Below, piece by piece: positions 1 through 64,000 of a stretch of DNA of 64,000 nucleotides (position 1 is the stretch's first letter; each line of letters begins with the position of its first letter). The position numbers and the translations under genes were made by a program. Where the stretch lies: NCBI RefSeq assembly GCF_000467185.1, contig NZ_BATM01000005.1, positions 62,001 through 126,000 of the forward strand, read 5' to 3'. The notes under the pieces were generated by a model. The model saw nothing but the letters and a program-made list of their open reading frames with translations. It was not told the origin of the DNA and made no database searches. This stretch comes from Vibrio ezurae NBRC 102218. GTDB taxonomy: Bacteria > Pseudomonadota > Gammaproteobacteria > Enterobacterales > Vibrionaceae.

Positions 1-26
1 TCGAAGCTATCGCGGTTCGCAAATAG
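1..26 (+). CDS. ridA: 3' end of ridA (reactive imine/enamine deaminase), partial
   Basis: Only the last seven codons and the stop are inside the window. The frame starting at base 3 reads E-A-I-A-V-R-K followed by TAG at 24-26. This matches the conserved C-terminus of RidA (YjgF/YER057c/UK114 family), which in E. coli ends I-E-A-I-A-V-R-R. RidA hydrolyses reactive 2-aminoacrylate-type imines released by PLP enzymes. The call rests on seven residues plus a terminator at the expected distance, so it is probable but not certain. Confidence 0.7.
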
Positions 27-73
27 TCGAGAAGTAATACCAATCGACTAATCGATTGAAAAATAACAAATAA

Positions 74-103
74 AAAAGGGAGCCTTATCATAGGCTCCCT
101 TTT
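74..103. terminator. bidirectional rho-independent terminator between ridA and plsC
   Basis: An 11-bp perfect inverted repeat (74-84 and 93-103) with an 8-nt loop and a GC-rich core. It is flanked by T-rich tracts on both strands, so it can end ridA on the plus strand and plsC on the minus strand. Confidence 0.9.
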
Positions 104-119
104 CTTTACGTTTTGACCA

Positions 120-863
120 TTAATTTTTCACGCCATCAGCGGCGTTTCTTGCGTCCACTTCTTTGTCTAAGCTTTTCAGCTTCTCTTCCATCTGATTACG
201 ACACACTTCCGCCAATTTACGTACATTTGCTTTGTTGTACTCAGACGTATCTACCGCAGGTAGCATTTCGATAATCACATGGCCGTTGTTCCAACGATTC
301 AGTTTGATCTTATCTTGAGTGGTGCTACAAACAATAGGGATAATAGGTGTTTCAGCGCCGATTGCTGTGTGAAAAGCCCCTGTTTTAAAAGGCAATAAAC
401 CACGGCCACGAGAGCGCGTTCCTTCCGGGAACATCCACACTGACAAGCGTGTTTTCTTCATATTATCAACAACTTGATCAATCGTTCCTTTTGCTTTAGA
501 ACGGTTAGCACGGTCGATAAGAATATTACCAGTCAACCAATACAGTTGACCGAATAAAGGTAGCCACAACAGGCTTTTCTTGCCGACAGTAACCACATTG
601 GGTGTCACAGCAGAAGAAACGGTAAATAAATCCCACGAGTTCTGGTGGTTAGCAATATAGGTTGCTTGACCTCGCTCATAAGCATCTTTAGGCAATCTAA
701 GCTCTAATTTAATACCAAATACGCGGTGCATTGCCCCAAAGTAACGACCAAAGGTAAATACGTGCTTTGGATTTCGCGGGCTAAATAAACAATATCCACA
801 CCCAAAAACAAACATCAATATGGCAAAAATCAACACCAAAAACATGCGCAGTAAAGCAATCAT
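120..863 (-). CDS. plsC: 1-acyl-sn-glycerol-3-phosphate acyltransferase PlsC
   Basis: Acylates lysophosphatidic acid at the sn-2 position to give phosphatidic acid, the precursor of all membrane phospholipids; acts at the inner membrane. The 247-residue protein has a hydrophobic N-terminal segment (about residues 5-25), the acyltransferase HX4D motif at His73-Asp78 and the F-P-E-G-T-R phosphate-binding motif at 145-150, in the order and spacing of the PlsC family. Length is close to that of E. coli PlsC. It is transcribed alone and convergently with ridA, sharing a terminator. Start is the ATG at 863; no strong Shine-Dalgarno sequence is evident upstream. Confidence 0.93.
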   Translation of the reverse strand: MIALLRMFLVLIFAILMFVFGCGYCLFSPRNPKHVFTFGRYFGAMHRVFGIKLELRLPKDAYERGQATYIANHQNSWDLFTVSSAVTPNVVTVGKKSLLWLPLFGQLYWLTGNILIDRANRSKAKGTIDQVVDNMKKTRLSVWMFPEGTRSRGRGLLPFKTGAFHTAIGAETPIIPIVCSTTQDKIKLNRWNNGHVIIEMLPAVDTSEYNKANVRKLAEVCRNQMEEKLKSLDKEVDARNAADGVKN

Positions 864-1142
864 TCTGTAATTCCTAGCGATAACCTTCGCTGTTTAATTG
901 TCATTCCCGAGAGTGAGTCACTTCGAGAGTATTCTACCAACCCTAATCATTAACTTATCATTCTAACGGGTTTAAATGCCTTATTTAGCGTATTTCCCCG
1001 CGCTATTTCTGTTCACTTAATGACGCTGATTGGTATTGTTGTATACGGTTGAGCTTATCACTCAAGCTCTGACTATATGCCAATGCACATTGATAGTAAA
1101 AATCACATTGATAGCCAAAGTCAGTGGCTAACAGTCTACCAA
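864..1142. other. intergenic region between plsC and the murA terminator
   Basis: No convincing gene. It should hold the plsC promoter (minus strand), but I could not pick a clear -35/-10 pair. Visible structure: a short hairpin at 1051-1069 (arms GAGCTT/AAGCTC) and an 11-bp direct repeat CACATTGATAG at 1086-1096 and 1104-1114, 18 bp apart. An open minus-strand frame of about 50 codons crosses the area but lacks a credible start. Confidence 0.5.
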
Positions 1143-1172
1143 ATAAAAAAACCGAAACCACACGGTTTCGGT
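1143..1172 (-). terminator. rho-independent terminator of the mla-ibaG-murA operon
   Basis: A 9-bp stem (1151-1159 with 1164-1172, loop ACAC) followed on the minus strand by a run of seven T then ATTT. It lies 23 bp beyond the murA stop codon and ends the minus-strand operon. Confidence 0.92.
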
Positions 1173-1195
1173 CTTAAATAGAATCTAAAATGTGA

Positions 1196-2473
<1,278 letters not shown>

Positions 2474-2728
2474 TTAAAGCGACATTAATTTTTTATCACG
2501 CTGCCACTCCTCGGGAGTAAAAGCTTTTATTGATAGTGCGTGAATATCGTTGCGTTGAATGTATTCCATCAGCGGCGCATAAATAAACTGCTGCTTTTTA
2601 ACACGGCTCATTCCTTCAAAAGAAGCATCAACAGCAATCACTTCAAAATGACTGCCTTCTCCTTTTACGTGAATCTCAGCTAGCTGCAACGCTTCGTCGA
2701 GCAGTTTTTTTACTTGTGTACTATCCAC
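2474..2728 (-). CDS. ibaG: BolA-family protein IbaG
   Basis: A small BolA-fold protein (84 residues with the start chosen here) of the IbaG/YrbA type. In E. coli IbaG partners a monothiol glutaredoxin in iron-sulfur cluster handling and is linked to acid resistance. Visible family features are the G-S-H-F-E-V stretch, the S-R-V-K-K-Q-Q turn and the conserved C-terminal A-x-T-P-E-E-W. The open frame can begin at a TTG at 2740, but a GTG at 2728 has a GAGG-type ribosome site six bases upstream and gives the usual family length, so it is preferred. It overlaps the end of mlaB by 8 bp and precedes murA. Confidence 0.9.
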
Positions 2729-3056
2729 TTTCACCCTCAATGTTTATTTCTATATGCTCTACCAATAATGGCATTGCATTGCTCACTTCAAATAGAGTAA
2801 GCAGTTTATTTGGTACAGATCGCAACATTATATGGCAGTTACGATTTTTTGCATGGTCAATTATGTGCAGAATTAGAGCCATGGCCGCAGAATCTGTACT
2901 TAATACCGCACTTAGGTCGATATCAAGCTGTTCACTCTGTGGCTGCCAATGGGAAATTTGCGACCACAATTGTGGAATATGGTTGCGATTAAGCACGCCA
3001 CTTAATTTGGCATGCTGTTCATCCACGACTGTCCAAGTCGCTTTCTCACTCATCAT
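2721..3056 (-). CDS. mlaB: phospholipid ABC transporter STAS-domain subunit MlaB
   Basis: A 111-residue cytoplasmic STAS-domain protein. In the Mla complex MlaB binds the ATPase MlaF and is needed for its stability and activity. The central L-S-T-D-S-A-A segment corresponds to the conserved STAS loop with a Ser/Thr required in E. coli MlaB. The sequence is otherwise divergent, as is normal for MlaB, so the call leans on position: the 5' end overlaps mlaC by 4 bp and the 3' end overlaps ibaG. Confidence 0.9.
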
Positions 3057-3694
3057 TTTTTAGCGTCATAATGGATAGGAGTTTTCGCTAGCGTTGCTAG
3101 CTCCTCAGTGACAGCAGGTAAACCATCTTTACGTATTTTACCCCCCCACTCAGATTGCTTACTAGAGAGTAGACTGACCCCCTCCGCAACCATATCAAAC
3201 GCTTGCCATTCGTTGGTTTTCTTATTTTTACGCCACTTAAACTCAAGTTTGATTGCAGGTCGATTCCCCTGCACTATCTCAACAGGAATAGAAACAATAC
3301 GTTGATCCTCTCGAATCGCACGCGGGACGGTATATTTGATCTCTTGATCTTTATATTGCGTTAGCACTTGAGCGTAAGCGGTGACCAAGTATTGTCTAAA
3401 TGCGACTAAGAAATCAGCCACTTCGGCTTTGTCCGCTTTTCTTAGATAATTACCGAGCACTTTGAGCCCCGCATAACGGTCATTAACGTAAGGCATCAAT
3501 TCTTCTTCAACCACGACCTTTAGCTGCTCAGGGGATTGTCTAAGCTCTGCTTGTTCAGTTTTGAGTCGATCAAAAGTGCGACTGCCCACAATTTGCATCA
3601 TTTGATAAGGCTGAGTTTTATCCACTGTATTGCCCCACGCAATAGAGGAGGACAACATTGCTATTAATAAGATAAATCGAGTGATCATTTTCAT
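3053..3694 (-). CDS. mlaC: periplasmic phospholipid-binding protein MlaC
   Basis: The soluble shuttle that carries phospholipid between the outer-membrane MlaA-porin complex and the inner-membrane MlaFEDB complex, maintaining outer-membrane lipid asymmetry. The 213-residue protein begins with a typical signal peptide (Lys then about 16 hydrophobic residues, likely cleavage after A-W-G near residue 21). The rest fits the MlaC/Tol-Tol (DUF/PF05494) family, including the Y-V-N-D-R-Y-A-G and Y-x-V-P-R-A-I-R-E-D stretches. It lies 2 bp after mlaD and overlaps mlaB by 4 bp. Confidence 0.94.
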   Translation of the reverse strand: MKMITRFILLIAMLSSSIAWGNTVDKTQPYQMMQIVGSRTFDRLKTEQAELRQSPEQLKVVVEEELMPYVNDRYAGLKVLGNYLRKADKAEVADFLVAFRQYLVTAYAQVLTQYKDQEIKYTVPRAIREDQRIVSIPVEIVQGNRPAIKLEFKWRKNKKTNEWQAFDMVAEGVSLLSSKQSEWGGKIRKDGLPAVTEELATLAKTPIHYDAKK

Positions 3695-3696
3695 GC

Positions 3697-4176
3697 TTAT
3701 TTCCCTGAGTTATCGCCTACGCTGTACATAAACTGCCCAATCAAATCTTCGAGCACCAGAGCTGATTTGGTGTCTTCAATCCGATCGCCATCCTTGAGTA
3801 TTTCGGCATCTTCATCCATAAAGCCCGGTATTAAGCTAATATATTGCTCGCCAATGAGGCCCGACGTTAAGATATGTGCACTTGAAGTGTCTGGAAAATG
3901 GCCAAAACGTTCTTCAATTGTCAGCGTGACTACTGGAGTAAAGTATTCTGTATCAAGCGTGATATCCGATACCCTTCCTACAACCACCCCACCCACTTTT
4001 ACCGGAGAGCGTACTTTTAGGCTGCCTATATTATCGAAAGATGCTTTTAGTTTATAACTATCTTGGCTTCCCAGCGACTTTACATCAGCAACCTTAAATA
4101 TCATAAATATCACCGCGATAATGCCTAAGATGATAAAACTACCAACCCACAATTCTAACTTCCTTGATTGATTCAT
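3697..4176 (-). CDS. mlaD: MCE-domain phospholipid transporter subunit MlaD
   Basis: Membrane-anchored periplasmic subunit whose MCE domains form a hexameric ring on top of MlaE. One transmembrane helix lies at about residues 8-29; the MCE domain follows at about 40-118, with the hallmark V-K-V-G-G-V-x-V-G-R-V segment. Its 159 residues are a little shorter than E. coli MlaD, the difference lying in the C-terminal helix region. It sits 2 bp after mlaE and 2 bp before mlaC, so translation is probably coupled. Confidence 0.95.
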   Translation of the reverse strand: MNQSRKLELWVGSFIILGIIAVIFMIFKVADVKSLGSQDSYKLKASFDNIGSLKVRSPVKVGGVVVGRVSDITLDTEYFTPVVTLTIEERFGHFPDTSSAHILTSGLIGEQYISLIPGFMDEDAEILKDGDRIEDTKSALVLEDLIGQFMYSVGDNSGK

Positions 4177-4178
4177 AC

Positions 4179-4970
4179 TTAACTTCCAAACATTAATGCG
4201 GTTAAAACAAAATCTAGCCCTAATACCGCTAGAGAAGAATGCACGACAGTGCGAGTCGTCGCTTGGCTGATGCCTTCAGAGGTAGGGACAGCATCATAGC
4301 CATTAAATAGCGCTATCCAAACGATTGTCACAGCAAACACCAGTGATTTAATAAGGCTATTGCCTATGTCTCTGCCTAACTCAACAGAAGACTGCATTGC
4401 GGACCAAAAACTGCCGTGATCAATGCCTTTCCAGTCCACCCCGACAATATGACCGCCTAAGATACCGACGGCGATAAAAATCATGGTCAGTAGTGGCATC
4501 GAAATAACGCCAGCCCAAAAACGAGGACTGATAATGCGCTTTAACGGGTCCACTGCCATCATCTCTAGACTCGAAAGTTGTTCGGTGGCCTTCATCAAGC
4601 CAATCTCGGCTGTCAGTGCCGAACCCGCACGCCCTGCAAACAGTAGTGCTGTGACCACTGGCCCCAATTCACGCAACAAAGAAAGGGCAACCATTTGCCC
4701 CAAACTGCCTTCAGCGCCATAGTCCACCAGCACCACATAACCTTGTAAGCTCAATACCATACCAATGAACAAACCAGAGACTAAGGTAATCACCAGTGAT
4801 TGAGCGCCTACAGAATATAGCTGTTTAAATAACAGCGGCAGGCTTTTTATTGGCTGCGGCTTTGTTATAACAGCGCCTGTGAGCATCAGCGTTGCTCGCC
4901 CAAAAGAGCGTATAACTCTGATCCCAGATGCGCCTACATCCGCTACTTTATTGATAGCCCAAGATATCAT
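4179..4970 (-). CDS. mlaE: phospholipid ABC transporter permease MlaE
   Basis: Inner-membrane permease of the Mla phospholipid system (MlaE/YrbE family, PF02405), 263 residues. An amphipathic N-terminal segment is followed by five or so hydrophobic helices, with the conserved [14 protein letters not shown] stretch at the membrane-cytosol coupling region and a well-conserved G-S-A-L-T-A-E-I-G. It overlaps the end of mlaF by 4 bp (ATGA type), consistent with tight translational coupling. Confidence 0.96.
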
Positions 4971-5770
4971 CGTTGAAATAAATCCCTTTCTAATGGTGAT
5001 GACGGAAAAGCAAAAGGTACTGCGCCATCCGCACTGCCGTGTAAAAACTGTTGCACTCTTGGATCTTGGCTTTGCTCTATCTCAGTCGGTTGCCCGCTGG
5101 CAATCACCTTTTTATCGGCAATTAAATACACATAATCGGCAATGCTCATTAACTCAGGAACATCATGAGAAACCACAATCGAAGTCACGCCCAATGCTTG
5201 GTTTAACTTCTTAATAAGCTCTACCAACACACCCATAGTAATGGGATCTTGACCAACAAAAGGTTCGTCATACATCACCACATCTGGGTCCAATGCTATC
5301 ACTCTTGCCAAAGCAACCCGGCGAGTCATCCCTCCTGATAGCTCACTTGGCATAAGCTGCGCTGCGCCTCGCAGGCCAACCGCTTCTAGCTTCAACAATA
5401 CAATGGTGCGAATCAAGGATTCGGATAGCTGTGTATGCTCACGAATCGGGAAGGCAACATTGTCAAATACATTTAAATCCGTAAATAGCGCGCCTGATTG
5501 AAATAGCATGCTCATTTTCTTGCGAACTTGATAAAGCTCACTGCGATTCAGTTTAGGAATGTTTTGTTGTTCAAACCATATATCACCGCTATCAGGGAGG
5601 ATCTGCCCTGCGATGAGTTTGAGCAATGTGGTTTTCCCTATCCCTGAAGGCCCCATGATTGCTGTGATTTTGCCTTGTGGAATAGACAAGCTGATGTCGT
5701 CAAACACCACTCTAGAACCCCGAGAAAATGTCACTTTATCTAAAGTGATTTTACTTTTATCTTCGAGCAT
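4967..5770 (-). CDS. mlaF: phospholipid ABC transporter ATP-binding protein MlaF
   Basis: ATPase of the MlaFEDB complex, first gene of the operon mlaFEDCB-ibaG-murA. It has Walker [10 protein letters not shown], signature L-S-G-G-M, Walker B V-V-M-Y-D-E-P and the switch histidine in V-S-H-D. A GTG at 5797 and an ATG at 5794 also open the frame, but the ATG at 5770 has an AAGGAG ribosome site at ideal distance and yields 267 residues, close to E. coli MlaF. Phe/Pro-rich C-terminal tail, as in the family where it contacts MlaB. Read divergently from yrbG. Confidence 0.95.
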
Positions 5771-5959
5771 CAACACTCCTTGTTGTGACCTCATCACTAC
5801 CCGATATCAAAAAAGTTGAATATATCAGGCAGTTGGTCGACTTAATCATAGGAATTTTATCAGACTTGTGTGTAAATAATTCGTCTAAAATCTTCCCTTT
5901 TTGACAGCTTAACGTCAAAATCACTGTTTAACTCGTACCAATTAATAAAGAGCGCACAA

Positions 5960-6925
5960 ATGATCGTAGCGATTTGTCTACTTGTCGTCGGTTTAATCAT
6001 GCTAGTTTGGAGTGCCGATAGACTGGTATTCGGCTCAGCCGCATTAGCTAGAAACTTTGGAATATCTCCCCTTGTCATCGGTATGACCATTCTTGCCATG
6101 GGGTCTTCTGCACCAGAAATGATGGTTTCTGCCACGGCAGCCTTAGACGGTCGAACCGATACCGCGGTAGGTAATGTGCTCGGCTCAAACATCGCCAATA
6201 TTGCGCTTATTTTAGGGATTACGGCCCTAGTTAAGCCTTTAATCGTCAGCTCAGGTGTCTTACGACGCGAGCTTCCGATTATGATCGGCGTGACTCTTAT
6301 TGCCGGCGGCATCATGTGGAACCACTATTTAGGTTTCATGGAAGGCGTTCTGCTCGTTGTCCTATTCATCACATTTATTCTAGCGATGCTGCATATCTCT
6401 CGCACAGAAAAACACGTTGGCGATACTCTGGTCAGTGAACAAGAGTCGGAAGTACCCGATGGCGTCGAAAATAAAAAAGCGATTTTCTGGATTGTAATCG
6501 GACTGGTTCTATTACCAATTTCAGCAAACTTATTAGTCAATAATGCAGTGTATATTGCCAAGTATTTTGGCATGAGTGATCTGGTTATTGGATTGACCAT
6601 CATCGCCATAGGGACGAGCCTTCCTGAATTAGCCGCCTCATTAACAGGGGTAATGAAAGGGGAAGATGATATGGCCGTAGGCAATATCATTGGTTCGAAC
6701 GTATTTAATATACTCGCCGTAATGGGGATTCCCGGACTGCTTAACCCTTCATTCCTCAATGAAAACGCAATGAATCGAGACTATTGGGTCATGTTAGGCG
6801 TCTCGGTTTTATTTGTCTTTATGGCGCTAGGTAAGTCCAAAAAGATAACCCGCATAGAAGGTGGCATACTCTTTGCTCTGTTTGTGGCTTATCAAGGTTA
6901 CCTGTTCATTAACGTTGGTGCGTAA
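5960..6925 (+). CDS. yrbG: CaCA-family sodium/calcium exchanger-like protein YrbG
   Basis: An inner-membrane cation:calcium antiporter-family protein of 321 residues with about ten hydrophobic helices. The two inverted alpha-repeats are explicit: G-S-S-A-P-E near residues 48-53 with G-N-V-L-G-S-N-I-A-N-I, and G-T-S-L-P-E-L with G-N-I-I-G-S-N-V-F-N-I in the second half. The acidic residues of these motifs bind the cations. Physiological substrate of YrbG is not settled. It starts the plus-strand cluster ahead of kdsD, as in many gammaproteobacteria, and is divergent from the mla operon. Confidence 0.93.
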   Translation: MIVAICLLVVGLIMLVWSADRLVFGSAALARNFGISPLVIGMTILAMGSSAPEMMVSATAALDGRTDTAVGNVLGSNIANIALILGITALVKPLIVSSGVLRRELPIMIGVTLIAGGIMWNHYLGFMEGVLLVVLFITFILAMLHISRTEKHVGDTLVSEQESEVPDGVENKKAIFWIVIGLVLLPISANLLVNNAVYIAKYFGMSDLVIGLTIIAIGTSLPELAASLTGVMKGEDDMAVGNIIGSNVFNILAVMGIPGLLNPSFLNENAMNRDYWVMLGVSVLFVFMALGKSKKITRIEGGILFALFVAYQGYLFINVGA

Positions 6926-6936
6926 AGGAGAGTCAC

Positions 6937-7911
6937 ATGAGCACAAAATTTGACTACCAAGCTGCGGCTCAAAATGTACTCAACACTGAGATAGCCGGAT
7001 TAACGCAGCTGTCTCAGTATTTTAATGATGATTTTGACCGAGCCTGCGACACAATTCTTGCCAATAAGCATGGCAAAGTGGTTGTCATGGGAATGGGAAA
7101 ATCTGGGCATATTGGCAATAAGATTGCCGCGACTCTAGCCAGTACTGGTACATCGGCTTTTTTTGTGCATCCCGGAGAAGCCGCGCATGGCGACTTAGGT
7201 ATGATTGCGCCAGATGATATTGTTCTGGCGATCTCAAACTCAGGGGAGTCACTCGAAATACTGTCTCTGTTTCCGGTATTAAAGCGCCTCAACAGCAAAA
7301 TCATCAGTATGACCGGAAAGCCAAATTCAAATATGGCAAAACTGGCTGATATTCATCTGTGTATTGCCGTTCCTCACGAAGCCTGCCCGATTGAACTGGC
7401 TCCAACGAGCAGTACAACCGCGACTTTAGTGATGGGAGATGCCTTAGCCATGGCTTTAATGCAAGCGCGCGGCTTTACTGCCGAAGACTTCGCATTATCA
7501 CATCCCGGTGGCGCTTTGGGACGCAAGTTACTACTAAAACTTGAAAACATTATGCATACTGGAACAGAAGTTCCTAAAGTTAAAGCGGATGCCTTGATCA
7601 AAGATGCTTTGATTGAGATAAGCGAAAAAGGTTTAGGAATGACGGCCATTGTGGATGATGCTGATAAAATTCTGGGCATATTCACCGACGGCGATTTAAG
7701 ACGTCTTCTAGATAAAAGAATCGATATCCATTGCACGGTAATTGGCGATGTGATGTCCAAAAACCCTCGCTATGCTTCGCCATCTCTGTTGGCAGTAGAG
7801 GGATTGAATATGATGCAAGAGCGCAGTATCACTGCCCTATTGCTGTGTGAAAATGATAAACTGGTCGGCGCCCTCAACATGCACGACCTTTTAAAAGCCG
7901 GAGTAATGTAA
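6937..7911 (+). CDS. kdsD: D-arabinose-5-phosphate isomerase KdsD
   Basis: Interconverts ribulose-5-phosphate and arabinose-5-phosphate, the first step towards Kdo for LPS. The 324-residue protein has an N-terminal SIS sugar-isomerase domain (about 40-180; motifs G-M-G-K-S-G-H-I-G and N-S-G-E-S) and two C-terminal CBS domains (about 205-322), the standard architecture. A clear ribosome site (AAAGGAG) precedes the ATG. It is 11 bp after yrbG and 3 bp before kdsC, the enzyme that dephosphorylates Kdo-8-phosphate in the same pathway. Confidence 0.96.
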   Translation: MSTKFDYQAAAQNVLNTEIAGLTQLSQYFNDDFDRACDTILANKHGKVVVMGMGKSGHIGNKIAATLASTGTSAFFVHPGEAAHGDLGMIAPDDIVLAISNSGESLEILSLFPVLKRLNSKIISMTGKPNSNMAKLADIHLCIAVPHEACPIELAPTSSTTATLVMGDALAMALMQARGFTAEDFALSHPGGALGRKLLLKLENIMHTGTEVPKVKADALIKDALIEISEKGLGMTAIVDDADKILGIFTDGDLRRLLDKRIDIHCTVIGDVMSKNPRYASPSLLAVEGLNMMQERSITALLLCENDKLVGALNMHDLLKAGVM

Positions 7912-7914
7912 TTC

Positions 7915-8472
7915 ATGAATGACATGGTCGAATCTCTATACGGTCCGGTGTCACAGCCTGTTTTTGCCATCGCAAAAGAGATCAAACTGCTTATTTGTGA
8001 TGTAGACGGCGTGTTCTCTGACGGCCTCGTCTATATGGGTAATGATGGAGAGGAACTCAAAACTTTCCATACTCGCGATGGCTATGGTGTTAAATCGCTT
8101 ATGAACGCAGGTATCGAAATCGCTATCGTCACTGGACGCCGTTCACAAATCGTTGAAAACCGTATGCGAGCGCTAGGAATAACGCTTATCTATCAAGGAC
8201 AAGACAATAAAATTCAAGCCTATAATGACATCATAGATAAGCTCGGCATTCAGCCTGAGCATACGGGCTATATTGGTGATGATCTTATTGATTGGCCGGT
8301 CATGGAAAAAGTCGCATTAAAAGTGTGTGTCAACGATGGACACCCATTATTGGTGCAGCGAGCTAACTATGTTACCCACATAAAAGGTGGACACGGCGCG
8401 GTGCGCGAAGTTTGCGATCTTATTTTGCAAGCACGCGGAGAATTAGAGCAACATAAAGGTCTGAGTATATGA
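7915..8472 (+). CDS. kdsC: 3-deoxy-D-manno-octulosonate 8-phosphate phosphatase KdsC
   Basis: Removes phosphate from Kdo-8-phosphate to give Kdo for the LPS inner core. A HAD-superfamily enzyme without a large cap (185 residues, functional tetramer in the family). The nucleophile/acid pair sits in D-V-D-G-V-F-S-D-G (Asp29 and Asp31), the second motif in V-T-G-R and the fourth in Y-I-G-D-D-L-I-D. The start ATG overlaps nothing upstream and the stop overlaps lptC by 4 bp. Confidence 0.96.
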   Translation: MNDMVESLYGPVSQPVFAIAKEIKLLICDVDGVFSDGLVYMGNDGEELKTFHTRDGYGVKSLMNAGIEIAIVTGRRSQIVENRMRALGITLIYQGQDNKIQAYNDIIDKLGIQPEHTGYIGDDLIDWPVMEKVALKVCVNDGHPLLVQRANYVTHIKGGHGAVREVCDLILQARGELEQHKGLSI

Positions 8473-9032
8473 CGGGTTCTCGTATTTTTCAGATAGTGTT
8501 AATCGGTATTATCTGTATATCCGGTTATTATCTACTGACAAATCAAGAACAAGAGGTTATTCAGGTTGAACCGAGTACTGAGTTACCTATGTTTACTGGG
8601 CGACAAGTGACGAATACTACTTACAATCTTGACGGTATTCGTAGCTACAAGATCAGCTCGGAGAAACTCGACCACTATGCAACCAGTGGCGATACCTTAT
8701 TTGATAACATCACAATGTATGTGTATCGTGATGGGACAGTCGAAGAGTGGCAAGTGGTGTCGGATAAAGCCGTTTTAGATAAAAACCATCATTTGACGTT
8801 AGCCGGAAATGTCGTTGCGACCAATTTGCTACCTGACGCCAGCTTTGAAACATTAACTACAGATAAAATGACAATTGAACTAGACAGCAAAGACTTTAGT
8901 TCCGACGTCCAAGTGACGCTCAAAGGACCTCAATTTCTCAATATTGGTCAAGCCATGCAGGGAAATTTGGATAAAAACGAAGCCGTCTTGTTCAATCATG
9001 TAAAAGGGATCTATGAAAAAGCTAAGCCTTAG
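8469..9032 (+). CDS. lptC: LPS export protein LptC
   Basis: Bitopic inner-membrane protein that hands LPS from LptB2FG to periplasmic LptA. The 187-residue protein has one N-terminal transmembrane segment (about residues 5-23) followed by a periplasmic beta-jellyroll OstA-like domain, including the conserved L-x-G-N-V strand motif. It overlaps kdsC by 4 bp and lptA by 20 bp. LptF/LptG are not in this window. Confidence 0.94.
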   Translation: MTGSRIFQIVLIGIICISGYYLLTNQEQEVIQVEPSTELPMFTGRQVTNTTYNLDGIRSYKISSEKLDHYATSGDTLFDNITMYVYRDGTVEEWQVVSDKAVLDKNHHLTLAGNVVATNLLPDASFETLTTDKMTIELDSKDFSSDVQVTLKGPQFLNIGQAMQGNLDKNEAVLFNHVKGIYEKAKP

Positions 9033-9510
9033 TCTTTTACTGGGAATATTACTGTCTCCTTCAGTGTACGCGCTCTCTACCGATTCAGAGCAACCGGTCT
9101 ATATCGACTCTGACAGTCAACAACTTGATATGAAGAGTAACAAAGTTACTTTTATTGGTGATGTGAAAATGCGCCAAGGCAGTATCAATGTGAAAGGGGA
9201 TAAGGTCATTGTCTATCGTAACCCTAGCGACGGCGCCATAAAAAAAATTGAAGCGTATGGAAAGCTCGCTAAGTTCTCGCAAAAAACCGACGATGGTAAA
9301 ACTATCCACGGTCATGCAGAAGAGCTGTATTACAATATGTCTCAAGATCAATTAACCATGATCAAACAGGCGATGCTGGCTCAAGATGACAGCACGATCA
9401 ACGGCCAAAGAATTATCTACCATATCACCACCGAGAAAATGATCGCTGAAGGTGGTAAAGGCTCCCGAGTATCAACGGTGCTACAACCTCAACCAAAAGA
9501 GAATAAATAG
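9013..9510 (+). CDS. lptA: periplasmic LPS-binding bridge protein LptA
   Basis: Forms the head-to-tail periplasmic filament that conducts LPS from LptC to LptDE. The 165-residue precursor has a signal peptide (M-K-K-L then a hydrophobic stretch, likely cleavage after V-Y-A near residue 20) and an OstA domain with the typical V-T-F-x-G-D-V and G-D-K-V segments. The start lies inside the end of lptC (20-bp overlap), implying coupled translation. LptB follows after 7 bp. Confidence 0.95.
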
Positions 9511-9517
9511 TCGACCT

Positions 9518-10243
9518 ATGGCAGTACTGAAAGCTGAACACCTCGCGAAAAGCTATAAAAACCGCAAAGTCGTTGCAGACGTAAGCCTGCAAGTAGAATC
9601 GGGGCAGATCGTCGGTCTCTTAGGACCCAATGGCGCGGGTAAAACCACCTCTTTTTATATGATAGTGGGGTTAGTTGCTCGCGATGAAGGTCGCATCCTG
9701 ATTGATGATCAGGATATCAGTATTCTTCCAATGCACAGTCGTTCTCGAATGGGGATTGGCTACCTTCCACAAGAAGCTTCAATCTTCAGGAAGCTCTCTG
9801 TTGAAGATAATATTTACGCGGTTTTGCAAACTCGTAATGAGATTTCAAAGCAAGAGCGAGATGAAAAACTGGAAGAGCTTTTAGACGAATTTAATATTCA
9901 ACACATTCGTAAAAGTAACGGTATGGCACTTTCTGGTGGTGAGCGCCGTCGCGTTGAAATTGCACGAGCATTGGCTGCCAACCCACAGTTTATTCTGCTC
10001 GATGAACCATTTGCGGGGGTTGATCCAATCTCTGTCATCGACATCAAGAAGATCATCGAACACTTAAGAGATCGTGGCCTAGGTGTACTGATCACCGACC
10101 ACAATGTGCGCGAAACCCTGGACGTATGTGAGCGAGCATACATCGTAAGCCAAGGACACTTAATTGCTGAAGGTACGCCTGAGCAAGTACTTAGCAACGA
10201 GCAGGTTAAGAAAGTTTACCTCGGTGAACAGTTCCGTCTATAG
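9518..10243 (+). CDS. lptB: LPS export ABC transporter ATP-binding protein LptB
   Basis: Cytoplasmic ATPase powering LPS extraction by LptB2FG. Walker [10 protein letters not shown], signature L-S-G-G-E-R-R-R, Walker B F-I-L-L-D-E-P and H-loop T-D-H-N are all present. The open frame extends upstream into lptA, but the ATG at 9518 gives 241 residues, the usual family length, and begins with the canonical first beta strand (M-A-V-L-K-A-E-H-L). It is followed after 27 bp by rpoN, a conserved pairing. Confidence 0.97.
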
Positions 10244-10270
10244 ACGGCCCACTGCAGGCGACTCATTATT

Positions 10271-11731
10271 ATGAAAGCAGCATTACAACTTAAATTTGGT
10301 CAGCAACTTGCCATGACCCCACAACTGCAACAAGCAATCCGCTTATTGCAGTTGTCGAGTATCGAGCTTCAACAAGAGATCCAGCAGGCATTAGACTCTA
10401 ATCCTTTGTTGCAAGTAGCCGAAGATACTGCGCAAAACGAAACGACCTCCGACGCCTCCGACACACAAAAAGAAACGCCTCAACAAGAGAGCTCAGAGCC
10501 TAGCGCACAAGACAGTTCCGAATTAATGGCCTCTAACTCCATTAGCGAGGAACTGGCTGTCGATACTTCATGGGAAGACGTGTATAGCTCAAACTCAGGC
10601 AACACTGGCATCGCTCTTGATGATGAGCTTCCTATTTATCAAGGGGAAACCCAGACAAATCTTTTTGATCATTTATTGTGGCAATTAGAGCTCACTCCTT
10701 TTTCTGAAACAGACCACGCTATCGCCATTGCCATTATTGATGCCATTGACGACCAAGGTTTCTTAACGCTTTCCACCGCTGACATTACCGCGAGCTTATC
10801 ACTTCCTGATGTTGAAGAAGATGAAACCGTCGCCGTTCTAAAACGTATTCAACAATTTGAACCGCTCGGTGTCGGCTCTCGTAATCTACAAGAATGCCTA
10901 TTATTGCAACTGCATGCGTTACCAGATGAGACGCCCCGCAAGCAGCAAGCGTGTGAAATTTTAGAAAACCATATCGAACATTTAGCAAATCGCGACTACA
11001 AATTAATCATTAAAGACACTAAGCTCAAAGAAAGTGAATTGATCTCTATATTGCAACTCATTCAGCAATTAGATCCTCGACCGGGCAGCAAAATTGGTCA
11101 CAATGATATTGAATACGTAGTTCCAGATATCAATGTGATCAAAGTGAATGGCAAATGGACTGTATTTCTTAATAATACGGATATGCCAAAACTTGAAGTT
11201 AATCAACATTACGCCACCATTACAGGGGCAAATAGCGATGATAATCAGTATATAAAAGATCAACTTCAAGAAGCTAAGTGGTTAATCAAGAGTCTTGAGA
11301 GTCGTAGTGATACTCTGCTTAAGGTAGCAAAGTGCATTGTTGAAACTCAGCAAGAATTCTTTGAGAAGGGCGAAGAAGCAATGCAGCCCATGATTTTAAA
11401 TGATGTTGCCGAAGCCATTGATATGCATGAATCGACAATATCACGTGTCACAACTCAGAAATATATGCACACACCGCGCGGTATTTTTGAACTAAAATAT
11501 TTTTTCTCTAGTCATGTAAGTAATGACGATGGAGAAGATAAGTCCTCTACGGCAATTCGTGCACTGATTAAAAAATTGGTCGCCGAAGAGAACACAGCTA
11601 AACCATTGAGCGATAATAAAATTACCGCTCTACTCGCTGAACAAGAGGTCAAGGTTGCAAGACGCACAGTGGCTAAATACCGAGAATCATTAGGTATCGC
11701 CCCCTCTAGTCAACGAAAACGCCTAGTTTAG
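10271..11731 (+). CDS. rpoN: RNA polymerase sigma-54 factor RpoN
   Basis: Alternative sigma factor used with enhancer-binding proteins; in vibrios it governs flagellar, nitrogen and other genes. Region I at the N-terminus is Gln/Leu-rich (Q-Q-A-I-R-L-L-Q-L), an acidic region II follows (about residues 50-120), then the core-binding and HTH domains and the C-terminal RpoN box A-R-R-T-V-A-K-Y-R at about residues 459-470. The 486-residue length is normal. It is followed closely by hpf and ptsN, the classic rpoN cluster. Confidence 0.97.
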   Translation: MKAALQLKFGQQLAMTPQLQQAIRLLQLSSIELQQEIQQALDSNPLLQVAEDTAQNETTSDASDTQKETPQQESSEPSAQDSSELMASNSISEELAVDTSWEDVYSSNSGNTGIALDDELPIYQGETQTNLFDHLLWQLELTPFSETDHAIAIAIIDAIDDQGFLTLSTADITASLSLPDVEEDETVAVLKRIQQFEPLGVGSRNLQECLLLQLHALPDETPRKQQACEILENHIEHLANRDYKLIIKDTKLKESELISILQLIQQLDPRPGSKIGHNDIEYVVPDINVIKVNGKWTVFLNNTDMPKLEVNQHYATITGANSDDNQYIKDQLQEAKWLIKSLESRSDTLLKVAKCIVETQQEFFEKGEEAMQPMILNDVAEAIDMHESTISRVTTQKYMHTPRGIFELKYFFSSHVSNDDGEDKSSTAIRALIKKLVAEENTAKPLSDNKITALLAEQEVKVARRTVAKYRESLGIAPSSQRKRLV

Positions 11732-11752
11732 GCATCAACAGAAGGAACGCTT

Positions 11753-12040
11753 ATGCAAATTAATATCACTGGTCACCATGTAGAACTTACAGAGTCACTT
11801 CAAGAGTACGTTGATACTAAGTTTCAGAAACTCGAGCGTTTCTTTGAACACATTACTAACGTTCAAGTTATTTTAAAACTTGAAAAAGTTAACCATATTG
11901 CGGAAGCTACGCTACACGTAAGCCAAGGCGACATTCATGCTACCGCTGAAGAAGAAAATATGTATGCAGCCATTGACTCATTAGTCGATAAGCTTGTTCG
12001 TCAGCTGACCAAGCATAAAGAGAAGTTAAGTAGTCATTAA
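11753..12040 (+). CDS. hpf: ribosome hibernation-promoting factor HPF (short form)
   Basis: A 95-residue ribosome-associated protein of the short HPF/YfiA family, which binds the 30S decoding region and promotes 100S dimer formation with RMF in stationary phase. It begins M-Q-I-N-I-T-G-H-H, carries the dsRBD-like beta-alpha fold with conserved H-V-S and A-T-A-E-E motifs, and ends in the usual basic helix. It sits between rpoN and ptsN with 21 and 2 bp gaps. Confidence 0.95.
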   Translation: MQINITGHHVELTESLQEYVDTKFQKLERFFEHITNVQVILKLEKVNHIAEATLHVSQGDIHATAEEENMYAAIDSLVDKLVRQLTKHKEKLSSH

Positions 12041-12042
12041 CC

Positions 12043-12510
12043 ATGCAAATTAATCAAGTATTGTCTTTGGACTGCACCAAAAGTGCGGTCCATTGTACAA
12101 GTAAAAAACGCGCTCTAGAGCTCATTAGCCAAATTGCAGCCACCCACACAGGCCAAGATTCTACGGATCTATTTGAATGTATGCTCGGCAGAGAAAAGCT
12201 AGGCAGTACAGGAATTGGCAACGGTATTGCCATTCCACATGCTCGAATGAGCAATTCAGACCAAGCCATTGCCGTCTTACTACAGTGTGATGAAGCGATC
12301 GAATTTGATGCTATCGACAATCGTCCTGTTGATTTGTTGTTTGCTCTGCTCGTCCCAGAAAACCAATGCAAAGAACACTTAAAAACACTCTCTTGTATGG
12401 CTGAACGCTTAAATGACAAGAAAGTGCTCAAGCAGCTTCGTCACGCAAAATCCGATGAAGAACTGTTTGAAATTATGGTGGCAGAATCCATTGAGTGTCC
12501 AAAAGGATAA
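12043..12510 (+). CDS. ptsN: nitrogen-related PTS enzyme IIA (EIIA-Ntr)
   Basis: Phosphocarrier of the regulatory nitrogen PTS; its phosphorylation state controls potassium transport and other processes rather than sugar uptake. The fructose-type EIIA domain fills the 155 residues, with the phosphorylated histidine at about residue 66 in G-I-A-I-P-H-A-R. Npr (13381) and RapZ lie immediately downstream, as in E. coli. The rapZ start follows after 4 bp. Confidence 0.96.
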
Positions 12511-12514
12511 GAGA

Positions 12515-13384
12515 ATGTCTGAACCACGCCAACTTGTTGTTGTTAGCGGTAATTCTGGTGGCGGAAAAAGTGTCGCACTGCGCGCTTTAGAAGACATCGG
12601 CTACTATTGTGTCGATAATCTACCCGTCGCTTTACTCACCTCTTTTGTAGAAGGCCTTAGCCCAAAGCAAACCAAAGTTGCCGTCAGTATTGATATTCGA
12701 AACTTACCTGCCAACCCAAGCCAAGTTGCCTCGATATTGACCCTGCTTGATGATTCAATACAGGTTACCGTTCTTTATCTAGAAGCGAATGAAGAAACAC
12801 TGATTAAGCGCTATAGTGAAACCCGACGCATTCACCCTCTTTCTTTAGTCGAAGATTCTCGCTCTCTACAGCAAGCGATTGTGGAAGAAAAACGTTTGTT
12901 GTCCGCTTTACGAGCGCAGGCTGATTTGATCATAGATAGCAGTAAACTCTCTATCCATGAACTCAGTGAAATGGTTCGAAAACGTATTTTGGGACGTGAC
13001 GGACAAGAGTTGGTGATGGTCTTTCAATCCTTTGGTTTTAAACATGGTCTACCCTCGGATGTTGACTATGTGTTTGATGTTCGATTTCTCCCCAACCCTC
13101 ACTGGGAAGCCGAATTAAGACCCTTAACAGGCTTAGACAAACCTATTCAAGATTATCTGTATGGGTTTGCTGATGTCGTCGAGCTAAAAGAGCAAATACA
13201 AACCTTCATCGAGCGTTGGCTTCCTTCGCTAGAAAAGAATAACCGCAGTTACCTAACCGTGGCTATTGGCTGTACAGGGGGCAAACATCGCTCTGTATTT
13301 CTAACTCAACAAATTGGCGAATACTTCCTTAATCAAGGACAACATGTTCTTATCCGTCATAATCAATTAGAGCAACATAAGTGA
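12515..13384 (+). CDS. rapZ: RNase adapter protein RapZ
   Basis: In E. coli RapZ binds glucosamine-6-phosphate and guides the small RNA GlmZ to RNase E, controlling glmS; that role here is by homology. The N-terminal P-loop is G-N-S-G-G-G-K-S at residues 12-19, and the C-terminal half has the conserved I-G-C-T-G-G-x-H-R-S-V motif. The open frame runs into ptsN, but the ATG at 12515, after AAAAGGATAAGAGA, gives 289 residues and the normal start M-S-E-P-R-Q-L. The stop overlaps the GTG start of npr by 4 bp. Confidence 0.96.
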
Positions 13385-13653
13385 TTGAATCTCGCAGACT
13401 ACTCATCATTAATAAACTGGGATTACATGCACGAGCCGCGGTCAAACTTGTCGAACTAGCACAAAGCTTTGATGCAAAAATTACCGTCAGCAATGAAGAA
13501 AATACTGCTGAAGCTGACAGCGTAATGGCACTGTTGATGCTTGAATCGTCACAAGGTGAATACGTCACAGTGACCGCAAATGGTCAACAAGCCCCACAAG
13601 CTCTGCAGGCTGTGTGCGCTCTGATTGAAGAAAAATTTGACGAAGATGAATAA
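13381..13653 (+). CDS. npr: phosphocarrier protein NPr (nitrogen PTS HPr)
   Basis: HPr-like phosphocarrier between EI-Ntr and EIIA-Ntr, 90 residues. The active-site histidine is His16 in L-G-L-H-A-R-A-A, and the regulatory-site region S-V-M-A-L-L-M-L is present. The GTG start overlaps the rapZ stop (GTGA), a coupled arrangement. Last gene of the rpoN cluster; I see no hairpin terminator before mgtE. Confidence 0.95.
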
Positions 13654-13699
13654 TTTTTACGCAGTCTATGAAAATATTCGTTTTAGATTTAAGAACTGA

Positions 13700-13728
13700 T
13701 TAACCCACCGAATAAAATAGGCTAATAT
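13700..13728 (+). promoter_or_regulatory. candidate sigma-70 promoter for mgtE
   Basis: TTAACC at 13700-13705 and TAATAT at 13723-13728 are separated by 17 bp, each matching four of six consensus bases. They lie about 47 bp upstream of the mgtE ATG. Assigned by eye only; a TATAAA at about 13734 is an alternative -10. Confidence 0.4.
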
Positions 13729-13774
13729 CCTTCTATAAATTTATTTAGTGTAGACACCCAACTGGAGGCAAATA

Positions 13775-15133
13775 ATGGCGGAACAGATCGAGTTTGATCA
13801 AGCCCACCAAACGCTTCAAGAAGTAAGTGATGCGCTAGATAATGGCCGCTTTGTCTTCGTTAGACGCCAGCTCCAATCTATGGAGCCTGAAGATATTGCC
13901 CACCTTCTTGAAGCCTCACCACGCAAAAGCCGTGAAGTTCTCTGGCAACTGACAGACCCTGAAGACTACGGTGAAATCCTTGATGAACTCAGTGAAGACG
14001 TCAAAGATAACCTCGTCTCGAAAATGGCTCCCGGTAAGCTTGCTGAAGCGACCGAAGGTATGGATACCGATGACGTAGCCTACGTACTTCGAAGCTTACC
14101 TAACAAGGTTTCACGAGAAGTCCTAAGCCAAATGGACGCCGCCGATAGACTGCGTGTTGAAACGGCACTTTCTTACCCTGAAGACACCGCGGGCGGAATT
14201 ATGAATACCGACGTCACCACAATACGTGGCGACGTTGATATTGACGTTGTACTTCGTTATATGCGAATGAAAGGCGAACTTCCGGAAGCGACAGACACCT
14301 TATACGTTATTGATGATGACGATCGTTTGATCGGTAACCTCTCTTTAACCACCCTACTGACAACTCAACCTGACGTACCTGTTATCGAAGTGATGAGCCA
14401 CGCTGATGAAGCAATTGCCGTAGATCTGAGTGATACTGACGTCGCCAGCTTGTTTGAGCGTCGAAATTGGGTATCTGCACCTGTGGTCGATCAAAACCAG
14501 CATCTTGTCGGACGTATCACGATAGATGATGTGGTCGATATCATTCGTGAAGATGCTGAGCACTCAATGATGAGCTTAGCCGGTCTTGATGACGATGAAG
14601 ATACCTTTGCTCCAGTGGTCAAATCTGCTCGTCGCCGAAGCATTTGGTTAGGCGTCAATGTATTAGCCGCTCTAGCCGCAGCGTCTGTTTCCAATATGTT
14701 TGAAGCCACATTAGAACAAATGGCGGCTATCGCGGTATTAATGACCATCGTACCTTCTATGGGTGGCGTGGCAGGGAACCAAACCGTAGCGTTGGTTATT
14801 CGTGGTTTAGCTCTTGGTTATATCGGTGACAGTAACCGTAAAGAACTGCTGATGAAAGAAGCCGCCATCGGTTTTTTAAATGGCATACTTTGGGCATTAA
14901 TTATTGGTGCTATCGTGGTGTTCTGGAAACACGATTGGATGCTCGGCTTTATTATTTCCGCGGCGATGCTCACCAACCTCTTTGTCGCAGGGGTAGCCGG
15001 GGTCACGATCCCCGTCATATTAAAGAAAATGAATATCGATCCCGCTTTGGCTGGAGGAATGGCCCTAACGACCATTACCGATGTTGTTGGTTTGTCGGTA
15101 TTTTTAGGACTCGCGACGATTTTCTTACTCTAA
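13775..15133 (+). CDS. mgtE: magnesium transporter MgtE
   Basis: A 452-residue MgtE-family channel for divalent cations, mainly magnesium. Architecture is complete: acidic N-domain (about 5-130), a CBS pair (about 138-262) that gates the pore in response to cytosolic magnesium, a plug helix, and a five-helix membrane domain (about 285-450) with the conserved P-S-M-G-G-V-A-G-N-Q and I-T-D-V-V-G-L segments. A good GGAGG ribosome site precedes the ATG. It stands alone between the rpoN cluster and a bidirectional terminator. Confidence 0.96.
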   Translation: MAEQIEFDQAHQTLQEVSDALDNGRFVFVRRQLQSMEPEDIAHLLEASPRKSREVLWQLTDPEDYGEILDELSEDVKDNLVSKMAPGKLAEATEGMDTDDVAYVLRSLPNKVSREVLSQMDAADRLRVETALSYPEDTAGGIMNTDVTTIRGDVDIDVVLRYMRMKGELPEATDTLYVIDDDDRLIGNLSLTTLLTTQPDVPVIEVMSHADEAIAVDLSDTDVASLFERRNWVSAPVVDQNQHLVGRITIDDVVDIIREDAEHSMMSLAGLDDDEDTFAPVVKSARRRSIWLGVNVLAALAAASVSNMFEATLEQMAAIAVLMTIVPSMGGVAGNQTVALVIRGLALGYIGDSNRKELLMKEAAIGFLNGILWALIIGAIVVFWKHDWMLGFIISAAMLTNLFVAGVAGVTIPVILKKMNIDPALAGGMALTTITDVVGLSVFLGLATIFLL

Positions 15134-15166
15134 ACAATATCGCTCCCCTACATAGATACAGCGCAT

Positions 15167-15196
15167 AAAAAAACGAGCCAAACGGCTCGTTTTTTT
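15167..15196. terminator. bidirectional terminator between mgtE and pmbA
   Basis: A 7-bp GC-rich stem (15173-15179 with 15184-15190, loop AAAC), extended by A-runs on the left pairing with T-runs on the right. It gives a U-tract on either strand and serves the convergent genes mgtE (+) and pmbA (-). Confidence 0.92.
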
Positions 15197-15287
15197 ATTA
15201 ACGTATTTGAAATGCTCGGAACAAGGCAGAATTTTTCGAAAAGTCGTTATTCTATAATTCTAACGCCGTTATTGAGTACAATGAGGG

Positions 15288-16631
15288 TTAAATACCCGCT
15301 ACTTTCATAGATTCAATCAACATTGAACCAGTTTGAATTTGTGAGCGTGTTTCTACATCATTACCCACCGCAACAATACGTTGGAACATATCTTTTAGAT
15401 TGCCCGCAATGGTGACTTCTGAAACAGGATATTGAATCACGCCATTTTCAACCCAAAATCCAGCAGCACCGCGAGAGTAATCCCCAGTCACGCCATTCAC
15501 ACCTTGCCCCATAAGATCAGTAACCAGGAAGCCTGTACCTAGCTCTTTAAGCATGGCTTGGTAATCTTGTCCGGTTGATTGAACAAACCAGTTATGGATA
15601 CCACCTGCGTGCCCAGTAGGCGTCATATTCAGTTTACGAGCGGCGTAGCTGGTTAATAGATACGTCGCCAGTTTACCGTCAGTAATAATGTCACAGTCTT
15701 TGGTTTCAACACCTTCACTATCAAATGGCGTTGAAGCTAAGCCTCTTAAAATGTGTGGTTTCTCATTTACATTGAACCAATCAGGAAGAATTTGCTTTCC
15801 AAGATGATCAAGTAAGAATGAAGACTTACGGTACAAACTGCCACCACTAATAGCAGCGATCAAATGCCCCATCAGTCCTGTCGCCACCTCTGCCGCGAAC
15901 ATCACAGGATACTCGCCCGTTTCGATGCGTCTAGAGTCTAGGCTCTGTATCGTTCTTTCTGCGGCTTTTAAACCCACTTCTTTGGCTGACCAAAGATCGT
16001 CTGCTCTACGAGCAACGCTATAACTATAGTTACGCTCCATATCACCATTGGCACCCGAACCAATCACGCTACAGCTTACGCTGTGGCGGCTAGACGGATA
16101 GCTGGCAAGGACGCCGTGTGAGTTACCGTAAACACGAATACCAAAGTGGGAGTCATAGCTTGCACCATCACTTTGTTTGATCTTATCGCTGTACGCTAAA
16201 GCAGCTTGTTCCGCTTCAATTGCGATTTTTGCAATGTGATCGGGATTAGGTTCATCAGGATGGAAGAGATCCAAATCTTTAATCTCTTTCACCATCAATT
16301 CTGCCGGTGCAGGACCTGCACACGGATCTTCAGAGGTATACTTAGCAATATCTAATGCTGCAGCAACGGTTTGTGCTATCGCTTTTTCACTCAAGTCAGA
16401 AGTGGAGGCACTCCCCTTTCTTTGACCTCGGTAAACCGTGATACCCAGAGCGCCGTCGCTATTAAACTCGACATTCTCTACTTCACACATACGAGTGGAT
16501 ACACTCAGGCCTGTAGATTTATTGATGGCAACTTCAGCGCCATCAGCTTTGGCAGACGCCAAGACTAGGGCTTTCGCAACCGCTTCTTCTAATTCTACTT
16601 TTTGTTGGGCAATTTGTTGTCTAGCGTCCAT
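15288..16631 (-). CDS. pmbA: metalloprotease-related protein PmbA (TldE)
   Basis: Partner of TldD; in E. coli the TldD/TldE heterodimer processes peptides such as microcin B17 precursor and degrades unstructured peptides. The protein shares the TldD/PmbA fold but lacks the HExxxH metal motif found in TldD, as expected for the inactive partner. The open frame extends to 16694, but the ATG at 16631 (M-D-A-R-Q-Q-I) gives 447 residues, the family length; no strong ribosome site is visible. It is divergent from darP, and tldD is encoded nearby at 17388. Confidence 0.93.
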
Positions 16632-16761
16632 AGTTAAATCAATTATTTGCAGGCAATTGCGTTTAGAATACCAAGCTTTTCCCATTCTCCCCAATTTGTT
16701 TGTTAAAATAACGGAAATTATGCGGAATACGCATTCAAAATTAAGTCACGAAGAGCAAATT

Positions 16762-17286
16762 ATGGCCAGAAAAAACCAGAAAGCCCCTTGGGAAGAGGAA
16801 GAAGAAATCATTTGGGTAAGTAAAACCGAAATGAAGCAAGACATGGAAGCTTTGCAAAAACTTGGCGAAGAGCTTGTGGCGCTAAAGCCAGGTATACTGG
16901 ATAAATTCCCGTTGCCAGAAGATCTTGCCGACGCCATTAAAGATGCCCAGCGCTTTAAAAACGAAGCTAAGCGTCGTCAACTGCAATACATTGGCAAAGT
17001 GATGCGTCAAATTGAGATTGAGCCAATCCAAGCTGCGCTGGATAAGCACCGTAACAAACACTCTCAGGCTTCTGCTGAATTGCATAAACTGGAAGTATTG
17101 CGTGATCGCGTTGTAGCAGAGGGAGATTCGGCAATTGAAGAAGTACTGAGCTTGTATCCAGAAGCAGACAGACAACGTCTACGTCAGTTAGCTCGTCAAG
17201 CCAATAAAGAAAAAGCCACCAGTAAGCCGCCTAAGGCATACCGCGAAATTTTCCAGATCTTAAAAGATTTGAATAACGAAGCTTAA
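16762..17286 (+). CDS. darP: ribosome biogenesis factor DarP (YjgA)
   Basis: A 174-residue highly charged alpha-helical protein of the DarP/YjgA (DUF615) family, which associates with late 50S precursors in E. coli. The frame is open further upstream but the ATG at 16762 yields M-A-R-K-N-Q and a Glu-rich start (W-E-E-E-E-E) typical of the family. Characteristic segments are I-W-V-S-K-T-E-M-K and [15 protein letters not shown]. The pmbA-darP neighbourhood is conserved in proteobacteria. Confidence 0.94.
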
Positions 17287-17294
17287 TTTCTCTC

Positions 17295-17378
17295 TTCACC
17301 CGAAATAAAGGTGAAATGAAGAAAGTCAGCGACTTTATACGCACAGTAATGATGAAACTGTCTATCACTACTGTGCGT
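17295..17378. repeat. inverted repeats between the convergent genes darP and tldD
   Basis: Two dyads: TTCACC (17295-17300) with GGTGAA (17310-17315), and a 10-bp perfect pair at 17339-17348 and 17369-17378 separated by 20 bp. They fall exactly in the gap between the two converging stop codons, so a role in 3' end formation is likely, but neither is followed by a T-run and they are not classical intrinsic terminators. Confidence 0.45.
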
Positions 17379-17387
17379 CATTAACGT

Positions 17388-18833
17388 TTACTCTGTACCA
17401 CCTACGGTAATGGTGTCCAATTTCACCGTCGGTTGACCAACGCCAACAGGAAGGCTCTGCCCTGCTTTACCGCATACGCCAACCCCTTTATCTATTTGTA
17501 AATCATTTCCGATCATAGACACTTGTTGCATCGCTTCGATACCAGAACCAATTAACGTCGCGCCTTTCACTGGGCGAGTAATCTTACCATTTTCAATCAG
17601 ATACGCTTCAGAAGCAGAAAAAACAAATTTACCCGAAGTAATATCAACCTGACCACCGGCAAAACCTGGTGCATAAATGCCTTTTTCGACAGTTGAAATA
17701 ATCTCTTCTGGGGTGTGCTGACCCGGCAACATATAGGTATTGGTCATACGAGGCATTGGCAAGTGCGCAAAAGATTCGCGGCGCCCATTCCCCGTAGGTG
17801 CAACGCCCATAAGGCGCGCATTCATCTTGTCTTGCATGTAACCTTTAAGCACACCATTTTCGATTAAGGTATTGTATTGCCCTTCAACACCTTCGTCATC
17901 GATGTTTAATGAACCACGACGATCGACCATAGTGCCGTCATCCACAATCGTACAAAGATCGGAAGTCACTTTCTCGCCTACTTTACCCGAGAAAACTGAC
18001 GATTGTTTACGGTTGAAATCGCCTTCTAAGCCATGACCAACCGCTTCATGCAACAGTACGCCCGGCCAGCCTGCACCAAGTACCACCGGCATTGTACCCG
18101 CAGGAGCGGCATCAGATTCAAGGTTCACTAATGCCAGACGAATCGCTTCATCCGCAAGATTCATTGCCACGGTTTTGCTTCCGTCCATCGCTAAGAATCG
18201 TTGATAATCATAACGACCACCACCGCCAGACGTACCACGTTCACGGCGCTCACCTCGTTGTGCTAACACGCTAATAGATAAGCGTACGAGCGGACGAATA
18301 TCAGTCGCGTAGGTACCATCGGTTGCTGCCACAAGCACTTGCTCATAAACACCGCTTAAGCTGATATTCACTTCACTTACCAAAGGTTCTTTAGTGCGGA
18401 TATACACATCAAGCTCTTTGAGTAAGTCGATTTTTTGTTGCTTTTCAAGGCTCTGTAACGGGTTAACCCCTGAATAAATTTTGCTTGAGTTGTAACGAGA
18501 AAACGTTTGAACTTGCGCCGTTTGACCTTGTTTCGCAATGCCTCGTGCTGCAATGGCCGATTGTTTCAAGCTGTCTGCTTGGATTTGATCTGAGTATGCA
18601 AACCCTGTTTTCTCACCACTGATCGCTCGAACACCAACCCCACGGTCGATATTAAATGAACCATCTTTGATAATACTGTCTTCTAATACTAGTGTTTCAT
18701 GCCAGCTCGCTTGAAAATACACATCGGCATAGTCGATATCACGAGCAGCAATTAAAGAGAGAGTGCGCTCTACATCTTGGTCCGTTAATCCACTTGGAGC
18801 CAATAGCTCTTGTTCTACGATTTCAATTGTCAT
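17388..18833 (-). CDS. tldD: metalloprotease TldD
   Basis: Catalytic subunit of the TldD/TldE protease. The metal-binding H-E-A-V-G-H lies at residues 262-267 followed by G-L-E-G-D, the family hallmark, and the C-terminal conserved cysteine/glycine-rich part G-V-C-G-K-A-G-Q is present. 481 residues is the normal length. It is the last gene of the mreB operon, starting 3 bp after the nitrilase gene, and its partner pmbA lies 0.75 kb downstream on the same strand beyond darP. Confidence 0.96.
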
Positions 18834-18836
18834 AAT

Positions 18837-19682
18837 TTACTCATTTCCCTCATCAATGATGAGGCTAAAAAATTTCTGATGTGCCGCAACAGGCATCGCC
18901 TTTCGAACGTGCTGCACTTGATGTAATTCGATATCAGCAATTAAATTGCAAGGCGTCATTGCCGCTTTGGTGATCATCTTACCCCATGGGTCGATCACCA
19001 TAGAATGCCCCCAAGTTTGTCTGCTGGCAGAGTGTTGTCCACACTGACCTACACCAATGACCCAAACTTGGTTTTCTATTGCTCTAGAACGAAGAAGCAC
19101 TTCCCAGTGCGCTTCTCCGGTGACTGCGGTAAAAGCCGCAGGCACCAAAATAATATCTGCACCACCCTCACGAAGGACGTTATAGAGAGGGGCAAATCTT
19201 AAGTCATAACAAATCGATAAGCCGAGTTTACCAAAAGGTGTCTCAACTATCTGTGGTAACTGACCATGCTCAAAACAATCAGACTCTCGGTAACTGCCAT
19301 GTCCATCCGCTACTTCAACATCAAACAAATGCATTTTCGCGTAGTGAGAGGCTAGCTCACCTTGATCGTTAAAAACTAAACTTGTCGAGTAGAGCTTATC
19401 TTTCGACGCCCGAATAGGAAAAGATCCTATCACAATCCATACGCCCAGCTCTTTTGCCAGCCTAGCGAGCTTCCCTTGCATAGGGCCCGAGCCTAACTCT
19501 TCTGCCAACTGTTGATAGCTATCGGCATTGTCAAACAACAAGCTGTTTTCTGGAGTCACAATTAACTGGCACTGCTGCTCTGCGAGCGCTCTAACCTGCT
19601 GCTCAATGTACTGGTAATTTTGCATGACATCACTACCGGATGTCATTTGCACCAAACCGACTCTTGCTTGTTCCTGCTGCAT
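18837..19682 (-). CDS. nitrilase-superfamily amidohydrolase (deaminated glutathione amidase-like)
   Basis: A 281-residue carbon-nitrogen hydrolase. The catalytic triad is visible: Glu45 in T-P-E-N, Lys116 in Y-A-K-M-H-L-F-D-V and Cys158 in I-C-Y-D-L-R-F. The H-L-F-D-V and C-Y-D-L-R-F signatures are those of the Nit1 branch, which hydrolyses deaminated glutathione, a metabolite-repair reaction; the exact substrate here is inferred. It sits 11 bp after yhdP and 3 bp before tldD, the usual place in this operon in vibrios and relatives. Confidence 0.88.
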   Translation of the reverse strand: MQQEQARVGLVQMTSGSDVMQNYQYIEQQVRALAEQQCQLIVTPENSLLFDNADSYQQLAEELGSGPMQGKLARLAKELGVWIVIGSFPIRASKDKLYSTSLVFNDQGELASHYAKMHLFDVEVADGHGSYRESDCFEHGQLPQIVETPFGKLGLSICYDLRFAPLYNVLREGGADIILVPAAFTAVTGEAHWEVLLRSRAIENQVWVIGVGQCGQHSASRQTWGHSMVIDPWGKMITKAAMTPCNLIADIELHQVQHVRKAMPVAAHQKFFSLIIDEGNE

Positions 19683-19693
19683 ATGTTGCTTCC

Positions 19694-22600
19694 CTATGAC
19701 TCAGAGCGAAGTTTTTTAGGTACTTCGTAGTCTCCCTTACGGCGCGATTTTTCTCGTACTTTTGGCGCGTTCATTGGCCCTTTGATTTCATACGTAACCT
19801 GGGTAATGACTTCTATGACGGGGGCCACCACGGTACTGATTGCCAACACGTACAACGCGGTTTGCGGCGCAACGGCAAATGCGGTCAGCATAGGAATACC
19901 TGAAGTTACATCCGGTTTAAAGGTCACTTCAGCATCCACCATTTGCGTATTCAAATTGGCTAGGCCACGAATGCTCATATCACCGGAGATGGAATCCATT
20001 TTCAGATCATTGGTAACAAAAATACCATTTTCAACCTTGCCTTTACCTTCGATAGAGTCAAAGGCTAAGCCATCATCAAAAACGTCACTAAAGTCTAACT
20101 GCATGCGTCGAATCAAGGAGTCTAAGCTGAACATCCCTAATAACTTAGCAGCGCCGCCTACATCAGAAATCACGCCTCGACCAAATTCTGCATCCAGTGT
20201 GCCATTTAGAGTATCGACCTGAATATTCCATGGAGAGCCTTTCCAGTCGAGCGATGAATTAAATTCAAACGGCGCTTTTTGAATGCCAGAATTGACACCA
20301 AATCTTGCCATAATCTCTGAGTTATCTTCCCCTTTAGCATTAAAATCCAAATGGGTTTCACTGTCCTGATCCGTTAACTTCCACCAGCCGGTTGCCAGTA
20401 GGCTAGATTGACCACTGGTCAAATTGGCTTTGTCCCACACAATGCGATTGCCGTCGTGTTTCATGACAACGTCAACCTTACCCACTTTGTAGCCTTGCAT
20501 CCAAAAATCATCGATTTGTAAGTCAAAGCTTGGCATTTTGGCAAAGAAGGTTTTATCAAAATCTGAAATCAAAGGCTTCGCTGTCTTGTTTTGTTTGAGG
20601 TCATTGTCATCAACAATAGACTCATCCACCAGATTTTCAGGATCGGCTAGATAGAGTTGCAGTTTGGATAAATGAACGCCTAAATGTTTTCCATCGTAAT
20701 CGGCTTTGCCTTTTAACTGTGAACTGTCTGCACTAAAGTCCCATTTATTTCCTCGATTGCGCACTAAAATGTCCACATCATTCCAATCTAAACCACCCGC
20801 TTTAAGCGTGTTGGTCTGTACTTGTATGCGTTGTGGTACAGGAAACTCAGGGGCATTAAGTTCACTCACAATCGGTTTAGGCCCCACCGCTGAACGATCT
20901 AGCACTTTCAGCCATTGGTCGAGATCAAACTCAGGCAAACGCAACGACGCATGATGACCGACAATTGGGCTAACTCGGAAACTGCCTGCACCAATAACAG
21001 TATTGGTTGCTTTAAGAACGGGTCTTCCTTTAGTGATGTCGATTTCAGTCTGGAACTTCGCTTTCGGTAGTTGCAGTCGAGCGGATATAGACTCTTGGTT
21101 TCCTGAAGCCTGCATTCTAGCTTGCCATACTTCACCTTTCTTTTTTTGCATAGGCGCAGGATAGCGGCTTGCGATTGAAGTTAGGTTTGCTTTGGCATCC
21201 AGCTGATAGGTAAAGCCAACATCATTGATTTGCAGATCAATACCCATATTCCATGGCGCTCTTCCTGAAATCGGTTCAAGCCAAGTTTTTCCAAGATATG
21301 GAATTAAAGGCTCAACATGCCAATCGCCAATTAAGTCAATGCGGGTGTCGTAGCTGGATTCTGCATTTTGTCCGGTAAAGTCCAAAGAGATCGGCTGATC
21401 GAGTACTGTGGCTTTTAAGCCTGACGTGCTAACCACATCATTATCAAATTCGATGCGTCCCGTTGCTTTACTTAACATCATTGGCGGAGCGGTAATATTG
21501 ATGTTGTTGTTATTGAGATCCGCATAGCCCCATGCTCTAGCTTCTTCTCCTTCACTAAAAGGAATATACAACTGAAACTGTGAATCAACTTGGCCTTTGA
21601 TGTCGATAGTAGTAAGAGCCGCTCCCACCGAGCCGACTAACGGTGTCGCACTCATATAATCTCGTACGTCTGAACCTTCGGCTTTAGCGGCTGCAAATAA
21701 CTCAATGTGCCCATCACCGTGCATCTGTGGGATTTTTCCTGAGATGCGATCAGCGTGGATATTTAATAATTTGGCGTCGCGAGAATCTAAGAACATGGTC
21801 TCATTCTCAAACAGAAGATCTAGCTGCATGTCAGTCAATGCCGGCCATGCCGTGCTAAAACTAAATTTGGTTTTTCGCAGTGGAACCCACGCTTGGAATA
21901 CGCCGTCATTGTGACGATATGGGAAATTAGACAGCTCACCATACCAAAGTAATTTAGCCGTTTTAACCGTACCGCCTTGAATACCCGCAGACAGGTAATC
22001 CGTTAAACCACGCCCCAAGGCCAAGGTCGGCAAATAACGCCAAGTTTCTCCCGCATTTAGTAAATCCGCTTCGGCGTAAAACGATAAAAACGTCGGTGCA
22101 TTTTTCGGGAAATCCAGTTTAAAAGCGCCCAATACTTGCAGGTCTGGGGTCGCCGCGGTGACTTTGTCTGACCATAATCGCCATCCATCGTCATCAGATT
22201 GCCAGACAAGATCAAGCTCAGCTTGACGAATTCGAAGTGGTGCTTGGAACACATCGCCATAAGGCAATACGTCATCAATTAAGGTTACTTTCGCTTTGGC
22301 TAAATCGGAACGACCAAAAACCTTCGCCTGCAAAGTATGCAAGCCAGGAAGTAGCTCCCATTGCTTCATATGTCCTTGTTCAAGGTTGGCTGAATAACGA
22401 AGCGTATCCATACCTTCACCCATAGAAACACGCATGTCTTTCACAGTACCATCAAGCTGAACGGTATCGATCCAATCTTGCGTTTTTTCCATATCAGGAA
22501 GGAGATCAAGTATCGGTGTTAAGTTACCAATCTTGAGCTGATTCACATTTAACTTCCATTGCTCAGGAGACCATTGCAGAGCAAAGTTTAAATCCGGCCA

Positions 22601-23572
22601 TTGGATACCGTTTGAGCGAAAAGCAAGATCTTGTCCATTTACCTGCCAACCGTGTTCGGTTGGGTCTAACTTCATGACCCCACCTTGAATAGAGATGGAG
22701 TTCTTTTGATTATGTTTGTCTTTCCACTCTAAACGCGATGGAGAGATTTCAAGGTAGGCATCAATGGGTTGATTATTTTTTAAAGAAACCCAAGTGTTTA
22801 AGCTTACTCTTCCTTTCTCAACCACAATACCGTCAGCAAGGTAGGGAGAAACCCAAGGGGTAATATTAAAGTTATTCCCTTGCAGGTAAAAATCCCCACT
22901 GATATCTGAGATACCGTCGTTGTCAGTAAAATCAGCAATCACACTGACACTGTTCAACTGCACATCTTTGACACTGACTATCCCGTCAGCATGGTGACGA
23001 TTTTCGTTGTTGTGCCAATTGAGAGTTTCAACTTCCACTTCACGCACTTCACCCGCAGCGTCTTTAAAAACGATCGTGGAGTCTGCCAGTGAAAATTCAC
23101 TCAATTGACGTAGTATCAGGTTTTCTAGATTTTGCAGTAACTGCTGCTCCCCCTCTTTCGGCGGTGCACTGTTTTGGTTACTGCTATGAAATAGATCGAT
23201 ATCACTAATATCGATATGTAAGCCATCGACGGTCAGTTCACTGATTTTAGGTTGCAAGTTTAATATAGAGCCAACCAAATCAAATTCCGCACGCACCTCT
23301 CCAACAGAGAATGCTTTTACCCCCTTAGGGATATCCGCTTGCAAGCCCGATAAAGACAAAGAAGGGTGTGTATTTTTCCAATACCCATGCACTTCACCGA
23401 TAGTAAAGTTAAGGCCCGAAGCCTTATTTACCCAAGTTTCGATGTCTTGTTGATAGTTGTCTAAACGAGGTAAAGCAATGCGTAAAGCGGTGACCAGCAC
23501 CGCTAATGAAACAAAGATAAACACTAACAGCGATAGAACAAATCGCTCCAGTCGAACGGAAAATGACGCCAA
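19694..23572 (-). CDS. yhdP: AsmA-like intermembrane phospholipid transport protein YhdP
   Basis: A 1292-residue AsmA-superfamily protein with one N-terminal transmembrane helix (about residues 10-32) and a very long periplasmic beta-strand-rich region, followed by the conserved C-terminal AsmA-like part. In E. coli YhdP, TamB and YdbH are redundantly needed for glycerophospholipid delivery to the outer membrane. The size matches E. coli YhdP. It sits in the conserved position between rng and the nitrilase gene. The C-terminal tail is basic (R-R-K-G-D-Y-E-V-P-K-K). Confidence 0.94.
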   Translation of the reverse strand: MASFSVRLERFVLSLLVFIFVSLAVLVTALRIALPRLDNYQQDIETWVNKASGLNFTIGEVHGYWKNTHPSLSLSGLQADIPKGVKAFSVGEVRAEFDLVGSILNLQPKISELTVDGLHIDISDIDLFHSSNQNSAPPKEGEQQLLQNLENLILRQLSEFSLADSTIVFKDAAGEVREVEVETLNWHNNENRHHADGIVSVKDVQLNSVSVIADFTDNDGISDISGDFYLQGNNFNITPWVSPYLADGIVVEKGRVSLNTWVSLKNNQPIDAYLEISPSRLEWKDKHNQKNSISIQGGVMKLDPTEHGWQVNGQDLAFRSNGIQWPDLNFALQWSPEQWKLNVNQLKIGNLTPILDLLPDMEKTQDWIDTVQLDGTVKDMRVSMGEGMDTLRYSANLEQGHMKQWELLPGLHTLQAKVFGRSDLAKAKVTLIDDVLPYGDVFQAPLRIRQAELDLVWQSDDDGWRLWSDKVTAATPDLQVLGAFKLDFPKNAPTFLSFYAEADLLNAGETWRYLPTLALGRGLTDYLSAGIQGGTVKTAKLLWYGELSNFPYRHNDGVFQAWVPLRKTKFSFSTAWPALTDMQLDLLFENETMFLDSRDAKLLNIHADRISGKIPQMHGDGHIELFAAAKAEGSDVRDYMSATPLVGSVGAALTTIDIKGQVDSQFQLYIPFSEGEEARAWGYADLNNNNINITAPPMMLSKATGRIEFDNDVVSTSGLKATVLDQPISLDFTGQNAESSYDTRIDLIGDWHVEPLIPYLGKTWLEPISGRAPWNMGIDLQINDVGFTYQLDAKANLTSIASRYPAPMQKKKGEVWQARMQASGNQESISARLQLPKAKFQTEIDITKGRPVLKATNTVIGAGSFRVSPIVGHHASLRLPEFDLDQWLKVLDRSAVGPKPIVSELNAPEFPVPQRIQVQTNTLKAGGLDWNDVDILVRNRGNKWDFSADSSQLKGKADYDGKHLGVHLSKLQLYLADPENLVDESIVDDNDLKQNKTAKPLISDFDKTFFAKMPSFDLQIDDFWMQGYKVGKVDVVMKHDGNRIVWDKANLTSGQSSLLATGWWKLTDQDSETHLDFNAKGEDNSEIMARFGVNSGIQKAPFEFNSSLDWKGSPWNIQVDTLNGTLDAEFGRGVISDVGGAAKLLGMFSLDSLIRRMQLDFSDVFDDGLAFDSIEGKGKVENGIFVTNDLKMDSISGDMSIRGLANLNTQMVDAEVTFKPDVTSGIPMLTAFAVAPQTALYVLAISTVVAPVIEVITQVTYEIKGPMNAPKVREKSRRKGDYEVPKKLRSES

Positions 23573-23584
23573 TGAATCGCTACC

Positions 23585-25054
23585 CTACATCATGACAACA
23601 TCGAACTGCTCTTGAACATAAAGCGGTTCGGCTGTGATTTTAACTTCTTTACCAATAAACAATTCTAGCTCAGCCAGTGCGTGAGACTCTTCACCTTGTA
23701 GCGCGTCAGCAACAGCCAGTGAGGCGTAGACTAAGAATCGATCGGCGTCGTAAGCACGATTGACTCGAGTGATTTCTCTCAACACTTCATAGCATACGGT
23801 TTCCACTGTTTTTACTGCGCCTCGTCCCTCACAGCTTGGGCAATCGGAACACAACACATGCTCAATACTCTCTCGAGTACGCTTACGAGTCATCTCCACC
23901 AATCCAAGCTGAGTAAAGCCATTGATATTGGTTTTGACGCGATCATTACTTAACGCGGCATCAAGAGAGGCTAGAACGCGTTTGCGATGCTCATCACTGG
24001 ACATATCAATAAAGTCGATAATGATGATCCCACCAAGGTTACGCAATCTCAGTTGGCGAGCAATGGCTTCGGTAGCTTCTAGGTTGGTGTTGAAGATCGT
24101 TTCTTCTAGATTTCGGCGACCCACAAAAGCACCGGTGTTGATATCAACCGTGGTCATGGCTTCTGTTTGATCAATGATCAACGAGCCACCCGATTTTAAA
24201 TTGACTTTACGATCAAGAGAACGCTGAATCTCACTCTCCGCATCGTACAAATCGAAAATGGGCTTATCTCCATCATACAACACCAACTTGCTCATCAATT
24301 CAGGCACAAACTCTTCGGTGAATTCAAGCAACGACTCAAACACCATGCGAGAATCAACCTGAATTAAAGACAGTTCAGTCCCTACAAAATCGCGTAAGAT
24401 CCTAGGAGCAAGCCCTAACTCACCATATAAGGTTGAACGAGTAATGTACTTGGAGCGGCGAACCATCACCTTCTCCCATAAACGCTCTAGAAAAGCCGCG
24501 TCTTGAGCCAGCTCTTTCTCATCGGCACCTTCCGCGGCGGTTCTGATGATAAACCCGCCAGACTCACTGCAATACGGCGCAACAATGCGTTTAAGGCGAT
24601 TACGTTCTTTTTCTGATTCAATACGTTGGGATACACCCACATGGCTTGCACCGGGCATAAAGACTAAATAACGAGAAGGAAGTGTGATGTCTGTTGTGAG
24701 GCGAGCACCTTTAGTGCCAAGGGGATCTTTAACCACCTGCACAACAATATCTTGGCCTTGACGAACCAATTCAGAGATGTCTCGAACTTTAAATTGTTGT
24801 TTTTCGTTTTCAGCCACGCACTCAGTATGAGGCACTATGTCTGAAGCATGTAGAAAGGCGGCTTTCTCTAAGCCAATATCAACAAAGGCGGCTTGCATCC
24901 CCGGTAATACACGACTGACTCGGCCCTTGTAGATATTACCTACAATTCCTCGTCTGGCTTCTCTTTCTATATGAACTTCTTGAAGGACACCGCCTTCAAT
25001 CATAGCAACCCGAGTTTCACTCGGTGTTGAGTTGATCAGTAACTCTGCACTCAT
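23585..25054 (-). CDS. rng: ribonuclease G
   Basis: Endoribonuclease of the RNase E/G family, involved in 16S rRNA 5' maturation and mRNA decay. 489 residues with no long C-terminal scaffold, which separates it from RNase E. S1 domain at about 38-125, catalytic Asp304 and Asp347 in the DNase I-like subdomain (T-V-D-I-N-T-G and I-I-D-F-I-D), and the zinc-link cysteines in the C-x-x-C-x-x-C cluster at about 402-408. It lies 16 bp after maf and 12 bp before yhdP. Confidence 0.97.
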   Translation of the reverse strand: MSAELLINSTPSETRVAMIEGGVLQEVHIEREARRGIVGNIYKGRVSRVLPGMQAAFVDIGLEKAAFLHASDIVPHTECVAENEKQQFKVRDISELVRQGQDIVVQVVKDPLGTKGARLTTDITLPSRYLVFMPGASHVGVSQRIESEKERNRLKRIVAPYCSESGGFIIRTAAEGADEKELAQDAAFLERLWEKVMVRRSKYITRSTLYGELGLAPRILRDFVGTELSLIQVDSRMVFESLLEFTEEFVPELMSKLVLYDGDKPIFDLYDAESEIQRSLDRKVNLKSGGSLIIDQTEAMTTVDINTGAFVGRRNLEETIFNTNLEATEAIARQLRLRNLGGIIIIDFIDMSSDEHRKRVLASLDAALSNDRVKTNINGFTQLGLVEMTRKRTRESIEHVLCSDCPSCEGRGAVKTVETVCYEVLREITRVNRAYDADRFLVYASLAVADALQGEESHALAELELFIGKEVKITAEPLYVQEQFDVVMM

Positions 25055-25070
25055 GGCGCACCTCTAAAAC

Positions 25071-25646
25071 TTATAAAAATTGGTGCAAGAGCTGTTCGGT
25101 TTCAAATAAAGGTAGTCCAACAACTGCGTGATAGCTGCCCTCTATACGCGTAACAAACTTTCCGCCTATACCCTGAATCCCGTAGCTTCCTGCCTTGTCG
25201 CATGGCTCACCGGTCAACCAATAATCTACAATTTCTTGGCGGCTGAGGGGTTTAAACCACACGTCTGTAATACAAATAATGGTCTCTGTTTTATGTGCAT
25301 CTGAAATACAGACTGCCGTCATCACTTGATGTTTTGCGTTCGACAGTTGACCGAGCATTTCTAAGCTATCTTGCAGAGAACCTGGCTTTTCAAATACGCA
25401 CTCATCCTGAGTAACAATCGTATCTGAGCCAATAACGATAGGTTTTTCTATGCCCTGTAAGCAAGCCTGCTTAAGGACAGTTTGTGCTTTTTGTTCAGCT
25501 AATCGCTGTACATATTGGCTAGGGGACTCCCCCTGCTCACGAACTTCATCTATATCGCTGATAAGTATAGTGAATTCGTAGCCTAATTGAGATAAAAGTT
25601 CACGTCTTCTTGGTGATGCCGACGCTAAAATAAGGGAGTTCTGCAT
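25071..25646 (-). CDS. Maf-family nucleotide pyrophosphatase (dTTP/UTP type, YhdE-like)
   Basis: House-cleaning pyrophosphatase of the Maf/Ham1 fold that hydrolyses dTTP, UTP and modified nucleotides in characterised YhdE members. Conserved N-terminal L-A-S-A-S-P-R-R-R-E-L-L and the S-D-T-I-V motif are present. Either a GTG at 25649 or the ATG one codon later can serve as start; the ATG is listed. The start abuts the mreD stop codon, and rng follows. Its position in the mre operon supports YhdE rather than the YceF paralogue. Confidence 0.92.
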   Translation of the reverse strand: MQNSLILASASPRRRELLSQLGYEFTILISDIDEVREQGESPSQYVQRLAEQKAQTVLKQACLQGIEKPIVIGSDTIVTQDECVFEKPGSLQDSLEMLGQLSNAKHQVMTAVCISDAHKTETIICITDVWFKPLSRQEIVDYWLTGEPCDKAGSYGIQGIGGKFVTRIEGSYHAVVGLPLFETEQLLHQFL

Positions 25647-25649
25647 CAC

Positions 25650-26138
25650 TTATCTTACTCTCCAAATACGGCGAACACGACGTAATAATAAAAATAACCA
25701 TGGCCAAAGAATGGCGTTAATCAATGCCACCCACAGTGATGTAGGATTAAACACGACATCTTGAATAATAAACTCACCAAAAAACTCAATGGTGATGCTG
25801 AGCATACTAAGCAGTGCCATCACGAGTGCTTGCTGCCACAGTGCCATATTACGAATAACTAAGAAGTTGATTGCCACTAAATAAGTGACGATCGCCATCA
25901 TTAAGCCATGAATGCCCAAAGTAGAACCTAATAAGAGGTCCCACAATAGACCTAAGATCAAACCCGTTCCCACATTCACTCGATGCGGAGCGGCCATAAC
26001 CCAATAACATGTCACTAAAACTAGCCATGACGGGCGTAGCATATCCATTGTGCCAGGCCAAGGAATGGTTTGCAGAATCAACGCGGCCAAAAAGGTCATC
26101 CAAATGACGAGTTTTCCGCCAAAGATACTATTCGCCAT
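25650..26138 (-). CDS. mreD: rod-shape determining protein MreD
   Basis: A 162-residue polytopic inner-membrane protein with about five hydrophobic helices, part of the Rod elongasome with MreB, MreC, RodA and PBP2. Sequence of MreD is weakly conserved; the L-L-W-D-L-L-L-G-S-x-L-G-I-H-G segment is the family signature. It overlaps mreC by 11 bp and has a GGAG ribosome site inside the end of mreC. Confidence 0.94.
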   Translation of the reverse strand: MANSIFGGKLVIWMTFLAALILQTIPWPGTMDMLRPSWLVLVTCYWVMAAPHRVNVGTGLILGLLWDLLLGSTLGIHGLMMAIVTYLVAINFLVIRNMALWQQALVMALLSMLSITIEFFGEFIIQDVVFNPTSLWVALINAILWPWLFLLLRRVRRIWRVR

Positions 26139-27045
26139 CTTTATCTCCAGCTTGCGCGCTTATGTTATTGCTTTCTGGGGCAACAGGTGCTGCTTCAATA
26201 AGGGTTGGCTGTTCATCTGCCGAAGAGTGCTGAGGCCAAACCAATAACAAATAGCGTAAGCGCCCAAAGTCGACCGCAGGGGCTGCGGTAATCGTTGAGA
26301 ACGGTTGGTGATTATCGATATGTACCTGAGTCACCGTCGCGACAGGATACCCTTCTGGATACACGCCACCCAAACCGGATGAAACAAGCACATCGCCTTC
26401 TTGGATATCAAAATTACTTGGAATATGCTGCAAGTGCATTTGCGTTAAATCGCCACTGCCTGCGGCTATCACTCGAATGTCATTACGAATAACCTGCACA
26501 GGAATCGCAGCATTGGAATCGGTCAACAGTAACACTCGGCTATTGTGTGCGCCGACTTCCGTGACTTGTCCAACGATACCATTCTCATTGATCACAGGTT
26601 GACCTTGATAAACGCCATCCACACGGCCTTTATCAATCATAATTTGTTGATGATATGAAGACGCATCCACCGCCATGACTTCCGTCACAACCTTTTTCTC
26701 GTCTCGCACAAAACTAGACCCCAACAGCTTTCGAAAGCGTTGGTTTTCTTCTTTATATTGAGAAAGCAGTGAAAGCTCACTGTTCTTTTTTAATAGCTCT
26801 TCACGCAGGGCTTTATTGGTCGCCAACAATTGCTGTTTGCTACTCAAACGCTCGTAAAGTTCCCCAAACATGCTTCTAGGTAAATCAGCAAGATACTGGA
26901 TAGGGGCGACTGCACTGTTCAACACGTATCGTACATTTGAGAAGGTATCTAAACGACTATCAGCCAACATTAAGCTGGCTGATAGTAATACGGCAAAAAA
27001 GAGTCTCAATTGCAGAGAAGGGCCTCTGCCAAAGATTGGATTCAT
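26128..27045 (-). CDS. mreC: rod-shape determining protein MreC
   Basis: A 305-residue bitopic protein: short cytoplasmic N-terminus, one transmembrane helix (about 12-27), a coiled coil (about 60-105) and a periplasmic two-beta-barrel domain (about 115-275) with the S-Y-H-Q-Q-I-M-I-D-K-G and G-I-V-G-Q-V motifs. It activates PBP2/RodA in lateral wall growth. The C-terminal tail after the barrels is variable. It starts 48 bp after mreB. Confidence 0.95.
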   Translation of the reverse strand: MNPIFGRGPSLQLRLFFAVLLSASLMLADSRLDTFSNVRYVLNSAVAPIQYLADLPRSMFGELYERLSSKQQLLATNKALREELLKKNSELSLLSQYKEENQRFRKLLGSSFVRDEKKVVTEVMAVDASSYHQQIMIDKGRVDGVYQGQPVINENGIVGQVTEVGAHNSRVLLLTDSNAAIPVQVIRNDIRVIAAGSGDLTQMHLQHIPSNFDIQEGDVLVSSGLGGVYPEGYPVATVTQVHIDNHQPFSTITAAPAVDFGRLRYLLLVWPQHSSADEQPTLIEAAPVAPESNNISAQAGDKDGE

Positions 27046-27093
27046 TCTTCATTACCCGTTTTTGTTACTAGTGGGCGTAATTCAGAGGAAGAC

Positions 27094-28152
<1,059 letters not shown>

Positions 28153-28188
28153 TCACAATCTTTGGAAGATAAAATTGTACTAAATGTA

Positions 28189-28219
28189 CCAATGCCTCAC
28201 TTATTGGGCAAGGCATTGG
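28189..28219 (-). promoter_or_regulatory. hairpin in the mreB upstream region
   Basis: A 9-bp perfect inverted repeat (28189-28197 with 28211-28219, arms CCAATGCCT/AGGCATTGG, 13-nt loop). It is not followed by a T-run on the minus strand, so it is not a normal terminator. It lies about 52 bp upstream of the mreB start and could be an mRNA leader structure or an operator. Function unknown. Confidence 0.4.
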
Positions 28220-28281
28220 ACAACAAAGATTGATATAAAGTGCCTTTTTCTGACGCTGTCCTGACTTAGGCACTAAAAAAG

Positions 28282-31200
28282 TCAGTTTTCGTTACCAATT
28301 AACGCTCGCTCACCTTTAAATATGATCCGATCGTTACCTCTAAAGACACCAAAAGTAACTACAGCAGAAGGGTCTTCATCACCTTTGTCTCTCCAATTGT
28401 ATTGAAGCCAAGGTTGGTTGGTGAATGACGTGGCTTTTGAGCAGTCAATATCGGTTTCGTGACGTTGCGGTGAGTCATCACCTTGACGCAACCAGAGCCT
28501 TACTTGAGCTCTTTCAGTATTTGCTGTATTCGTTGGAACATGCTCAGCATGCAGGTCATCCGACAAGCCTTGCGCTACGCTATGATTTCCACCACTGACT
28601 AGCGCTGCGTTTGTAGTTGCAGATTGATTATTCCAAATCGTCTGCACGCAATAATGATTGGTCGCATCATACTCACTGCCACTGTCTTTATCGTTTGTCT
28701 TAAACTCACCATCATCCCAGTATTCCACACGTAATGGCACTCGCACTGTTTGGCCTGTATTGCCTCCCACATCTTCTAGATGCATACGACCATAGCGAAA
28801 CTCTGGTTGCTCAGGGAAAGCACTACCGACATTCGTTCCAGTACTTACATCTGGCATATCCAGAACAGAAAAATTTACATCATCGATAATTGTGGTGACT
28901 TCAAGGCCAAAAATAGAATTGCTACTGTTAAATGGTCCATCTGGCTCTGTAGCAATAAAACTGCCAACCGTTGAATCCACCTTTTTCATAAATGCAAAAT
29001 CATCCATTTGCACTGAAAGTATTGAAGGATCTTCAGCCAAGGTTTTCGGCCAATCCGCTCCTGTCCAAGTCTGCGTGTTAGCCACTCGATTCAACAAGCT
29101 AACATCAGTCGCTAAACCTGTTGTATTCGCCATGTAATCTATTTTTGAGATGAAGTCATTGCCAAATAAACCATAATTTAATGTCGGCGTACCGTCGTTC
29201 GCTTGTGCTTGAACTTTAAAGGAATGTGGGAATTGCTGGCTCATATAAGCAAAACCATCATGGTTTGATGCATACTGCCACTGCGCCCAAACATTACTAG
29301 GATCGCTGGCTTCGTCTAGCATGACCAACTGCGATGGGGCGAATCGCCCTACACTGCGATAACCCGGATTTATGGGCTCAAACAGATAATCAGCCTGATT
29401 AGTTAAATCTGCAGTCACTTTCAAGCTCCCCGCCTCTTTCCAAAATAATGACGAGAAAGCTATAGGGTTTGTATTATGAGCTAAACCATTCGGTGGGATT
29501 CCCTCTAAACCACTGCCAAGTTCGCCTGCGCTTGGTGAATCAAGTACCGCTGATAAATTGACACTCACCGCTGGCGCTGAGTCCGCATAGAAGTTTTTAG
29601 TTGCTAATGTATCTAGTTGATTACAATAATTACTAACATCAATAGCAACATTTGGAGCTGTACTTTCGTTACTCACCCAACGAATTGGGGTCGCATTTAA
29701 AGCAAAAAGCTCCCCTGAGCGTTTAAAGACACTACCAGAGTTAGATGTACCTGAAATATTAGCGCCACTAGGTTCACAAAGAGCAAATGTCCATGGACGA
29801 GACTGGATTTGATGCTCTCCAGAATACTCTCTACACTCTTGCGAGCCTTGCCCATCATCAATACAGATTTCATCTGTCATTGTATAAGAGACACTACCTG
29901 CCTCAGCATATTCAACCTGAATATTAGCGGTACTATTGCTCCCAAAATCAAGATTCATACTACCTTGTGGCGTAGTCGAACCATTTACTTTAATCACCTC
30001 ACTAGGACGAACCGTTGATGATGGAGCGATGTAATTGGTAGCGGATAATTCAACTTGCTTTGCGCCATTATAATCTGCTGAAACCACAGGAGCATCGTTC
30101 AAACATTCCAATGGTTGCACCGATACATTTTCTGACGGCTTACCTGCAACAATGTTGGTTGGATTAGGCGAAAAACCTAGCTTATAGGCGACAAATTTAT
30201 AGTTTCCAGTCACTGATGTGGCACTAGGGTCATCTTGTAAACTGCCCGTCACTACCACATCACTAACGGTATTCTCATCCATGCTAAGGCTTAATAATCC
30301 ATTGCTATTTGCCTTGTAGAGATTGCCCCCTTGTGGAGAGCCTTGCAGTACATTAAAACTAGTATTGGTGCCGCCAGTTGCAGTAACTTCGATATCTCCA
30401 GTGTAAGCACCAGTGTTATTTCCAGAGGAGTCTTTTACTTGGAAATCAAGTTGTTGGGCGGTGCAAGTTAATTGGATGCCTTGGGCTGGGGTGAGTGATA
30501 GTGAGTAGTCTGTTGTTGGTGGAGTCGTTGTTCCACAAGTTGACTCTGACAAGTTAAAGTGATTGTCACTTCCATTCATTTGAATCTCAGGCACTGTAAG
30601 ACTGCCGTAGAACTTAAAATGGTTAGCCGTTATATGAAGTGAATTTCCATTTCCTCTAGCAGGACCTGTAGAAATATATAGATTGGCGGCGATAGTTACA
30701 TTATTTTTATTAATCTTAAACTGACTATGATCATCACTATTATGATCCAACAAGATTAGCTGCGAAGGGGCATTTATATCACCAATGGTTACATGATTAT
30801 TAGTATTAATTGTTAAATCATTAAAATGTACTTCAGCTATAACACCATCAGCCGCTCTTATTTTTATATTGCTTGCTGACTGAGGGATCGTAATACTACC
30901 AATCCAATATACACCGCTTTCCGTGAAAACAACTTCACCACTGCTATTATTTTCAAAATCAATAGCTGTGTAGTTTCTTTCTCCACCACTACCAAGGTTA
31001 ACTGTATTACTACCGACGGAAACCGAAGTACCACTCGCTTGAAATGTTTCTAAAACAGGCGCACCTGAAGGAAATAAATCTTGTCCAGTAAGGCTACAAT
31101 CCTTGGTAATTACACCGTTAGGTAAATTAGTATAGGTACATCCACTATGATCACTTTGCGTCCCACTGCAACTATTTCCATTGCAGGTATAATCTTTAAA

Positions 31201-32118
31201 CCCTAACTCTGTAGAAGTGCTACCATCGGGGCCGAATAAATTGATACGCTGAGGAGTACCACCAGCTATTTTAATCTCGCTATTAGAGTATGAATTCGAG
31301 CTTGTGGGAGCAGGGAAATACGTACACATATCTGAGATTGGTGGCGTTGGCTGCGTTGGTGGTATAGCACAATGATCACTAACCCCTTCGACACTATCAC
31401 CTCTCATAATAATATCATGCGCAGTAATTACTCCACGTAGATTTGTACCTCCATCAACGGTAACACCTGCCCGACTAAAAATATCCGCATATAAGAATTG
31501 AGATTTTTTTACTGTGATACTAGGAGCTACACCTGACTCATATTCACCCCAAATAAGTACATTTTTAGAATTATCATCAGGCATCTCTGTAGTAATTTCT
31601 TCACTAGTCAGGACCGCTGAGTTTACTTTAATGAAGGTGTTCGGTTTTATTGTAAGCTTTGCGCCAGTGGTTACAGATAAGTTCTTTATTTCGTAATAAG
31701 AGCCTGTAAACTCATAACTAAGACCGTTGTAACCACTTAACTCAATCGTATCATATTTACCTGCTGGTATTTCTTTGACTGATTTGTCAAATGAAAGAAC
31801 AGGTTCACTAGAAAAAGACTGAACTGTTGGCTCAGCGATCAATAAACTATGATCTTCTACACAGAAATTGCCATCGCAATGCTTATCCCACGGCTCTGCA
31901 CTAATGCTTCCAATACCAACTCTTCCACTTTTACTTTCAGTACCAAAAATATTTGCACCTCTATTTTCAAATAGCAAAGAGGAAGTAGTACTCCAAGACT
32001 GAATTGAGTTAGGAAACACATTACATAAATCAGCTGGTCTATCTTCCCACGTTAAAGCTGAAACCTGAAAACTAACCAATACAAATAAGGCAATAAAATA
32101 AGGTGAGAATCTATTCAT
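28282..32118 (-). CDS. mshQ: MSHA biogenesis protein MshQ, large secreted tip/adhesin candidate
   Basis: A 1278-residue exported protein, last gene of the MSHA structural cluster. The signal peptide spans about residues 1-21 (cleavage near V-S-A). Two N-terminal modules follow (about 30-255 and 265-540), each opening with C-x-x-F-P and ending in a cysteine, rich in short beta strands as in right-handed helices. Beta-sandwich-like segments follow, and the C-terminal region ends with the F-G-V-F-R-G-N-D-R-I-I motif typical of MshQ/DUF6701 proteins. Its role in V. cholerae pilus assembly is not well defined; by size and PilY1-like position a tip or adhesin role is inferred. It overlaps mshP by 8 bp. 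The 5' half is markedly AT-rich. Confidence 0.88.
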   Translation of the reverse strand: MNRFSPYFIALFVLVSFQVSALTWEDRPADLCNVFPNSIQSWSTTSSLLFENRGANIFGTESKSGRVGIGSISAEPWDKHCDGNFCVEDHSLLIAEPTVQSFSSEPVLSFDKSVKEIPAGKYDTIELSGYNGLSYEFTGSYYEIKNLSVTTGAKLTIKPNTFIKVNSAVLTSEEITTEMPDDNSKNVLIWGEYESGVAPSITVKKSQFLYADIFSRAGVTVDGGTNLRGVITAHDIIMRGDSVEGVSDHCAIPPTQPTPPISDMCTYFPAPTSSNSYSNSEIKIAGGTPQRINLFGPDGSTSTELGFKDYTCNGNSCSGTQSDHSGCTYTNLPNGVITKDCSLTGQDLFPSGAPVLETFQASGTSVSVGSNTVNLGSGGERNYTAIDFENNSSGEVVFTESGVYWIGSITIPQSASNIKIRAADGVIAEVHFNDLTINTNNHVTIGDINAPSQLILLDHNSDDHSQFKINKNNVTIAANLYISTGPARGNGNSLHITANHFKFYGSLTVPEIQMNGSDNHFNLSESTCGTTTPPTTDYSLSLTPAQGIQLTCTAQQLDFQVKDSSGNNTGAYTGDIEVTATGGTNTSFNVLQGSPQGGNLYKANSNGLLSLSMDENTVSDVVVTGSLQDDPSATSVTGNYKFVAYKLGFSPNPTNIVAGKPSENVSVQPLECLNDAPVVSADYNGAKQVELSATNYIAPSSTVRPSEVIKVNGSTTPQGSMNLDFGSNSTANIQVEYAEAGSVSYTMTDEICIDDGQGSQECREYSGEHQIQSRPWTFALCEPSGANISGTSNSGSVFKRSGELFALNATPIRWVSNESTAPNVAIDVSNYCNQLDTLATKNFYADSAPAVSVNLSAVLDSPSAGELGSGLEGIPPNGLAHNTNPIAFSSLFWKEAGSLKVTADLTNQADYLFEPINPGYRSVGRFAPSQLVMLDEASDPSNVWAQWQYASNHDGFAYMSQQFPHSFKVQAQANDGTPTLNYGLFGNDFISKIDYMANTTGLATDVSLLNRVANTQTWTGADWPKTLAEDPSILSVQMDDFAFMKKVDSTVGSFIATEPDGPFNSSNSIFGLEVTTIIDDVNFSVLDMPDVSTGTNVGSAFPEQPEFRYGRMHLEDVGGNTGQTVRVPLRVEYWDDGEFKTNDKDSGSEYDATNHYCVQTIWNNQSATTNAALVSGGNHSVAQGLSDDLHAEHVPTNTANTERAQVRLWLRQGDDSPQRHETDIDCSKATSFTNQPWLQYNWRDKGDEDPSAVVTFGVFRGNDRIIFKGERALIGNEN

Positions 32119-32608
32119 CTTTAACTCCTCGAACCCAAACCGTTTGCTGACGCTCTACTTCAAAGATATTGCCATCATTACAGATAGCTCTGGATGATAT
32201 AGAGAGGTGTTTTAATTCTTCGGGGATGTTGTCCATGTCTGCAGGTATATTTGATGGTGATGTTTCACAAGAAATGGTTGGCGCACTACAAGAAACGCCG
32301 CTATTTTCAACCAGAGCAGTGGCGGCATTGACTGCGTCAGCTCCCAGCGTGCCGCAGCGAGTGGATAAGGTTGTATAGTCATCGTCTCCATCTAACGGAA
32401 ACAAATAAGTCAAAGCCCACTCATTGGCTGATTGGGCTAACATTGACGCCTGCTTACCCAATACTTCACGAGTTAATGTATCTTGGTTTGACCACGATAT
32501 TCTGGTGAGATTTAAGGTTAACATACCTAAAACTACGATAATAAAAACCGCAATGATATACACATTACCTTTTTGGGAGTTCATTGATGCTTGATTATTA
32601 CGGTACAT
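32111..32608 (-). CDS. mshP: MSHA minor pilus-associated protein MshP
   Basis: A 165-residue protein with a hydrophobic N-terminal helix (about residues 16-36) and a short extracytoplasmic part with four cysteines, resembling PilX-type minor pilins. Unlike the neighbouring pilins it lacks the G-F-T-L-x-E cleavage motif; around the helix it reads Q-K-G-N-V-Y-I-I. Whether the prepilin peptidase processes it is unclear. It overlaps mshO by 11 bp and mshQ by 8 bp; an AGGTGA ribosome site supports the ATG at 32608. Confidence 0.85.
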   Translation of the reverse strand: MYRNNQASMNSQKGNVYIIAVFIIVVLGMLTLNLTRISWSNQDTLTREVLGKQASMLAQSANEWALTYLFPLDGDDDYTTLSTRCGTLGADAVNAATALVENSGVSCSAPTISCETSPSNIPADMDNIPEELKHLSISSRAICNDGNIFEVERQQTVWVRGVKDE

Positions 32609-33392
32609 TGCTCACCTGCACATCATGTTTATATTGACTCTGCTCATCACCATTTTTAAACAATAAATCAAGGTGAACTAACCCGCCACGCTGAAGAACT
32701 GTTTGTTGGTAAATAAAATCACTGTCACTAAAGGCAAGACCTGTTGCCACTATCACTCCGATATTATGATTAATATCTGTAATAGCGGTATTGGGCTCAA
32801 TATCGCCATAATAACGCACTATTCTTCCTATTTCGTCACTGCCACTGGTACGTTCTACGCAGTAAGTCACCGTTTTATCTTGATAGATAAAATGTCGCTT
32901 GGCACTCGATTGACTGGTTAAATTCATTGCTACCGAGAAGTAGTGTCCCAAGGTTGATGTAGTGGTACTTCCTAAACCAACAGCTTGAGGGCCGGACTCA
33001 TCTAAATCTTCTATTCGACTGGGGTTTATGACTAATCGAGTGTCTGTTGAAAAGGTATGTGGATGTGAATAGTCTTCATTGCTAACCACAAACTCTACAT
33101 GTTTAGTGGATTCAACAAATTTATAGAAACCAGAATATTGGATTGGGTAAAAAATTAAGCATTTATTTAAGTCATCGCTGACTGTTTTAAAGCTATTAGG
33201 CACAGCATAACGTATTTCTCGGCTCATTTTTTCGATAGCAAAACGAGCTTGATTTTGTAATCGCTGCCTATCTACAGACTGCACATATCCTTTAGTGCCA
33301 AACTCCACAAAACCTGCAATGCCTAAAAATATAATCGCGAGAATAATGATCGTTATGATCATTTCAATAAGAGTAAAACCACGTTGTTTCAT
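32598..33392 (-). CDS. mshO: MSHA minor pilin MshO
   Basis: A 264-residue type IV prepilin-like protein with short leader M-K-Q-R-G, cleavage site before Phe, glutamate at mature position 5 (F-T-L-I-E) and the hydrophobic assembly helix to about residue 30. It resembles PilW/MshO minor pilins, which help prime pilus assembly. The ATG overlaps the mshD stop by one base (TAATG), indicating coupled translation. Confidence 0.9.
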   Translation of the reverse strand: MKQRGFTLIEMIITIIILAIIFLGIAGFVEFGTKGYVQSVDRQRLQNQARFAIEKMSREIRYAVPNSFKTVSDDLNKCLIFYPIQYSGFYKFVESTKHVEFVVSNEDYSHPHTFSTDTRLVINPSRIEDLDESGPQAVGLGSTTTSTLGHYFSVAMNLTSQSSAKRHFIYQDKTVTYCVERTSGSDEIGRIVRYYGDIEPNTAITDINHNIGVIVATGLAFSDSDFIYQQTVLQRGGLVHLDLLFKNGDEQSQYKHDVQVSNVP

Positions 33393-33991
33393 TAGTAGTT
33401 CCCTCTATATGAGATGAATTTGAAGTCCCCATATTGGCTAGCGGTAATCGTGACTGTGATTTTTTTAAATAAATCCTGACTGGCATCTCCTAAGCGAGTG
33501 TCATGGTCATATTCAACCTTCACTTCCGCTCTAAAACCTAAATAATCGCCACTGATATCACTACCAAAAATATCGGTTAATTTTCCGCCATGAGTTTTAT
33601 CAATACAGCTATTTTGCGAATCAGTGGTGGTGTACCAACAACCTATATAATCATCCACGTCATTAAATAACGCGGGCGGTTCATTGTTGTCAGGACCAAA
33701 ATCGGCACTTGCGGTACATAGGATAGGTTGAGCGGAACTATCAATATAGTCACTTTCACCACAACGATATCTTCCGCCATCATGATCACTGTGTTCATCA
33801 AAGTTTCTGGCTAAGATTTCAGTCATCAAGCTTGAGCCTAATGCCGATGCTCGCACTTCGTAAAAAGGCTTAGCTGATTGGCTGATTTGAGGAAACAGGA
33901 AACTGGTCAAGGTGATTAGAGCAATCCCCAAGATAACAATAGCGATGATGCTTTCAATAAGTGTAAAGCCAGCCTGCTTTTTAACAGCCAT
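33392..33991 (-). CDS. mshD: MSHA minor pilin MshD
   Basis: A prepilin of about 199 residues with leader ending K-K-Q-A-G, F-T-L-I-E-S and the usual hydrophobic helix; likely a PilV-type minor pilin. The frame is open to 34048, but an AGGGG ribosome site seven bases ahead of the ATG at 33991 (M-A-V-K-K-Q-A-G-F) and the short leader expected of prepilins favour that start. It overlaps the mshC 3' end by 11 bp. Several cysteines in the globular part may form disulfides. Confidence 0.88.
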   Translation of the reverse strand: MAVKKQAGFTLIESIIAIVILGIALITLTSFLFPQISQSAKPFYEVRASALGSSLMTEILARNFDEHSDHDGGRYRCGESDYIDSSAQPILCTASADFGPDNNEPPALFNDVDDYIGCWYTTTDSQNSCIDKTHGGKLTDIFGSDISGDYLGFRAEVKVEYDHDTRLGDASQDLFKKITVTITASQYGDFKFISYRGNY

Positions 33992-34478
33992 AAACATACC
34001 CCTGACTATTAATGCAGATCTCTTGCTGATCTTGAGTGCTAGCAACAAGAATATGGATAGACTGACCTGCTACTGGCGTGGTGCAACCTGAACTGCAAGT
34101 AGGGTTGCCCAATAAATCAAAATCAATGGTCATTGAAGGCGAAAAGCTCATATCTTGATTTTCTAGAACCACTACATTGCTCAGAGGTTGGGTATTGGTG
34201 GTGCAGGCTTGTTGCGAACCTAAGCATTGCCCCGTCACCACTAAGCGAAATCGTTGATGAAGTAAGCTACTATCTTCAATATTAGACTGCATTCTGCCAA
34301 GTTGAATTTGCCGAATAACAGCAATGCCTTGCTGCTGTGCGGCCTGAGCAGAAAACTGTGATACACCAATATATTTACTTGAGGCATACAAAGACAAAAT
34401 CGCAGCCACGATTATGACAATAATCAGCTCGACCAAGGTAAAACCTTTTATATTCTTTGCAATAGGCTGGTGATCCAT
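33981..34478 (-). CDS. mshC: MSHA minor pilin MshC
   Basis: A 165-residue type IV prepilin-like protein (G-F-T-L-V-E at about residues 12-17, hydrophobic helix to about 35), FimT/MshC type. Paired cysteines in the C-terminal half (two close pairs and the last residue) suggest disulfides. It begins the mshC-D-O-P-Q unit, separated from the pilin array by a terminator and preceded by its own candidate -10 box. Confidence 0.88.
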   Translation of the reverse strand: MDHQPIAKNIKGFTLVELIIVIIVAAILSLYASSKYIGVSQFSAQAAQQQGIAVIRQIQLGRMQSNIEDSSLLHQRFRLVVTGQCLGSQQACTTNTQPLSNVVVLENQDMSFSPSMTIDFDLLGNPTCSSGCTTPVAGQSIHILVASTQDQQEICINSQGYVYGC

Positions 34479-34514
34479 TGCTTGTCCCTAACCAATGAAA
34501 ACGTAAGTAATTAG

Positions 34515-34520
34515 ATTATA
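34515..34520 (-). promoter_or_regulatory. candidate -10 box for the mshCDOPQ unit
   Basis: The minus strand reads a perfect TATAAT here, 37 bp before the mshC ATG and just downstream of the terminator that ends the preceding pilin gene. The -35 is weak (TTAGCG at about 18 bp). Placement between a terminator and an ORF supports a real promoter. Confidence 0.45.
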
Positions 34521-34571
34521 TAGAATTGAATGCAATCTCGCTAAGAAATAGCATGATTGTTGGGAATAAAA

Positions 34572-34593
34572 AAGGTCAGCGATTGCTGACCTT
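34572..34593 (-). terminator. rho-independent terminator after pilin gene mshA copy 1
   Basis: A 9-bp perfect stem (34572-34580 with 34585-34593, loop GATT) followed on the minus strand by a T-run and ATTCCC. It lies 16 bp past the stop of the pilin gene. Confidence 0.92.
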
Positions 34594-34609
34594 AGTTTGA
34601 TGTTAATAA

Positions 34610-35074
34610 TTAACAGCCTGAATCAATAACGGTTATCGATGGAACAGCAACTGACGTTGCTCCTTTATAATCCACATAACAGTTTGTATTCCTGATATCT
34701 AAAGCTCCAGATACAGAGCCAGAGAAAGTAGCAAAGAGCGAAGAGTCATGGGTTCCGTAAGCCCAATCACCTTTATCATCTAGGCCTTGAACAGCACGCA
34801 CAATCCCCGTCGGATATGCCACAGGATAGCCATAAGCAATCTCTATATTACTTGCTAGAGCACTTGATACTCGAGTTTCTTTCCCTTCGATAACTGATTT
34901 ACTATAAACAATAGATGCAGCACTAGTCATTGCGCCTTTCAAGCCTTGTAAAGAAGATTTACGTGCATCAGATTGCAAGTTCAAAAAGCGAGGAGCGGCT
35001 GTTACAGCTAGAACACCTAGAATAACTATTACCACTACAAGCTCAATAAGTGTAAAACCACCTTGCCTTTTCAT
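34610..35074 (-). CDS. MshA-like major pilin, tandem copy 1 (mshC-proximal)
   Basis: Type IVa prepilin of 154 residues: leader M-K-R-Q-G-G, mature start F-T-L-I-E, hydrophobic assembly helix and a globular domain ending in a C-terminal disulfide loop (Cys132 to the last residue). The frame extends to a GTG at 35098, but the ATG at 35074 has an AAAAGG ribosome site and gives the short leader expected of MshA. The first 66 residues are nearly identical to the two other copies; the globular half differs. Which copy makes the main fibre cannot be told from sequence alone. Confidence 0.9.
   Translation of the reverse strand: MKRQGGFTLIELVVVIVILGVLAVTAAPRFLNLQSDARKSSLQGLKGAMTSAASIVYSKSVIEGKETRVSSALASNIEIAYGYPVAYPTGIVRAVQGLDDKGDWAYGTHDSSLFATFSGSVSGALDIRNTNCYVDYKGATSVAVPSITVIDSGC
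34877..35074 (-). repeat. pilin 5' coding repeat, copy 1
   Basis: The first 66 codons of this pilin gene are nearly the same, in protein and largely in DNA, as 35651-35848 and 36480-36677. Direct repeats of about 200 bp at roughly 0.8-kb intervals allow recombination between copies. Confidence 0.85.
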
Positions 35075-35342
35075 TTTGTCGCCTTTTATATAACCCACTA
35101 TACCTATTGCTAAGCATGTTAACTTGTAAGTAAATATAAATAGGCGTTATAGGTCAAATTTACGGTAGATAGCGATATTCTTTTTTATAATATATAGCGT
35201 TATGGAAGGTTATATTTGAATATATAATTCTTTGTTTACAATGCGCAGGATATGCAGTGCAATGAGTATCGAAATAATATGTCTTATATGGAATCGAACT
35301 TAGTTTCGTTAATAAATATGTTACTTAATGAGATGCATAAAA
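35075..35342 (-). other. upstream region of pilin copy 1
   Basis: A very AT-rich spacer between two pilin genes. 35104-35140 contains a segment alignable with the regions upstream of the other two pilin genes, probably the promoter. No gene seen in the rest. Confidence 0.5.
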
Positions 35343-35363
35343 AAGACCGATAAAGTCGGCCTT
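35343..35363 (-). terminator. rho-independent terminator after pilin copy 2
   Basis: An 8-bp stem on the minus strand with one G-U pair (35343-35350 with 35356-35363, 5-nt loop), followed by a run of T and AT. It lies 20 bp past the pilin stop. Confidence 0.85.
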
Positions 35364-35383
35364 CTGGAATCTAATATTCTAAG

Positions 35384-35848
35384 TTAGCAATCATTATCAA
35401 CAACAGTTGCTTTGGCTGATAAATTAGCGGCGGTACTTGTCGCCGGATCATATCGAACATAACAGCCATTGGTATCAGTAAACTGACTGGAATCTTGTCC
35501 TTTGAATGTAAAGGTCATATCTGAACTGTTTAAAAATACAAGCATCCAATCTTTCTCTAATCCGTCCACAGCTTTCATTATGCCTGTATCACTATTTGAT
35601 GGGTAACCATATACAATATCGATCCCTTCGATATCTGCTGTAGCTGAAGCTTCTTTACCTTCTATCACAGCCTTACTATAGACAATAGATGCTGCACTAG
35701 TCATCGCACCTTTTAAACCTTGTAAAGAGGACTTGCGTGCATCGGATTGTATATTTAAAAAGCGAGGAGCAGCTGTTACAGCTAGGATACCGAGAATGAC
35801 AATAACTACGACAAGTTCAATAAGCGTAAAGCCAACTTGTTTTTTCAT
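35384..35848 (-). CDS. MshA-like major pilin, tandem copy 2 (middle)
   Basis: A 154-residue type IVa prepilin with leader M-K-K-Q-V-G, F-T-L-I-E and an assembly helix almost identical to its neighbours; the globular part (from about residue 67) is distinct. The C-terminal disulfide loop runs from C-Y-V-R-Y to the last Cys. A GGGAAC-type ribosome site precedes the ATG. Own terminator downstream and a related upstream segment, so it may be transcribed singly. Compared with copies 1 and 3 it lacks the conserved S-G-S/N-x-S-G-A-x-x-I stretch before the loop, having a shorter replacement. Confidence 0.9.
   Translation of the reverse strand: MKKQVGFTLIELVVVIVILGILAVTAAPRFLNIQSDARKSSLQGLKGAMTSAASIVYSKAVIEGKEASATADIEGIDIVYGYPSNSDTGIMKAVDGLEKDWMLVFLNSSDMTFTFKGQDSSQFTDTNGCYVRYDPATSTAANLSAKATVVDNDC
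35651..35848 (-). repeat. pilin 5' coding repeat, copy 2
   Basis: Second copy of the shared 66-codon pilin 5' segment described at 34877-35074. Confidence 0.85.
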
Positions 35849-36069
35849 ATTGTTCCCTTTATATGCACAATTCTAATTATTACTAAATAGCTTAGTTTCT
35901 GAGGTGATTTAAACAAGAGATGTACTAATTTTTTACTATAAATTGACATCTTAACTACTACTATAAATCTTTGTTCTAAACCAGTAAATAATCGTCAGAT
36001 ATCATAAGTGAAGTATCATATAAGGAGTATGCTGAAGACTATAATTGTTCTATATATTAAAATAAAAAA
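35849..36069 (-). other. upstream region of pilin copy 2
   Basis: AT-rich, no gene. 35880-35917 holds the shared upstream element (minus strand CTTGTTTA near its start, TATTTAGTAA at its end) that is also found at 36714-36752 and, more diverged, at 35104-35140. Confidence 0.5.
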
Positions 36070-36100
36070 GTCTGACTTCGAAAAAGTATCGAAATCAGAC
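36070..36100 (-). terminator. rho-independent terminator after pilin copy 3
   Basis: A 12-bp stem on the minus strand with one wobble pair (36070-36081 with 36089-36100, 7-nt loop) followed by six T and ATTTT. It lies about 76 bp past the stop of the pilin gene. Confidence 0.88.
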
Positions 36101-36176
36101 CTTAAACTTCACTTAATAGAAATGTTCAATTTTAGGAAATCACTTCAAAGTGAAGCCAATTTATAAATTCTATTTA

Positions 36177-36677
36177 TTAACAGTCAGTAGCAGTTACGCT
36201 AATATCAGGAGTTGATGTTTCCGAATCAGCCTCTGTATATTGAACATAACAACCAGTATTTTTAATAGCTACTGCACCTGATGCATTGCCGGAAAATGTT
36301 GCGACTAGAGTTCCAGGAGTACTAGCGACTCCTTGAGTGTCTTCTGCATAGACCCATTCATTAGAGTCTTCTAGTCCTTGAACAACCTTAACTAGACCAT
36401 CTTTTGTTGCAGCAGGATAGCCAAAGTTAATTTCTGTCAAGTCATCCAAAGTAGGATAAGCTCCACTAACTTCTTCACGCTCTTTGCCTTCAATCGCAGC
36501 TTTACCATAAACGATAGAGCCTGCACCTGCCATTGCACCCTTCAAGCCTTGTAGAGAAGACTCACGTGCATCAGATTGTAGATTCAAAAAGCGAGGAGCA
36601 GCTGTTACAGCTAGGATACCTAGGATAACGATAACTACTACAAGCTCAATAAGTGTAAAACCGCCTTGCTTCTTCAT
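36177..36677 (-). CDS. mshA: MSHA major pilin MshA (tandem copy 3, mshB-proximal)
   Basis: A 166-residue type IVa prepilin with leader M-K-K-Q-G-G, cleavage before F-T-L-I-E, the assembly helix and a globular domain ending in a disulfide loop (C-Y-V-Q-Y to the final Cys). Of the three copies it is closest to the V. cholerae MshA pattern I recall (A-G-A-x-x-I-V-Y-G-K-A-A-I) and directly follows mshB as mshA does there, so it is the best candidate for the main subunit. It has its own upstream element and terminator. Confidence 0.93.
   Translation of the reverse strand: MKKQGGFTLIELVVVIVILGILAVTAAPRFLNLQSDARESSLQGLKGAMAGAGSIVYGKAAIEGKEREEVSGAYPTLDDLTEINFGYPAATKDGLVKVVQGLEDSNEWVYAEDTQGVASTPGTLVATFSGNASGAVAIKNTGCYVQYTEADSETSTPDISVTATDC
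36480..36677 (-). repeat. pilin 5' coding repeat, copy 3
   Basis: Third copy of the shared 66-codon pilin 5' segment described at 34877-35074. Confidence 0.85.
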
Positions 36678-37010
36678 ATTTTCTACCTTTTATGTATTTA
36701 ACATACTTGAACTGTTACTAAATATATTAACTCGTAAAATAATATAAACAAGTGATATGCATGCTTTTTTATAACATATCGACTCATTTTTTCATTTTCT
36801 AATCTCTTGTTTTCACAAGGATAATCTTAGAGCGTATAACTTTTCATCTGTTCTATGTTAAACCATAGACCAGATGACATCTTTTTCTACATGAAAGCAT
36901 GACAAAAGCGCTCTAAAAACCATTTTGATTATCAGTAGCCGCAATACACGATATCCAAGAGGTCATTGCTACTCACAGGTTAATCTTACGAAGCACTTAT
37001 GTCACTTTCA
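36678..37010 (-). other. upstream region of mshA copy 3, between mshB and the pilin array
   Basis: No gene. 36714-36752 carries the shared pilin upstream element; within it the minus strand reads TTGTTT, 16 bp, TAATAT, a plausible promoter. A 14-bp hairpin with one mismatch lies at 36844-36877 (arms begin TCATCTG and end CAGATGA). It has no T-run on the minus strand, so it does not look like an mshB terminator; it may be an operator or mRNA processing structure. Confidence 0.5.
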
Positions 37011-37589
37011 TTAATTTAAAACTACGTTAACCGCACCTTTAGACACATCATAATCAAAGTAATGTGCAGAAGTCGTTTGATTACCACTTAACTGAGTATA
37101 ACGACAGTTAACACCACTTAATTCCGCTGAATATTTGATAGTGCTATCAGTAGCCACGTCAGCTGTTGTGCCCACTTTCGGTGGGTTTTGCAGTAAGTTT
37201 TCAAATAAATCAACACACGCTGCTTCCGTCAAAGCCGTTGGTGATGCAGCTGTTGGTATAGTGTCACCTGCAAATGCGATAGGGTAACCATCACGAAGAA
37301 CGGTAGTAGTTCCATTTTCTGATGAGGTTAGTTGGAAATAGCTTCCATCATAATCAACAAAATTACTATTTTTATCAGTCGCATCGGCACGAGGACGTTG
37401 CTCAGCTTCCCACTGGGCTCGAGCTGATAATACAGCGGTAGCAAATCCGCCAGCCACACCTTCTATACTTGCTTCTTTTGCTTTGTCAGTTACGTTTAAG
37501 AATCTAGGCAATGCAGCAACAGCTAACAGACCAAGCACTACGATAACGATAACAAGTTCAACCAAAGAAAAACCGGAGTTACGTTTCAT
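37011..37589 (-). CDS. mshB: MSHA minor pilin MshB
   Basis: A 192-residue prepilin with leader M-K-R-N-S-G, F-S-L-V-E, hydrophobic helix and a longer globular domain than the MshA copies, with two cysteines. It begins the structural half of the locus; in V. cholerae mshB is also the first structural gene and has been reported to follow a promoter. It carries Asp-rich stretches in the middle. Start is the ATG at 37589. Confidence 0.9.
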   Translation of the reverse strand: MKRNSGFSLVELVIVIVVLGLLAVAALPRFLNVTDKAKEASIEGVAGGFATAVLSARAQWEAEQRPRADATDKNSNFVDYDGSYFQLTSSENGTTTVLRDGYPIAFAGDTIPTAASPTALTEAACVDLFENLLQNPPKVGTTADVATDSTIKYSAELSGVNCRYTQLSGNQTTSAHYFDYDVSKGAVNVVLN

Positions 37590-37624
37590 AAAAAATCCCT
37601 CTTGGGTACAAATTTGGATGGCAG

Positions 37625-37675
37625 ATTATATACCTATTGTTCAAATAATCTACTCATGAATGTACATAGATGTAC
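37625..37675 (-). promoter_or_regulatory. candidate promoter and operator of the msh structural operon
   Basis: The minus strand has a perfect TATAAT at 37625-37630, 35 bp before the mshB ATG. A perfect 14-bp palindrome, GTACAT-AG-ATGTAC, lies at 37662-37675, centred about 41 bp upstream of the -10 and thus near -50 relative to a start site, a usual place for an activator. No good -35 hexamer is seen, which fits activator dependence. Confidence 0.5.
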
Positions 37676-37684
37676 GAAATATCT

Positions 37685-38140
37685 TCAATGTTCCTTTTGA
37701 ATAGATAGACTTCCTCCAACCATTTTTATCACTAATACCTCTTGGTTACTAAAAGTATAGGCACATGAATACACGTTACCCGCCTGAAATAATTCGACTG
37801 ATATCGGCGAATACTCCTGCTTCGATTTTGGCAATATGATGGTCTGCCAAGCTTCGCAACTTTGTACTTCATCCAATATCGGTTTTACCCAGCCTTTATC
37901 ATTAAACGACACCGTTTTATCGTTAATCTTGGCCTGCATTGGCTTACCATGCATCTCCCAATGCTGACGCAAATGGTTAGCCCTTAAAAGTGCTTTGCTG
38001 GCAATTAACGATACTAATGTACTTTCGGCTTCTGTCCTTATTCGATGCATCGCAGTCAGCAATACTGCGATTAAAATCAGCACAACACTGCCCCAAGCGG
38101 CCAGTTGAACTAAGTTAGAATTTCGATAACTTGTTTCCAC
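37685..38140 (-). CDS. mshF: MSHA biogenesis protein MshF
   Basis: A protein of about 151 residues with one transmembrane helix near the N-terminus (about 12-30) and a short extracytoplasmic part; MshF is specific to MSHA systems and its role is not established. The frame opens at a GTG at 38173, but a GTG at 38140, 2 bp past the mshG stop with AAGGA five bases upstream, is the better start. Last gene of the assembly half of the locus. Confidence 0.8.
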   Translation of the reverse strand: METSYRNSNLVQLAAWGSVVLILIAVLLTAMHRIRTEAESTLVSLIASKALLRANHLRQHWEMHGKPMQAKINDKTVSFNDKGWVKPILDEVQSCEAWQTIILPKSKQEYSPISVELFQAGNVYSCAYTFSNQEVLVIKMVGGSLSIQKEH

Positions 38141-38142
38141 AA

Positions 38143-39363
38143 TTATCCTTGTATCGCATCCAGCATTCCCCACATTGGAAGGAAAATACCCAATGCTAAG
38201 ATCAATACCATTCCGGCAACGATCACTAGTAAGATTGGCTCTATACGAGCAGTCAGTGTTTTAAGATCGTAATCCACTTCACGATCATAAAAATCAGCGA
38301 CTTCTATCAGCAACTCATCAATACGGCCAGTTTCTTCCCCGACAGAGATCATCTGCTGAACTAATGGGGTAAATATTCCTGTACTCTTTGCCGCACTGGA
38401 AATTGCAGAACCCGCCTCAATCGCCGCTTTCATTTCTAATAAGCGTGCTTCTAAATATTTGTTGTCCATGGATTCGGCTGATAATGCCAATGCATTGTTC
38501 AACGGAACGCCTGATTGCAGCATCAAAGAAAATGTTCTGGAAAAACGAGCCAGTTGCGCACGATTGACAATATCCCCCACAACAGGGAAGCGCAGTCGAA
38601 TTTTATCCCAAGTTTCTCGCCCTTCGGCGCGACTTATCCAAGCCTGAAAAGCAAACAGCAAACCGACAATGACTGCGATAATTAAAGTCCAATACTCTAC
38701 AAAAAAGTTCGACGTACCTATCAAGATACGCGTAGGTAATGGCAAATCGACCCCAAAGCGGGCAAACATACTGGCAAATTGCGGAATAACCTTAACGTTA
38801 AGCACGAACATCGCAATACCAATGAAGGACAACACAAATATCGGATAACGCATTGCCGTTTTTATACGTTTACGGGTTTCTAACTCTTGCTCGTAATAGT
38901 GGCTCAACTGCAAAAGCGCTTGGTCAAGACGTCCGGTACTTTCACCGACTGAAATCATAGACACAAATAAAGGGCTAAACACATGCGAATGAAGCTGCAT
39001 GGATGCCGACAAACTGCGACCATTGGTCAGTTCATTACCGACTTCTTCTAACGCCTGTTTCAGTTGCTTATTACTCGCATCCGAGGTTAAGCCTCGAATA
39101 GCACGTAATAGCGGAATCCCCGCTTTAGTTAAGCTGTACATTTGGCGGCAAAATATCACGTACACTTCAAGCGGCACCGCTGGAACAAACATCGCCTTCC
39201 AGTCGAAGTTGCTTTTTCCCTTAGATTTACCTGAACGTAGCGAAGTCGGTATGATTCCTTTACCAATTAATGCTTCTACTGCTAATTCTTGAGTAGCAGC
39301 ATCAACGAGGCCATTGACTTTTTGCCCTTCGAGGTTTCGTCCTTGATATTTAAAAGTAGCCAT
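38143..39363 (-). CDS. mshG: MSHA inner-membrane platform protein MshG
   Basis: The PilC/GspF-type platform protein at the base of the pilus machine, 406 residues. Two GspF domains (about 67-190 and 270-395) with three strong transmembrane helices and the repeated S-V-G-E-x-T-G-R motif. It couples to the ATPase MshE, encoded 6 bp upstream. Confidence 0.95.
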   Translation of the reverse strand: MATFKYQGRNLEGQKVNGLVDAATQELAVEALIGKGIIPTSLRSGKSKGKSNFDWKAMFVPAVPLEVYVIFCRQMYSLTKAGIPLLRAIRGLTSDASNKQLKQALEEVGNELTNGRSLSASMQLHSHVFSPLFVSMISVGESTGRLDQALLQLSHYYEQELETRKRIKTAMRYPIFVLSFIGIAMFVLNVKVIPQFASMFARFGVDLPLPTRILIGTSNFFVEYWTLIIAVIVGLLFAFQAWISRAEGRETWDKIRLRFPVVGDIVNRAQLARFSRTFSLMLQSGVPLNNALALSAESMDNKYLEARLLEMKAAIEAGSAISSAAKSTGIFTPLVQQMISVGEETGRIDELLIEVADFYDREVDYDLKTLTARIEPILLVIVAGMVLILALGIFLPMWGMLDAIQG

Positions 39364-39369
39364 AAACCC

Positions 39370-41097
39370 CTACAAAATATACGGTTCAATAAGGCCAGAG
39401 CTGTCACCCTCACCTAAAGTCATCACTTCTTCTAAACTTACAACCCCTTGCAGTGCCAACTCCATTGCTGATACCAATAAAGGTTTATACCCTTGGGTAT
39501 GTCTTGCCTGCTGAGTAAAACCAACGGCGTCATTGGCTCGCAGCAGATCCATTAGGGCTTGATCAAATTCAAGCAATTCAAACACACCAACACGGCCTTT
39601 ATAGCCCGTTAAGTTACAGCTTTGACAACCTCTGCCTTTACTAAAGGTCGCATGAGATTGATTAGGGAATCGCGCTTGCAGCCAAGTTTGTTGGTGCTCA
39701 CTAACACTGTGAGTTTCTCCGCAATCGGTGCAGACACGGCGAATAAGACGCTGAGCTAATACAGCGCGAACCGAGCTTGCGACTAGGTAACCCGGCGCGC
39801 CCATATCCATCATACGCAATGCACTGTCAACGGCATCGTTGGTGTGCAAAGTACTTAATACTAAGTGACCGGTTAAAGCCGCACGCAGGCCTATTTCGAC
39901 CGTTTCTCTATCACGCATCTCACCCACTAGAATAATATCGGGATCTTGACGTAAAAAAGTTCGTAATATGGTGGAGAAATCCAAGTTAATTTTGCTATTA
40001 ACCTGCACCTGATTGACGCGTGGTAATCGATACTCAACAGGGTCTTCCACTGTGATGATTTTCTTACCCGGAGAGTTTAGCTCTGTCAGTGCGCCATACA
40101 AGGTGGTGGTTTTACCTGAACCTGTTGGTCCGGTAACTAAAATCATTCCATGCGGACGCTTCAATTGATAGCGAATGCGTTGTAAAAGATGTTCAGGCAA
40201 GCCTGTTTCGTCAAGTTGACGCACACCTTCGGTTTGATTGAGCAAACGCATTACCACCGACTCGCCAAATTCGACTGGCATAGTCGACATACGAATATCA
40301 ATGGATTGCCCTTTGGCATTAATATGAAAACGACCGTCTTGCGGTAGACGCTTCTCCGAAATATCCAGATCGGCCATCAGTTTTAAACGAAGTACCAATG
40401 CCGAGGCTATATTCACTTCGTTTAAAATGGTTTCATGCAAAATACCATCGACACGCTGTCGTAAACGCAGCACGTTTTCATCAGGCTCAATATGAATATC
40501 GGATGCGCCAACTTGTACCGCATCTTCAAACAGAGAATTAATCAGCTTAACGACGGTGACTTCATCGCTGTCTGATTCATCATTTGCCGTAATATTGAAA
40601 CTGTCTGTAGGCTGATGCTCGGCATGCAGCTGCTCGGCAAATGAAGCGATATCTTTAGTGCGACGATAATAACGATCGAAACCCGAAACTAATTGATGCT
40701 CTGCCGCGATAACAAATTCGATATCGTAGTTTGATAGCAGACGTAATACCGATTCTTGCGCAAACAGATCCGCAGGATCACTCATCGCTACGCGCACAAC
40801 GTGCTCACGACAATCGATGACTAATGCTCTTAGGCGACGAGCATGTACTTCAGGAAGCAACTGCACGGCATCTACATCTACCTGCGCTAAGTTAAGATCA
40901 ATCAGCGGTAAGTTTAATTGCTGAGATAAAAACTCAAGTAACTGCTTTTCGGAGATAAAGCCTAACTGAATAAGCGTATCGCCGAGCTTTCGGCCAGTTT
41001 GTCTTTGCGCATCAAGAGCTTGCTGTACTTGTTCTTCGGAAACAATATTGCTTTCAACTAACAAATCACCTAAGCGTTTTACAAGTTTAATTGCCAC
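39370..41097 (-). CDS. mshE: MSHA pilus extension ATPase MshE with c-di-GMP-binding MshEN domain
   Basis: A GspE/PilB-type secretion ATPase of 575 residues powering MSHA assembly. The N-terminal MshEN domain has two tandem motifs, R-L-G-D-L-L at residues 8-13 and K-L-G-D-T-L at 37-42, the type that binds c-di-GMP in V. cholerae MshE. Walker A is G-P-T-G-S-G-K-T-T at 323-331, with Asp/His boxes and I-L-V-G-E-M-R-D as Walker B; a four-cysteine zinc site follows (C-T-D-C and C-Q-S-C). The GTG start at 41097 has an AAGGGG ribosome site inside the mshN end (11-bp overlap). Confidence 0.96.
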   Translation of the reverse strand: MAIKLVKRLGDLLVESNIVSEEQVQQALDAQRQTGRKLGDTLIQLGFISEKQLLEFLSQQLNLPLIDLNLAQVDVDAVQLLPEVHARRLRALVIDCREHVVRVAMSDPADLFAQESVLRLLSNYDIEFVIAAEHQLVSGFDRYYRRTKDIASFAEQLHAEHQPTDSFNITANDESDSDEVTVVKLINSLFEDAVQVGASDIHIEPDENVLRLRQRVDGILHETILNEVNIASALVLRLKLMADLDISEKRLPQDGRFHINAKGQSIDIRMSTMPVEFGESVVMRLLNQTEGVRQLDETGLPEHLLQRIRYQLKRPHGMILVTGPTGSGKTTTLYGALTELNSPGKKIITVEDPVEYRLPRVNQVQVNSKINLDFSTILRTFLRQDPDIILVGEMRDRETVEIGLRAALTGHLVLSTLHTNDAVDSALRMMDMGAPGYLVASSVRAVLAQRLIRRVCTDCGETHSVSEHQQTWLQARFPNQSHATFSKGRGCQSCNLTGYKGRVGVFELLEFDQALMDLLRANDAVGFTQQARHTQGYKPLLVSAMELALQGVVSLEEVMTLGEGDSSGLIEPYIL

Positions 41098-42367
41098 TAT
41101 TGTCCCCTTCTAATGATTTAAGAAGCTTTAAACGGTCTCGAATAAAGGACTGTGTTTTGGTCGAAACACCCACTAAGCCTATCGCTTTGGTGTAAGAAAC
41201 CTGAGCATTCTTATAATCTAAACTGCGCTCTTGAGAGATACCTAACCCCAGCCACCAGCGGGCATTGTTAGGATCTTTTTCTGACAGTATTTGATAGCTC
41301 TCTAGCGCAACATCGGTATTTTTCACTTCTTGAGCTAGGCCAGCACGCAACGCCAGATAATCATTACTGGCCGTTTTTGGCACCGTAATTAATACACTGA
41401 GCGCGGCTTCTGGTTGCTGTTCTTTAATCAACAATTTTGCCAATGAATAGCGAAGCGCTTCACTTTGGTCATTAAGGCGAATGCCATCTTGTAAGGTAGT
41501 AGCCGCTTTTCTTAGATCCTTTCTTCCATAATAAAGTGCCGCTAATTTTTGACGCACATTTTCATCATCAGGCACTAGGCGCAAAGCATTGTTGTATTCA
41601 ATAAATGCAGTATTGACATCATTGGAATCAATTGCCTTTTCGGCTATCGCGATCGATTTATCCGCGAGCTCTCTATGAGTTAACTCAACATGCTCAACCG
41701 TCATACTTTCTTGGCTAGCCGGCGTATTCACTTTTGCCAGTAAAATCGGTTCTTCGACTTTAGTTTTTATTGGCATAGCTTTAATTGGCGCGGCTTTAAC
41801 CGCTGCTGTTTTAGCTACAGGTTTAGGCTGAGCCTTAGCTGTAGTTGCTTTGACAGGAGCAGTTTTTTTAACTGGCACTGTTTTCGCTTTAACGACAACT
41901 GGCTGAGCTTTTGGCTCGTTTGAACTCACTTTAGCAACAGCTTGTTTCGCAGGCTCTTTTTTAACAGATTCTTGCTTAACCGGGTTTTCTTTAACAGGTT
42001 CTGCGACAGGCACTACAGGTTGCGCACTGTGAATAGTCACCGATTGCTGCACTTTACTATGCGTCGGAGAAAGTCTCATTGGCTGAGCTTGCTCTGTAGC
42101 AGGTTGCTGTGGTGCTGTTTCTGATGCCGCCGTTTCAGGTGTAGCTTCTTGCGTGGTAGTAATTGCATCAGAGGACGTGTACTCAAGGTCTTTTCCTTGT
42201 TGCGACACAGCCCAGCCACCAATAGCCATGCTAATGGTAAATCCAGCAATCAACCATACCAAAGGTTTTGAGCGTTTGATTTCAGGCACTTCAGCCTTGG
42301 TTATGGTCTGCCCTTGCGGTTTATCTTTATCCGCTAATTTAGATAGGGCGCTATTTACTACACTCAT
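41087..42367 (-). CDS. mshN: MSHA biogenesis TPR protein MshN
   Basis: A bitopic protein of about 426 residues: short cytoplasmic N-terminus, one transmembrane helix (about 38-55), a long Ala/Lys/Pro/Val-rich linker (about 110-205) and TPR repeats to the end. Probably a periplasmic scaffold of the assembly machine. The frame opens at 42391, but the ATG at 42367 overlaps the mshM stop as ATGA and gives the family start M-S-V-V-N-S-A-L-S. The linker is rich in K-A-x-P and V-K repeats and may vary in length between strains. Confidence 0.88.
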   Translation of the reverse strand: MSVVNSALSKLADKDKPQGQTITKAEVPEIKRSKPLVWLIAGFTISMAIGGWAVSQQGKDLEYTSSDAITTTQEATPETAASETAPQQPATEQAQPMRLSPTHSKVQQSVTIHSAQPVVPVAEPVKENPVKQESVKKEPAKQAVAKVSSNEPKAQPVVVKAKTVPVKKTAPVKATTAKAQPKPVAKTAAVKAAPIKAMPIKTKVEEPILLAKVNTPASQESMTVEHVELTHRELADKSIAIAEKAIDSNDVNTAFIEYNNALRLVPDDENVRQKLAALYYGRKDLRKAATTLQDGIRLNDQSEALRYSLAKLLIKEQQPEAALSVLITVPKTASNDYLALRAGLAQEVKNTDVALESYQILSEKDPNNARWWLGLGISQERSLDYKNAQVSYTKAIGLVGVSTKTQSFIRDRLKLLKSLEGDNSGN

Positions 42368-43209
42368 ACTTGTTGCCATCCCCATAAACATGGTGTTTTA
42401 TATTTTGGCTTTTGCATTACATAGGTATCTTTCATTGCATCGAACAAATGTCGATTGGCGACCGTTTGTTTATCGGAAGTAAAAGCCAACAGCAACGCCT
42501 TGTGGCACAGCTGATTAACGATTCGCGGAATCCCTGACGCCGCACGCCAAATAGCTTTCTTTTGGCGCAAATTAAACAAGTTTTTGCTGCCACCACAAGA
42601 GGTGATCCTATGATCGATATACGCCGCGGTTTCTTCTAACGTTAACGGCCTTAACTCGGCACTGAAGGTAATGCGCTGTCGAAACTGTCGTAAATGGTGC
42701 AAAGAGAGTCTTTCTTCAAGCTCTGGTTGTCCAATCAACACAATTTGCAGTAGCTTGCTATTGATGGTTTCAAGGTTGCCAAACAAACGTATGGTTTCCA
42801 GTGCTTCATCACTTAATGCTTGTGCCTCGTCAATTAAAGCCACTACAGGTTTTCCTGCTTCTCTAAGTAGCAATAATTTTTGTTGAATATTGTCTACAAT
42901 GGCTCTTTGATCTGTCGTATCCACTTGCAGCTCTTTTGCTATCGCAAAGCGAATGCCATCGCCATCAAGTACTGGATTAGGCAGATAAACCAAAGAGTAT
43001 TCATGCTCTAGTTGCTCTATCAGCATGCGACACACCATGGTTTTTCCGGTGCCCACTTCTCCTGTTAACTTAATAACGCCCTCGCCCATACTGATTGCAG
43101 ACATCACGGTATTGATCGCCTCATAATGCGGGGCTAATCCGTGAAACAACTCGGTATTTGGCGTTAGGCCAAACGGCGGTTGATTAAAACCAAATCGAGA
43201 AAAATACAT
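42364..43209 (-). CDS. mshM: MSHA biogenesis AAA ATPase MshM (ExeA-like)
   Basis: A 281-residue AAA ATPase resembling the N-terminal half of ExeA/GspA. Walker A is G-E-V-G-T-G-K-T at about 50-57 and Walker B V-A-L-I-D-E-A-Q. It lacks the C-terminal peptidoglycan-binding part of ExeA. In ExeA systems the ATPase helps the secretin cross the peptidoglycan; a similar role for the neighbouring MshL is inferred. The start overlaps the mshL stop by one base. Confidence 0.92.
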   Translation of the reverse strand: MYFSRFGFNQPPFGLTPNTELFHGLAPHYEAINTVMSAISMGEGVIKLTGEVGTGKTMVCRMLIEQLEHEYSLVYLPNPVLDGDGIRFAIAKELQVDTTDQRAIVDNIQQKLLLLREAGKPVVALIDEAQALSDEALETIRLFGNLETINSKLLQIVLIGQPELEERLSLHHLRQFRQRITFSAELRPLTLEETAAYIDHRITSCGGSKNLFNLRQKKAIWRAASGIPRIVNQLCHKALLLAFTSDKQTVANRHLFDAMKDTYVMQKPKYKTPCLWGWQQV

Positions 43210-44831
43210 TATTGCCCTTCAGGGAACCATTCGTTCAATAAATCTCGTGAGCGCTCAATCTCATGTGGCCAAGTATTCACACCAACAACCGTTGGTTTTA
43301 GTAAGATAACCAATTCGGTTTTTTCACTTAAATTCACAGTGTTACGGAATAAGTGTCCAATACCTGGGATATCACCTAAGAAAGGAACTTTCGAAACAAC
43401 ATCTTTATTTGATGACTTCATCAAGCCACCGATAACGACAACATCGCCATCCGACGCTCGAATAATCGTGTCTGACTCGCGAATTGAGCTTTTAGCCAGT
43501 GGCAATTGAATCACGCCCGCGGTATCACCAAGATCAATAGATTTCACTTCTGTCGACACTTCAATAACCGCTGGGTGCACATGCAGTAATACGTTACCTT
43601 TGTCATCAATTTGTGGTGTCACATCCAGAGAAATACCCGAGAAAAACGGCGTTAGTTCAACATCTGGCGCAACGTTCGCATTATCACCACTGCCCACTAC
43701 ACTGCTGACGTCAGTCACAAAATATTCATCTTCACCGACTTTGATCAGTGCTTTTTGGTTGTTAGCGGCAGTCACTCTTGGACTAGATAGAACGTTTAAG
43801 TCGCCCTGAGTTGCCATAAAGTTCAGTACCGCTTGGAAGTTACCATCTGACACCGTAACGCTGGTAGAGCCGCCTAATAGATCGGCGATAGGGTCTAAAC
43901 CTGCTAGCGTAGAAGCGGCACGATTTACCACAACATCAGCACCACCAAGAGAAGCACTCATGTTGCTCCACTCAATGCCTTGTTGGTAGCCATCATTTAA
44001 AGTCACTTCTAAAATTTTCGTTTCTAGAATAACCTGACGCTGCAAGCGTTTTTGGGACACATCAAGGAATTGACGAACTTCGCGAATCTCATTTGGCATA
44101 GCGCGAACAGTAATGACACTCGCTTGTGGAGACACCACAACGCTACGTCCACCATTGGCACCAATTAAGGTTGAAACTGATTTTTCTAATTGAGTCCAGA
44201 AGTCACTTTCACTCAAGGTTTCAATATCAGTACCGCCCGTTTTCTCGGTTGATGTGCTTGAAGAAGAGCTAGATGAGCTTGAATCACTACTACTGCTGCT
44301 AGAACCATCATCTTTAGACGATACTGAACCATTAGTAATCGACGTTAAAGAACGTCCAATTCGTTTCAGCTGTAAGTAATCAACAGGAATAGTCTCAGTA
44401 CGCAGTCCAGCTGGGTAAACTTGGATCACTTTGCCATTTTTAACGACGTCGTATCCGTAGATATCACGCACAACATTGAGCACTTCATCCATGGTGACGT
44501 CAGTTAAATTTACCGTCACCCTACCTGTAACATCAGGGTGAATGGCAGCACTAAACTCAGTACCTTTGACTAAGTTAGCAAAGAAGGCTTTAGCCGGAAC
44601 GTCATTCGCTTGCACTCTAAAGCGCTTAATCGTTGGTTGATCAGAAGAGGATAAGCCTTCTAATTCAGGCATCAGATCAGCTTGCACTGAGTCAGGCAGT
44701 TCGTCCAAACTTTTGCTATTTGCTTGATTCGCTGCTTCGTTCAAAGCTTTCTTGACCTCAACAGGGTCTCTATGCCCCATTGAACATCCAGATAAAATAG
44801 CGATAACCATCCCTAGGAAAATAATACGCAT
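43209..44831 (-). CDS. mshL: MSHA outer-membrane secretin MshL
   Basis: Outer-membrane channel for the pilus, 540 residues. A lipoprotein signal ends at L-S-G-C (Cys16). The periplasmic N-domains (STN-like at about 75-130) are followed by a serine-rich low-complexity tract (about 175-197) and the secretin domain with the C-terminal V-P-x-L-G-D-I-P-G-I-G-x-L-F-R motif. The Ser-rich insertion is typical of some secretins and may be exposed. It overlaps mshM by one base; mshK precedes by 15 bp. Confidence 0.95.
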   Translation of the reverse strand: MRIIFLGMVIAILSGCSMGHRDPVEVKKALNEAANQANSKSLDELPDSVQADLMPELEGLSSSDQPTIKRFRVQANDVPAKAFFANLVKGTEFSAAIHPDVTGRVTVNLTDVTMDEVLNVVRDIYGYDVVKNGKVIQVYPAGLRTETIPVDYLQLKRIGRSLTSITNGSVSSKDDGSSSSSSDSSSSSSSSSTSTEKTGGTDIETLSESDFWTQLEKSVSTLIGANGGRSVVVSPQASVITVRAMPNEIREVRQFLDVSQKRLQRQVILETKILEVTLNDGYQQGIEWSNMSASLGGADVVVNRAASTLAGLDPIADLLGGSTSVTVSDGNFQAVLNFMATQGDLNVLSSPRVTAANNQKALIKVGEDEYFVTDVSSVVGSGDNANVAPDVELTPFFSGISLDVTPQIDDKGNVLLHVHPAVIEVSTEVKSIDLGDTAGVIQLPLAKSSIRESDTIIRASDGDVVVIGGLMKSSNKDVVSKVPFLGDIPGIGHLFRNTVNLSEKTELVILLKPTVVGVNTWPHEIERSRDLLNEWFPEGQ

Positions 44832-44846
44832 AAATTTAATAAAGCC

Positions 44847-45170
44847 TTATTGTCTGATATCTGAGTTGAAAATTTCTAAGTTCCAAGTTTTTCCGGCACG
44901 AACCAAGGTAACTTGTTCAAAAGTTATCGCTTTGATCTTATAGCCGGCTACAAACTGCCCATTAGATAAAATCTTATCATTGAGCATCGCAAAGCACTGA
45001 GATCCATCATCACAAACGATACTTTGCAACTTTGGCAGAGGCGCTGTTTTTCGCTTAGCCACACTGCTGGATTTCTTGCTATACCATCCTAATGGTGCGG
45101 TCGGGTCTTGAGCCGCATGCGCCACTGAACTTAAAAGAAATAAAAGGGTAATCGCAATCACTCTAACCAC
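44847..45170 (-). CDS. mshK: MSHA biogenesis protein MshK
   Basis: A 107-residue exported protein: signal peptide about 1-19 (cleavage near A-H-A) and a small beta domain with a pair of cysteines around the S-I-V-C-D-D-G-S-Q-C turn. It resembles the PilP/GspC-like adaptor in position and size. The GTG start overlaps the mshJ 3' end by 8 bp. Confidence 0.85.
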   Translation of the reverse strand: MVRVIAITLLFLLSSVAHAAQDPTAPLGWYSKKSSSVAKRKTAPLPKLQSIVCDDGSQCFAMLNDKILSNGQFVAGYKIKAITFEQVTLVRAGKTWNLEIFNSDIRQ

Positions 45171-45804
45171 TGATAAACTCCTGTCTCGTGCCTAGGGTGT
45201 AAACCACTAAAACTAACTCAGCTTTAGGGTATGTTTGCACCTTATAATCAAAACTTCGCCAAAAGTATTTCACCGGCATGCCCTCAAGCTTCGCCAGAAA
45301 ATCCTTAATATCGAAATATCGACCTGAGATAGTGATTTTGACTGGATGCAAAAAGTAACCTGCACTATCACTGGTTTTGGTAATCGATTCTGCGGGTAGT
45401 GACTGCAAAGACTCTAACTTGAGGTTGTTGCTACTGCCTAAAACGGTTTCTAACAACTCAGCCATCTGGCTTGGAGCAATTAAACTATCCACCACATTAG
45501 AAAGCTCTTCAGAAAGCTCTTGATTTGCCAGAGTGAGGGCTTTTAGCTTTTTATTGATCTCAGCGTCTGGGTCTCGTTTTAACTTCGCCACCAGCACATT
45601 AATATCCGCTTGAGTTAACTGAACCGCGCTACGTTCTCTTTCTAAGTTTCGTTGCGTGCTCTGTCTTGTCTCAGTGGCAGGATCTAATAAAAACGTTAAT
45701 GAAATTAAAAGAATACTAACCCAGCCACCCGCTGAGACTAGCCACTTTTCTCTCTCACTTAAATTAGAGAAGCGTTCGCAAAATAATAGCCATTGCTCTT
45801 TCAT
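45163..45804 (-). CDS. mshJ: MSHA biogenesis protein MshJ (PilO-like)
   Basis: A 213-residue bitopic protein with one transmembrane helix (about 22-40), a coiled coil (about 45-100) and a ferredoxin-like periplasmic domain with the L-K-L-E-S-L-Q-S-L-P motif, as in PilO/GspM components of the alignment subcomplex. Its ATG overlaps the mshI stop by one base. Confidence 0.88.
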   Translation of the reverse strand: MKEQWLLFCERFSNLSEREKWLVSAGGWVSILLISLTFLLDPATETRQSTQRNLERERSAVQLTQADINVLVAKLKRDPDAEINKKLKALTLANQELSEELSNVVDSLIAPSQMAELLETVLGSSNNLKLESLQSLPAESITKTSDSAGYFLHPVKITISGRYFDIKDFLAKLEGMPVKYFWRSFDYKVQTYPKAELVLVVYTLGTRQEFISG

Positions 45805-47243
45805 TATTTCACCCCAGCCTTAGATTTAAGCTCAAATGTCACGACATTTTTTTTGTCTCTAGCAATGTGTAACGATTCAAAAGTTCTTCCCACTAACGCA
45901 AGCTCTTTCTTAAACTGATTGACCCAACTCGGCACCGCTTTTGGATTACTCGCGACACCATTAAGGTCTAAACGAGTGCTGGTAATAAGAATGTGTTGCA
46001 GAGAAATATCGTTTCTTGCTTGTGAAGCTAAGGCATCCATAATCCCTGAATAGCCCACTTTTTGTGACTCATCAAATTTACCCACAGCCTGTAGCGAGCT
46101 CTTCTTCGCTTCAATGTCCTGTTCAATTCTCTTCGCTGCATTTAATTTTGCTTGAGTAGGCGTATGACTTGCAAGTCGCTGTTGCAGGCTAGATTTTTCT
46201 TTATCCAACAACTCAGATTGATTCTGAATACTGGTTAATTGCAGCTGAATACTTTGTGTTTGCTGTTTTTCTAAATACGCCAAGCCTGCAATAGCCACAA
46301 AAGTGATCACCCACAACGCCACGACTTTATTCAGAGTGACTAATTCTTGCTTTGGTCGCAGATGCTTAGGGTATAAATTGATGCTAAAAGAAGATAATTG
46401 AGCAACGGTTTTACACAGCTCTATCCCACAAGGTAAGTGTGGCTGTGACAGTGCATTAATTTTAGGGTTGACCGTATCTTGCAGCTTAGCCACTAACTCT
46501 TCGAGATTGTCTTCATCACAGCAGACAAACAAATGGTTAAATGATGCTTGCGGTAGAGACGCTGTTAAATAATCAGCGCTTCGCTGAATATCAAGAGCCA
46601 GCGAGTCGTACATGGATGGAGTGCCATTTTGTCCCGTAATAGGAGCTGCAATCCCTCGTAAACTACGCAGAAAAACAGGTGCGCCATCTACATAGGCGGC
46701 TAATTTATAGCCGTCATTCACACTGCGTCTTAGCAGCAGAAAACTCTGTTGTGCTTCAGTGGAATGTCCCCACACTTCATCTTCAGTGATGACTCTAGTA
46801 ACAGTCACATGCTGCGCATTGCTCACATCTAATACGGTTTGCAGCGTGTGTTTACTAATAATGTAAGCCTGTACCTTTTGCCCATCAGGCATCAAGCTGG
46901 CGTCAGCCACAATATCGGTGAATTTTTCTGAGATGAGATCTTTGAGTAAAAATGGAAGCGCTACTGGCCACTCTTCTTTTGGTATTTGAGGTTTATCTAT
47001 CTGATAACTTTGGTAATGCTGAGTGCCAAGAACAATGCAAGCCTTGCCTTTGATAGACTTATTCGAGAGGGCGTCTTTAAGTGCGTTTTCCCAATTGCCA
47101 TGCGCAATAGGATAAAGTTCAGGGGCTTTTTGCGGATGGGATAAGTCCGACAGATAAACTCCATCTGCCTGAATAACAATGACTAATTGAAAATCATCAT
47201 CCTTTGATGATTTTAAGTTCTTCAATTTCGACAACCATGTCAT
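45804..47243 (-). CDS. mshI: MSHA biogenesis protein MshI (PilM/PilN-like fusion)
   Basis: About 479 residues. The N-terminal part is a cytoplasmic actin-like PilM-type domain; a transmembrane helix near residue 320 leads to a periplasmic PilN-like coiled coil and domain. This fusion arrangement is normal for MshI. The frame opens at a GTG at 47255, but the ATG at 47243 (M-T-W-L-S-K-L) is preferred. First gene of the assembly operon after csrD; the 44-bp gap to csrD shows no promoter or terminator. Confidence 0.85.
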   Translation of the reverse strand: MTWLSKLKNLKSSKDDDFQLVIVIQADGVYLSDLSHPQKAPELYPIAHGNWENALKDALSNKSIKGKACIVLGTQHYQSYQIDKPQIPKEEWPVALPFLLKDLISEKFTDIVADASLMPDGQKVQAYIISKHTLQTVLDVSNAQHVTVTRVITEDEVWGHSTEAQQSFLLLRRSVNDGYKLAAYVDGAPVFLRSLRGIAAPITGQNGTPSMYDSLALDIQRSADYLTASLPQASFNHLFVCCDEDNLEELVAKLQDTVNPKINALSQPHLPCGIELCKTVAQLSSFSINLYPKHLRPKQELVTLNKVVALWVITFVAIAGLAYLEKQQTQSIQLQLTSIQNQSELLDKEKSSLQQRLASHTPTQAKLNAAKRIEQDIEAKKSSLQAVGKFDESQKVGYSGIMDALASQARNDISLQHILITSTRLDLNGVASNPKAVPSWVNQFKKELALVGRTFESLHIARDKKNVVTFELKSKAGVK

Positions 47244-47287
47244 TTGTATTACCACTTAGTATTTTTAGAGCCAATAAAAAACGCTGA

Positions 47288-49300
47288 TTAGTTATTGGTT
47301 ACTTTATTTTTCCACCTATTCCGTCTTCCTGGAATAGTCGATTTTACCGCTAATGGTTGAGAGATAACTGGGGCAATAAAATCACTTTCTTCTGCAAAGA
47401 AACGGCCTTGACCACCGTCTATTCCCAAATTCACTAATTGTTGCCATTCACGCTTTGTCTCTACACCCACAGCAATTACTTTGGTATCTGTATTTGCACA
47501 TGCCCCTATTAGGCTACGAATGTACAATTGGTTTTCTGAGCGTCTTTCTATATTGCGTACTAGGCTTCTATGCAATTTAAGATAATCAATGGTCGAATCT
47601 TTAATATAGTGCGAACTAATTATGGTACGCCCAGCTTGATTAACGATGACCTTACAGCCTAGAGCAGACAACATTTTAAGCACTCTGCGAATAGAATCTA
47701 AGTAAGTCACCATCGGCCCTTCCATAAATTCAAAGGCCAATCTTTGTCTTTGTTTAGGTGTTAATTGCAGTAGCTCATTCCTAAACCAATCAAAATGAGA
47801 ACGATACCTAAACGGTTGTGCATATAGATTAATAGAATAGCATGAATCAAGACTGTCTTGCTTTAAAAATTTAACTACGTTTATCAACACGTTCCGATCA
47901 AGTTGTCGCTCATATCCCACTTGTCGTATTGCAGGGCTAAACTTAGACGCTTTTAATGTTTCGCCCTTTTCATCACGTATTCGACTAAAGAGTTCGTGAT
48001 GAATAAATTCGACTTCTCCCCTGTCATCCAATAGATAACATGGCTGCTTAATTAGGGTTAATTTATTGGCATCTAATTGCTGATCAAAAAGGGTTCTCCA
48101 GCGCACACTGCCTCTTTCTGAGGACGGTATGCTGCGCTTTTTAAAGCGACTCCAATTATTAGAACCTTCTAATTGTGCACTTTTCAGTGCCGTTTCAACT
48201 TCGTTTAATATATCGCTCTTACGTTCGCCTTGTTTATAGACCGTCATGCCCGCGTGAATCCAATTATCAGGATCATGCTCTGGCAGAGGTTCTAACTTAC
48301 TGGCTTGCTTTAATATCTGTGACGCTAAGCTAGACACTTCAACTTGAGACTGGTTTGGAATAAGCACCGCAAACGTAGACTCAAAATAACGCGCAAAAAC
48401 CACATCTGGAAAACGATTAATACAATTGGTTAGGGCATCACCTAAAGCAATAATTAAACGATCTTTCTGTTGCTTGCTTTCTGGGCCTCGAATATCGGCC
48501 CAATCATTAACCTGAATGATAATAATACCACCCGCGGCATTACTTTCTGTGAGGGTTGACTCTAATTTATTATCAAAAGACAAACGGTTAGCTGCGCCTG
48601 TCAGTTGATCGAGGAAGGTTTGCGAACGAATAAACGTATCAAATCGGCTTCTTTCTTGTCGCGCATCTTGCAATTCTGCTATTAATTTATCGAGCGCTTC
48701 ACTTGCGGTATAAGGCCATTCGAGATGATCGCCCACTGCATATTGTTCAACCCGCCCCGCTAATATCATTCTGGCTCTTTCTTCTAATAGTTCAGAACCT
48801 TGCAACTGAACTTTTAACCAGCGCACCCCTTGCACCAAACAAAGGACGATTAAACCAAAAGCGAGAGTAATTGATGACAATGCCCCCACGGAGTAGTGGT
48901 AACCAATATAAGGCGGCAGTAATTTAATATTAACGGTATGCGAGGGATTGAGGGTGAGCGGCGTGGAAATAGAGATCAATCGCGTTTGATCATAGCGAGT
49001 CTCAGTGTCGTTATACTGAAAAATAACCGCATGTGGCGTAGTAACTTCTAGCTCAATAATATTACTGGCTTTAATAAGCTTGGGGATCCAACGGCGCAAC
49101 TCACTAGTGTTTACATGTTCGAGAAGTTGCTGATCGATAACTTTGGTCACGCTTTGCACTGAGTGCTTTGTGTATTCTTCGCCGAGTTGTTTAAGCGATA
49201 ATGCGCCTCCTACAAAGAGGATAAACACAGCGCCAATAACTATCATGGTCACAAATGCAACCAAACGAGTGCTAAGCTTGAGTGAAGGGGTTGCTCTCAT
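47288..49300 (-). CDS. csrD: CsrD/MshH, degenerate GGDEF-EAL regulatory membrane protein
   Basis: A 670-residue membrane protein: N-terminal helix (about 12-32), periplasmic segment, second helix near 140-158, HAMP-like linker, GGDEF-type domain (about 235-390) and EAL-type domain (about 420-650). Both catalytic signatures are lost: the GGDEF position reads Y-F-E-S-T-F and the EAL position E-L-F, so enzyme activity is unlikely. CsrD proteins direct RNase E decay of CsrB-type small RNAs; V. cholerae MshH belongs here. Co-orientation with mshI links it to pilus expression. Start is the ATG at 49300. Confidence 0.92.
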   Translation of the reverse strand: MRATPSLKLSTRLVAFVTMIVIGAVFILFVGGALSLKQLGEEYTKHSVQSVTKVIDQQLLEHVNTSELRRWIPKLIKASNIIELEVTTPHAVIFQYNDTETRYDQTRLISISTPLTLNPSHTVNIKLLPPYIGYHYSVGALSSITLAFGLIVLCLVQGVRWLKVQLQGSELLEERARMILAGRVEQYAVGDHLEWPYTASEALDKLIAELQDARQERSRFDTFIRSQTFLDQLTGAANRLSFDNKLESTLTESNAAGGIIIIQVNDWADIRGPESKQQKDRLIIALGDALTNCINRFPDVVFARYFESTFAVLIPNQSQVEVSSLASQILKQASKLEPLPEHDPDNWIHAGMTVYKQGERKSDILNEVETALKSAQLEGSNNWSRFKKRSIPSSERGSVRWRTLFDQQLDANKLTLIKQPCYLLDDRGEVEFIHHELFSRIRDEKGETLKASKFSPAIRQVGYERQLDRNVLINVVKFLKQDSLDSCYSINLYAQPFRYRSHFDWFRNELLQLTPKQRQRLAFEFMEGPMVTYLDSIRRVLKMLSALGCKVIVNQAGRTIISSHYIKDSTIDYLKLHRSLVRNIERRSENQLYIRSLIGACANTDTKVIAVGVETKREWQQLVNLGIDGGQGRFFAEESDFIAPVISQPLAVKSTIPGRRNRWKNKVTNN

Positions 49301-49482
49301 GAAGATTCAATCCTTGAATTTCATTGGTAATCTTAAGGATATACAGGTCCGAACCGAATGAAACCATTTTACAAAAAAAATAAGGCTCAGTTACCAAAAA
49401 TGATCTCTAAAAAGGCCATTTTGTTATTTGACGACTCATTATCTATTAATTTATTTTGCATAAAAATACGCAAAGTCCATCC

Positions 49483-49505
49483 CAGTATTACTTAAAGTAA
49501 TACTG
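49483..49505. promoter_or_regulatory. perfect dyad, candidate operator
   Basis: CAGTATTAC and GTAATACTG, 9-bp arms around a 5-bp AT centre. It lies about 178 bp upstream of csrD and 410 bp upstream of proX. Neither arm is followed by a T-run, so an operator is more likely than a terminator. Confidence 0.5.
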
Positions 49506-49847
49506 ATATTGGTAGAGCCTCAATAAACAGGTGCACTTTGCCTCTTTGCTCATCAATAATCAACCTTAAAGTAGTAGTGGGTATTTTGACGCGCGGCGTT
49601 CTATTCAACCCTCCTCGCATACGCACAATTATGGCTTACCTAGAATTTAGATGGTGTGGGTTTTTCCTACAAAAAATACGCTCACGGATGCTTTTTCTAC
49701 CTCATCAGCGAAATTTTAACTGTTCAAATATGCATATATACACCCATCAAAAATGAGTAGTTTTCGCCTTGCAAGCCTTGATTTGTATACATTTACGGCA
49801 AATTTACCAGTAACTCCCTTTCCTACATTCACTTTAGTTCTAAAGAG

Positions 49848-49876
49848 TTAGGGGTGTAATAGCCATGGGATATAAT
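49848..49876 (+). promoter_or_regulatory. candidate sigma-70 promoter for proXWV
   Basis: A perfect TATAAT at 49871-49876 with TTAGGG 17 bp upstream (49848-49853). It would give a leader of about 30 nt before the proX ATG. The weak -35 fits a regulated promoter, for instance by osmolarity. Confidence 0.5.
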
Positions 49877-49914
49877 GTACTCTTTAAAAGAGACCAAATC
49901 ATACAAAAGGACTT

Positions 49915-50907
49915 ATGATGAAATGGAAACTAGCCTCACTAGCAATAATTGCTAGTGTTTCAAGCCAAGCTCAAGCAGCAGAATGTGGCACAGTGACTAT
50001 CGCTGACATGAACTGGAATTCAGCGAGTGTTATTGCCAATATCGACCGATTTATCCTTGAACACGGTTATGGCTGTGATGCTGAACTGACCCCAGGCGAT
50101 ACTATGCCTACCGCCACTTCTATGGTCGAAAAAGGCCAACCTGATATTGCACCAGAACTTTGGACTAACTCAGTTAAAGACGCCATTGAAAAAGGCGTTG
50201 CAGAAGGGCGACTTGCTTATGCAGGTAAAGCGCTAGTTGACGGTGGTGAAGAAGGATTTTGGGTACCATCTTATTTAGTAAAACAGTATCCAGAGCTTGC
50301 GACCATTGAAGGGGTTAAAAAGCACGCTAAGCTATTTACCCACCCTGAAGATCCTGATGTAGCGGGTTTCTACGGTTGTCCTGCAGGTTGGGGGTGTCAG
50401 ATTTCTGGCGGAAACCTATTTAAAGCTTTAGAACTAGACAAAGCGGGCTTTGAATTAATTGACTCAGGCTCAAGTGCTGGTCTTTCAGGCTCTATCGCGA
50501 AAGCCTATGAGCGCAAAGAAGGTTGGTTTGGCTACTACTGGGCACCTACCGCTGTATTGGGTAAATACGAGATGGTAAAAGTTGATTTTGGTAGTGGTGT
50601 CAACGAACAAGAGTTTGTGGACTGTATTGCCGTTGAAGGCTGTGAAAGCAAAACAGTCTCTATGTACCCGCCCTCTCCAGTTAACACAGTTGTCGTTTCT
50701 AGCTTTGCCAGCAAAAACCCAGCGGCAATGGAATACCTAGCTAAACGCGGCTTTAAAAACAGCGATATGAACAAGCTGTTAGCATGGATGGAAGACGAAC
50801 AAGCCAGTTCAGAAGACACCATGTATCACTTCTTTGAGACTTCACCTGAAATCTGGAAACAGTGGGTCTCTCCAGAAATTGCTAAGAAAATCACTAGCAA
50901 CCTCTAA
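49915..50907 (+). CDS. proX: glycine betaine/proline ABC transporter substrate-binding protein ProX
   Basis: Periplasmic binding protein for an osmoprotectant importer, OpuAC-type fold, 330 residues. Signal peptide about 1-22 (cleavage near A-Q-A-A). Several Trp/Tyr residues of the kind that form the aromatic cage for quaternary amines are present (A-D-M-N-W-N, P-E-L-W-T-N, W-F-G-Y-Y-W). The ligand could be glycine betaine, proline betaine or choline; sequence alone does not decide. It is first in the operon and separated from proW by a hairpin. Start ATG at 49915 or the adjacent ATG at 49918. Confidence 0.9.
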   Translation: MMKWKLASLAIIASVSSQAQAAECGTVTIADMNWNSASVIANIDRFILEHGYGCDAELTPGDTMPTATSMVEKGQPDIAPELWTNSVKDAIEKGVAEGRLAYAGKALVDGGEEGFWVPSYLVKQYPELATIEGVKKHAKLFTHPEDPDVAGFYGCPAGWGCQISGGNLFKALELDKAGFELIDSGSSAGLSGSIAKAYERKEGWFGYYWAPTAVLGKYEMVKVDFGSGVNEQEFVDCIAVEGCESKTVSMYPPSPVNTVVVSSFASKNPAAMEYLAKRGFKNSDMNKLLAWMEDEQASSEDTMYHFFETSPEIWKQWVSPEIAKKITSNL

Positions 50908-50928
50908 TCTCTTCATAAGCCATAAAAT

Positions 50929-50955
50929 AAAGGGTAACTCAATCAGTTACCCTTT
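50929..50955 (+). promoter_or_regulatory. intercistronic hairpin between proX and proW
   Basis: A 10-bp perfect stem (50929-50938 with 50946-50955, 7-nt loop) lies 21 bp past the proX stop and 21 bp before the proW start. There is no T-run after it. Such structures commonly protect the upstream message and lower expression of the downstream genes, giving excess binding protein over permease. Confidence 0.6.
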
Positions 50956-50976
50956 CGACTATATAAAGGAATGTAT

Positions 50977-51876
50977 ATGTTCGATAGCAGTTGGTTGTCC
51001 AGTTTTCCCGAAATCGATCGCTCAACCATGCGCACTATCCGCAAAACATTAGACGGTGCGTATAAAGATTTTTCGAGAGAATATGGCGACTTCATCGAAT
51101 CCTTATTTGATCCCCTTCTTTCATTTTTGGTGTGGTTTGAAAAGCTATTGCTTGCCACGCCTTGGTTCATCGTACTGGCAGTCATCACCGCCCTTATCTA
51201 TCTTGCCAGTCGCTCATTAAAACTCACTATTGGCGGTGTGATTGCACTGCTCTTTATTGGCTATTTAGGGATGTGGGACGACACCATGCGCACCCTAAGT
51301 ATTATTACGGTTTGTACTGCGCTCGCCATTATTGTCGGTATCCCGATAGGCATAGCAATGGCACGCTCTAATCGAGTGCAAAGTGTTGTCACTCCCATTC
51401 TCGACATCATGCAAACCATGCCCGCTTTTGTGTATTTGATTCCGGTGGTCATGCTATTAGGTATTGGCAAAATTCCAGGGCTTATTGCAGTGGTCATTTA
51501 TGCGATTCCTCCAGTAATTCGCCTAACCAACCTTGGTATCCGCTTGGTTGATAAGGAAGTAATGGAAGCGGCTACCGCCTTTGGCGCAAGCCGCAGTCAG
51601 CGCCTATTTGGGGTGCAGTTGCCTCTAGCAATGCCGACTATCATGGCCGGTATCAACCAAACGGTAATGATGGCGCTATCTATGGTGGTGATTGCTTCTA
51701 TGATTGGCGTGAAAGGCTTAGGCCAGCCGGTATTAAGATCCATCACCAACCAATACTTCACTTTAGGCCTGCTCAATGGCTTGGCGATTGTAGTGTTAGC
51801 TATTCTTATTGACCGTTCAACTCAGGCATACGCCAAACGCACTCAAGCTCACCTAGGAGATTTAAGACATGACTAA
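50977..51876 (+). CDS. proW: glycine betaine/proline ABC transporter permease ProW
   Basis: Inner-membrane permease of about 299 residues. An N-terminal amphipathic region is followed by about six to seven helices and the ABC permease EAA loop E-A-A-T-A-F-G-A-S-R-S-Q near residue 205. An ATG at 50971 also opens the frame but sits directly on the AAGGA site; the ATG at 50977 has proper spacing. It overlaps proV by 8 bp. Confidence 0.94.
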   Translation: MFDSSWLSSFPEIDRSTMRTIRKTLDGAYKDFSREYGDFIESLFDPLLSFLVWFEKLLLATPWFIVLAVITALIYLASRSLKLTIGGVIALLFIGYLGMWDDTMRTLSIITVCTALAIIVGIPIGIAMARSNRVQSVVTPILDIMQTMPAFVYLIPVVMLLGIGKIPGLIAVVIYAIPPVIRLTNLGIRLVDKEVMEAATAFGASRSQRLFGVQLPLAMPTIMAGINQTVMMALSMVVIASMIGVKGLGQPVLRSITNQYFTLGLLNGLAIVVLAILIDRSTQAYAKRTQAHLGDLRHD

Positions 51877-53128
51877 ACCTCTAATTAAGATCTCCGGCCT
51901 GTATAAGATTTTTGGCCCTAAACCTGAGTCTGTTTTGCCTTTGGTCAAACAAGGCTTGAGTAAAGACGATGTGCTAGCCAAAACCGGTCACACTGTTGGG
52001 CTAAAAGACATCAACCTTGAAATTAATAATGGTGAGATTTTCGTCATCATGGGCTTGTCGGGTTCTGGGAAATCCACTTTGATTCGTCACTTCAACCGCC
52101 TAATAGACCCAACCGAAGGGCAAATTGATGTGGAAGGGACGGATGTTATGCAATATGGGCCTAAAGAACTGGAAGCATTTCGTCGTCATAAAATGTCGAT
52201 GGTATTCCAACGCTTTGGTTTATTGCCGCACCGCAAAGTCATCGACAATGTGGCTTATGGTTTAGAGATCCAAGGTATAGATAAAGCGCAGCGTTTAGAT
52301 AAAGCGTCAGAATGGATCGAGACGGTTGGGCTTAAGGGTTACGATGATCAATACCCTTCTCAACTCTCTGGCGGACAGCAGCAGCGAGTCGGTTTAGCGC
52401 GTGCCTTATGTACTGATGCTGAAATTCTATTAATGGATGAGGCTTTTTCTGCGCTTGATCCTCTCATTAGAAGTGAAATGCAAGATCAGCTGATTGAGTT
52501 GCAAGAGAAGCTACATAAAACCATTATTTTCATCACCCATGATCTGGATGAAGCGCTGCGCATCGGTGACAAAATTGCCATCTTGAAAGACGGCGAGCTG
52601 GTTCAGCAAGGGACTCCGGATGAGATTCTTCTCAACCCAGCAACCGCGTACGTAGAAGCGTTTGTAAAAGACGTCAACAGAGCCCGCGCACTGACGGTGG
52701 AAACTGTGATGCAAAAACCATCATTACGCATTACTCACTGCACCATAGAAGGTGCGCTAAAGCAGATGAGAAACTCTGTCCATGATTATGGCTACCATGT
52801 CACTGATGAGGGTTATCAAGGTTTAATTACCGAAGAAGCTCTGCAAGAAGCGGCCGATGATGATGCTATCGATAATATCGAACCTAGCTTGTATGAAGAT
52901 GTGCCGACCATCTCTTGTGAATCTGCCATTGAAGAAGTGCTCACTGAAGCGATTTCATCAGATTACTCATTACCGGTGATCAACGATGACGGCGAGCTAG
53001 AAGGTACTCTAGAAAGAGAAAAAGTCGCGGATATATTCTCTGACAAAGAAGCAAAAGAGAGCACCAAAGACGAGCAAGCTAAACAAGAATCGACTAAACA
53101 AGAGCCAACAAAAGAAGCCAGCGCTTAA
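51869..53128 (+). CDS. proV: glycine betaine/proline ABC transporter ATP-binding protein ProV
   Basis: ATPase of the osmoprotectant importer, 419 residues. Walker A G-L-S-G-S-G-K-S-T at 62-70, signature L-S-G-G-Q-Q-Q-R, Walker B I-L-L-M-D-E-A and H-loop T-H-D are present. A CBS pair follows (about 285-395), used by OpuA/ProV-type proteins to sense ionic strength. The last about 28 residues are a highly charged Lys/Glu/Thr/Ser tail with short repeated K-Q-E-S-T-K-like units, outside the family core. Confidence 0.95.
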   Translation: MTKPLIKISGLYKIFGPKPESVLPLVKQGLSKDDVLAKTGHTVGLKDINLEINNGEIFVIMGLSGSGKSTLIRHFNRLIDPTEGQIDVEGTDVMQYGPKELEAFRRHKMSMVFQRFGLLPHRKVIDNVAYGLEIQGIDKAQRLDKASEWIETVGLKGYDDQYPSQLSGGQQQRVGLARALCTDAEILLMDEAFSALDPLIRSEMQDQLIELQEKLHKTIIFITHDLDEALRIGDKIAILKDGELVQQGTPDEILLNPATAYVEAFVKDVNRARALTVETVMQKPSLRITHCTIEGALKQMRNSVHDYGYHVTDEGYQGLITEEALQEAADDDAIDNIEPSLYEDVPTISCESAIEEVLTEAISSDYSLPVINDDGELEGTLEREKVADIFSDKEAKESTKDEQAKQESTKQEPTKEASA

Positions 53129-53163
53129 TTCAGCACATAACGCTCTCTTTTATTCGCCTTAGT

Positions 53164-53219
53164 AAAGGTCTGATACTGCACTCATTGTTAACCACAATAG
53201 GTGTTTATATCAGGCCTTT
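53164..53219. terminator. candidate convergent terminator between proV and the lysR gene
   Basis: A 12-bp dyad with one wobble (53164-53175 with 53208-53219) encloses a second small stem ATTGT/ACAAT (53184-53188 with 53194-53198). The right arm contains the stop codon of the converging LysR gene, and on the plus strand it is followed by GCTTTTTCTTG. Plausible for 3' end formation of proXWV but not a textbook hairpin. Confidence 0.4.
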
Positions 53220-54139
53220 GCTTTTTCTTGCTCAGCAAAAGCCTCATACAAGAAATCTAAAAACAGACGAATTCGCTTTGGTTGATGTCTTTTATCCAGA
53301 TAGTACACCTTAAGGTCAGTACTACGCTCTGTGGTCGCCGAACTGAAATTTTTCACATAATCATCCAGCACTGTGCACAAGCGGCCTTGCTCCACATCGG
53401 TTTGAATATCTAGCAGTGACTTCATCGCAATCCCATGCCCACTTAAAGCCAGTTGCTTAATGATCTCTCCATCATCAGATAAGTACTTAGGATTAACGAT
53501 CACAGATTGCAGTTTGGTACCTTTTCGAAAATACCAAGTTTTAAGCTCCTGTTGAGAGCTCAACATCACCAAAGCGGCATGATCTTTTAGGTCACTTGGT
53601 GTCTTTGGCACACCTTGTTGTTTTAAGTATTGCGGTGAAGCGCACAACACCCTTGTACTTTCTCCTAGTCTTCGTCCGATGATATTGACGTCATCCAACT
53701 CACCATAGCGAATAACAATATCAACGCCACTTTCTGCCACGTTGTGGACATGATCATTCAAATAAAGGTGCGGAGTCACTTCGGGGTATTTGGCTGTAAA
53801 ATCGGCAATGATAGGTAAAATGAGCTGCTTACCTATATCTTTTGGGGCGATGATTTTTATTGGTCCCTGTGAAGAGCGAACCCCCTTGGTAATGAGGTTT
53901 TCTACTTCATAGACGCTGTCTAAAATATCCAAACATGAGCGATAGTACACCTCTCCAGAATCGGTCAATGAAATATGTCGAGTGGTGCGGTTGAGTAATT
54001 TCACCCCATAGCGATCTTCTAGTGCTTTCAAACGGGTAGTAATAGAAGCGGCCGACACCCCTAACTCACGCGCAGCCCCAGCCATGCTTTGTAATTTAAC
54101 GATGACCGCGAACATCTGCATATCAGAGAATTTACCCAT
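53210..54139 (-). CDS. LysR-family transcriptional regulator
   Basis: About 309 residues: N-terminal winged HTH (about 3-60, with the conserved A-A-R-E-L-G-V-S-A-A-S-I-T-T-R-L-K-A-L-E helix pair) and a periplasmic-binding-fold effector domain. It groups by eye with the CrgA-like LysR branch (S-G-E-V-Y-Y-R-S-C). GTG codons at 54145 and 54142 precede, but the ATG at 54139 with an AAGG site is preferred. Divergent from the MFS gene, with a 9-bp dyad between, so it most likely controls that exporter. Inducer unknown. Confidence 0.9.
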   Translation of the reverse strand: MGKFSDMQMFAVIVKLQSMAGAARELGVSAASITTRLKALEDRYGVKLLNRTTRHISLTDSGEVYYRSCLDILDSVYEVENLITKGVRSSQGPIKIIAPKDIGKQLILPIIADFTAKYPEVTPHLYLNDHVHNVAESGVDIVIRYGELDDVNIIGRRLGESTRVLCASPQYLKQQGVPKTPSDLKDHAALVMLSSQQELKTWYFRKGTKLQSVIVNPKYLSDDGEIIKQLALSGHGIAMKSLLDIQTDVEQGRLCTVLDDYVKNFSSATTERSTDLKVYYLDKRHQPKRIRLFLDFLYEAFAEQEKAKA

Positions 54140-54200
54140 CACCACCCTTCATTGTTTAGCCATTTTAAATAATGTATTCAGTTTTTGGTCAATTATCAAA

Positions 54201-54229
54201 CTGTGAATAATAATCCATAATATTCACAG
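54201..54229. promoter_or_regulatory. dyad between lysR and the MFS gene, candidate LysR operator
   Basis: CTGTGAATA and TATTCACAG, 9-bp perfect arms separated by 11 bp, centred 48 bp upstream of the MFS start and 76 bp upstream of the LysR start. The geometry and position in a divergent LysR/target gap are those of a LysR-type recognition site. Confidence 0.6.
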
Positions 54230-54262
54230 ATAATCCCATCAGCATAACTATCGGAGCTGAAT

Positions 54263-55465
54263 ATGAGCCAACAAAAAATGCCAATGCAGGTATGGATCTT
54301 AACACTGGCGGCTTTTGCCATAGGCACAGCCGAATTTGTCATTGCCGGCATATTGCCGCAAATAGCCACCTCGCTATCCATTACAGAAGGCCAAGCCGGC
54401 TACCTAATTAGTGCTTACGCATTAGCCATTGTTATTGGTGGCCCAATATTGACCATCTACCTTGCCAAGTTCAATAAAAAGAACGTTCTCATTGGCTTAA
54501 TGGGACTGTTTATCTTAGGCAATATCCTTTCAGCCCTTGCACCTAACTACACTTTACTATTAGTTAGTCGCGTTATTGCTGGCCTAGTTCAAGGTCCTTT
54601 CTATGGTATTGGCGCTGTTGTTGCCACTAATCTAGTGTCAGAAAAAATGGCAGGTCGAGCTGTAGGACAAATGTTTGCTGGCCTCACCTTGGCTAACGTA
54701 TTAGGCGTACCTGCTGGTACTTGGATCAGCTTAACATTCGGCTGGAGCAACACCTTCTTCACTGTAGCCGCATTTGGCGCTGTGGCACTTGTGTTTATCA
54801 TGCTTGCTATTCACTCATCAGGCCACAGTGAAGCTAAAAGCATCAAAACTCAGCTACTTGCCTTTAAAAACCCTATGCTACTGATCAGTTTAGCCATTAC
54901 CGCTTTTGCATGGTCAGGATTTATGACTCTGTATGGCTACATTGCCCCTATCGCAATGCATGTCACTGGCTTTGGACAAGACTCTGTTACCTGGATATTA
55001 GTGCTAGTTGGTGTCGGTTTAATTATTGGTAACACCTTAGGCGGCCGCTCTTCAGATAAAAGCTTAGCCAAAGCATCAATGTTTTGGGCTATTGCATTAA
55101 TTGCATCACTGCTACTGGTTGGCGTATTTACCGACAACAAAGTGCTGTTCGTTATCTCATTGTTTATCTTTGGTATCGCTTCATTTGCCAACGTACCTGC
55201 AATGCAATTACGAGTTATGAACCATGGCGGTGAAGGTCAAGAACTAGCGGCGACTGCCAACATCTCTGCTTTCAACTTGGCTAACGCATTTGGCGGATTC
55301 CTTGGTGGAATGGTGCTAGATGGACACCTTGGCGCAAGCATGATTCCATACACTGCTATCGTTGTACCTCTTATTGGATTGCTACTGATTGCCAAAGCCA
55401 ATAAAGCGGAAGCAAAAACATCATCATTAGAGACTGAGGATACTGCGGTAGTAACAGCGAGCTAA
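54263..55465 (+). CDS. MFS transporter, DHA1 family (AraJ/YdhP-like exporter)
   Basis: A 400-residue major facilitator with twelve hydrophobic helices. The start M-P-M-Q-V-W-I-L-T-L-A-A-F-A-I-G-T-A-E-F and motif C-like P-A-G-T-W-I are those of the AraJ/YdhP/PbuE branch of drug:proton antiporters. Substrate is not predictable; exporters of this branch handle arabinose, purines or drugs. Regulated most likely by the divergent LysR gene. A strong terminator follows. A 66-codon antisense frame inside it is a shadow. Confidence 0.9.
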   Translation: MSQQKMPMQVWILTLAAFAIGTAEFVIAGILPQIATSLSITEGQAGYLISAYALAIVIGGPILTIYLAKFNKKNVLIGLMGLFILGNILSALAPNYTLLLVSRVIAGLVQGPFYGIGAVVATNLVSEKMAGRAVGQMFAGLTLANVLGVPAGTWISLTFGWSNTFFTVAAFGAVALVFIMLAIHSSGHSEAKSIKTQLLAFKNPMLLISLAITAFAWSGFMTLYGYIAPIAMHVTGFGQDSVTWILVLVGVGLIIGNTLGGRSSDKSLAKASMFWAIALIASLLLVGVFTDNKVLFVISLFIFGIASFANVPAMQLRVMNHGGEGQELAATANISAFNLANAFGGFLGGMVLDGHLGASMIPYTAIVVPLIGLLLIAKANKAEAKTSSLETEDTAVVTAS

Positions 55466-55526
55466 CAGAGTGCCTTAACTTTATAAAACAAAGACATAAC
55501 GCTATAAAACATAGACATTTCCGATA

Positions 55527-55564
55527 AAAAGGCCCCTTAATAACCAGTTATTAAGGGGCCTTTT
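55527..55564. terminator. bidirectional terminator between the MFS gene and focA
   Basis: A 17-bp perfect stem (55527-55543 with 55548-55564, loop CCAG) with A-runs on one flank and T-runs on the other, serving both converging genes. Confidence 0.95.
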
Positions 55565-55583
55565 ATTTATTCGTAAACAGTGA

Positions 55584-56435
55584 TTATTCCTTTAGATAAA
55601 TCATCCAGAAATAGATACCCACGAATAAACCGCCACCGATAATATTCCCTATCGTGACTGGAATTAGGTTGTTAATAACAAAATCGGCTACGTTAAGGTC
55701 AGCATAGTTAGCGATATTCGCACCTGTCATTTGCCAGAACTCAGCAGGAGCAAAAGTTTTAATCGCAATCGCCATAGGAACTTGGAACATATTCGCAATA
55801 CTATGCTCAAAACCAGATGCCACAAACATCGCCACCGGAAGAATCAAAATAACCACTTTATCGGTCAATGAACGGGCACTAAATGTCATCCAAATGGCAA
55901 GACATACCAATAAGTTACACATAAGTCCAAGTGCGACTGCTTGCCAAAATGTATGGTGCAATTTGTGTTGTGAGATAGCCATGGCATTCAAACCCATTAA
56001 CCCACCGTCACTCATATATTCTTTAGTGATCATCATAATGATGATAAGCAAAGATGCGCCGACAAAGTTACCTACATAAACCACCGCCCAGTTTTTAAAA
56101 AGGGCGCGCCATGTCACTCGTCCACTGGCTTTCGCCACTAAAGTTAATACGCTACTGGTAAACAGTTCACCACCGGTAATCACTACCAGAATAAGCCCTA
56201 AACTGAAGGCTAAGCCTCCCATAAACTTGGCCATGCCATAAGGCATTTCTGCTGCGCCCGTCGTTACTACGGTATAAAAGACAAAGGCAATACCTATGTG
56301 CATACCTGCGGCAATGGCGAGAAGAAACGATTTTAGTTGGTTTTTATTTACTTTGCTTTCTCCCACTTCTGCAGCACGCTCTGCCATCTGTGGGGGTAAA
56401 AGAGATTCAAACGGTATAGGGTTTTGATCAGCCAT
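55584..56435 (-). CDS. focA: formate/nitrite channel family protein, FocA-like
   Basis: A 283-residue FNT-family pentameric channel protein with six helices and the family hallmarks G-G-E-L-F-T (omega-loop region), K-N-W-A-V-V-Y-V-G-N-F-V-G and S-G-F-E-H-S-I-A-N-M, whose histidine is the central gating His of FocA. Formate is the likely substrate; NirC (nitrite) is the alternative. No pfl gene is adjacent here, so fermentation linkage is not shown by context. Start ATG at 56435. Confidence 0.88.
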   Translation of the reverse strand: MADQNPIPFESLLPPQMAERAAEVGESKVNKNQLKSFLLAIAAGMHIGIAFVFYTVVTTGAAEMPYGMAKFMGGLAFSLGLILVVITGGELFTSSVLTLVAKASGRVTWRALFKNWAVVYVGNFVGASLLIIIMMITKEYMSDGGLMGLNAMAISQHKLHHTFWQAVALGLMCNLLVCLAIWMTFSARSLTDKVVILILPVAMFVASGFEHSIANMFQVPMAIAIKTFAPAEFWQMTGANIANYADLNVADFVINNLIPVTIGNIIGGGLFVGIYFWMIYLKE

Positions 56436-56762
56436 TTTTTGTACTTATTGTTGATTGAATTAAAGTGAACGCAGAATTTACGCTGTATCAAAAATGTTTC
56501 ATAGAGCTAATTTCGCAACCTTAATTTGCTTCTTGTTAACCATAAATACTCAATTCATTGCCAATATAGATACAATAAATAACCCATAGTTAATCAATAA
56601 CTTTCATGAAGTGTTTATTTTCTATGTGGTTACAATAATCATACAAATAGAAGGAGCTGTATTAATCCTCAGAGATCTGTACCTCTCTATATAGGGAAAC
56701 CCCTTTCATATCTGCTGTTTTGCTAGATAATAGAGCCAACTTACCTCACCTCTATAACTAGA
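56436..56762. other. divergent intergenic region between focA and the MATE gene
   Basis: AT-rich, no gene. It should carry promoters for both genes. A half-matching FNR-like sequence at 56451-56464 is too close to the focA start to be convincing. An AAGGAG at about 56651-56656 is followed by no usable start codon. Confidence 0.45.
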
Positions 56763-58127
56763 ATGACCGCCGAAGCAATTAACAATAATGAGTCTGTAAG
56801 CCGAGTTTTTTGGCGATTTGCTATTCCATCTGTCACTGCCATGCTGATCACAGGCTTGTACCAAATAATTGATGGGATCTTTGTCGGTCACTATGTTGGT
56901 TATGCTGGTCTTGCTGGGATCAATATGGCGTGGCCGATCATTGCCACTATTATGGGGCTCGGCATTTTAATTGGTATGGGGGCAGGTAGCCTGATCTCTA
57001 TGTTCCGTGGAGAGAAGCAATACCAAAAAGCAGCCTTAGTATTACAAACAGCCATCAGCCTAACGATTATGTTTTCACTAATCTCTATGCCTATCGTGGC
57101 AATATGGGGCAAAGACCTGTTGATATTGCAAGGAGCAGTAGGTGATTCGCTCATGCATGGCTATGACTACCTAAAGGTCTTCATATTTAGTGCTCCCGCG
57201 GCCATTGCTTCTGCTGTCACACCAATGCTAGTGCGCAATGACAACAGTCCTAAAATAGCCACGGCTTTAACTATCATAGGTGCGCTACTCAATATTGTAT
57301 TGGATTACCTTTATATCGGTGTATTCGAACAAGGCTTGCAAGGTGCTGCCATTGCAACCGCTCTATCGCAGTCAGTGGTTATCTTGTTGGGACTGATTTA
57401 CTTTCTTTCCCAGCACGCCGAGATTCGCCTCACTCGCCTTACATTCGATATCAAAAAGGCAATCCGCATATGTCACTTAGGGGCATCCAGTATGCTGATG
57501 TTCGCCTACTTTTCTTTTGTGGTGGCGTTACATAATCGACTACTCATGGAATATGGCAGTGAAGTACACGTTGGTGCGTTCGCTATCATTGGCTATATCG
57601 CCACTATGTATTATCTGTTTGCGGAAGGGATTGCGTCGGGTATGCAACCGCCAATAAGTTATGACTTTGGAGAGCAGCGCTATCATCGCATCAAAGGCAC
57701 CTTAATCTTGGCGCTGAAAGTGGTGTTAATTTCTGGGGTAGTCACCGTTGTTTTGCTCGCGCTATTTCCTGAATTTTTTATCGGCTGGTTTTCTGATTCA
57801 CCCGATCTTATTACTACCGCAGTCTCTGGTATGAGATTACATTTATGCGCACTCTTTCTCGATGGCGTGTTATTTTTAGCGTCCGTCTATTTTATGGCGG
57901 TAGGAAAAGCGGCTAAGGCCATGTTTGTTTCTATTGGCAATATGATTGTCCAACTGCCTTTTCTATTCTTAGTGCCGCAATGGCTAGGAGTTGATGGGGT
58001 TTGGCTGGCCGTGCCTATGTCAAATGTCGTGCTAACGCTGATTGTCGTTCCTATGATGTGGAAGGACATAGCAATACTCATGAATAAAAAGGTGGTGATT
58101 AATGAGCCTGTTATCGCCAGCTCTTAA
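56763..58127 (+). CDS. MATE family multidrug/metabolite exporter
   Basis: A 454-residue MATE (NorM/DinF/VmrA-like) antiporter with about twelve hydrophobic helices in two homologous halves. The N-terminal F-W-R-F-A-I-P-S, Y-Q-I-I-D-G-I-F-V-G-H-Y and G-M-G-A-G-S-L-I-S-M segments are characteristic. Coupling ion and substrate unknown. The start ATG at 56763 has no strong ribosome site. It is monocistronic, converging on the M14 gene. Confidence 0.9.
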   Translation: MTAEAINNNESVSRVFWRFAIPSVTAMLITGLYQIIDGIFVGHYVGYAGLAGINMAWPIIATIMGLGILIGMGAGSLISMFRGEKQYQKAALVLQTAISLTIMFSLISMPIVAIWGKDLLILQGAVGDSLMHGYDYLKVFIFSAPAAIASAVTPMLVRNDNSPKIATALTIIGALLNIVLDYLYIGVFEQGLQGAAIATALSQSVVILLGLIYFLSQHAEIRLTRLTFDIKKAIRICHLGASSMLMFAYFSFVVALHNRLLMEYGSEVHVGAFAIIGYIATMYYLFAEGIASGMQPPISYDFGEQRYHRIKGTLILALKVVLISGVVTVVLLALFPEFFIGWFSDSPDLITTAVSGMRLHLCALFLDGVLFLASVYFMAVGKAAKAMFVSIGNMIVQLPFLFLVPQWLGVDGVWLAVPMSNVVLTLIVVPMMWKDIAILMNKKVVINEPVIASS

Positions 58128-58182
58128 TCATCACCTTTTAATAAGAGTAACTGGTCGCTATTTATTACTAACCAGTACTGAC

Positions 58183-59100
58183 TTATAAAGCTTTAAGGTA
58201 ATCAAGCATACCCGTAATTGCGGCTACTTGCGCACGGTTACATTGTTGTGGTGTTGCTTTAGCGCTATCGGGATACACTTCTGTCGTTGTGGTATATTTA
58301 GCCTTACTAAAGCCAGCACATAAACCAAGTGCCTGTAATGGATAGTTAATGACACCATGTTGCACCACTGGCGAGCCAATAATAGTGCCATCAGGATCGG
58401 CTGGCGCAATGTGAGTAACCTTTTGTACTGATTCAATAATGGCCGTTTGCATCTGCGCACATGGGTTTTCAGTATCCCCTACCGTATAAAACCCGTCCGG
58501 GATAGTACCTGCTACATATTCTTTCCCATCACGAGCGGCCAAGGCAGGACGAAACTCTTGTTCGTCGCTATCGGTCGTCTCGTGCAGATCGATATGCGCG
58601 AAAATATCCACGGCTAAATCTTGCACAAACTTCATCACTAATGCTGACTCAGGTGCAGGGCTATTTTTGACAAACGAACGGTTCGGGTCGATAGCATCGG
58701 GGTTCCAGCGGTTAATGATCTCATAACCCCATGGAGAGACACATGGCGCAACCAGTAAATTAAAGTGCACTAAATATGCAGGAGCCGTTTCTTTTAAAAA
58801 TAACAGTGCACCTTGCACGCCGCTGGTTTCGTAGCCATGCACCCCACCGGTAATTAGCACGCAAGGCTTGTGTTCATCCCATGATTTAGACTTAAAACCA
58901 AACAATGGATAAGAGCCAGACTCGTACTCAAGTTCACCATATTGAATGCACTCAAAGTCATCACCAATTTGCTCCATTTTCAACACGACTTCTTGCTGAT
59001 AAGAGCGTTGTATGCGGCGACTTTCACGCCATTGTTGCACCTCTTTTGAGGTCCATTTTATTCCTGGGGTACCAATGGGATAAAACTGTGCTTGCTGCAT
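58183..59100 (-). CDS. M14-family zinc carboxypeptidase-like protein
   Basis: A 305-residue cytoplasmic (no signal peptide) protein with the M14 metallocarboxypeptidase/succinylglutamate desuccinylase fold. Zinc ligands are visible as H-G-Y-E (His88, Glu91) and H-I-D-L-H (His173). The catalytic glutamate is probably Glu274 in T-T-T-E-V-Y-P, and a substrate-binding Arg lies in D-P-N-R-S-F (Arg141). It could be an M14 carboxypeptidase or an AstE/aspartoacylase relative; the substrate is unknown. No operon partners. Confidence 0.82.
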   Translation of the reverse strand: MQQAQFYPIGTPGIKWTSKEVQQWRESRRIQRSYQQEVVLKMEQIGDDFECIQYGELEYESGSYPLFGFKSKSWDEHKPCVLITGGVHGYETSGVQGALLFLKETAPAYLVHFNLLVAPCVSPWGYEIINRWNPDAIDPNRSFVKNSPAPESALVMKFVQDLAVDIFAHIDLHETTDSDEQEFRPALAARDGKEYVAGTIPDGFYTVGDTENPCAQMQTAIIESVQKVTHIAPADPDGTIIGSPVVQHGVINYPLQALGLCAGFSKAKYTTTTEVYPDSAKATPQQCNRAQVAAITGMLDYLKAL

Positions 59101-59440
59101 GTGCGCATTCCATAATAAGTGAACATGCGTCTTAGACTACCACACTCGCAAACAGATAATTAACACGCAGCAATAGCTTGCAACCTTTCAATGCAGGCAA
59201 GGCGATGCCAATTTATCGCACTGATACAAAATGTAACAAAATACCGAGACATCCCAAGATAAGCTCAAAAACACCATCATTACTGCGCAGCAATCAATCA
59301 CACTCAATCTTTGCATATTCAGTTTATTTTTGACTAATCAGGCTATTTATTAATCCATTACTGCTGAAAATATCGCAAACTCAGTCGATGTTTTACTGCA
59401 TTCTGTGGGTGGTAACACCCTGAATCGAAGCCATTTTTGA

Positions 59441-59479
59441 GCAAAAGAATTATTTTATTGTTAAAAATAATTCTTTTGC
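59441..59479. repeat. 16-bp inverted repeat upstream of pykF
   Basis: Arms 59441-59456 and 59464-59479 are perfect complements (GCAAAAGAATTATTTT), with a 7-bp centre. It is 240 bp from the pykF -10 box. Either a transcript-end hairpin or a binding site. Confidence 0.6.
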
Positions 59480-59694
59480 GCTAAAACCTTGTTCTAAGAC
59501 AATTCTAAACCGTGAATTTGAACTATTTCGGTGTTAGAATCCGACGCCAGAAAGAAACTTTATTACAAAATTGATATCGTTAGTCACAGAGCTAATGTTG
59601 CTTTATTCGTGATCTAGCGATGAATTTGGTGAAAAATCACGCAAAAACTGTGCTAAAAATGATTGATTTTGTGTGATAAGTCGCCAAGGTTGCC

Positions 59695-59700
59695 TATAAT
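59695..59700 (+). promoter_or_regulatory. pykF -10 box
   Basis: A perfect TATAAT 121 bp upstream of the pykF ATG, with the poor -35 TGTGAT at 17-bp spacing (59672-59677). A start here leaves a leader of about 110 nt. Confidence 0.5.
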
Positions 59701-59820
59701 AACTTCCGAGTCATCTAATAGAAGGACTCCGTAGAATTTTGTAATTTAATTACAAATGAAGTAATATAGCCGCCAGTACCCTATTTAAACTTATGTAATA
59801 CTTACCGGAGAGTATTTTCC

Positions 59821-61233
59821 ATGAAAAAGACCAAAATCGTATGTACGATTGGCCCTAAAACTGAATCTGTAGAGAAGCTGACTGAACTAGTAAATGCAGG
59901 CATGAACGTAATGCGCCTGAACTTCTCTCACGGTAACTTTGAAGAGCACGCTGGCCGTATCACAAACTTCCGTGAAGTTATGTCTAACGTAGGTAAGCAA
60001 CTGGCTATCCTTCTAGACACTAAAGGTCCAGAAATCCGTACAATCAAACTAGAAGACGGCAATGACGTTGATCTAGTAGCTGGTCAAGAATTCACTTTCA
60101 CTACAGACGCATCTGTAGTGGGTAACAAAGACATCGTTGCTGTAACTTACCTTGGTTTCGCAAACGACCTAACTGCTGGTAACACTATCCTAGTAGACGA
60201 CGGTCTAATCGAAATGGAAGTTCTTGCTACTACTGAAACTGAAGTTAAGTGTAAAGTTCTTAACAACGGTGCACTAGGCGAAAACAAAGGTGTTAACCTT
60301 CCTGGCGTTTCTGTTCAACTTCCTGCTCTTTCTGAGAAAGACAAAGCTGACCTTAAATTTGGTTGTGAGCAAGGCGTTGATTTCGTTGCTGCTTCTTTCA
60401 TCCGTAAAGAAGAAGACGTTAAAGAAATCCGTGAGCTTCTAAACGCTAACGGTGGCGAAAACATCCACATCATCTCTAAAATCGAAAACCAAGAAGGTGT
60501 TGATAACTTCGACGCAATTCTTGAAGCTTCTGACGGCATCATGGTTGCTCGTGGCGATCTAGGTGTTGAAATCCCAGCTGAAGAAGTAATCTTCGCTCAG
60601 AAAATGATGATTGAGAAATGTAACCGTGCTCGTAAGATGGTTATCACTTCAACTCAAATGCTTGATTCTATGATTCAAAACCCACGTCCAACTCGCGCAG
60701 AAGCGGGTGACGTTGCAAACGCAATCATGGATGGTACTGATGCTGTAATGCTTTCTGGTGAAACTGCTAAAGGTAAGTACCCAGTTGAAGCTGTTACTAT
60801 CATGGCTCAAATCGCTAACCGTACTGACGGCGCACTTAAAGCTGAACTAGGTTCTCGTCTAGACAGCCCACGTCTACGCATCACTGAAGCAGTATGTAAA
60901 GGCGCAGTAGACACAGCTGAGAAACTAGCAGCTCCTCTAATCATCGTTGCTACTGAAGGCGGCAAGTCTGCACGTTCTGTACGTAAATACTTCCCAACTG
61001 CAAGCATCGTTGCTCTAACTACTAACTCTAAGACTGCTGCACAGCTAGTTCTTACTAAGGGTGTTCGTCCAGTTCTTGTTGATTCTATCAACAGCACTGA
61101 TGAGTTCTACAAAAACGGTAAAGAATACGTTCTTGAAGCTGGTTTTGGTAAGAAAGGCGACATCGTAGTTATGGTTTCTGGCGCTCTAGTGGCTTCAGGT
61201 ACTACTAACACTGCATCTGTACACGTACTGTAA
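59821..61233 (+). CDS. pykF: pyruvate kinase PykF (type I)
   Basis: Converts PEP and ADP to pyruvate and ATP, last step of glycolysis. Exactly 470 residues, the length of E. coli PykF. Signature motifs include the N-terminal T-K-I-V-C-T-I-G-P, the active-site region [17 protein letters not shown] and T-Q-M-L-D-S-M. The gene uses a narrow set of codons typical of highly expressed vibrio genes. GGAG ribosome site and a strong terminator downstream. Confidence 0.98.
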
Positions 61234-61255
61234 TTTACAGTTACCTAACAGATAC

Positions 61256-61283
61256 AAAAAAGAGAGCCTATGGCTCTCTTTTT
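61256..61283. terminator. bidirectional terminator after pykF
   Basis: A stem of about 12 bp (arms A-run plus GAGAGCC and GGCTCTC plus T-run, loop TAT) with T-runs on both strands. It ends pykF on the plus strand and the small minus-strand gene at 61312. Confidence 0.93.
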
Positions 61284-61311
61284 TTATGTCTTTTATAAAA
61301 GATAAATTTTG

Positions 61312-61443
61312 CTAGAAAGAAAATAGCTCACGACGATGAGTGTTCATTAACAGGACTAACGGAAGGAAATAAACGGCATTAAATACCATTGCCATTCCCA
61401 ATAATCCACCTACAACCAATCTTACAAATGCAGTTCGTAACAT
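61312..61443 (-). CDS. putative 43-residue small membrane protein, unrecognised
   Basis: An ATG at 61443 with a GAGG ribosome site six bases upstream opens a frame of 43 codons ending in TAG at 61312-61314. The product begins M-L-R-T-A-F-V-R, has a hydrophobic stretch at about residues 9-33 (V-V-G-G-L-L-G-M-A-M-V-F then L-P-L-V-L-L-M) and ends with a basic H-R-R-E-L-F-S-F. A single membrane helix flanked by positive charges is likely. It fills the gap between two terminators. I do not recognise the family, and its function is unknown. Confidence 0.6.
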   Translation of the reverse strand: MLRTAFVRLVVGGLLGMAMVFNAVYFLPLVLLMNTHRRELFSF

Positions 61444-61599
61444 ACTGTGCCTCTATATGATCACAAAGTTAGGCAATCCCTATCTGACTCAGCGATAACG
61501 TGTCTAAAAACTCACTGCAACTAGTGTATCGTTCAAAAAAGCACCACGCAATCATATTGCGATCCACATTTACGTTTGCTAAACATTCCAACATAAAAA

Positions 61600-61624
61600 A
61601 GCCACCTCAATAATAGAGATGGCT
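61600..61624 (-). terminator. rho-independent terminator of ilvIH
   Basis: An 8-bp stem with one wobble (61600-61607 with 61617-61624) followed on the minus strand by a T-run (TTTTTTAT). It lies about 80 bp past the ilvH stop. Confidence 0.75.
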
Positions 61625-61702
61625 CAATAAAAACTAGTTAACTTTCAAAAGAGTATGTGCTGTTTGTTCACTGATTCTTTTGAGTCGACGCAGTATTGGT
61701 AA

Positions 61703-62197
61703 CTAAGCTTTCAACGCTCGTTCACCACGGGCTAATCCAACCACACCACTTCTCGCCACTTCAATCACATCGGTGATTTCAGAAATAGCTTTAATAAAAG
61801 CGTCCAGTTTTTCGCTTGTGCCTGCCAGTTGCACCGTATATTGAGAGGCGGTGACATCCACAATCTGGCCGCGGAAAATATCAGCGGTACGCTTTACTTC
61901 AGCGCGAGCAAAACCAGAAGCTTTAAGTTTCACCATCATCAGTTCACGCTCAATGTAGTCAGACTCTGTCACTTCCTGAACTTTAAGTACATCGATCAGT
62001 TTGTGCAGTTGCTTCTGAATTTGCTCCAGTTGCAACTCATCAGTTTCAGTAGTGATGTTCAAACGAGACAAGGTTTCATCATCTGTCGGTGAAACGGTTA
62101 GCGATTCAATGTTGTAACCACGTTGAGAAAATAACCCAACCACACGCGACAATGAGCCAGGTTGGTTTTCCATTAATAGGGAAATAATGTGTCTCAT
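61703..62197 (-). CDS. ilvH: acetolactate synthase III small (regulatory) subunit IlvH
   Basis: A 164-residue regulatory subunit with an N-terminal ACT domain (about 3-76; M-E-N-Q-P-G-S-L-S-R-V-V-G-L-F-S-Q-R-G-Y-N) that binds valine for feedback inhibition, plus the C-terminal ALS_ss domain. It pairs with IlvI, encoded 1 bp upstream in the same operon. Confidence 0.96.
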   Translation of the reverse strand: MRHIISLLMENQPGSLSRVVGLFSQRGYNIESLTVSPTDDETLSRLNITTETDELQLEQIQKQLHKLIDVLKVQEVTESDYIERELMMVKLKASGFARAEVKRTADIFRGQIVDVTASQYTVQLAGTSEKLDAFIKAISEITDVIEVARSGVVGLARGERALKA

Positions 62198-62198
62198 A

Positions 62199-63920
62199 TT
62201 ATGTTCTCTCCGTCTTGCTTAGCCACATACTATCCATGCCTTCACCTTTCACTTGCATTGGATAAACATGCTCTGTTTCATCAACACTAATATCTACAAA
62301 TACCAAACGATCTTTCATATCTAACGCTTTTTGCAGCCCTGATTCCAACTCGTCAGGAGAGGAAATACGCATGCCAACATGCCCGTAAGCTTCTGCAATA
62401 GCGGCAAAGTCTGGTACGGAAGACATGTATGAGTTGGAATGACGTCCCTCATAAATAATATCTTGCCACTGCTTCACCATGCCTAAGAAACGGTTGTTCA
62501 AGTTAATGATTTTTACTGGGATGCCATATTGCAAAGCGGTTGAAAGCTCTTGAATATTCATTTGAATACTGCCATCTCCCGTTACAACCACAACTTCTTC
62601 GTCAGGGTGCGCAAACTTCACTCCCATCCCCGCAGGTAATCCAAAGCCCATCGTTCCAAGGCCACCGGAATTAATCCAACGACGAGACTGCTTAAATGGA
62701 TAGTAGAGCGCCGTGAACATCTGATGCTGCCCAACGTCAGAGGCTACATAAGCATCACCATTGGTTAGCTTGTGCAGGGTCTCAATCACTTGCTGTGGCT
62801 TGATTTTTTCTGCTGACTTAGCGTACGCAAGACAATTACGCTCACGCCATGTTTGAATATCGTTCCACCAAAGCTCTAGTGCTTGTGAATCGTTACCCGT
62901 GTCTTGATTTTCTAGCAGTGACACCATGCACTCCAGCACTTTGTCTGCTGAGCCCACAATGGGCAGATCTGCGCGAACATTTTTTGAGACCGATGAAGGG
63001 TCGATATCAATATGAATAACTTTGGCGTTGGGGCAATATTTCTCTAGGTTATTGGTCGTGCGATCGTCAAATCGAACCCCAACACCGAAAATGAGGTCAG
63101 CATTATGCATCGCCATGTTGGCTTCGTAAGTGCCGTGCATGCCTAACATGCCCAACGAGTTTGCGTGCATTCCCGGAAAAGCACCTAAGCCCATCAATGT
63201 GCTGACTACTGGAAGCTGTAGTGTCTCAGCTAAACTCAGTAAATACTTATCTGATTCGGAAATAACCGCACCACCACCGACATACAATACCGGCTTCTTC
63301 GCTTCAAGAAGCGCTTTTAGAGCCTTCTTAATTTGCCCTTTGTGACCTGTCGTCGTCGGGTTATAAGAGCGCATTTTAATGCTGTCTGGATATTGGTATG
63401 GGAGTTTAATTTGCGGATTCATGATGTCTTTTGGAACATCAATCACAACAGGTCCAGGTCGGCCTGTCGATGCAATGAAAAAGGCTTTCTTGACGGTATC
63501 GGCAATATCTTCAGCGCGTTTAACCAAAAAACTGTGTTTTACAATAGGTCGAGAGACCCCCACAATATCACACTCTTGGAATGCATCATTACCAATCAAG
63601 TTATTTGGCACGTTGCCAGAAATAACGATCATTGGGATAGAATCCATATAAGCAGTTGCGATACCGGTGACGGTATTGGTTGCGCCAGGGCCTGAACACA
63701 CTAGCACCACACCCGGTTTACCCGTTGATCTCGCATAGCCATCAGCCATATGGGTAGCCGCTTGTTCATGACGTACTAAAACATGCTTTATTTTGTCTGT
63801 TTTTGCATGAAGAGCATCATAAATGTCGAGAACTGAGCCTCCAGGATAGCCAAAGATCTGTTCCACTTCTTCTTCGATCAATGACTGGACGATCATTTCT
63901 GCGCCAGATAACATTTCCAT
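62199..63920 (-). CDS. ilvI: acetolactate synthase III large subunit IlvI
   Basis: Thiamine-diphosphate enzyme condensing two pyruvates to acetolactate, or pyruvate with 2-ketobutyrate, at the head of branched-chain amino-acid synthesis. 573 residues with the three usual domains: PYR domain with the catalytic Glu52 in R-H-E-Q-A-A, the central FAD-binding domain, and the PP domain with the ThDP motif G-D-G-S about 25 residues before N-L-N-N. An AAGGAG ribosome site precedes the ATG. The promoter and any leader lie outside the window. Confidence 0.97.
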
Positions 63921-64000
63921 TTCCTATCTCCTTACCATTAGCGAACAGACTTGGGTTATCTATTCGTTGGGGTTTACATAGTTAGGGCTTATTCGTAGCC

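Follow-up and report, generated by a model that had tools for sequence, protein, structure and literature searches.

The window, that is, the whole stretch of 64,000 nucleotides analysed here, comes from a Vibrio close to V. halioticoli and carries an msh locus in which three intact MshA-type prepilin genes, hereafter A1, A2 and A3, lie on the minus strand between mshB and mshC. The mshB, mshC and other msh labels around the mshA copies are presumptive, being taken from gene order, and the family models named none of those neighbours:

37011..37589, minus strand: upstream pilin gene, presumably mshB by that gene order; open reading frame with a prepilin N-terminus
36177..36677, minus strand: mshA copy 1 (A1), 166 aa, intact open reading frame
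35384..35848, minus strand: mshA copy 2 (A2), 154 aa, intact open reading frame
34610..35074, minus strand: mshA copy 3 (A3), 154 aa, intact open reading frame
33981..34478, minus strand: downstream pilin gene, which I take to be mshC on the same grounds; open reading frame with a prepilin N-terminus
38143..39363, minus strand: PilC/GspF-type inner-membrane assembly protein, assumed from gene order to be mshG; NCBIfam GspF and PilC matches, all under their cut-offs

The three pilin genes in a row reported by the first-pass annotation are confirmed as complete mshA-type genes in tandem inside the msh locus, with a terminator 3' of each. For A3, the ATG at 35074 was taken as the start, which yields the leader MKRQGG, in place of the GTG at 35098 given in the list of open reading frames. 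A single msh assembly cluster stands beside the three genes in the 64-kb window, and a search of positions 33900-37800 for known RNA families returned none up to E 0.1.

The first 66 codons of the window copies share 86-92% amino acid and 82-83% nucleotide identity, against 34-44% amino acid identity for the remainder, hereafter the heads; the globular halves do differ, as had been claimed, and the description of the first 66 codons as nearly identical holds relative to the heads, yet is somewhat overstated. Among between-species pairs of 75 mshA genes (loci L014-L088), just 2-3% reach the 5' nucleotide identity of the window copies and 1.4% reach the 5' protein identity of A2 and A3, which is unusual, whereas the protein identity of A1-A2 and A1-A3 is ordinary, being reached by 22% and 33% of the same pairs. 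The proposed duplication followed by head divergence is supported. A1 is orthologous to the mshA of the clade: its 5' half is 92-98% identical in nucleotides to seven of ten mshA orthologues there and 83-89% to the other three, as against 83% to A2 and A3, and a tree of 5' halves places it with the clade sequences (support 0.87). For V. halioticoli and genome G155, the 5' half of each copy agrees with the window copy at the corresponding position in 92-99% of nucleotides, compared with 83% among the window copies.

A plain sigma-70 scan found 14 sites against 12.6 in shuffles (sd 3.9), about equal, and a promoter-like element model built from 8 relatives was therefore used. Its training copies, mostly high-CAI ones, were chosen after the window spacers had been seen, and its score is no measure of strength in the element lines that follow, which are given with the terminators:

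36713..36752, minus strand: promoter-like element before A1, ending 35 nt before the ATG; score 37.7, rank 1 over both strands of the 64-kb window
35878..35917, minus strand: promoter-like element before A2, ending 29 nt before the ATG; score 24.4, rank 2 in the window
35105..35144, minus strand: weaker promoter-like element before A3, ending 30 nt before the ATG; score 8.6, listed rank 6 (fifth distinct site)
36067..36103, minus strand: terminator after A1, found by scan; fold -20.1 kcal/mol, z -6.3
35343..35363, minus strand: terminator after A2, absent from the first scan and found in the gap comparison; fold -11.5 kcal/mol, z -3.7
34572..34593, minus strand: terminator after A3, found by scan; fold -14.4 kcal/mol, z -6.9

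Because of the choice of training copies, the ranks and the lower scores of the A2 and A3 elements are partly built in; two unrelated sites of the window outscore the A3 element. The folds of all three terminators agree with the claim that each gene has its own, and the gap between mshB and A1 yielded none. Separate expression, which the first-pass annotation had read from this arrangement, retains its sequence signs, namely an element and a terminator for every copy, but the terminator had to be abandoned as its special mark, since 63 of 72 single-copy loci carry one in the mshA-mshC gap too (against 3% of shuffled gaps). The named multi-copy loci have a terminator in 6/6 mshA-mshC gaps and in 4/7 gaps between copies.

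Codon usage sets the copies apart. A1 is the sole one of the three with ribosomal-type bias (CAI 0.587, z 5.5), A2 and A3 standing at 0.380 (z -0.6) and 0.420 (z 1.4); mshB is also somewhat biased (z 2.8). A1 leads in the 5' half alone as well (0.715, against 0.404 for A2 and 0.509 for A3), a region lying mostly outside the replaced tract of A3 described below. With the ribosomal genes of one genome as reference for all species, one copy is ahead by at least 0.09 CAI in 18 of the 19 distinct loci with several copies, which are not independent (three genomes are near-identical and several others belong to one clade); the exception is L118, with 0.50, 0.50 and 0.40. In seven relatives a promoter-like element was found before a single copy, and every time the copy so preceded has the high CAI.

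These figures bear on the proposal that the copies are three equivalent major pilins, each serving its own condition, from which one machine would build three antigenically different fibres. The proposal accords with the presence of an element and a terminator for each gene and with the low identity of the heads, and Thermus thermophilus does build two pili from different pilins (PMC7203116). It sits badly, however, with the high-expression codon bias of A1 only, which is also the clade's mshA orthologue, with the like inequality in the other multi-copy loci and with the weakness of the A3 element. In V. tapetis, moreover, the adjacent genes a2706, a2707 and a2708, annotated mshA / MshA pilin within one MSH cluster, are each reported to rise about two-fold in biofilm by RNA-seq (PMC6313714), and since they rise together separate switching of copies is disfavoured. 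The three equivalent pilins of the first-pass annotation are therefore unsupported, and I regard this reading as unlikely.

It is about as improbable that A2 and A3 serve the MSHA fibre as minor pilins or at its tip, in initiation or adhesion, and not as shaft subunits. Their codon bias is close to that of mshC (0.380), but the proteins look like MshA. Leaders MKKQGG, MKKQVG and MKRQGG are followed by FTLIE, with F at +1 and E at +5 in all three; each copy gives an N_methyl family match and keeps the MshA N-terminal helix, together with the C-terminal cysteine pair, both columns of which are invariant in 48/48 aligned MshA proteins. Sequence matches to the MshA pilus structure (PDB 9lab) reach E 1.4e-27 for A1, 5.8e-25 for A3 and 1.6e-24 for A2, the last limited to the first 70 residues. 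The AlphaFold2 models of A3 (mean pLDDT 92.9) and A2 (86.9) are both predicted pilins; at a cut-off of E 0.001, Foldseek pairs the A3 model with 9lab alone in the PDB (E 5.2e-8, TM about 0.6, rmsd 6.6). By blastp, the A2 and A3 copies of V. halioticoli and G155 class with MshA rather than with the adjoining pilins, and head exchange, treated below, would be odd for a conserved initiation complex. On leader and helix, gene position, cysteine pair and sequence, and for A3 on the modelled fold, all three copies fit an MSHA-type IVa major pilin (MshA); as the most abundant subunit of a fibre, codon bias singles out A1.

Among 84 genomes with mshA, sampled evenly across the genus, 6 carry several copies, and one of these carries three. 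The 80 named loci were fetched with mshG as query; those read did not include V. cholerae, and V. mimicus (L053) has one copy. Such patchy occurrence, and a separate duplication in L012, where the second copy sits behind a copied mshA-mshC spacer, would suit neutral birth and death, by which tandem duplicates linger without a role of their own. This is quite improbable: all nine copies of three near genomes are open and of equal lengths, elements and terminators are kept, and A2 is nearly unchanged, its heads being 97-98% identical in amino acids in two sister genomes. Among three genomes A2 heads differ by 2-3 replacements and A1 heads by 10-15, a modest contrast (Fisher p 0.02, 0.05 and 0.30). 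Decay of two of the three copies, raised earlier as a check, is rejected because the copies are open and A2 has hardly changed.

The third copy differs from its orthologues mainly in one stretch:

34625..34889, minus strand: A3 head tract set off as a block from the two near-identical relatives; 265 nt, sharp edges

The tract holds 94 window-only differing sites in its 265 nt, against 9 in 241 nt upstream and not one over the 185 nt that follow it downstream. Over the head, A3 is 52% identical in amino acids to its near-identical relatives (dS about 1.6), 43-44% to A1 and about 40% to A2. A search for the donor among loci L009-L148 and the window did not find one, the copy's own orthologues being best (52%), followed by others at 41-48%. 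Heads diverge likewise in 9 of 11 other close pairs. Recombination does reshape the heads, apparently by import, the A3 head differing as a block and A1 and A2 not being its source. Every head in the two sister genomes lies nearest to its positional orthologue, and no head was found in another copy across the three near genomes compared. Conversion among the window copies was considered and not seen in the 5' identity matrix, the tree or the private sites; V. halioticoli A2 hints weakly at a short conversion tract, agreeing with the A1 of its own genome at five of six private sites. A store of donor copies feeding gene conversion of an expressed one, in the manner of pilin antigenic variation, for which the first-pass annotation had invoked the shared 5' repeats, could appeal to the common 5' halves and to that short tract, but is very improbable as the 5' halves are not homogenised, the A3 head comes from neither A1 nor A2, and all three copies have a terminator, a full-length start and a promoter-like element, whereas a silent donor would have no promoter and no start.

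The reading I favour, with a little more than even confidence, is that A1 is the principal MSHA major pilin, with A2 and A3 as accessory MshA pilins whose expression is weak or conditional and whose heads can be exchanged, all served by one machine. Each copy would sit on its own small transcription unit. Since leader, N-terminal helix and cysteine pair are retained throughout, any of the three could be built into a fibre by the one MSHA machine. A1 would supply the bulk of the fibre; A2 and A3, made at a low level or under other conditions, would be mixed into the A1 fibre or now and then build fibres that present a different surface. Heads would behave as exchangeable modules, foreign ones arriving by recombination as in A3, with the conserved 5' coding region on one side and the conserved gene end and downstream spacer on the other as probable anchors; the driver of head change may be phage or host contact.

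If one machine regularly receives a main and an accessory pilin, the fibre surface could change while the main fibre is kept, and a relative with three natural subunits, which comes from the abalone gut, would lend itself to tests of mixing versus switching. Because of the head mosaic, the MshA surface type is not to be deduced from the species or the adjoining genes. Work on V. cholerae has dealt with MSHA as an attachment pilus and followed its retraction with VGJ phage transduction (PMC7096442); in keeping with the favoured reading, MshA suppressor alleles of that species are said to help parental MshA assemble into a filament (PMC9815625). More tentatively, and with rather more doubt than hope, accessory MshA pilins may recur in the MSHA system: in several Vibrio lineages a shaft pilin with optimised codons would be joined by one or two MshA pilins of low expression and exchangeable head, which would decorate or switch the fibre surface and allow the lineage to try new heads with the main pilus not put at risk.

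Among known systems, Neisseria pilE/pilS antigenic variation likewise joins a constant 5' part to a variable 3' part, but its donor copies are without promoter and start, whereas each window copy has a start, a promoter-like element and a terminator, and the copies display no homogenisation. The MSHA major pilin MshA itself (Shewanella oneidensis cryo-EM structure 9lab; V. cholerae, PMC9815625, PMC7096442) agrees with the window genes in leader, helix, cysteine pair, position between mshB and mshC and downstream terminator; the window differs in its copy number of three, in the lack of high-expression codon bias in two copies, in an element before each and in the A3 head block. Neighbouring genes annotated mshA have been published for V. 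tapetis; the three, in one cluster, resemble by annotation the present arrangement, although the passages on them do not treat duplication or unequal roles (PMC6313714). In V. tapetis quintayensis, the locus (L059) holds one copy by my count. V. tapetis aside, no paper on tandem mshA genes or mshA head exchange appeared among the matches listed from the open-licence literature. In Legionella, PilA2 and PilA1 are neighbouring monocistronic major-pilin paralogues of which PilA2, not PilA1, is found to act as a major pilin, and the same study lists further species with two homologues, seven with three and one with four; unlike the window genes, they lie away from the assembly genes and are about 72% identical, differing along their whole length (PMC13170364). 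The two pilins behind the wide (PilA4) and narrow (PilA5) pili of Thermus thermophilus exemplify two fibre kinds in one bacterium, yet on my reading they are distinct pilins and not copies with one common helix (PMC7203116). Finally, Streptococcus sanguinis has three major pilins, PilA1, PilA2 and PilA3, of unequal importance, with pili varying in form and function according to the subunit (PMC11121087), and its heteropolymeric pilus contains two major subunits in stochastic arrangement (PMC10628169); the system is, however, a Gram-positive one in which PilA1 and PilA3 are 94% identical (PMC11121087).

The msh locus of the window lies on the minus strand and reads mshG, mshF, mshB, three pilin genes, mshC, mshD, mshO and mshP. 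The labels are those presumed from the gene order of V. cholerae; none was assigned by a family model. The pilin genes are:

36677-36177, minus strand: A1, open frame with an MshA-type leader
35848-35384, minus strand: A2, open frame with an MshA-type leader
35074-34610, minus strand: A3, open frame with an MshA-type leader

The three tandem mshA-type genes of the first-pass annotation are thus real, all of them being open and encoding, besides the leader, the cleavage-site sequence FTLIE and a pair of cysteines close to the C-terminus. MshA is also the only msh assignment in the window resting on a solved structure. The AlphaFold2 models of A2 and A3 (mean pLDDT 86.9 and 92.9) comprise a long helix and a small mixed head, and a PDB search with the A3 model at an E cut-off of 0.001 retrieved a single entry, 9lab, the MshA pilus of Shewanella oneidensis. 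Among named genomes V. halioticoli NBRC 102217 is closest, with MshG 99% identical to that of the window, in a list that may omit the record of the window itself; MshC is 99% identical between the window and both V. halioticoli and G155, a second sister genome. The middle of mshB (37061-37414) is strongly divergent among these three (up to 18/60 columns), its ends being conserved, and the spacer between mshB and A1 holds, in the window and G155, an imperfect inverted repeat (36844-36877) in whose place V. halioticoli has other sequence.

Elsewhere in the genome, two unlinked pilin genes (C67:37319-37519, L004; C32:28530-28730, L005) encode MshA-like N-termini (54% identity across 67 residues), and one of them adjoins a gene which, in my own reading, resembles Fur. 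A search of the genome for the flagellin N-terminal domain gave no match (the same search matched in 4 of 14 control genomes), and MSHA may operate without a flagellum in this organism.

Related vibrios mostly carry one mshA. Among 98 other genomes evenly spread over the genus, 84 matched mshA at a cut-off of E 1e-12; the locus was inspected in all of these, and six hold more than one copy (five with two, one with three), all within a group of 25 loci, the other group being single-copy throughout (59/59). The best 80 named loci by MshG similarity comprise 73 with one copy, five with two, one with three (V. halioticoli) and a short contig without the region. Another set of 60 loci, picked partly for nearness or multi-copy look and overlapping with the set of 80, include 40 with one copy, 15 with two, three with three and two with none. 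These counts concern copies detected by the prepilin motif, such that motif-less copies would escape, as small headless pilin-like ORFs initially did. The latter lie between mshA and mshC in eight Vibrio loci (L146, L148, L158, L166, L173, L197, L199, L204), span 79-97 characters when lead-in and stop are counted, and encode an N-terminal helix and a short charged tail, without the cysteine pair; none was found in the gaps of the window. In another locus, L012, a second mshA stands behind an apparent copy of the mshA-mshC spacer, a duplication that looks separate and younger (5' dS 0.36).

Over their first 66 codons (the 5' half), A1, A2 and A3 share pairwise 86-92% of amino acids and 82-83% of nucleotides (dS 0.76-1.23), and beyond codon 66, in the head, 34-44% of amino acids. 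The 5' nucleotide identity lies above that of most between-species pairs, the median nucleotide identity of each window copy to 75 mshA genes (loci L014-L088) being 69-71%, and 83% being reached by 2-3% of between-species pairs in that set. Nonetheless, the proposal that the copies form a reservoir for gene conversion fares poorly, for the 5' halves are not homogenised: in the 5' tree A1 clusters with mshA orthologues of the clade (support 0.87), not with A2 and A3, which are sisters (support 0.93). The A1 5' half is 92-98% identical to A1 of V. halioticoli, G155 and FRSSP16 and to A2 of comitans, superstes, inusitatus and G113, and 89, 88 and 83% identical to G015, G131 A2 and G082 A2, respectively. 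These identities and groupings indicate that the copies go far back in the clade, with no ongoing homogenisation, and the locus is not read as a silent reservoir.

The heads behave differently from one another. Identities to V. halioticoli and G155 are 90 and 86% for A1, 97 and 98% for A2, and 52 and 52% for A3. Across the three genomes, 2-3 replacements and 3-9 silent changes separate the heads of A2, and 10-15 and 4-7 those of A1 (Fisher p 0.02, 0.05 and 0.30 for the contrast), counts which indicate that A2 is kept nearly constant and that A1 shifts by point changes; A3 was altered as a block. Its divergence comprises 94 window-only sites within 34889-34625, flanked by nine in 241 nt upstream and none in 185 nt downstream, and its dS to the two relatives is about 1.6 in the head and 0.27-0.33 in the 5' half. 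This is taken to mean that a diverged head was imported, either into the window lineage or into that of V. halioticoli and G155. In the head tree, A2 clusters with comitans A2 (support 0.97). The latter has a 5' half of A1 type; the histories of heads and 5' halves are thus separate. Eleven other close pairs (mshG at least 92% identical; single-copy or other loci) were compared: in nine the heads are at most 77% identical, with mshC at 84-97% in seven and 67% in two, and the head block is absent in the remaining two (heads 96 and 86%). In the same nine pairs the 5' half is lowered too (73-90%), and the exchanged stretch thus often extends into it.

Each copy is preceded by an element that looks like a promoter, CTTGTTTA, 15-16 nt, then TAATATATTTAGTAACA or a close variant, its model having been built from eight relatives that do not include the window or its two sisters but were chosen after the spacers of the window were seen. 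On both strands of the 64 kb, the elements before A1 and A2 rank first and second, and that before A3 is listed sixth, or fifth if only distinct sites are counted; they end 35, 29 and 30 nt upstream of the respective start codons. A terminator follows each copy, as the first-pass annotation stated, yet this is ordinary, being found also after mshA in 63 of 72 single-copy named loci. None was found between mshB and A1, hence A1 may also be transcribed from mshB.

The notion of three equal fibres is disfavoured by codon usage. Measured against eight ribosomal-protein genes (z versus background codon use), only A1 is strongly biased, with a CAI of 0.587 (z 5.5) versus 0.380 (z -0.6) for A2 and 0.420 (z 1.4) for A3; mshB and mshC score 0.471 (z 2.8) and 0.380 (z -0.4). 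Medians over 73 single-copy named loci are 0.50 for mshA (range 0.31-0.68), 0.43 for mshB and 0.38 for mshC. In 18 of 19 distinct multi-copy loci (window included, six repeat assemblies removed, the loci not being independent), a single copy is ahead by at least 0.09, the exception being L118; median CAI is 0.58 for leaders and 0.42 for the 23 other copies. Leader and element bearer are both the second copy in comitans, superstes, inusitatus, G113, G082 and G131, and both the first in FRSSP16. The preferred reading of the locus, drawn from sequence, is a set of MshA pilins, one principal and two accessory, whose heads are exchangeable.

Type IV systems with several pilins are described in Legionella (PilA2/PilA1; PMC13170364), Thermus (PMC7203116) and S. 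sanguinis, which has three PilA (PMC11121087) and a heteropolymeric pilus (PMC10628169). As for MSHA itself, MshE is controlled by c-di-GMP, and VGJ phage transduction is reported in the same paper (PMC7096442). Another paper describes strains carrying two mshA alleles, suppressor alleles reported to promote assembly of the parental MshA, and lowered amounts of minor pilins (PMC9815625). A tandem mshA annotation has already been published for V. tapetis, where three neighbouring genes, each with the annotation mshA or MshA pilin, are reported to be up about two-fold in biofilm, in passages that do not remark on the arrangement (PMC6313714).
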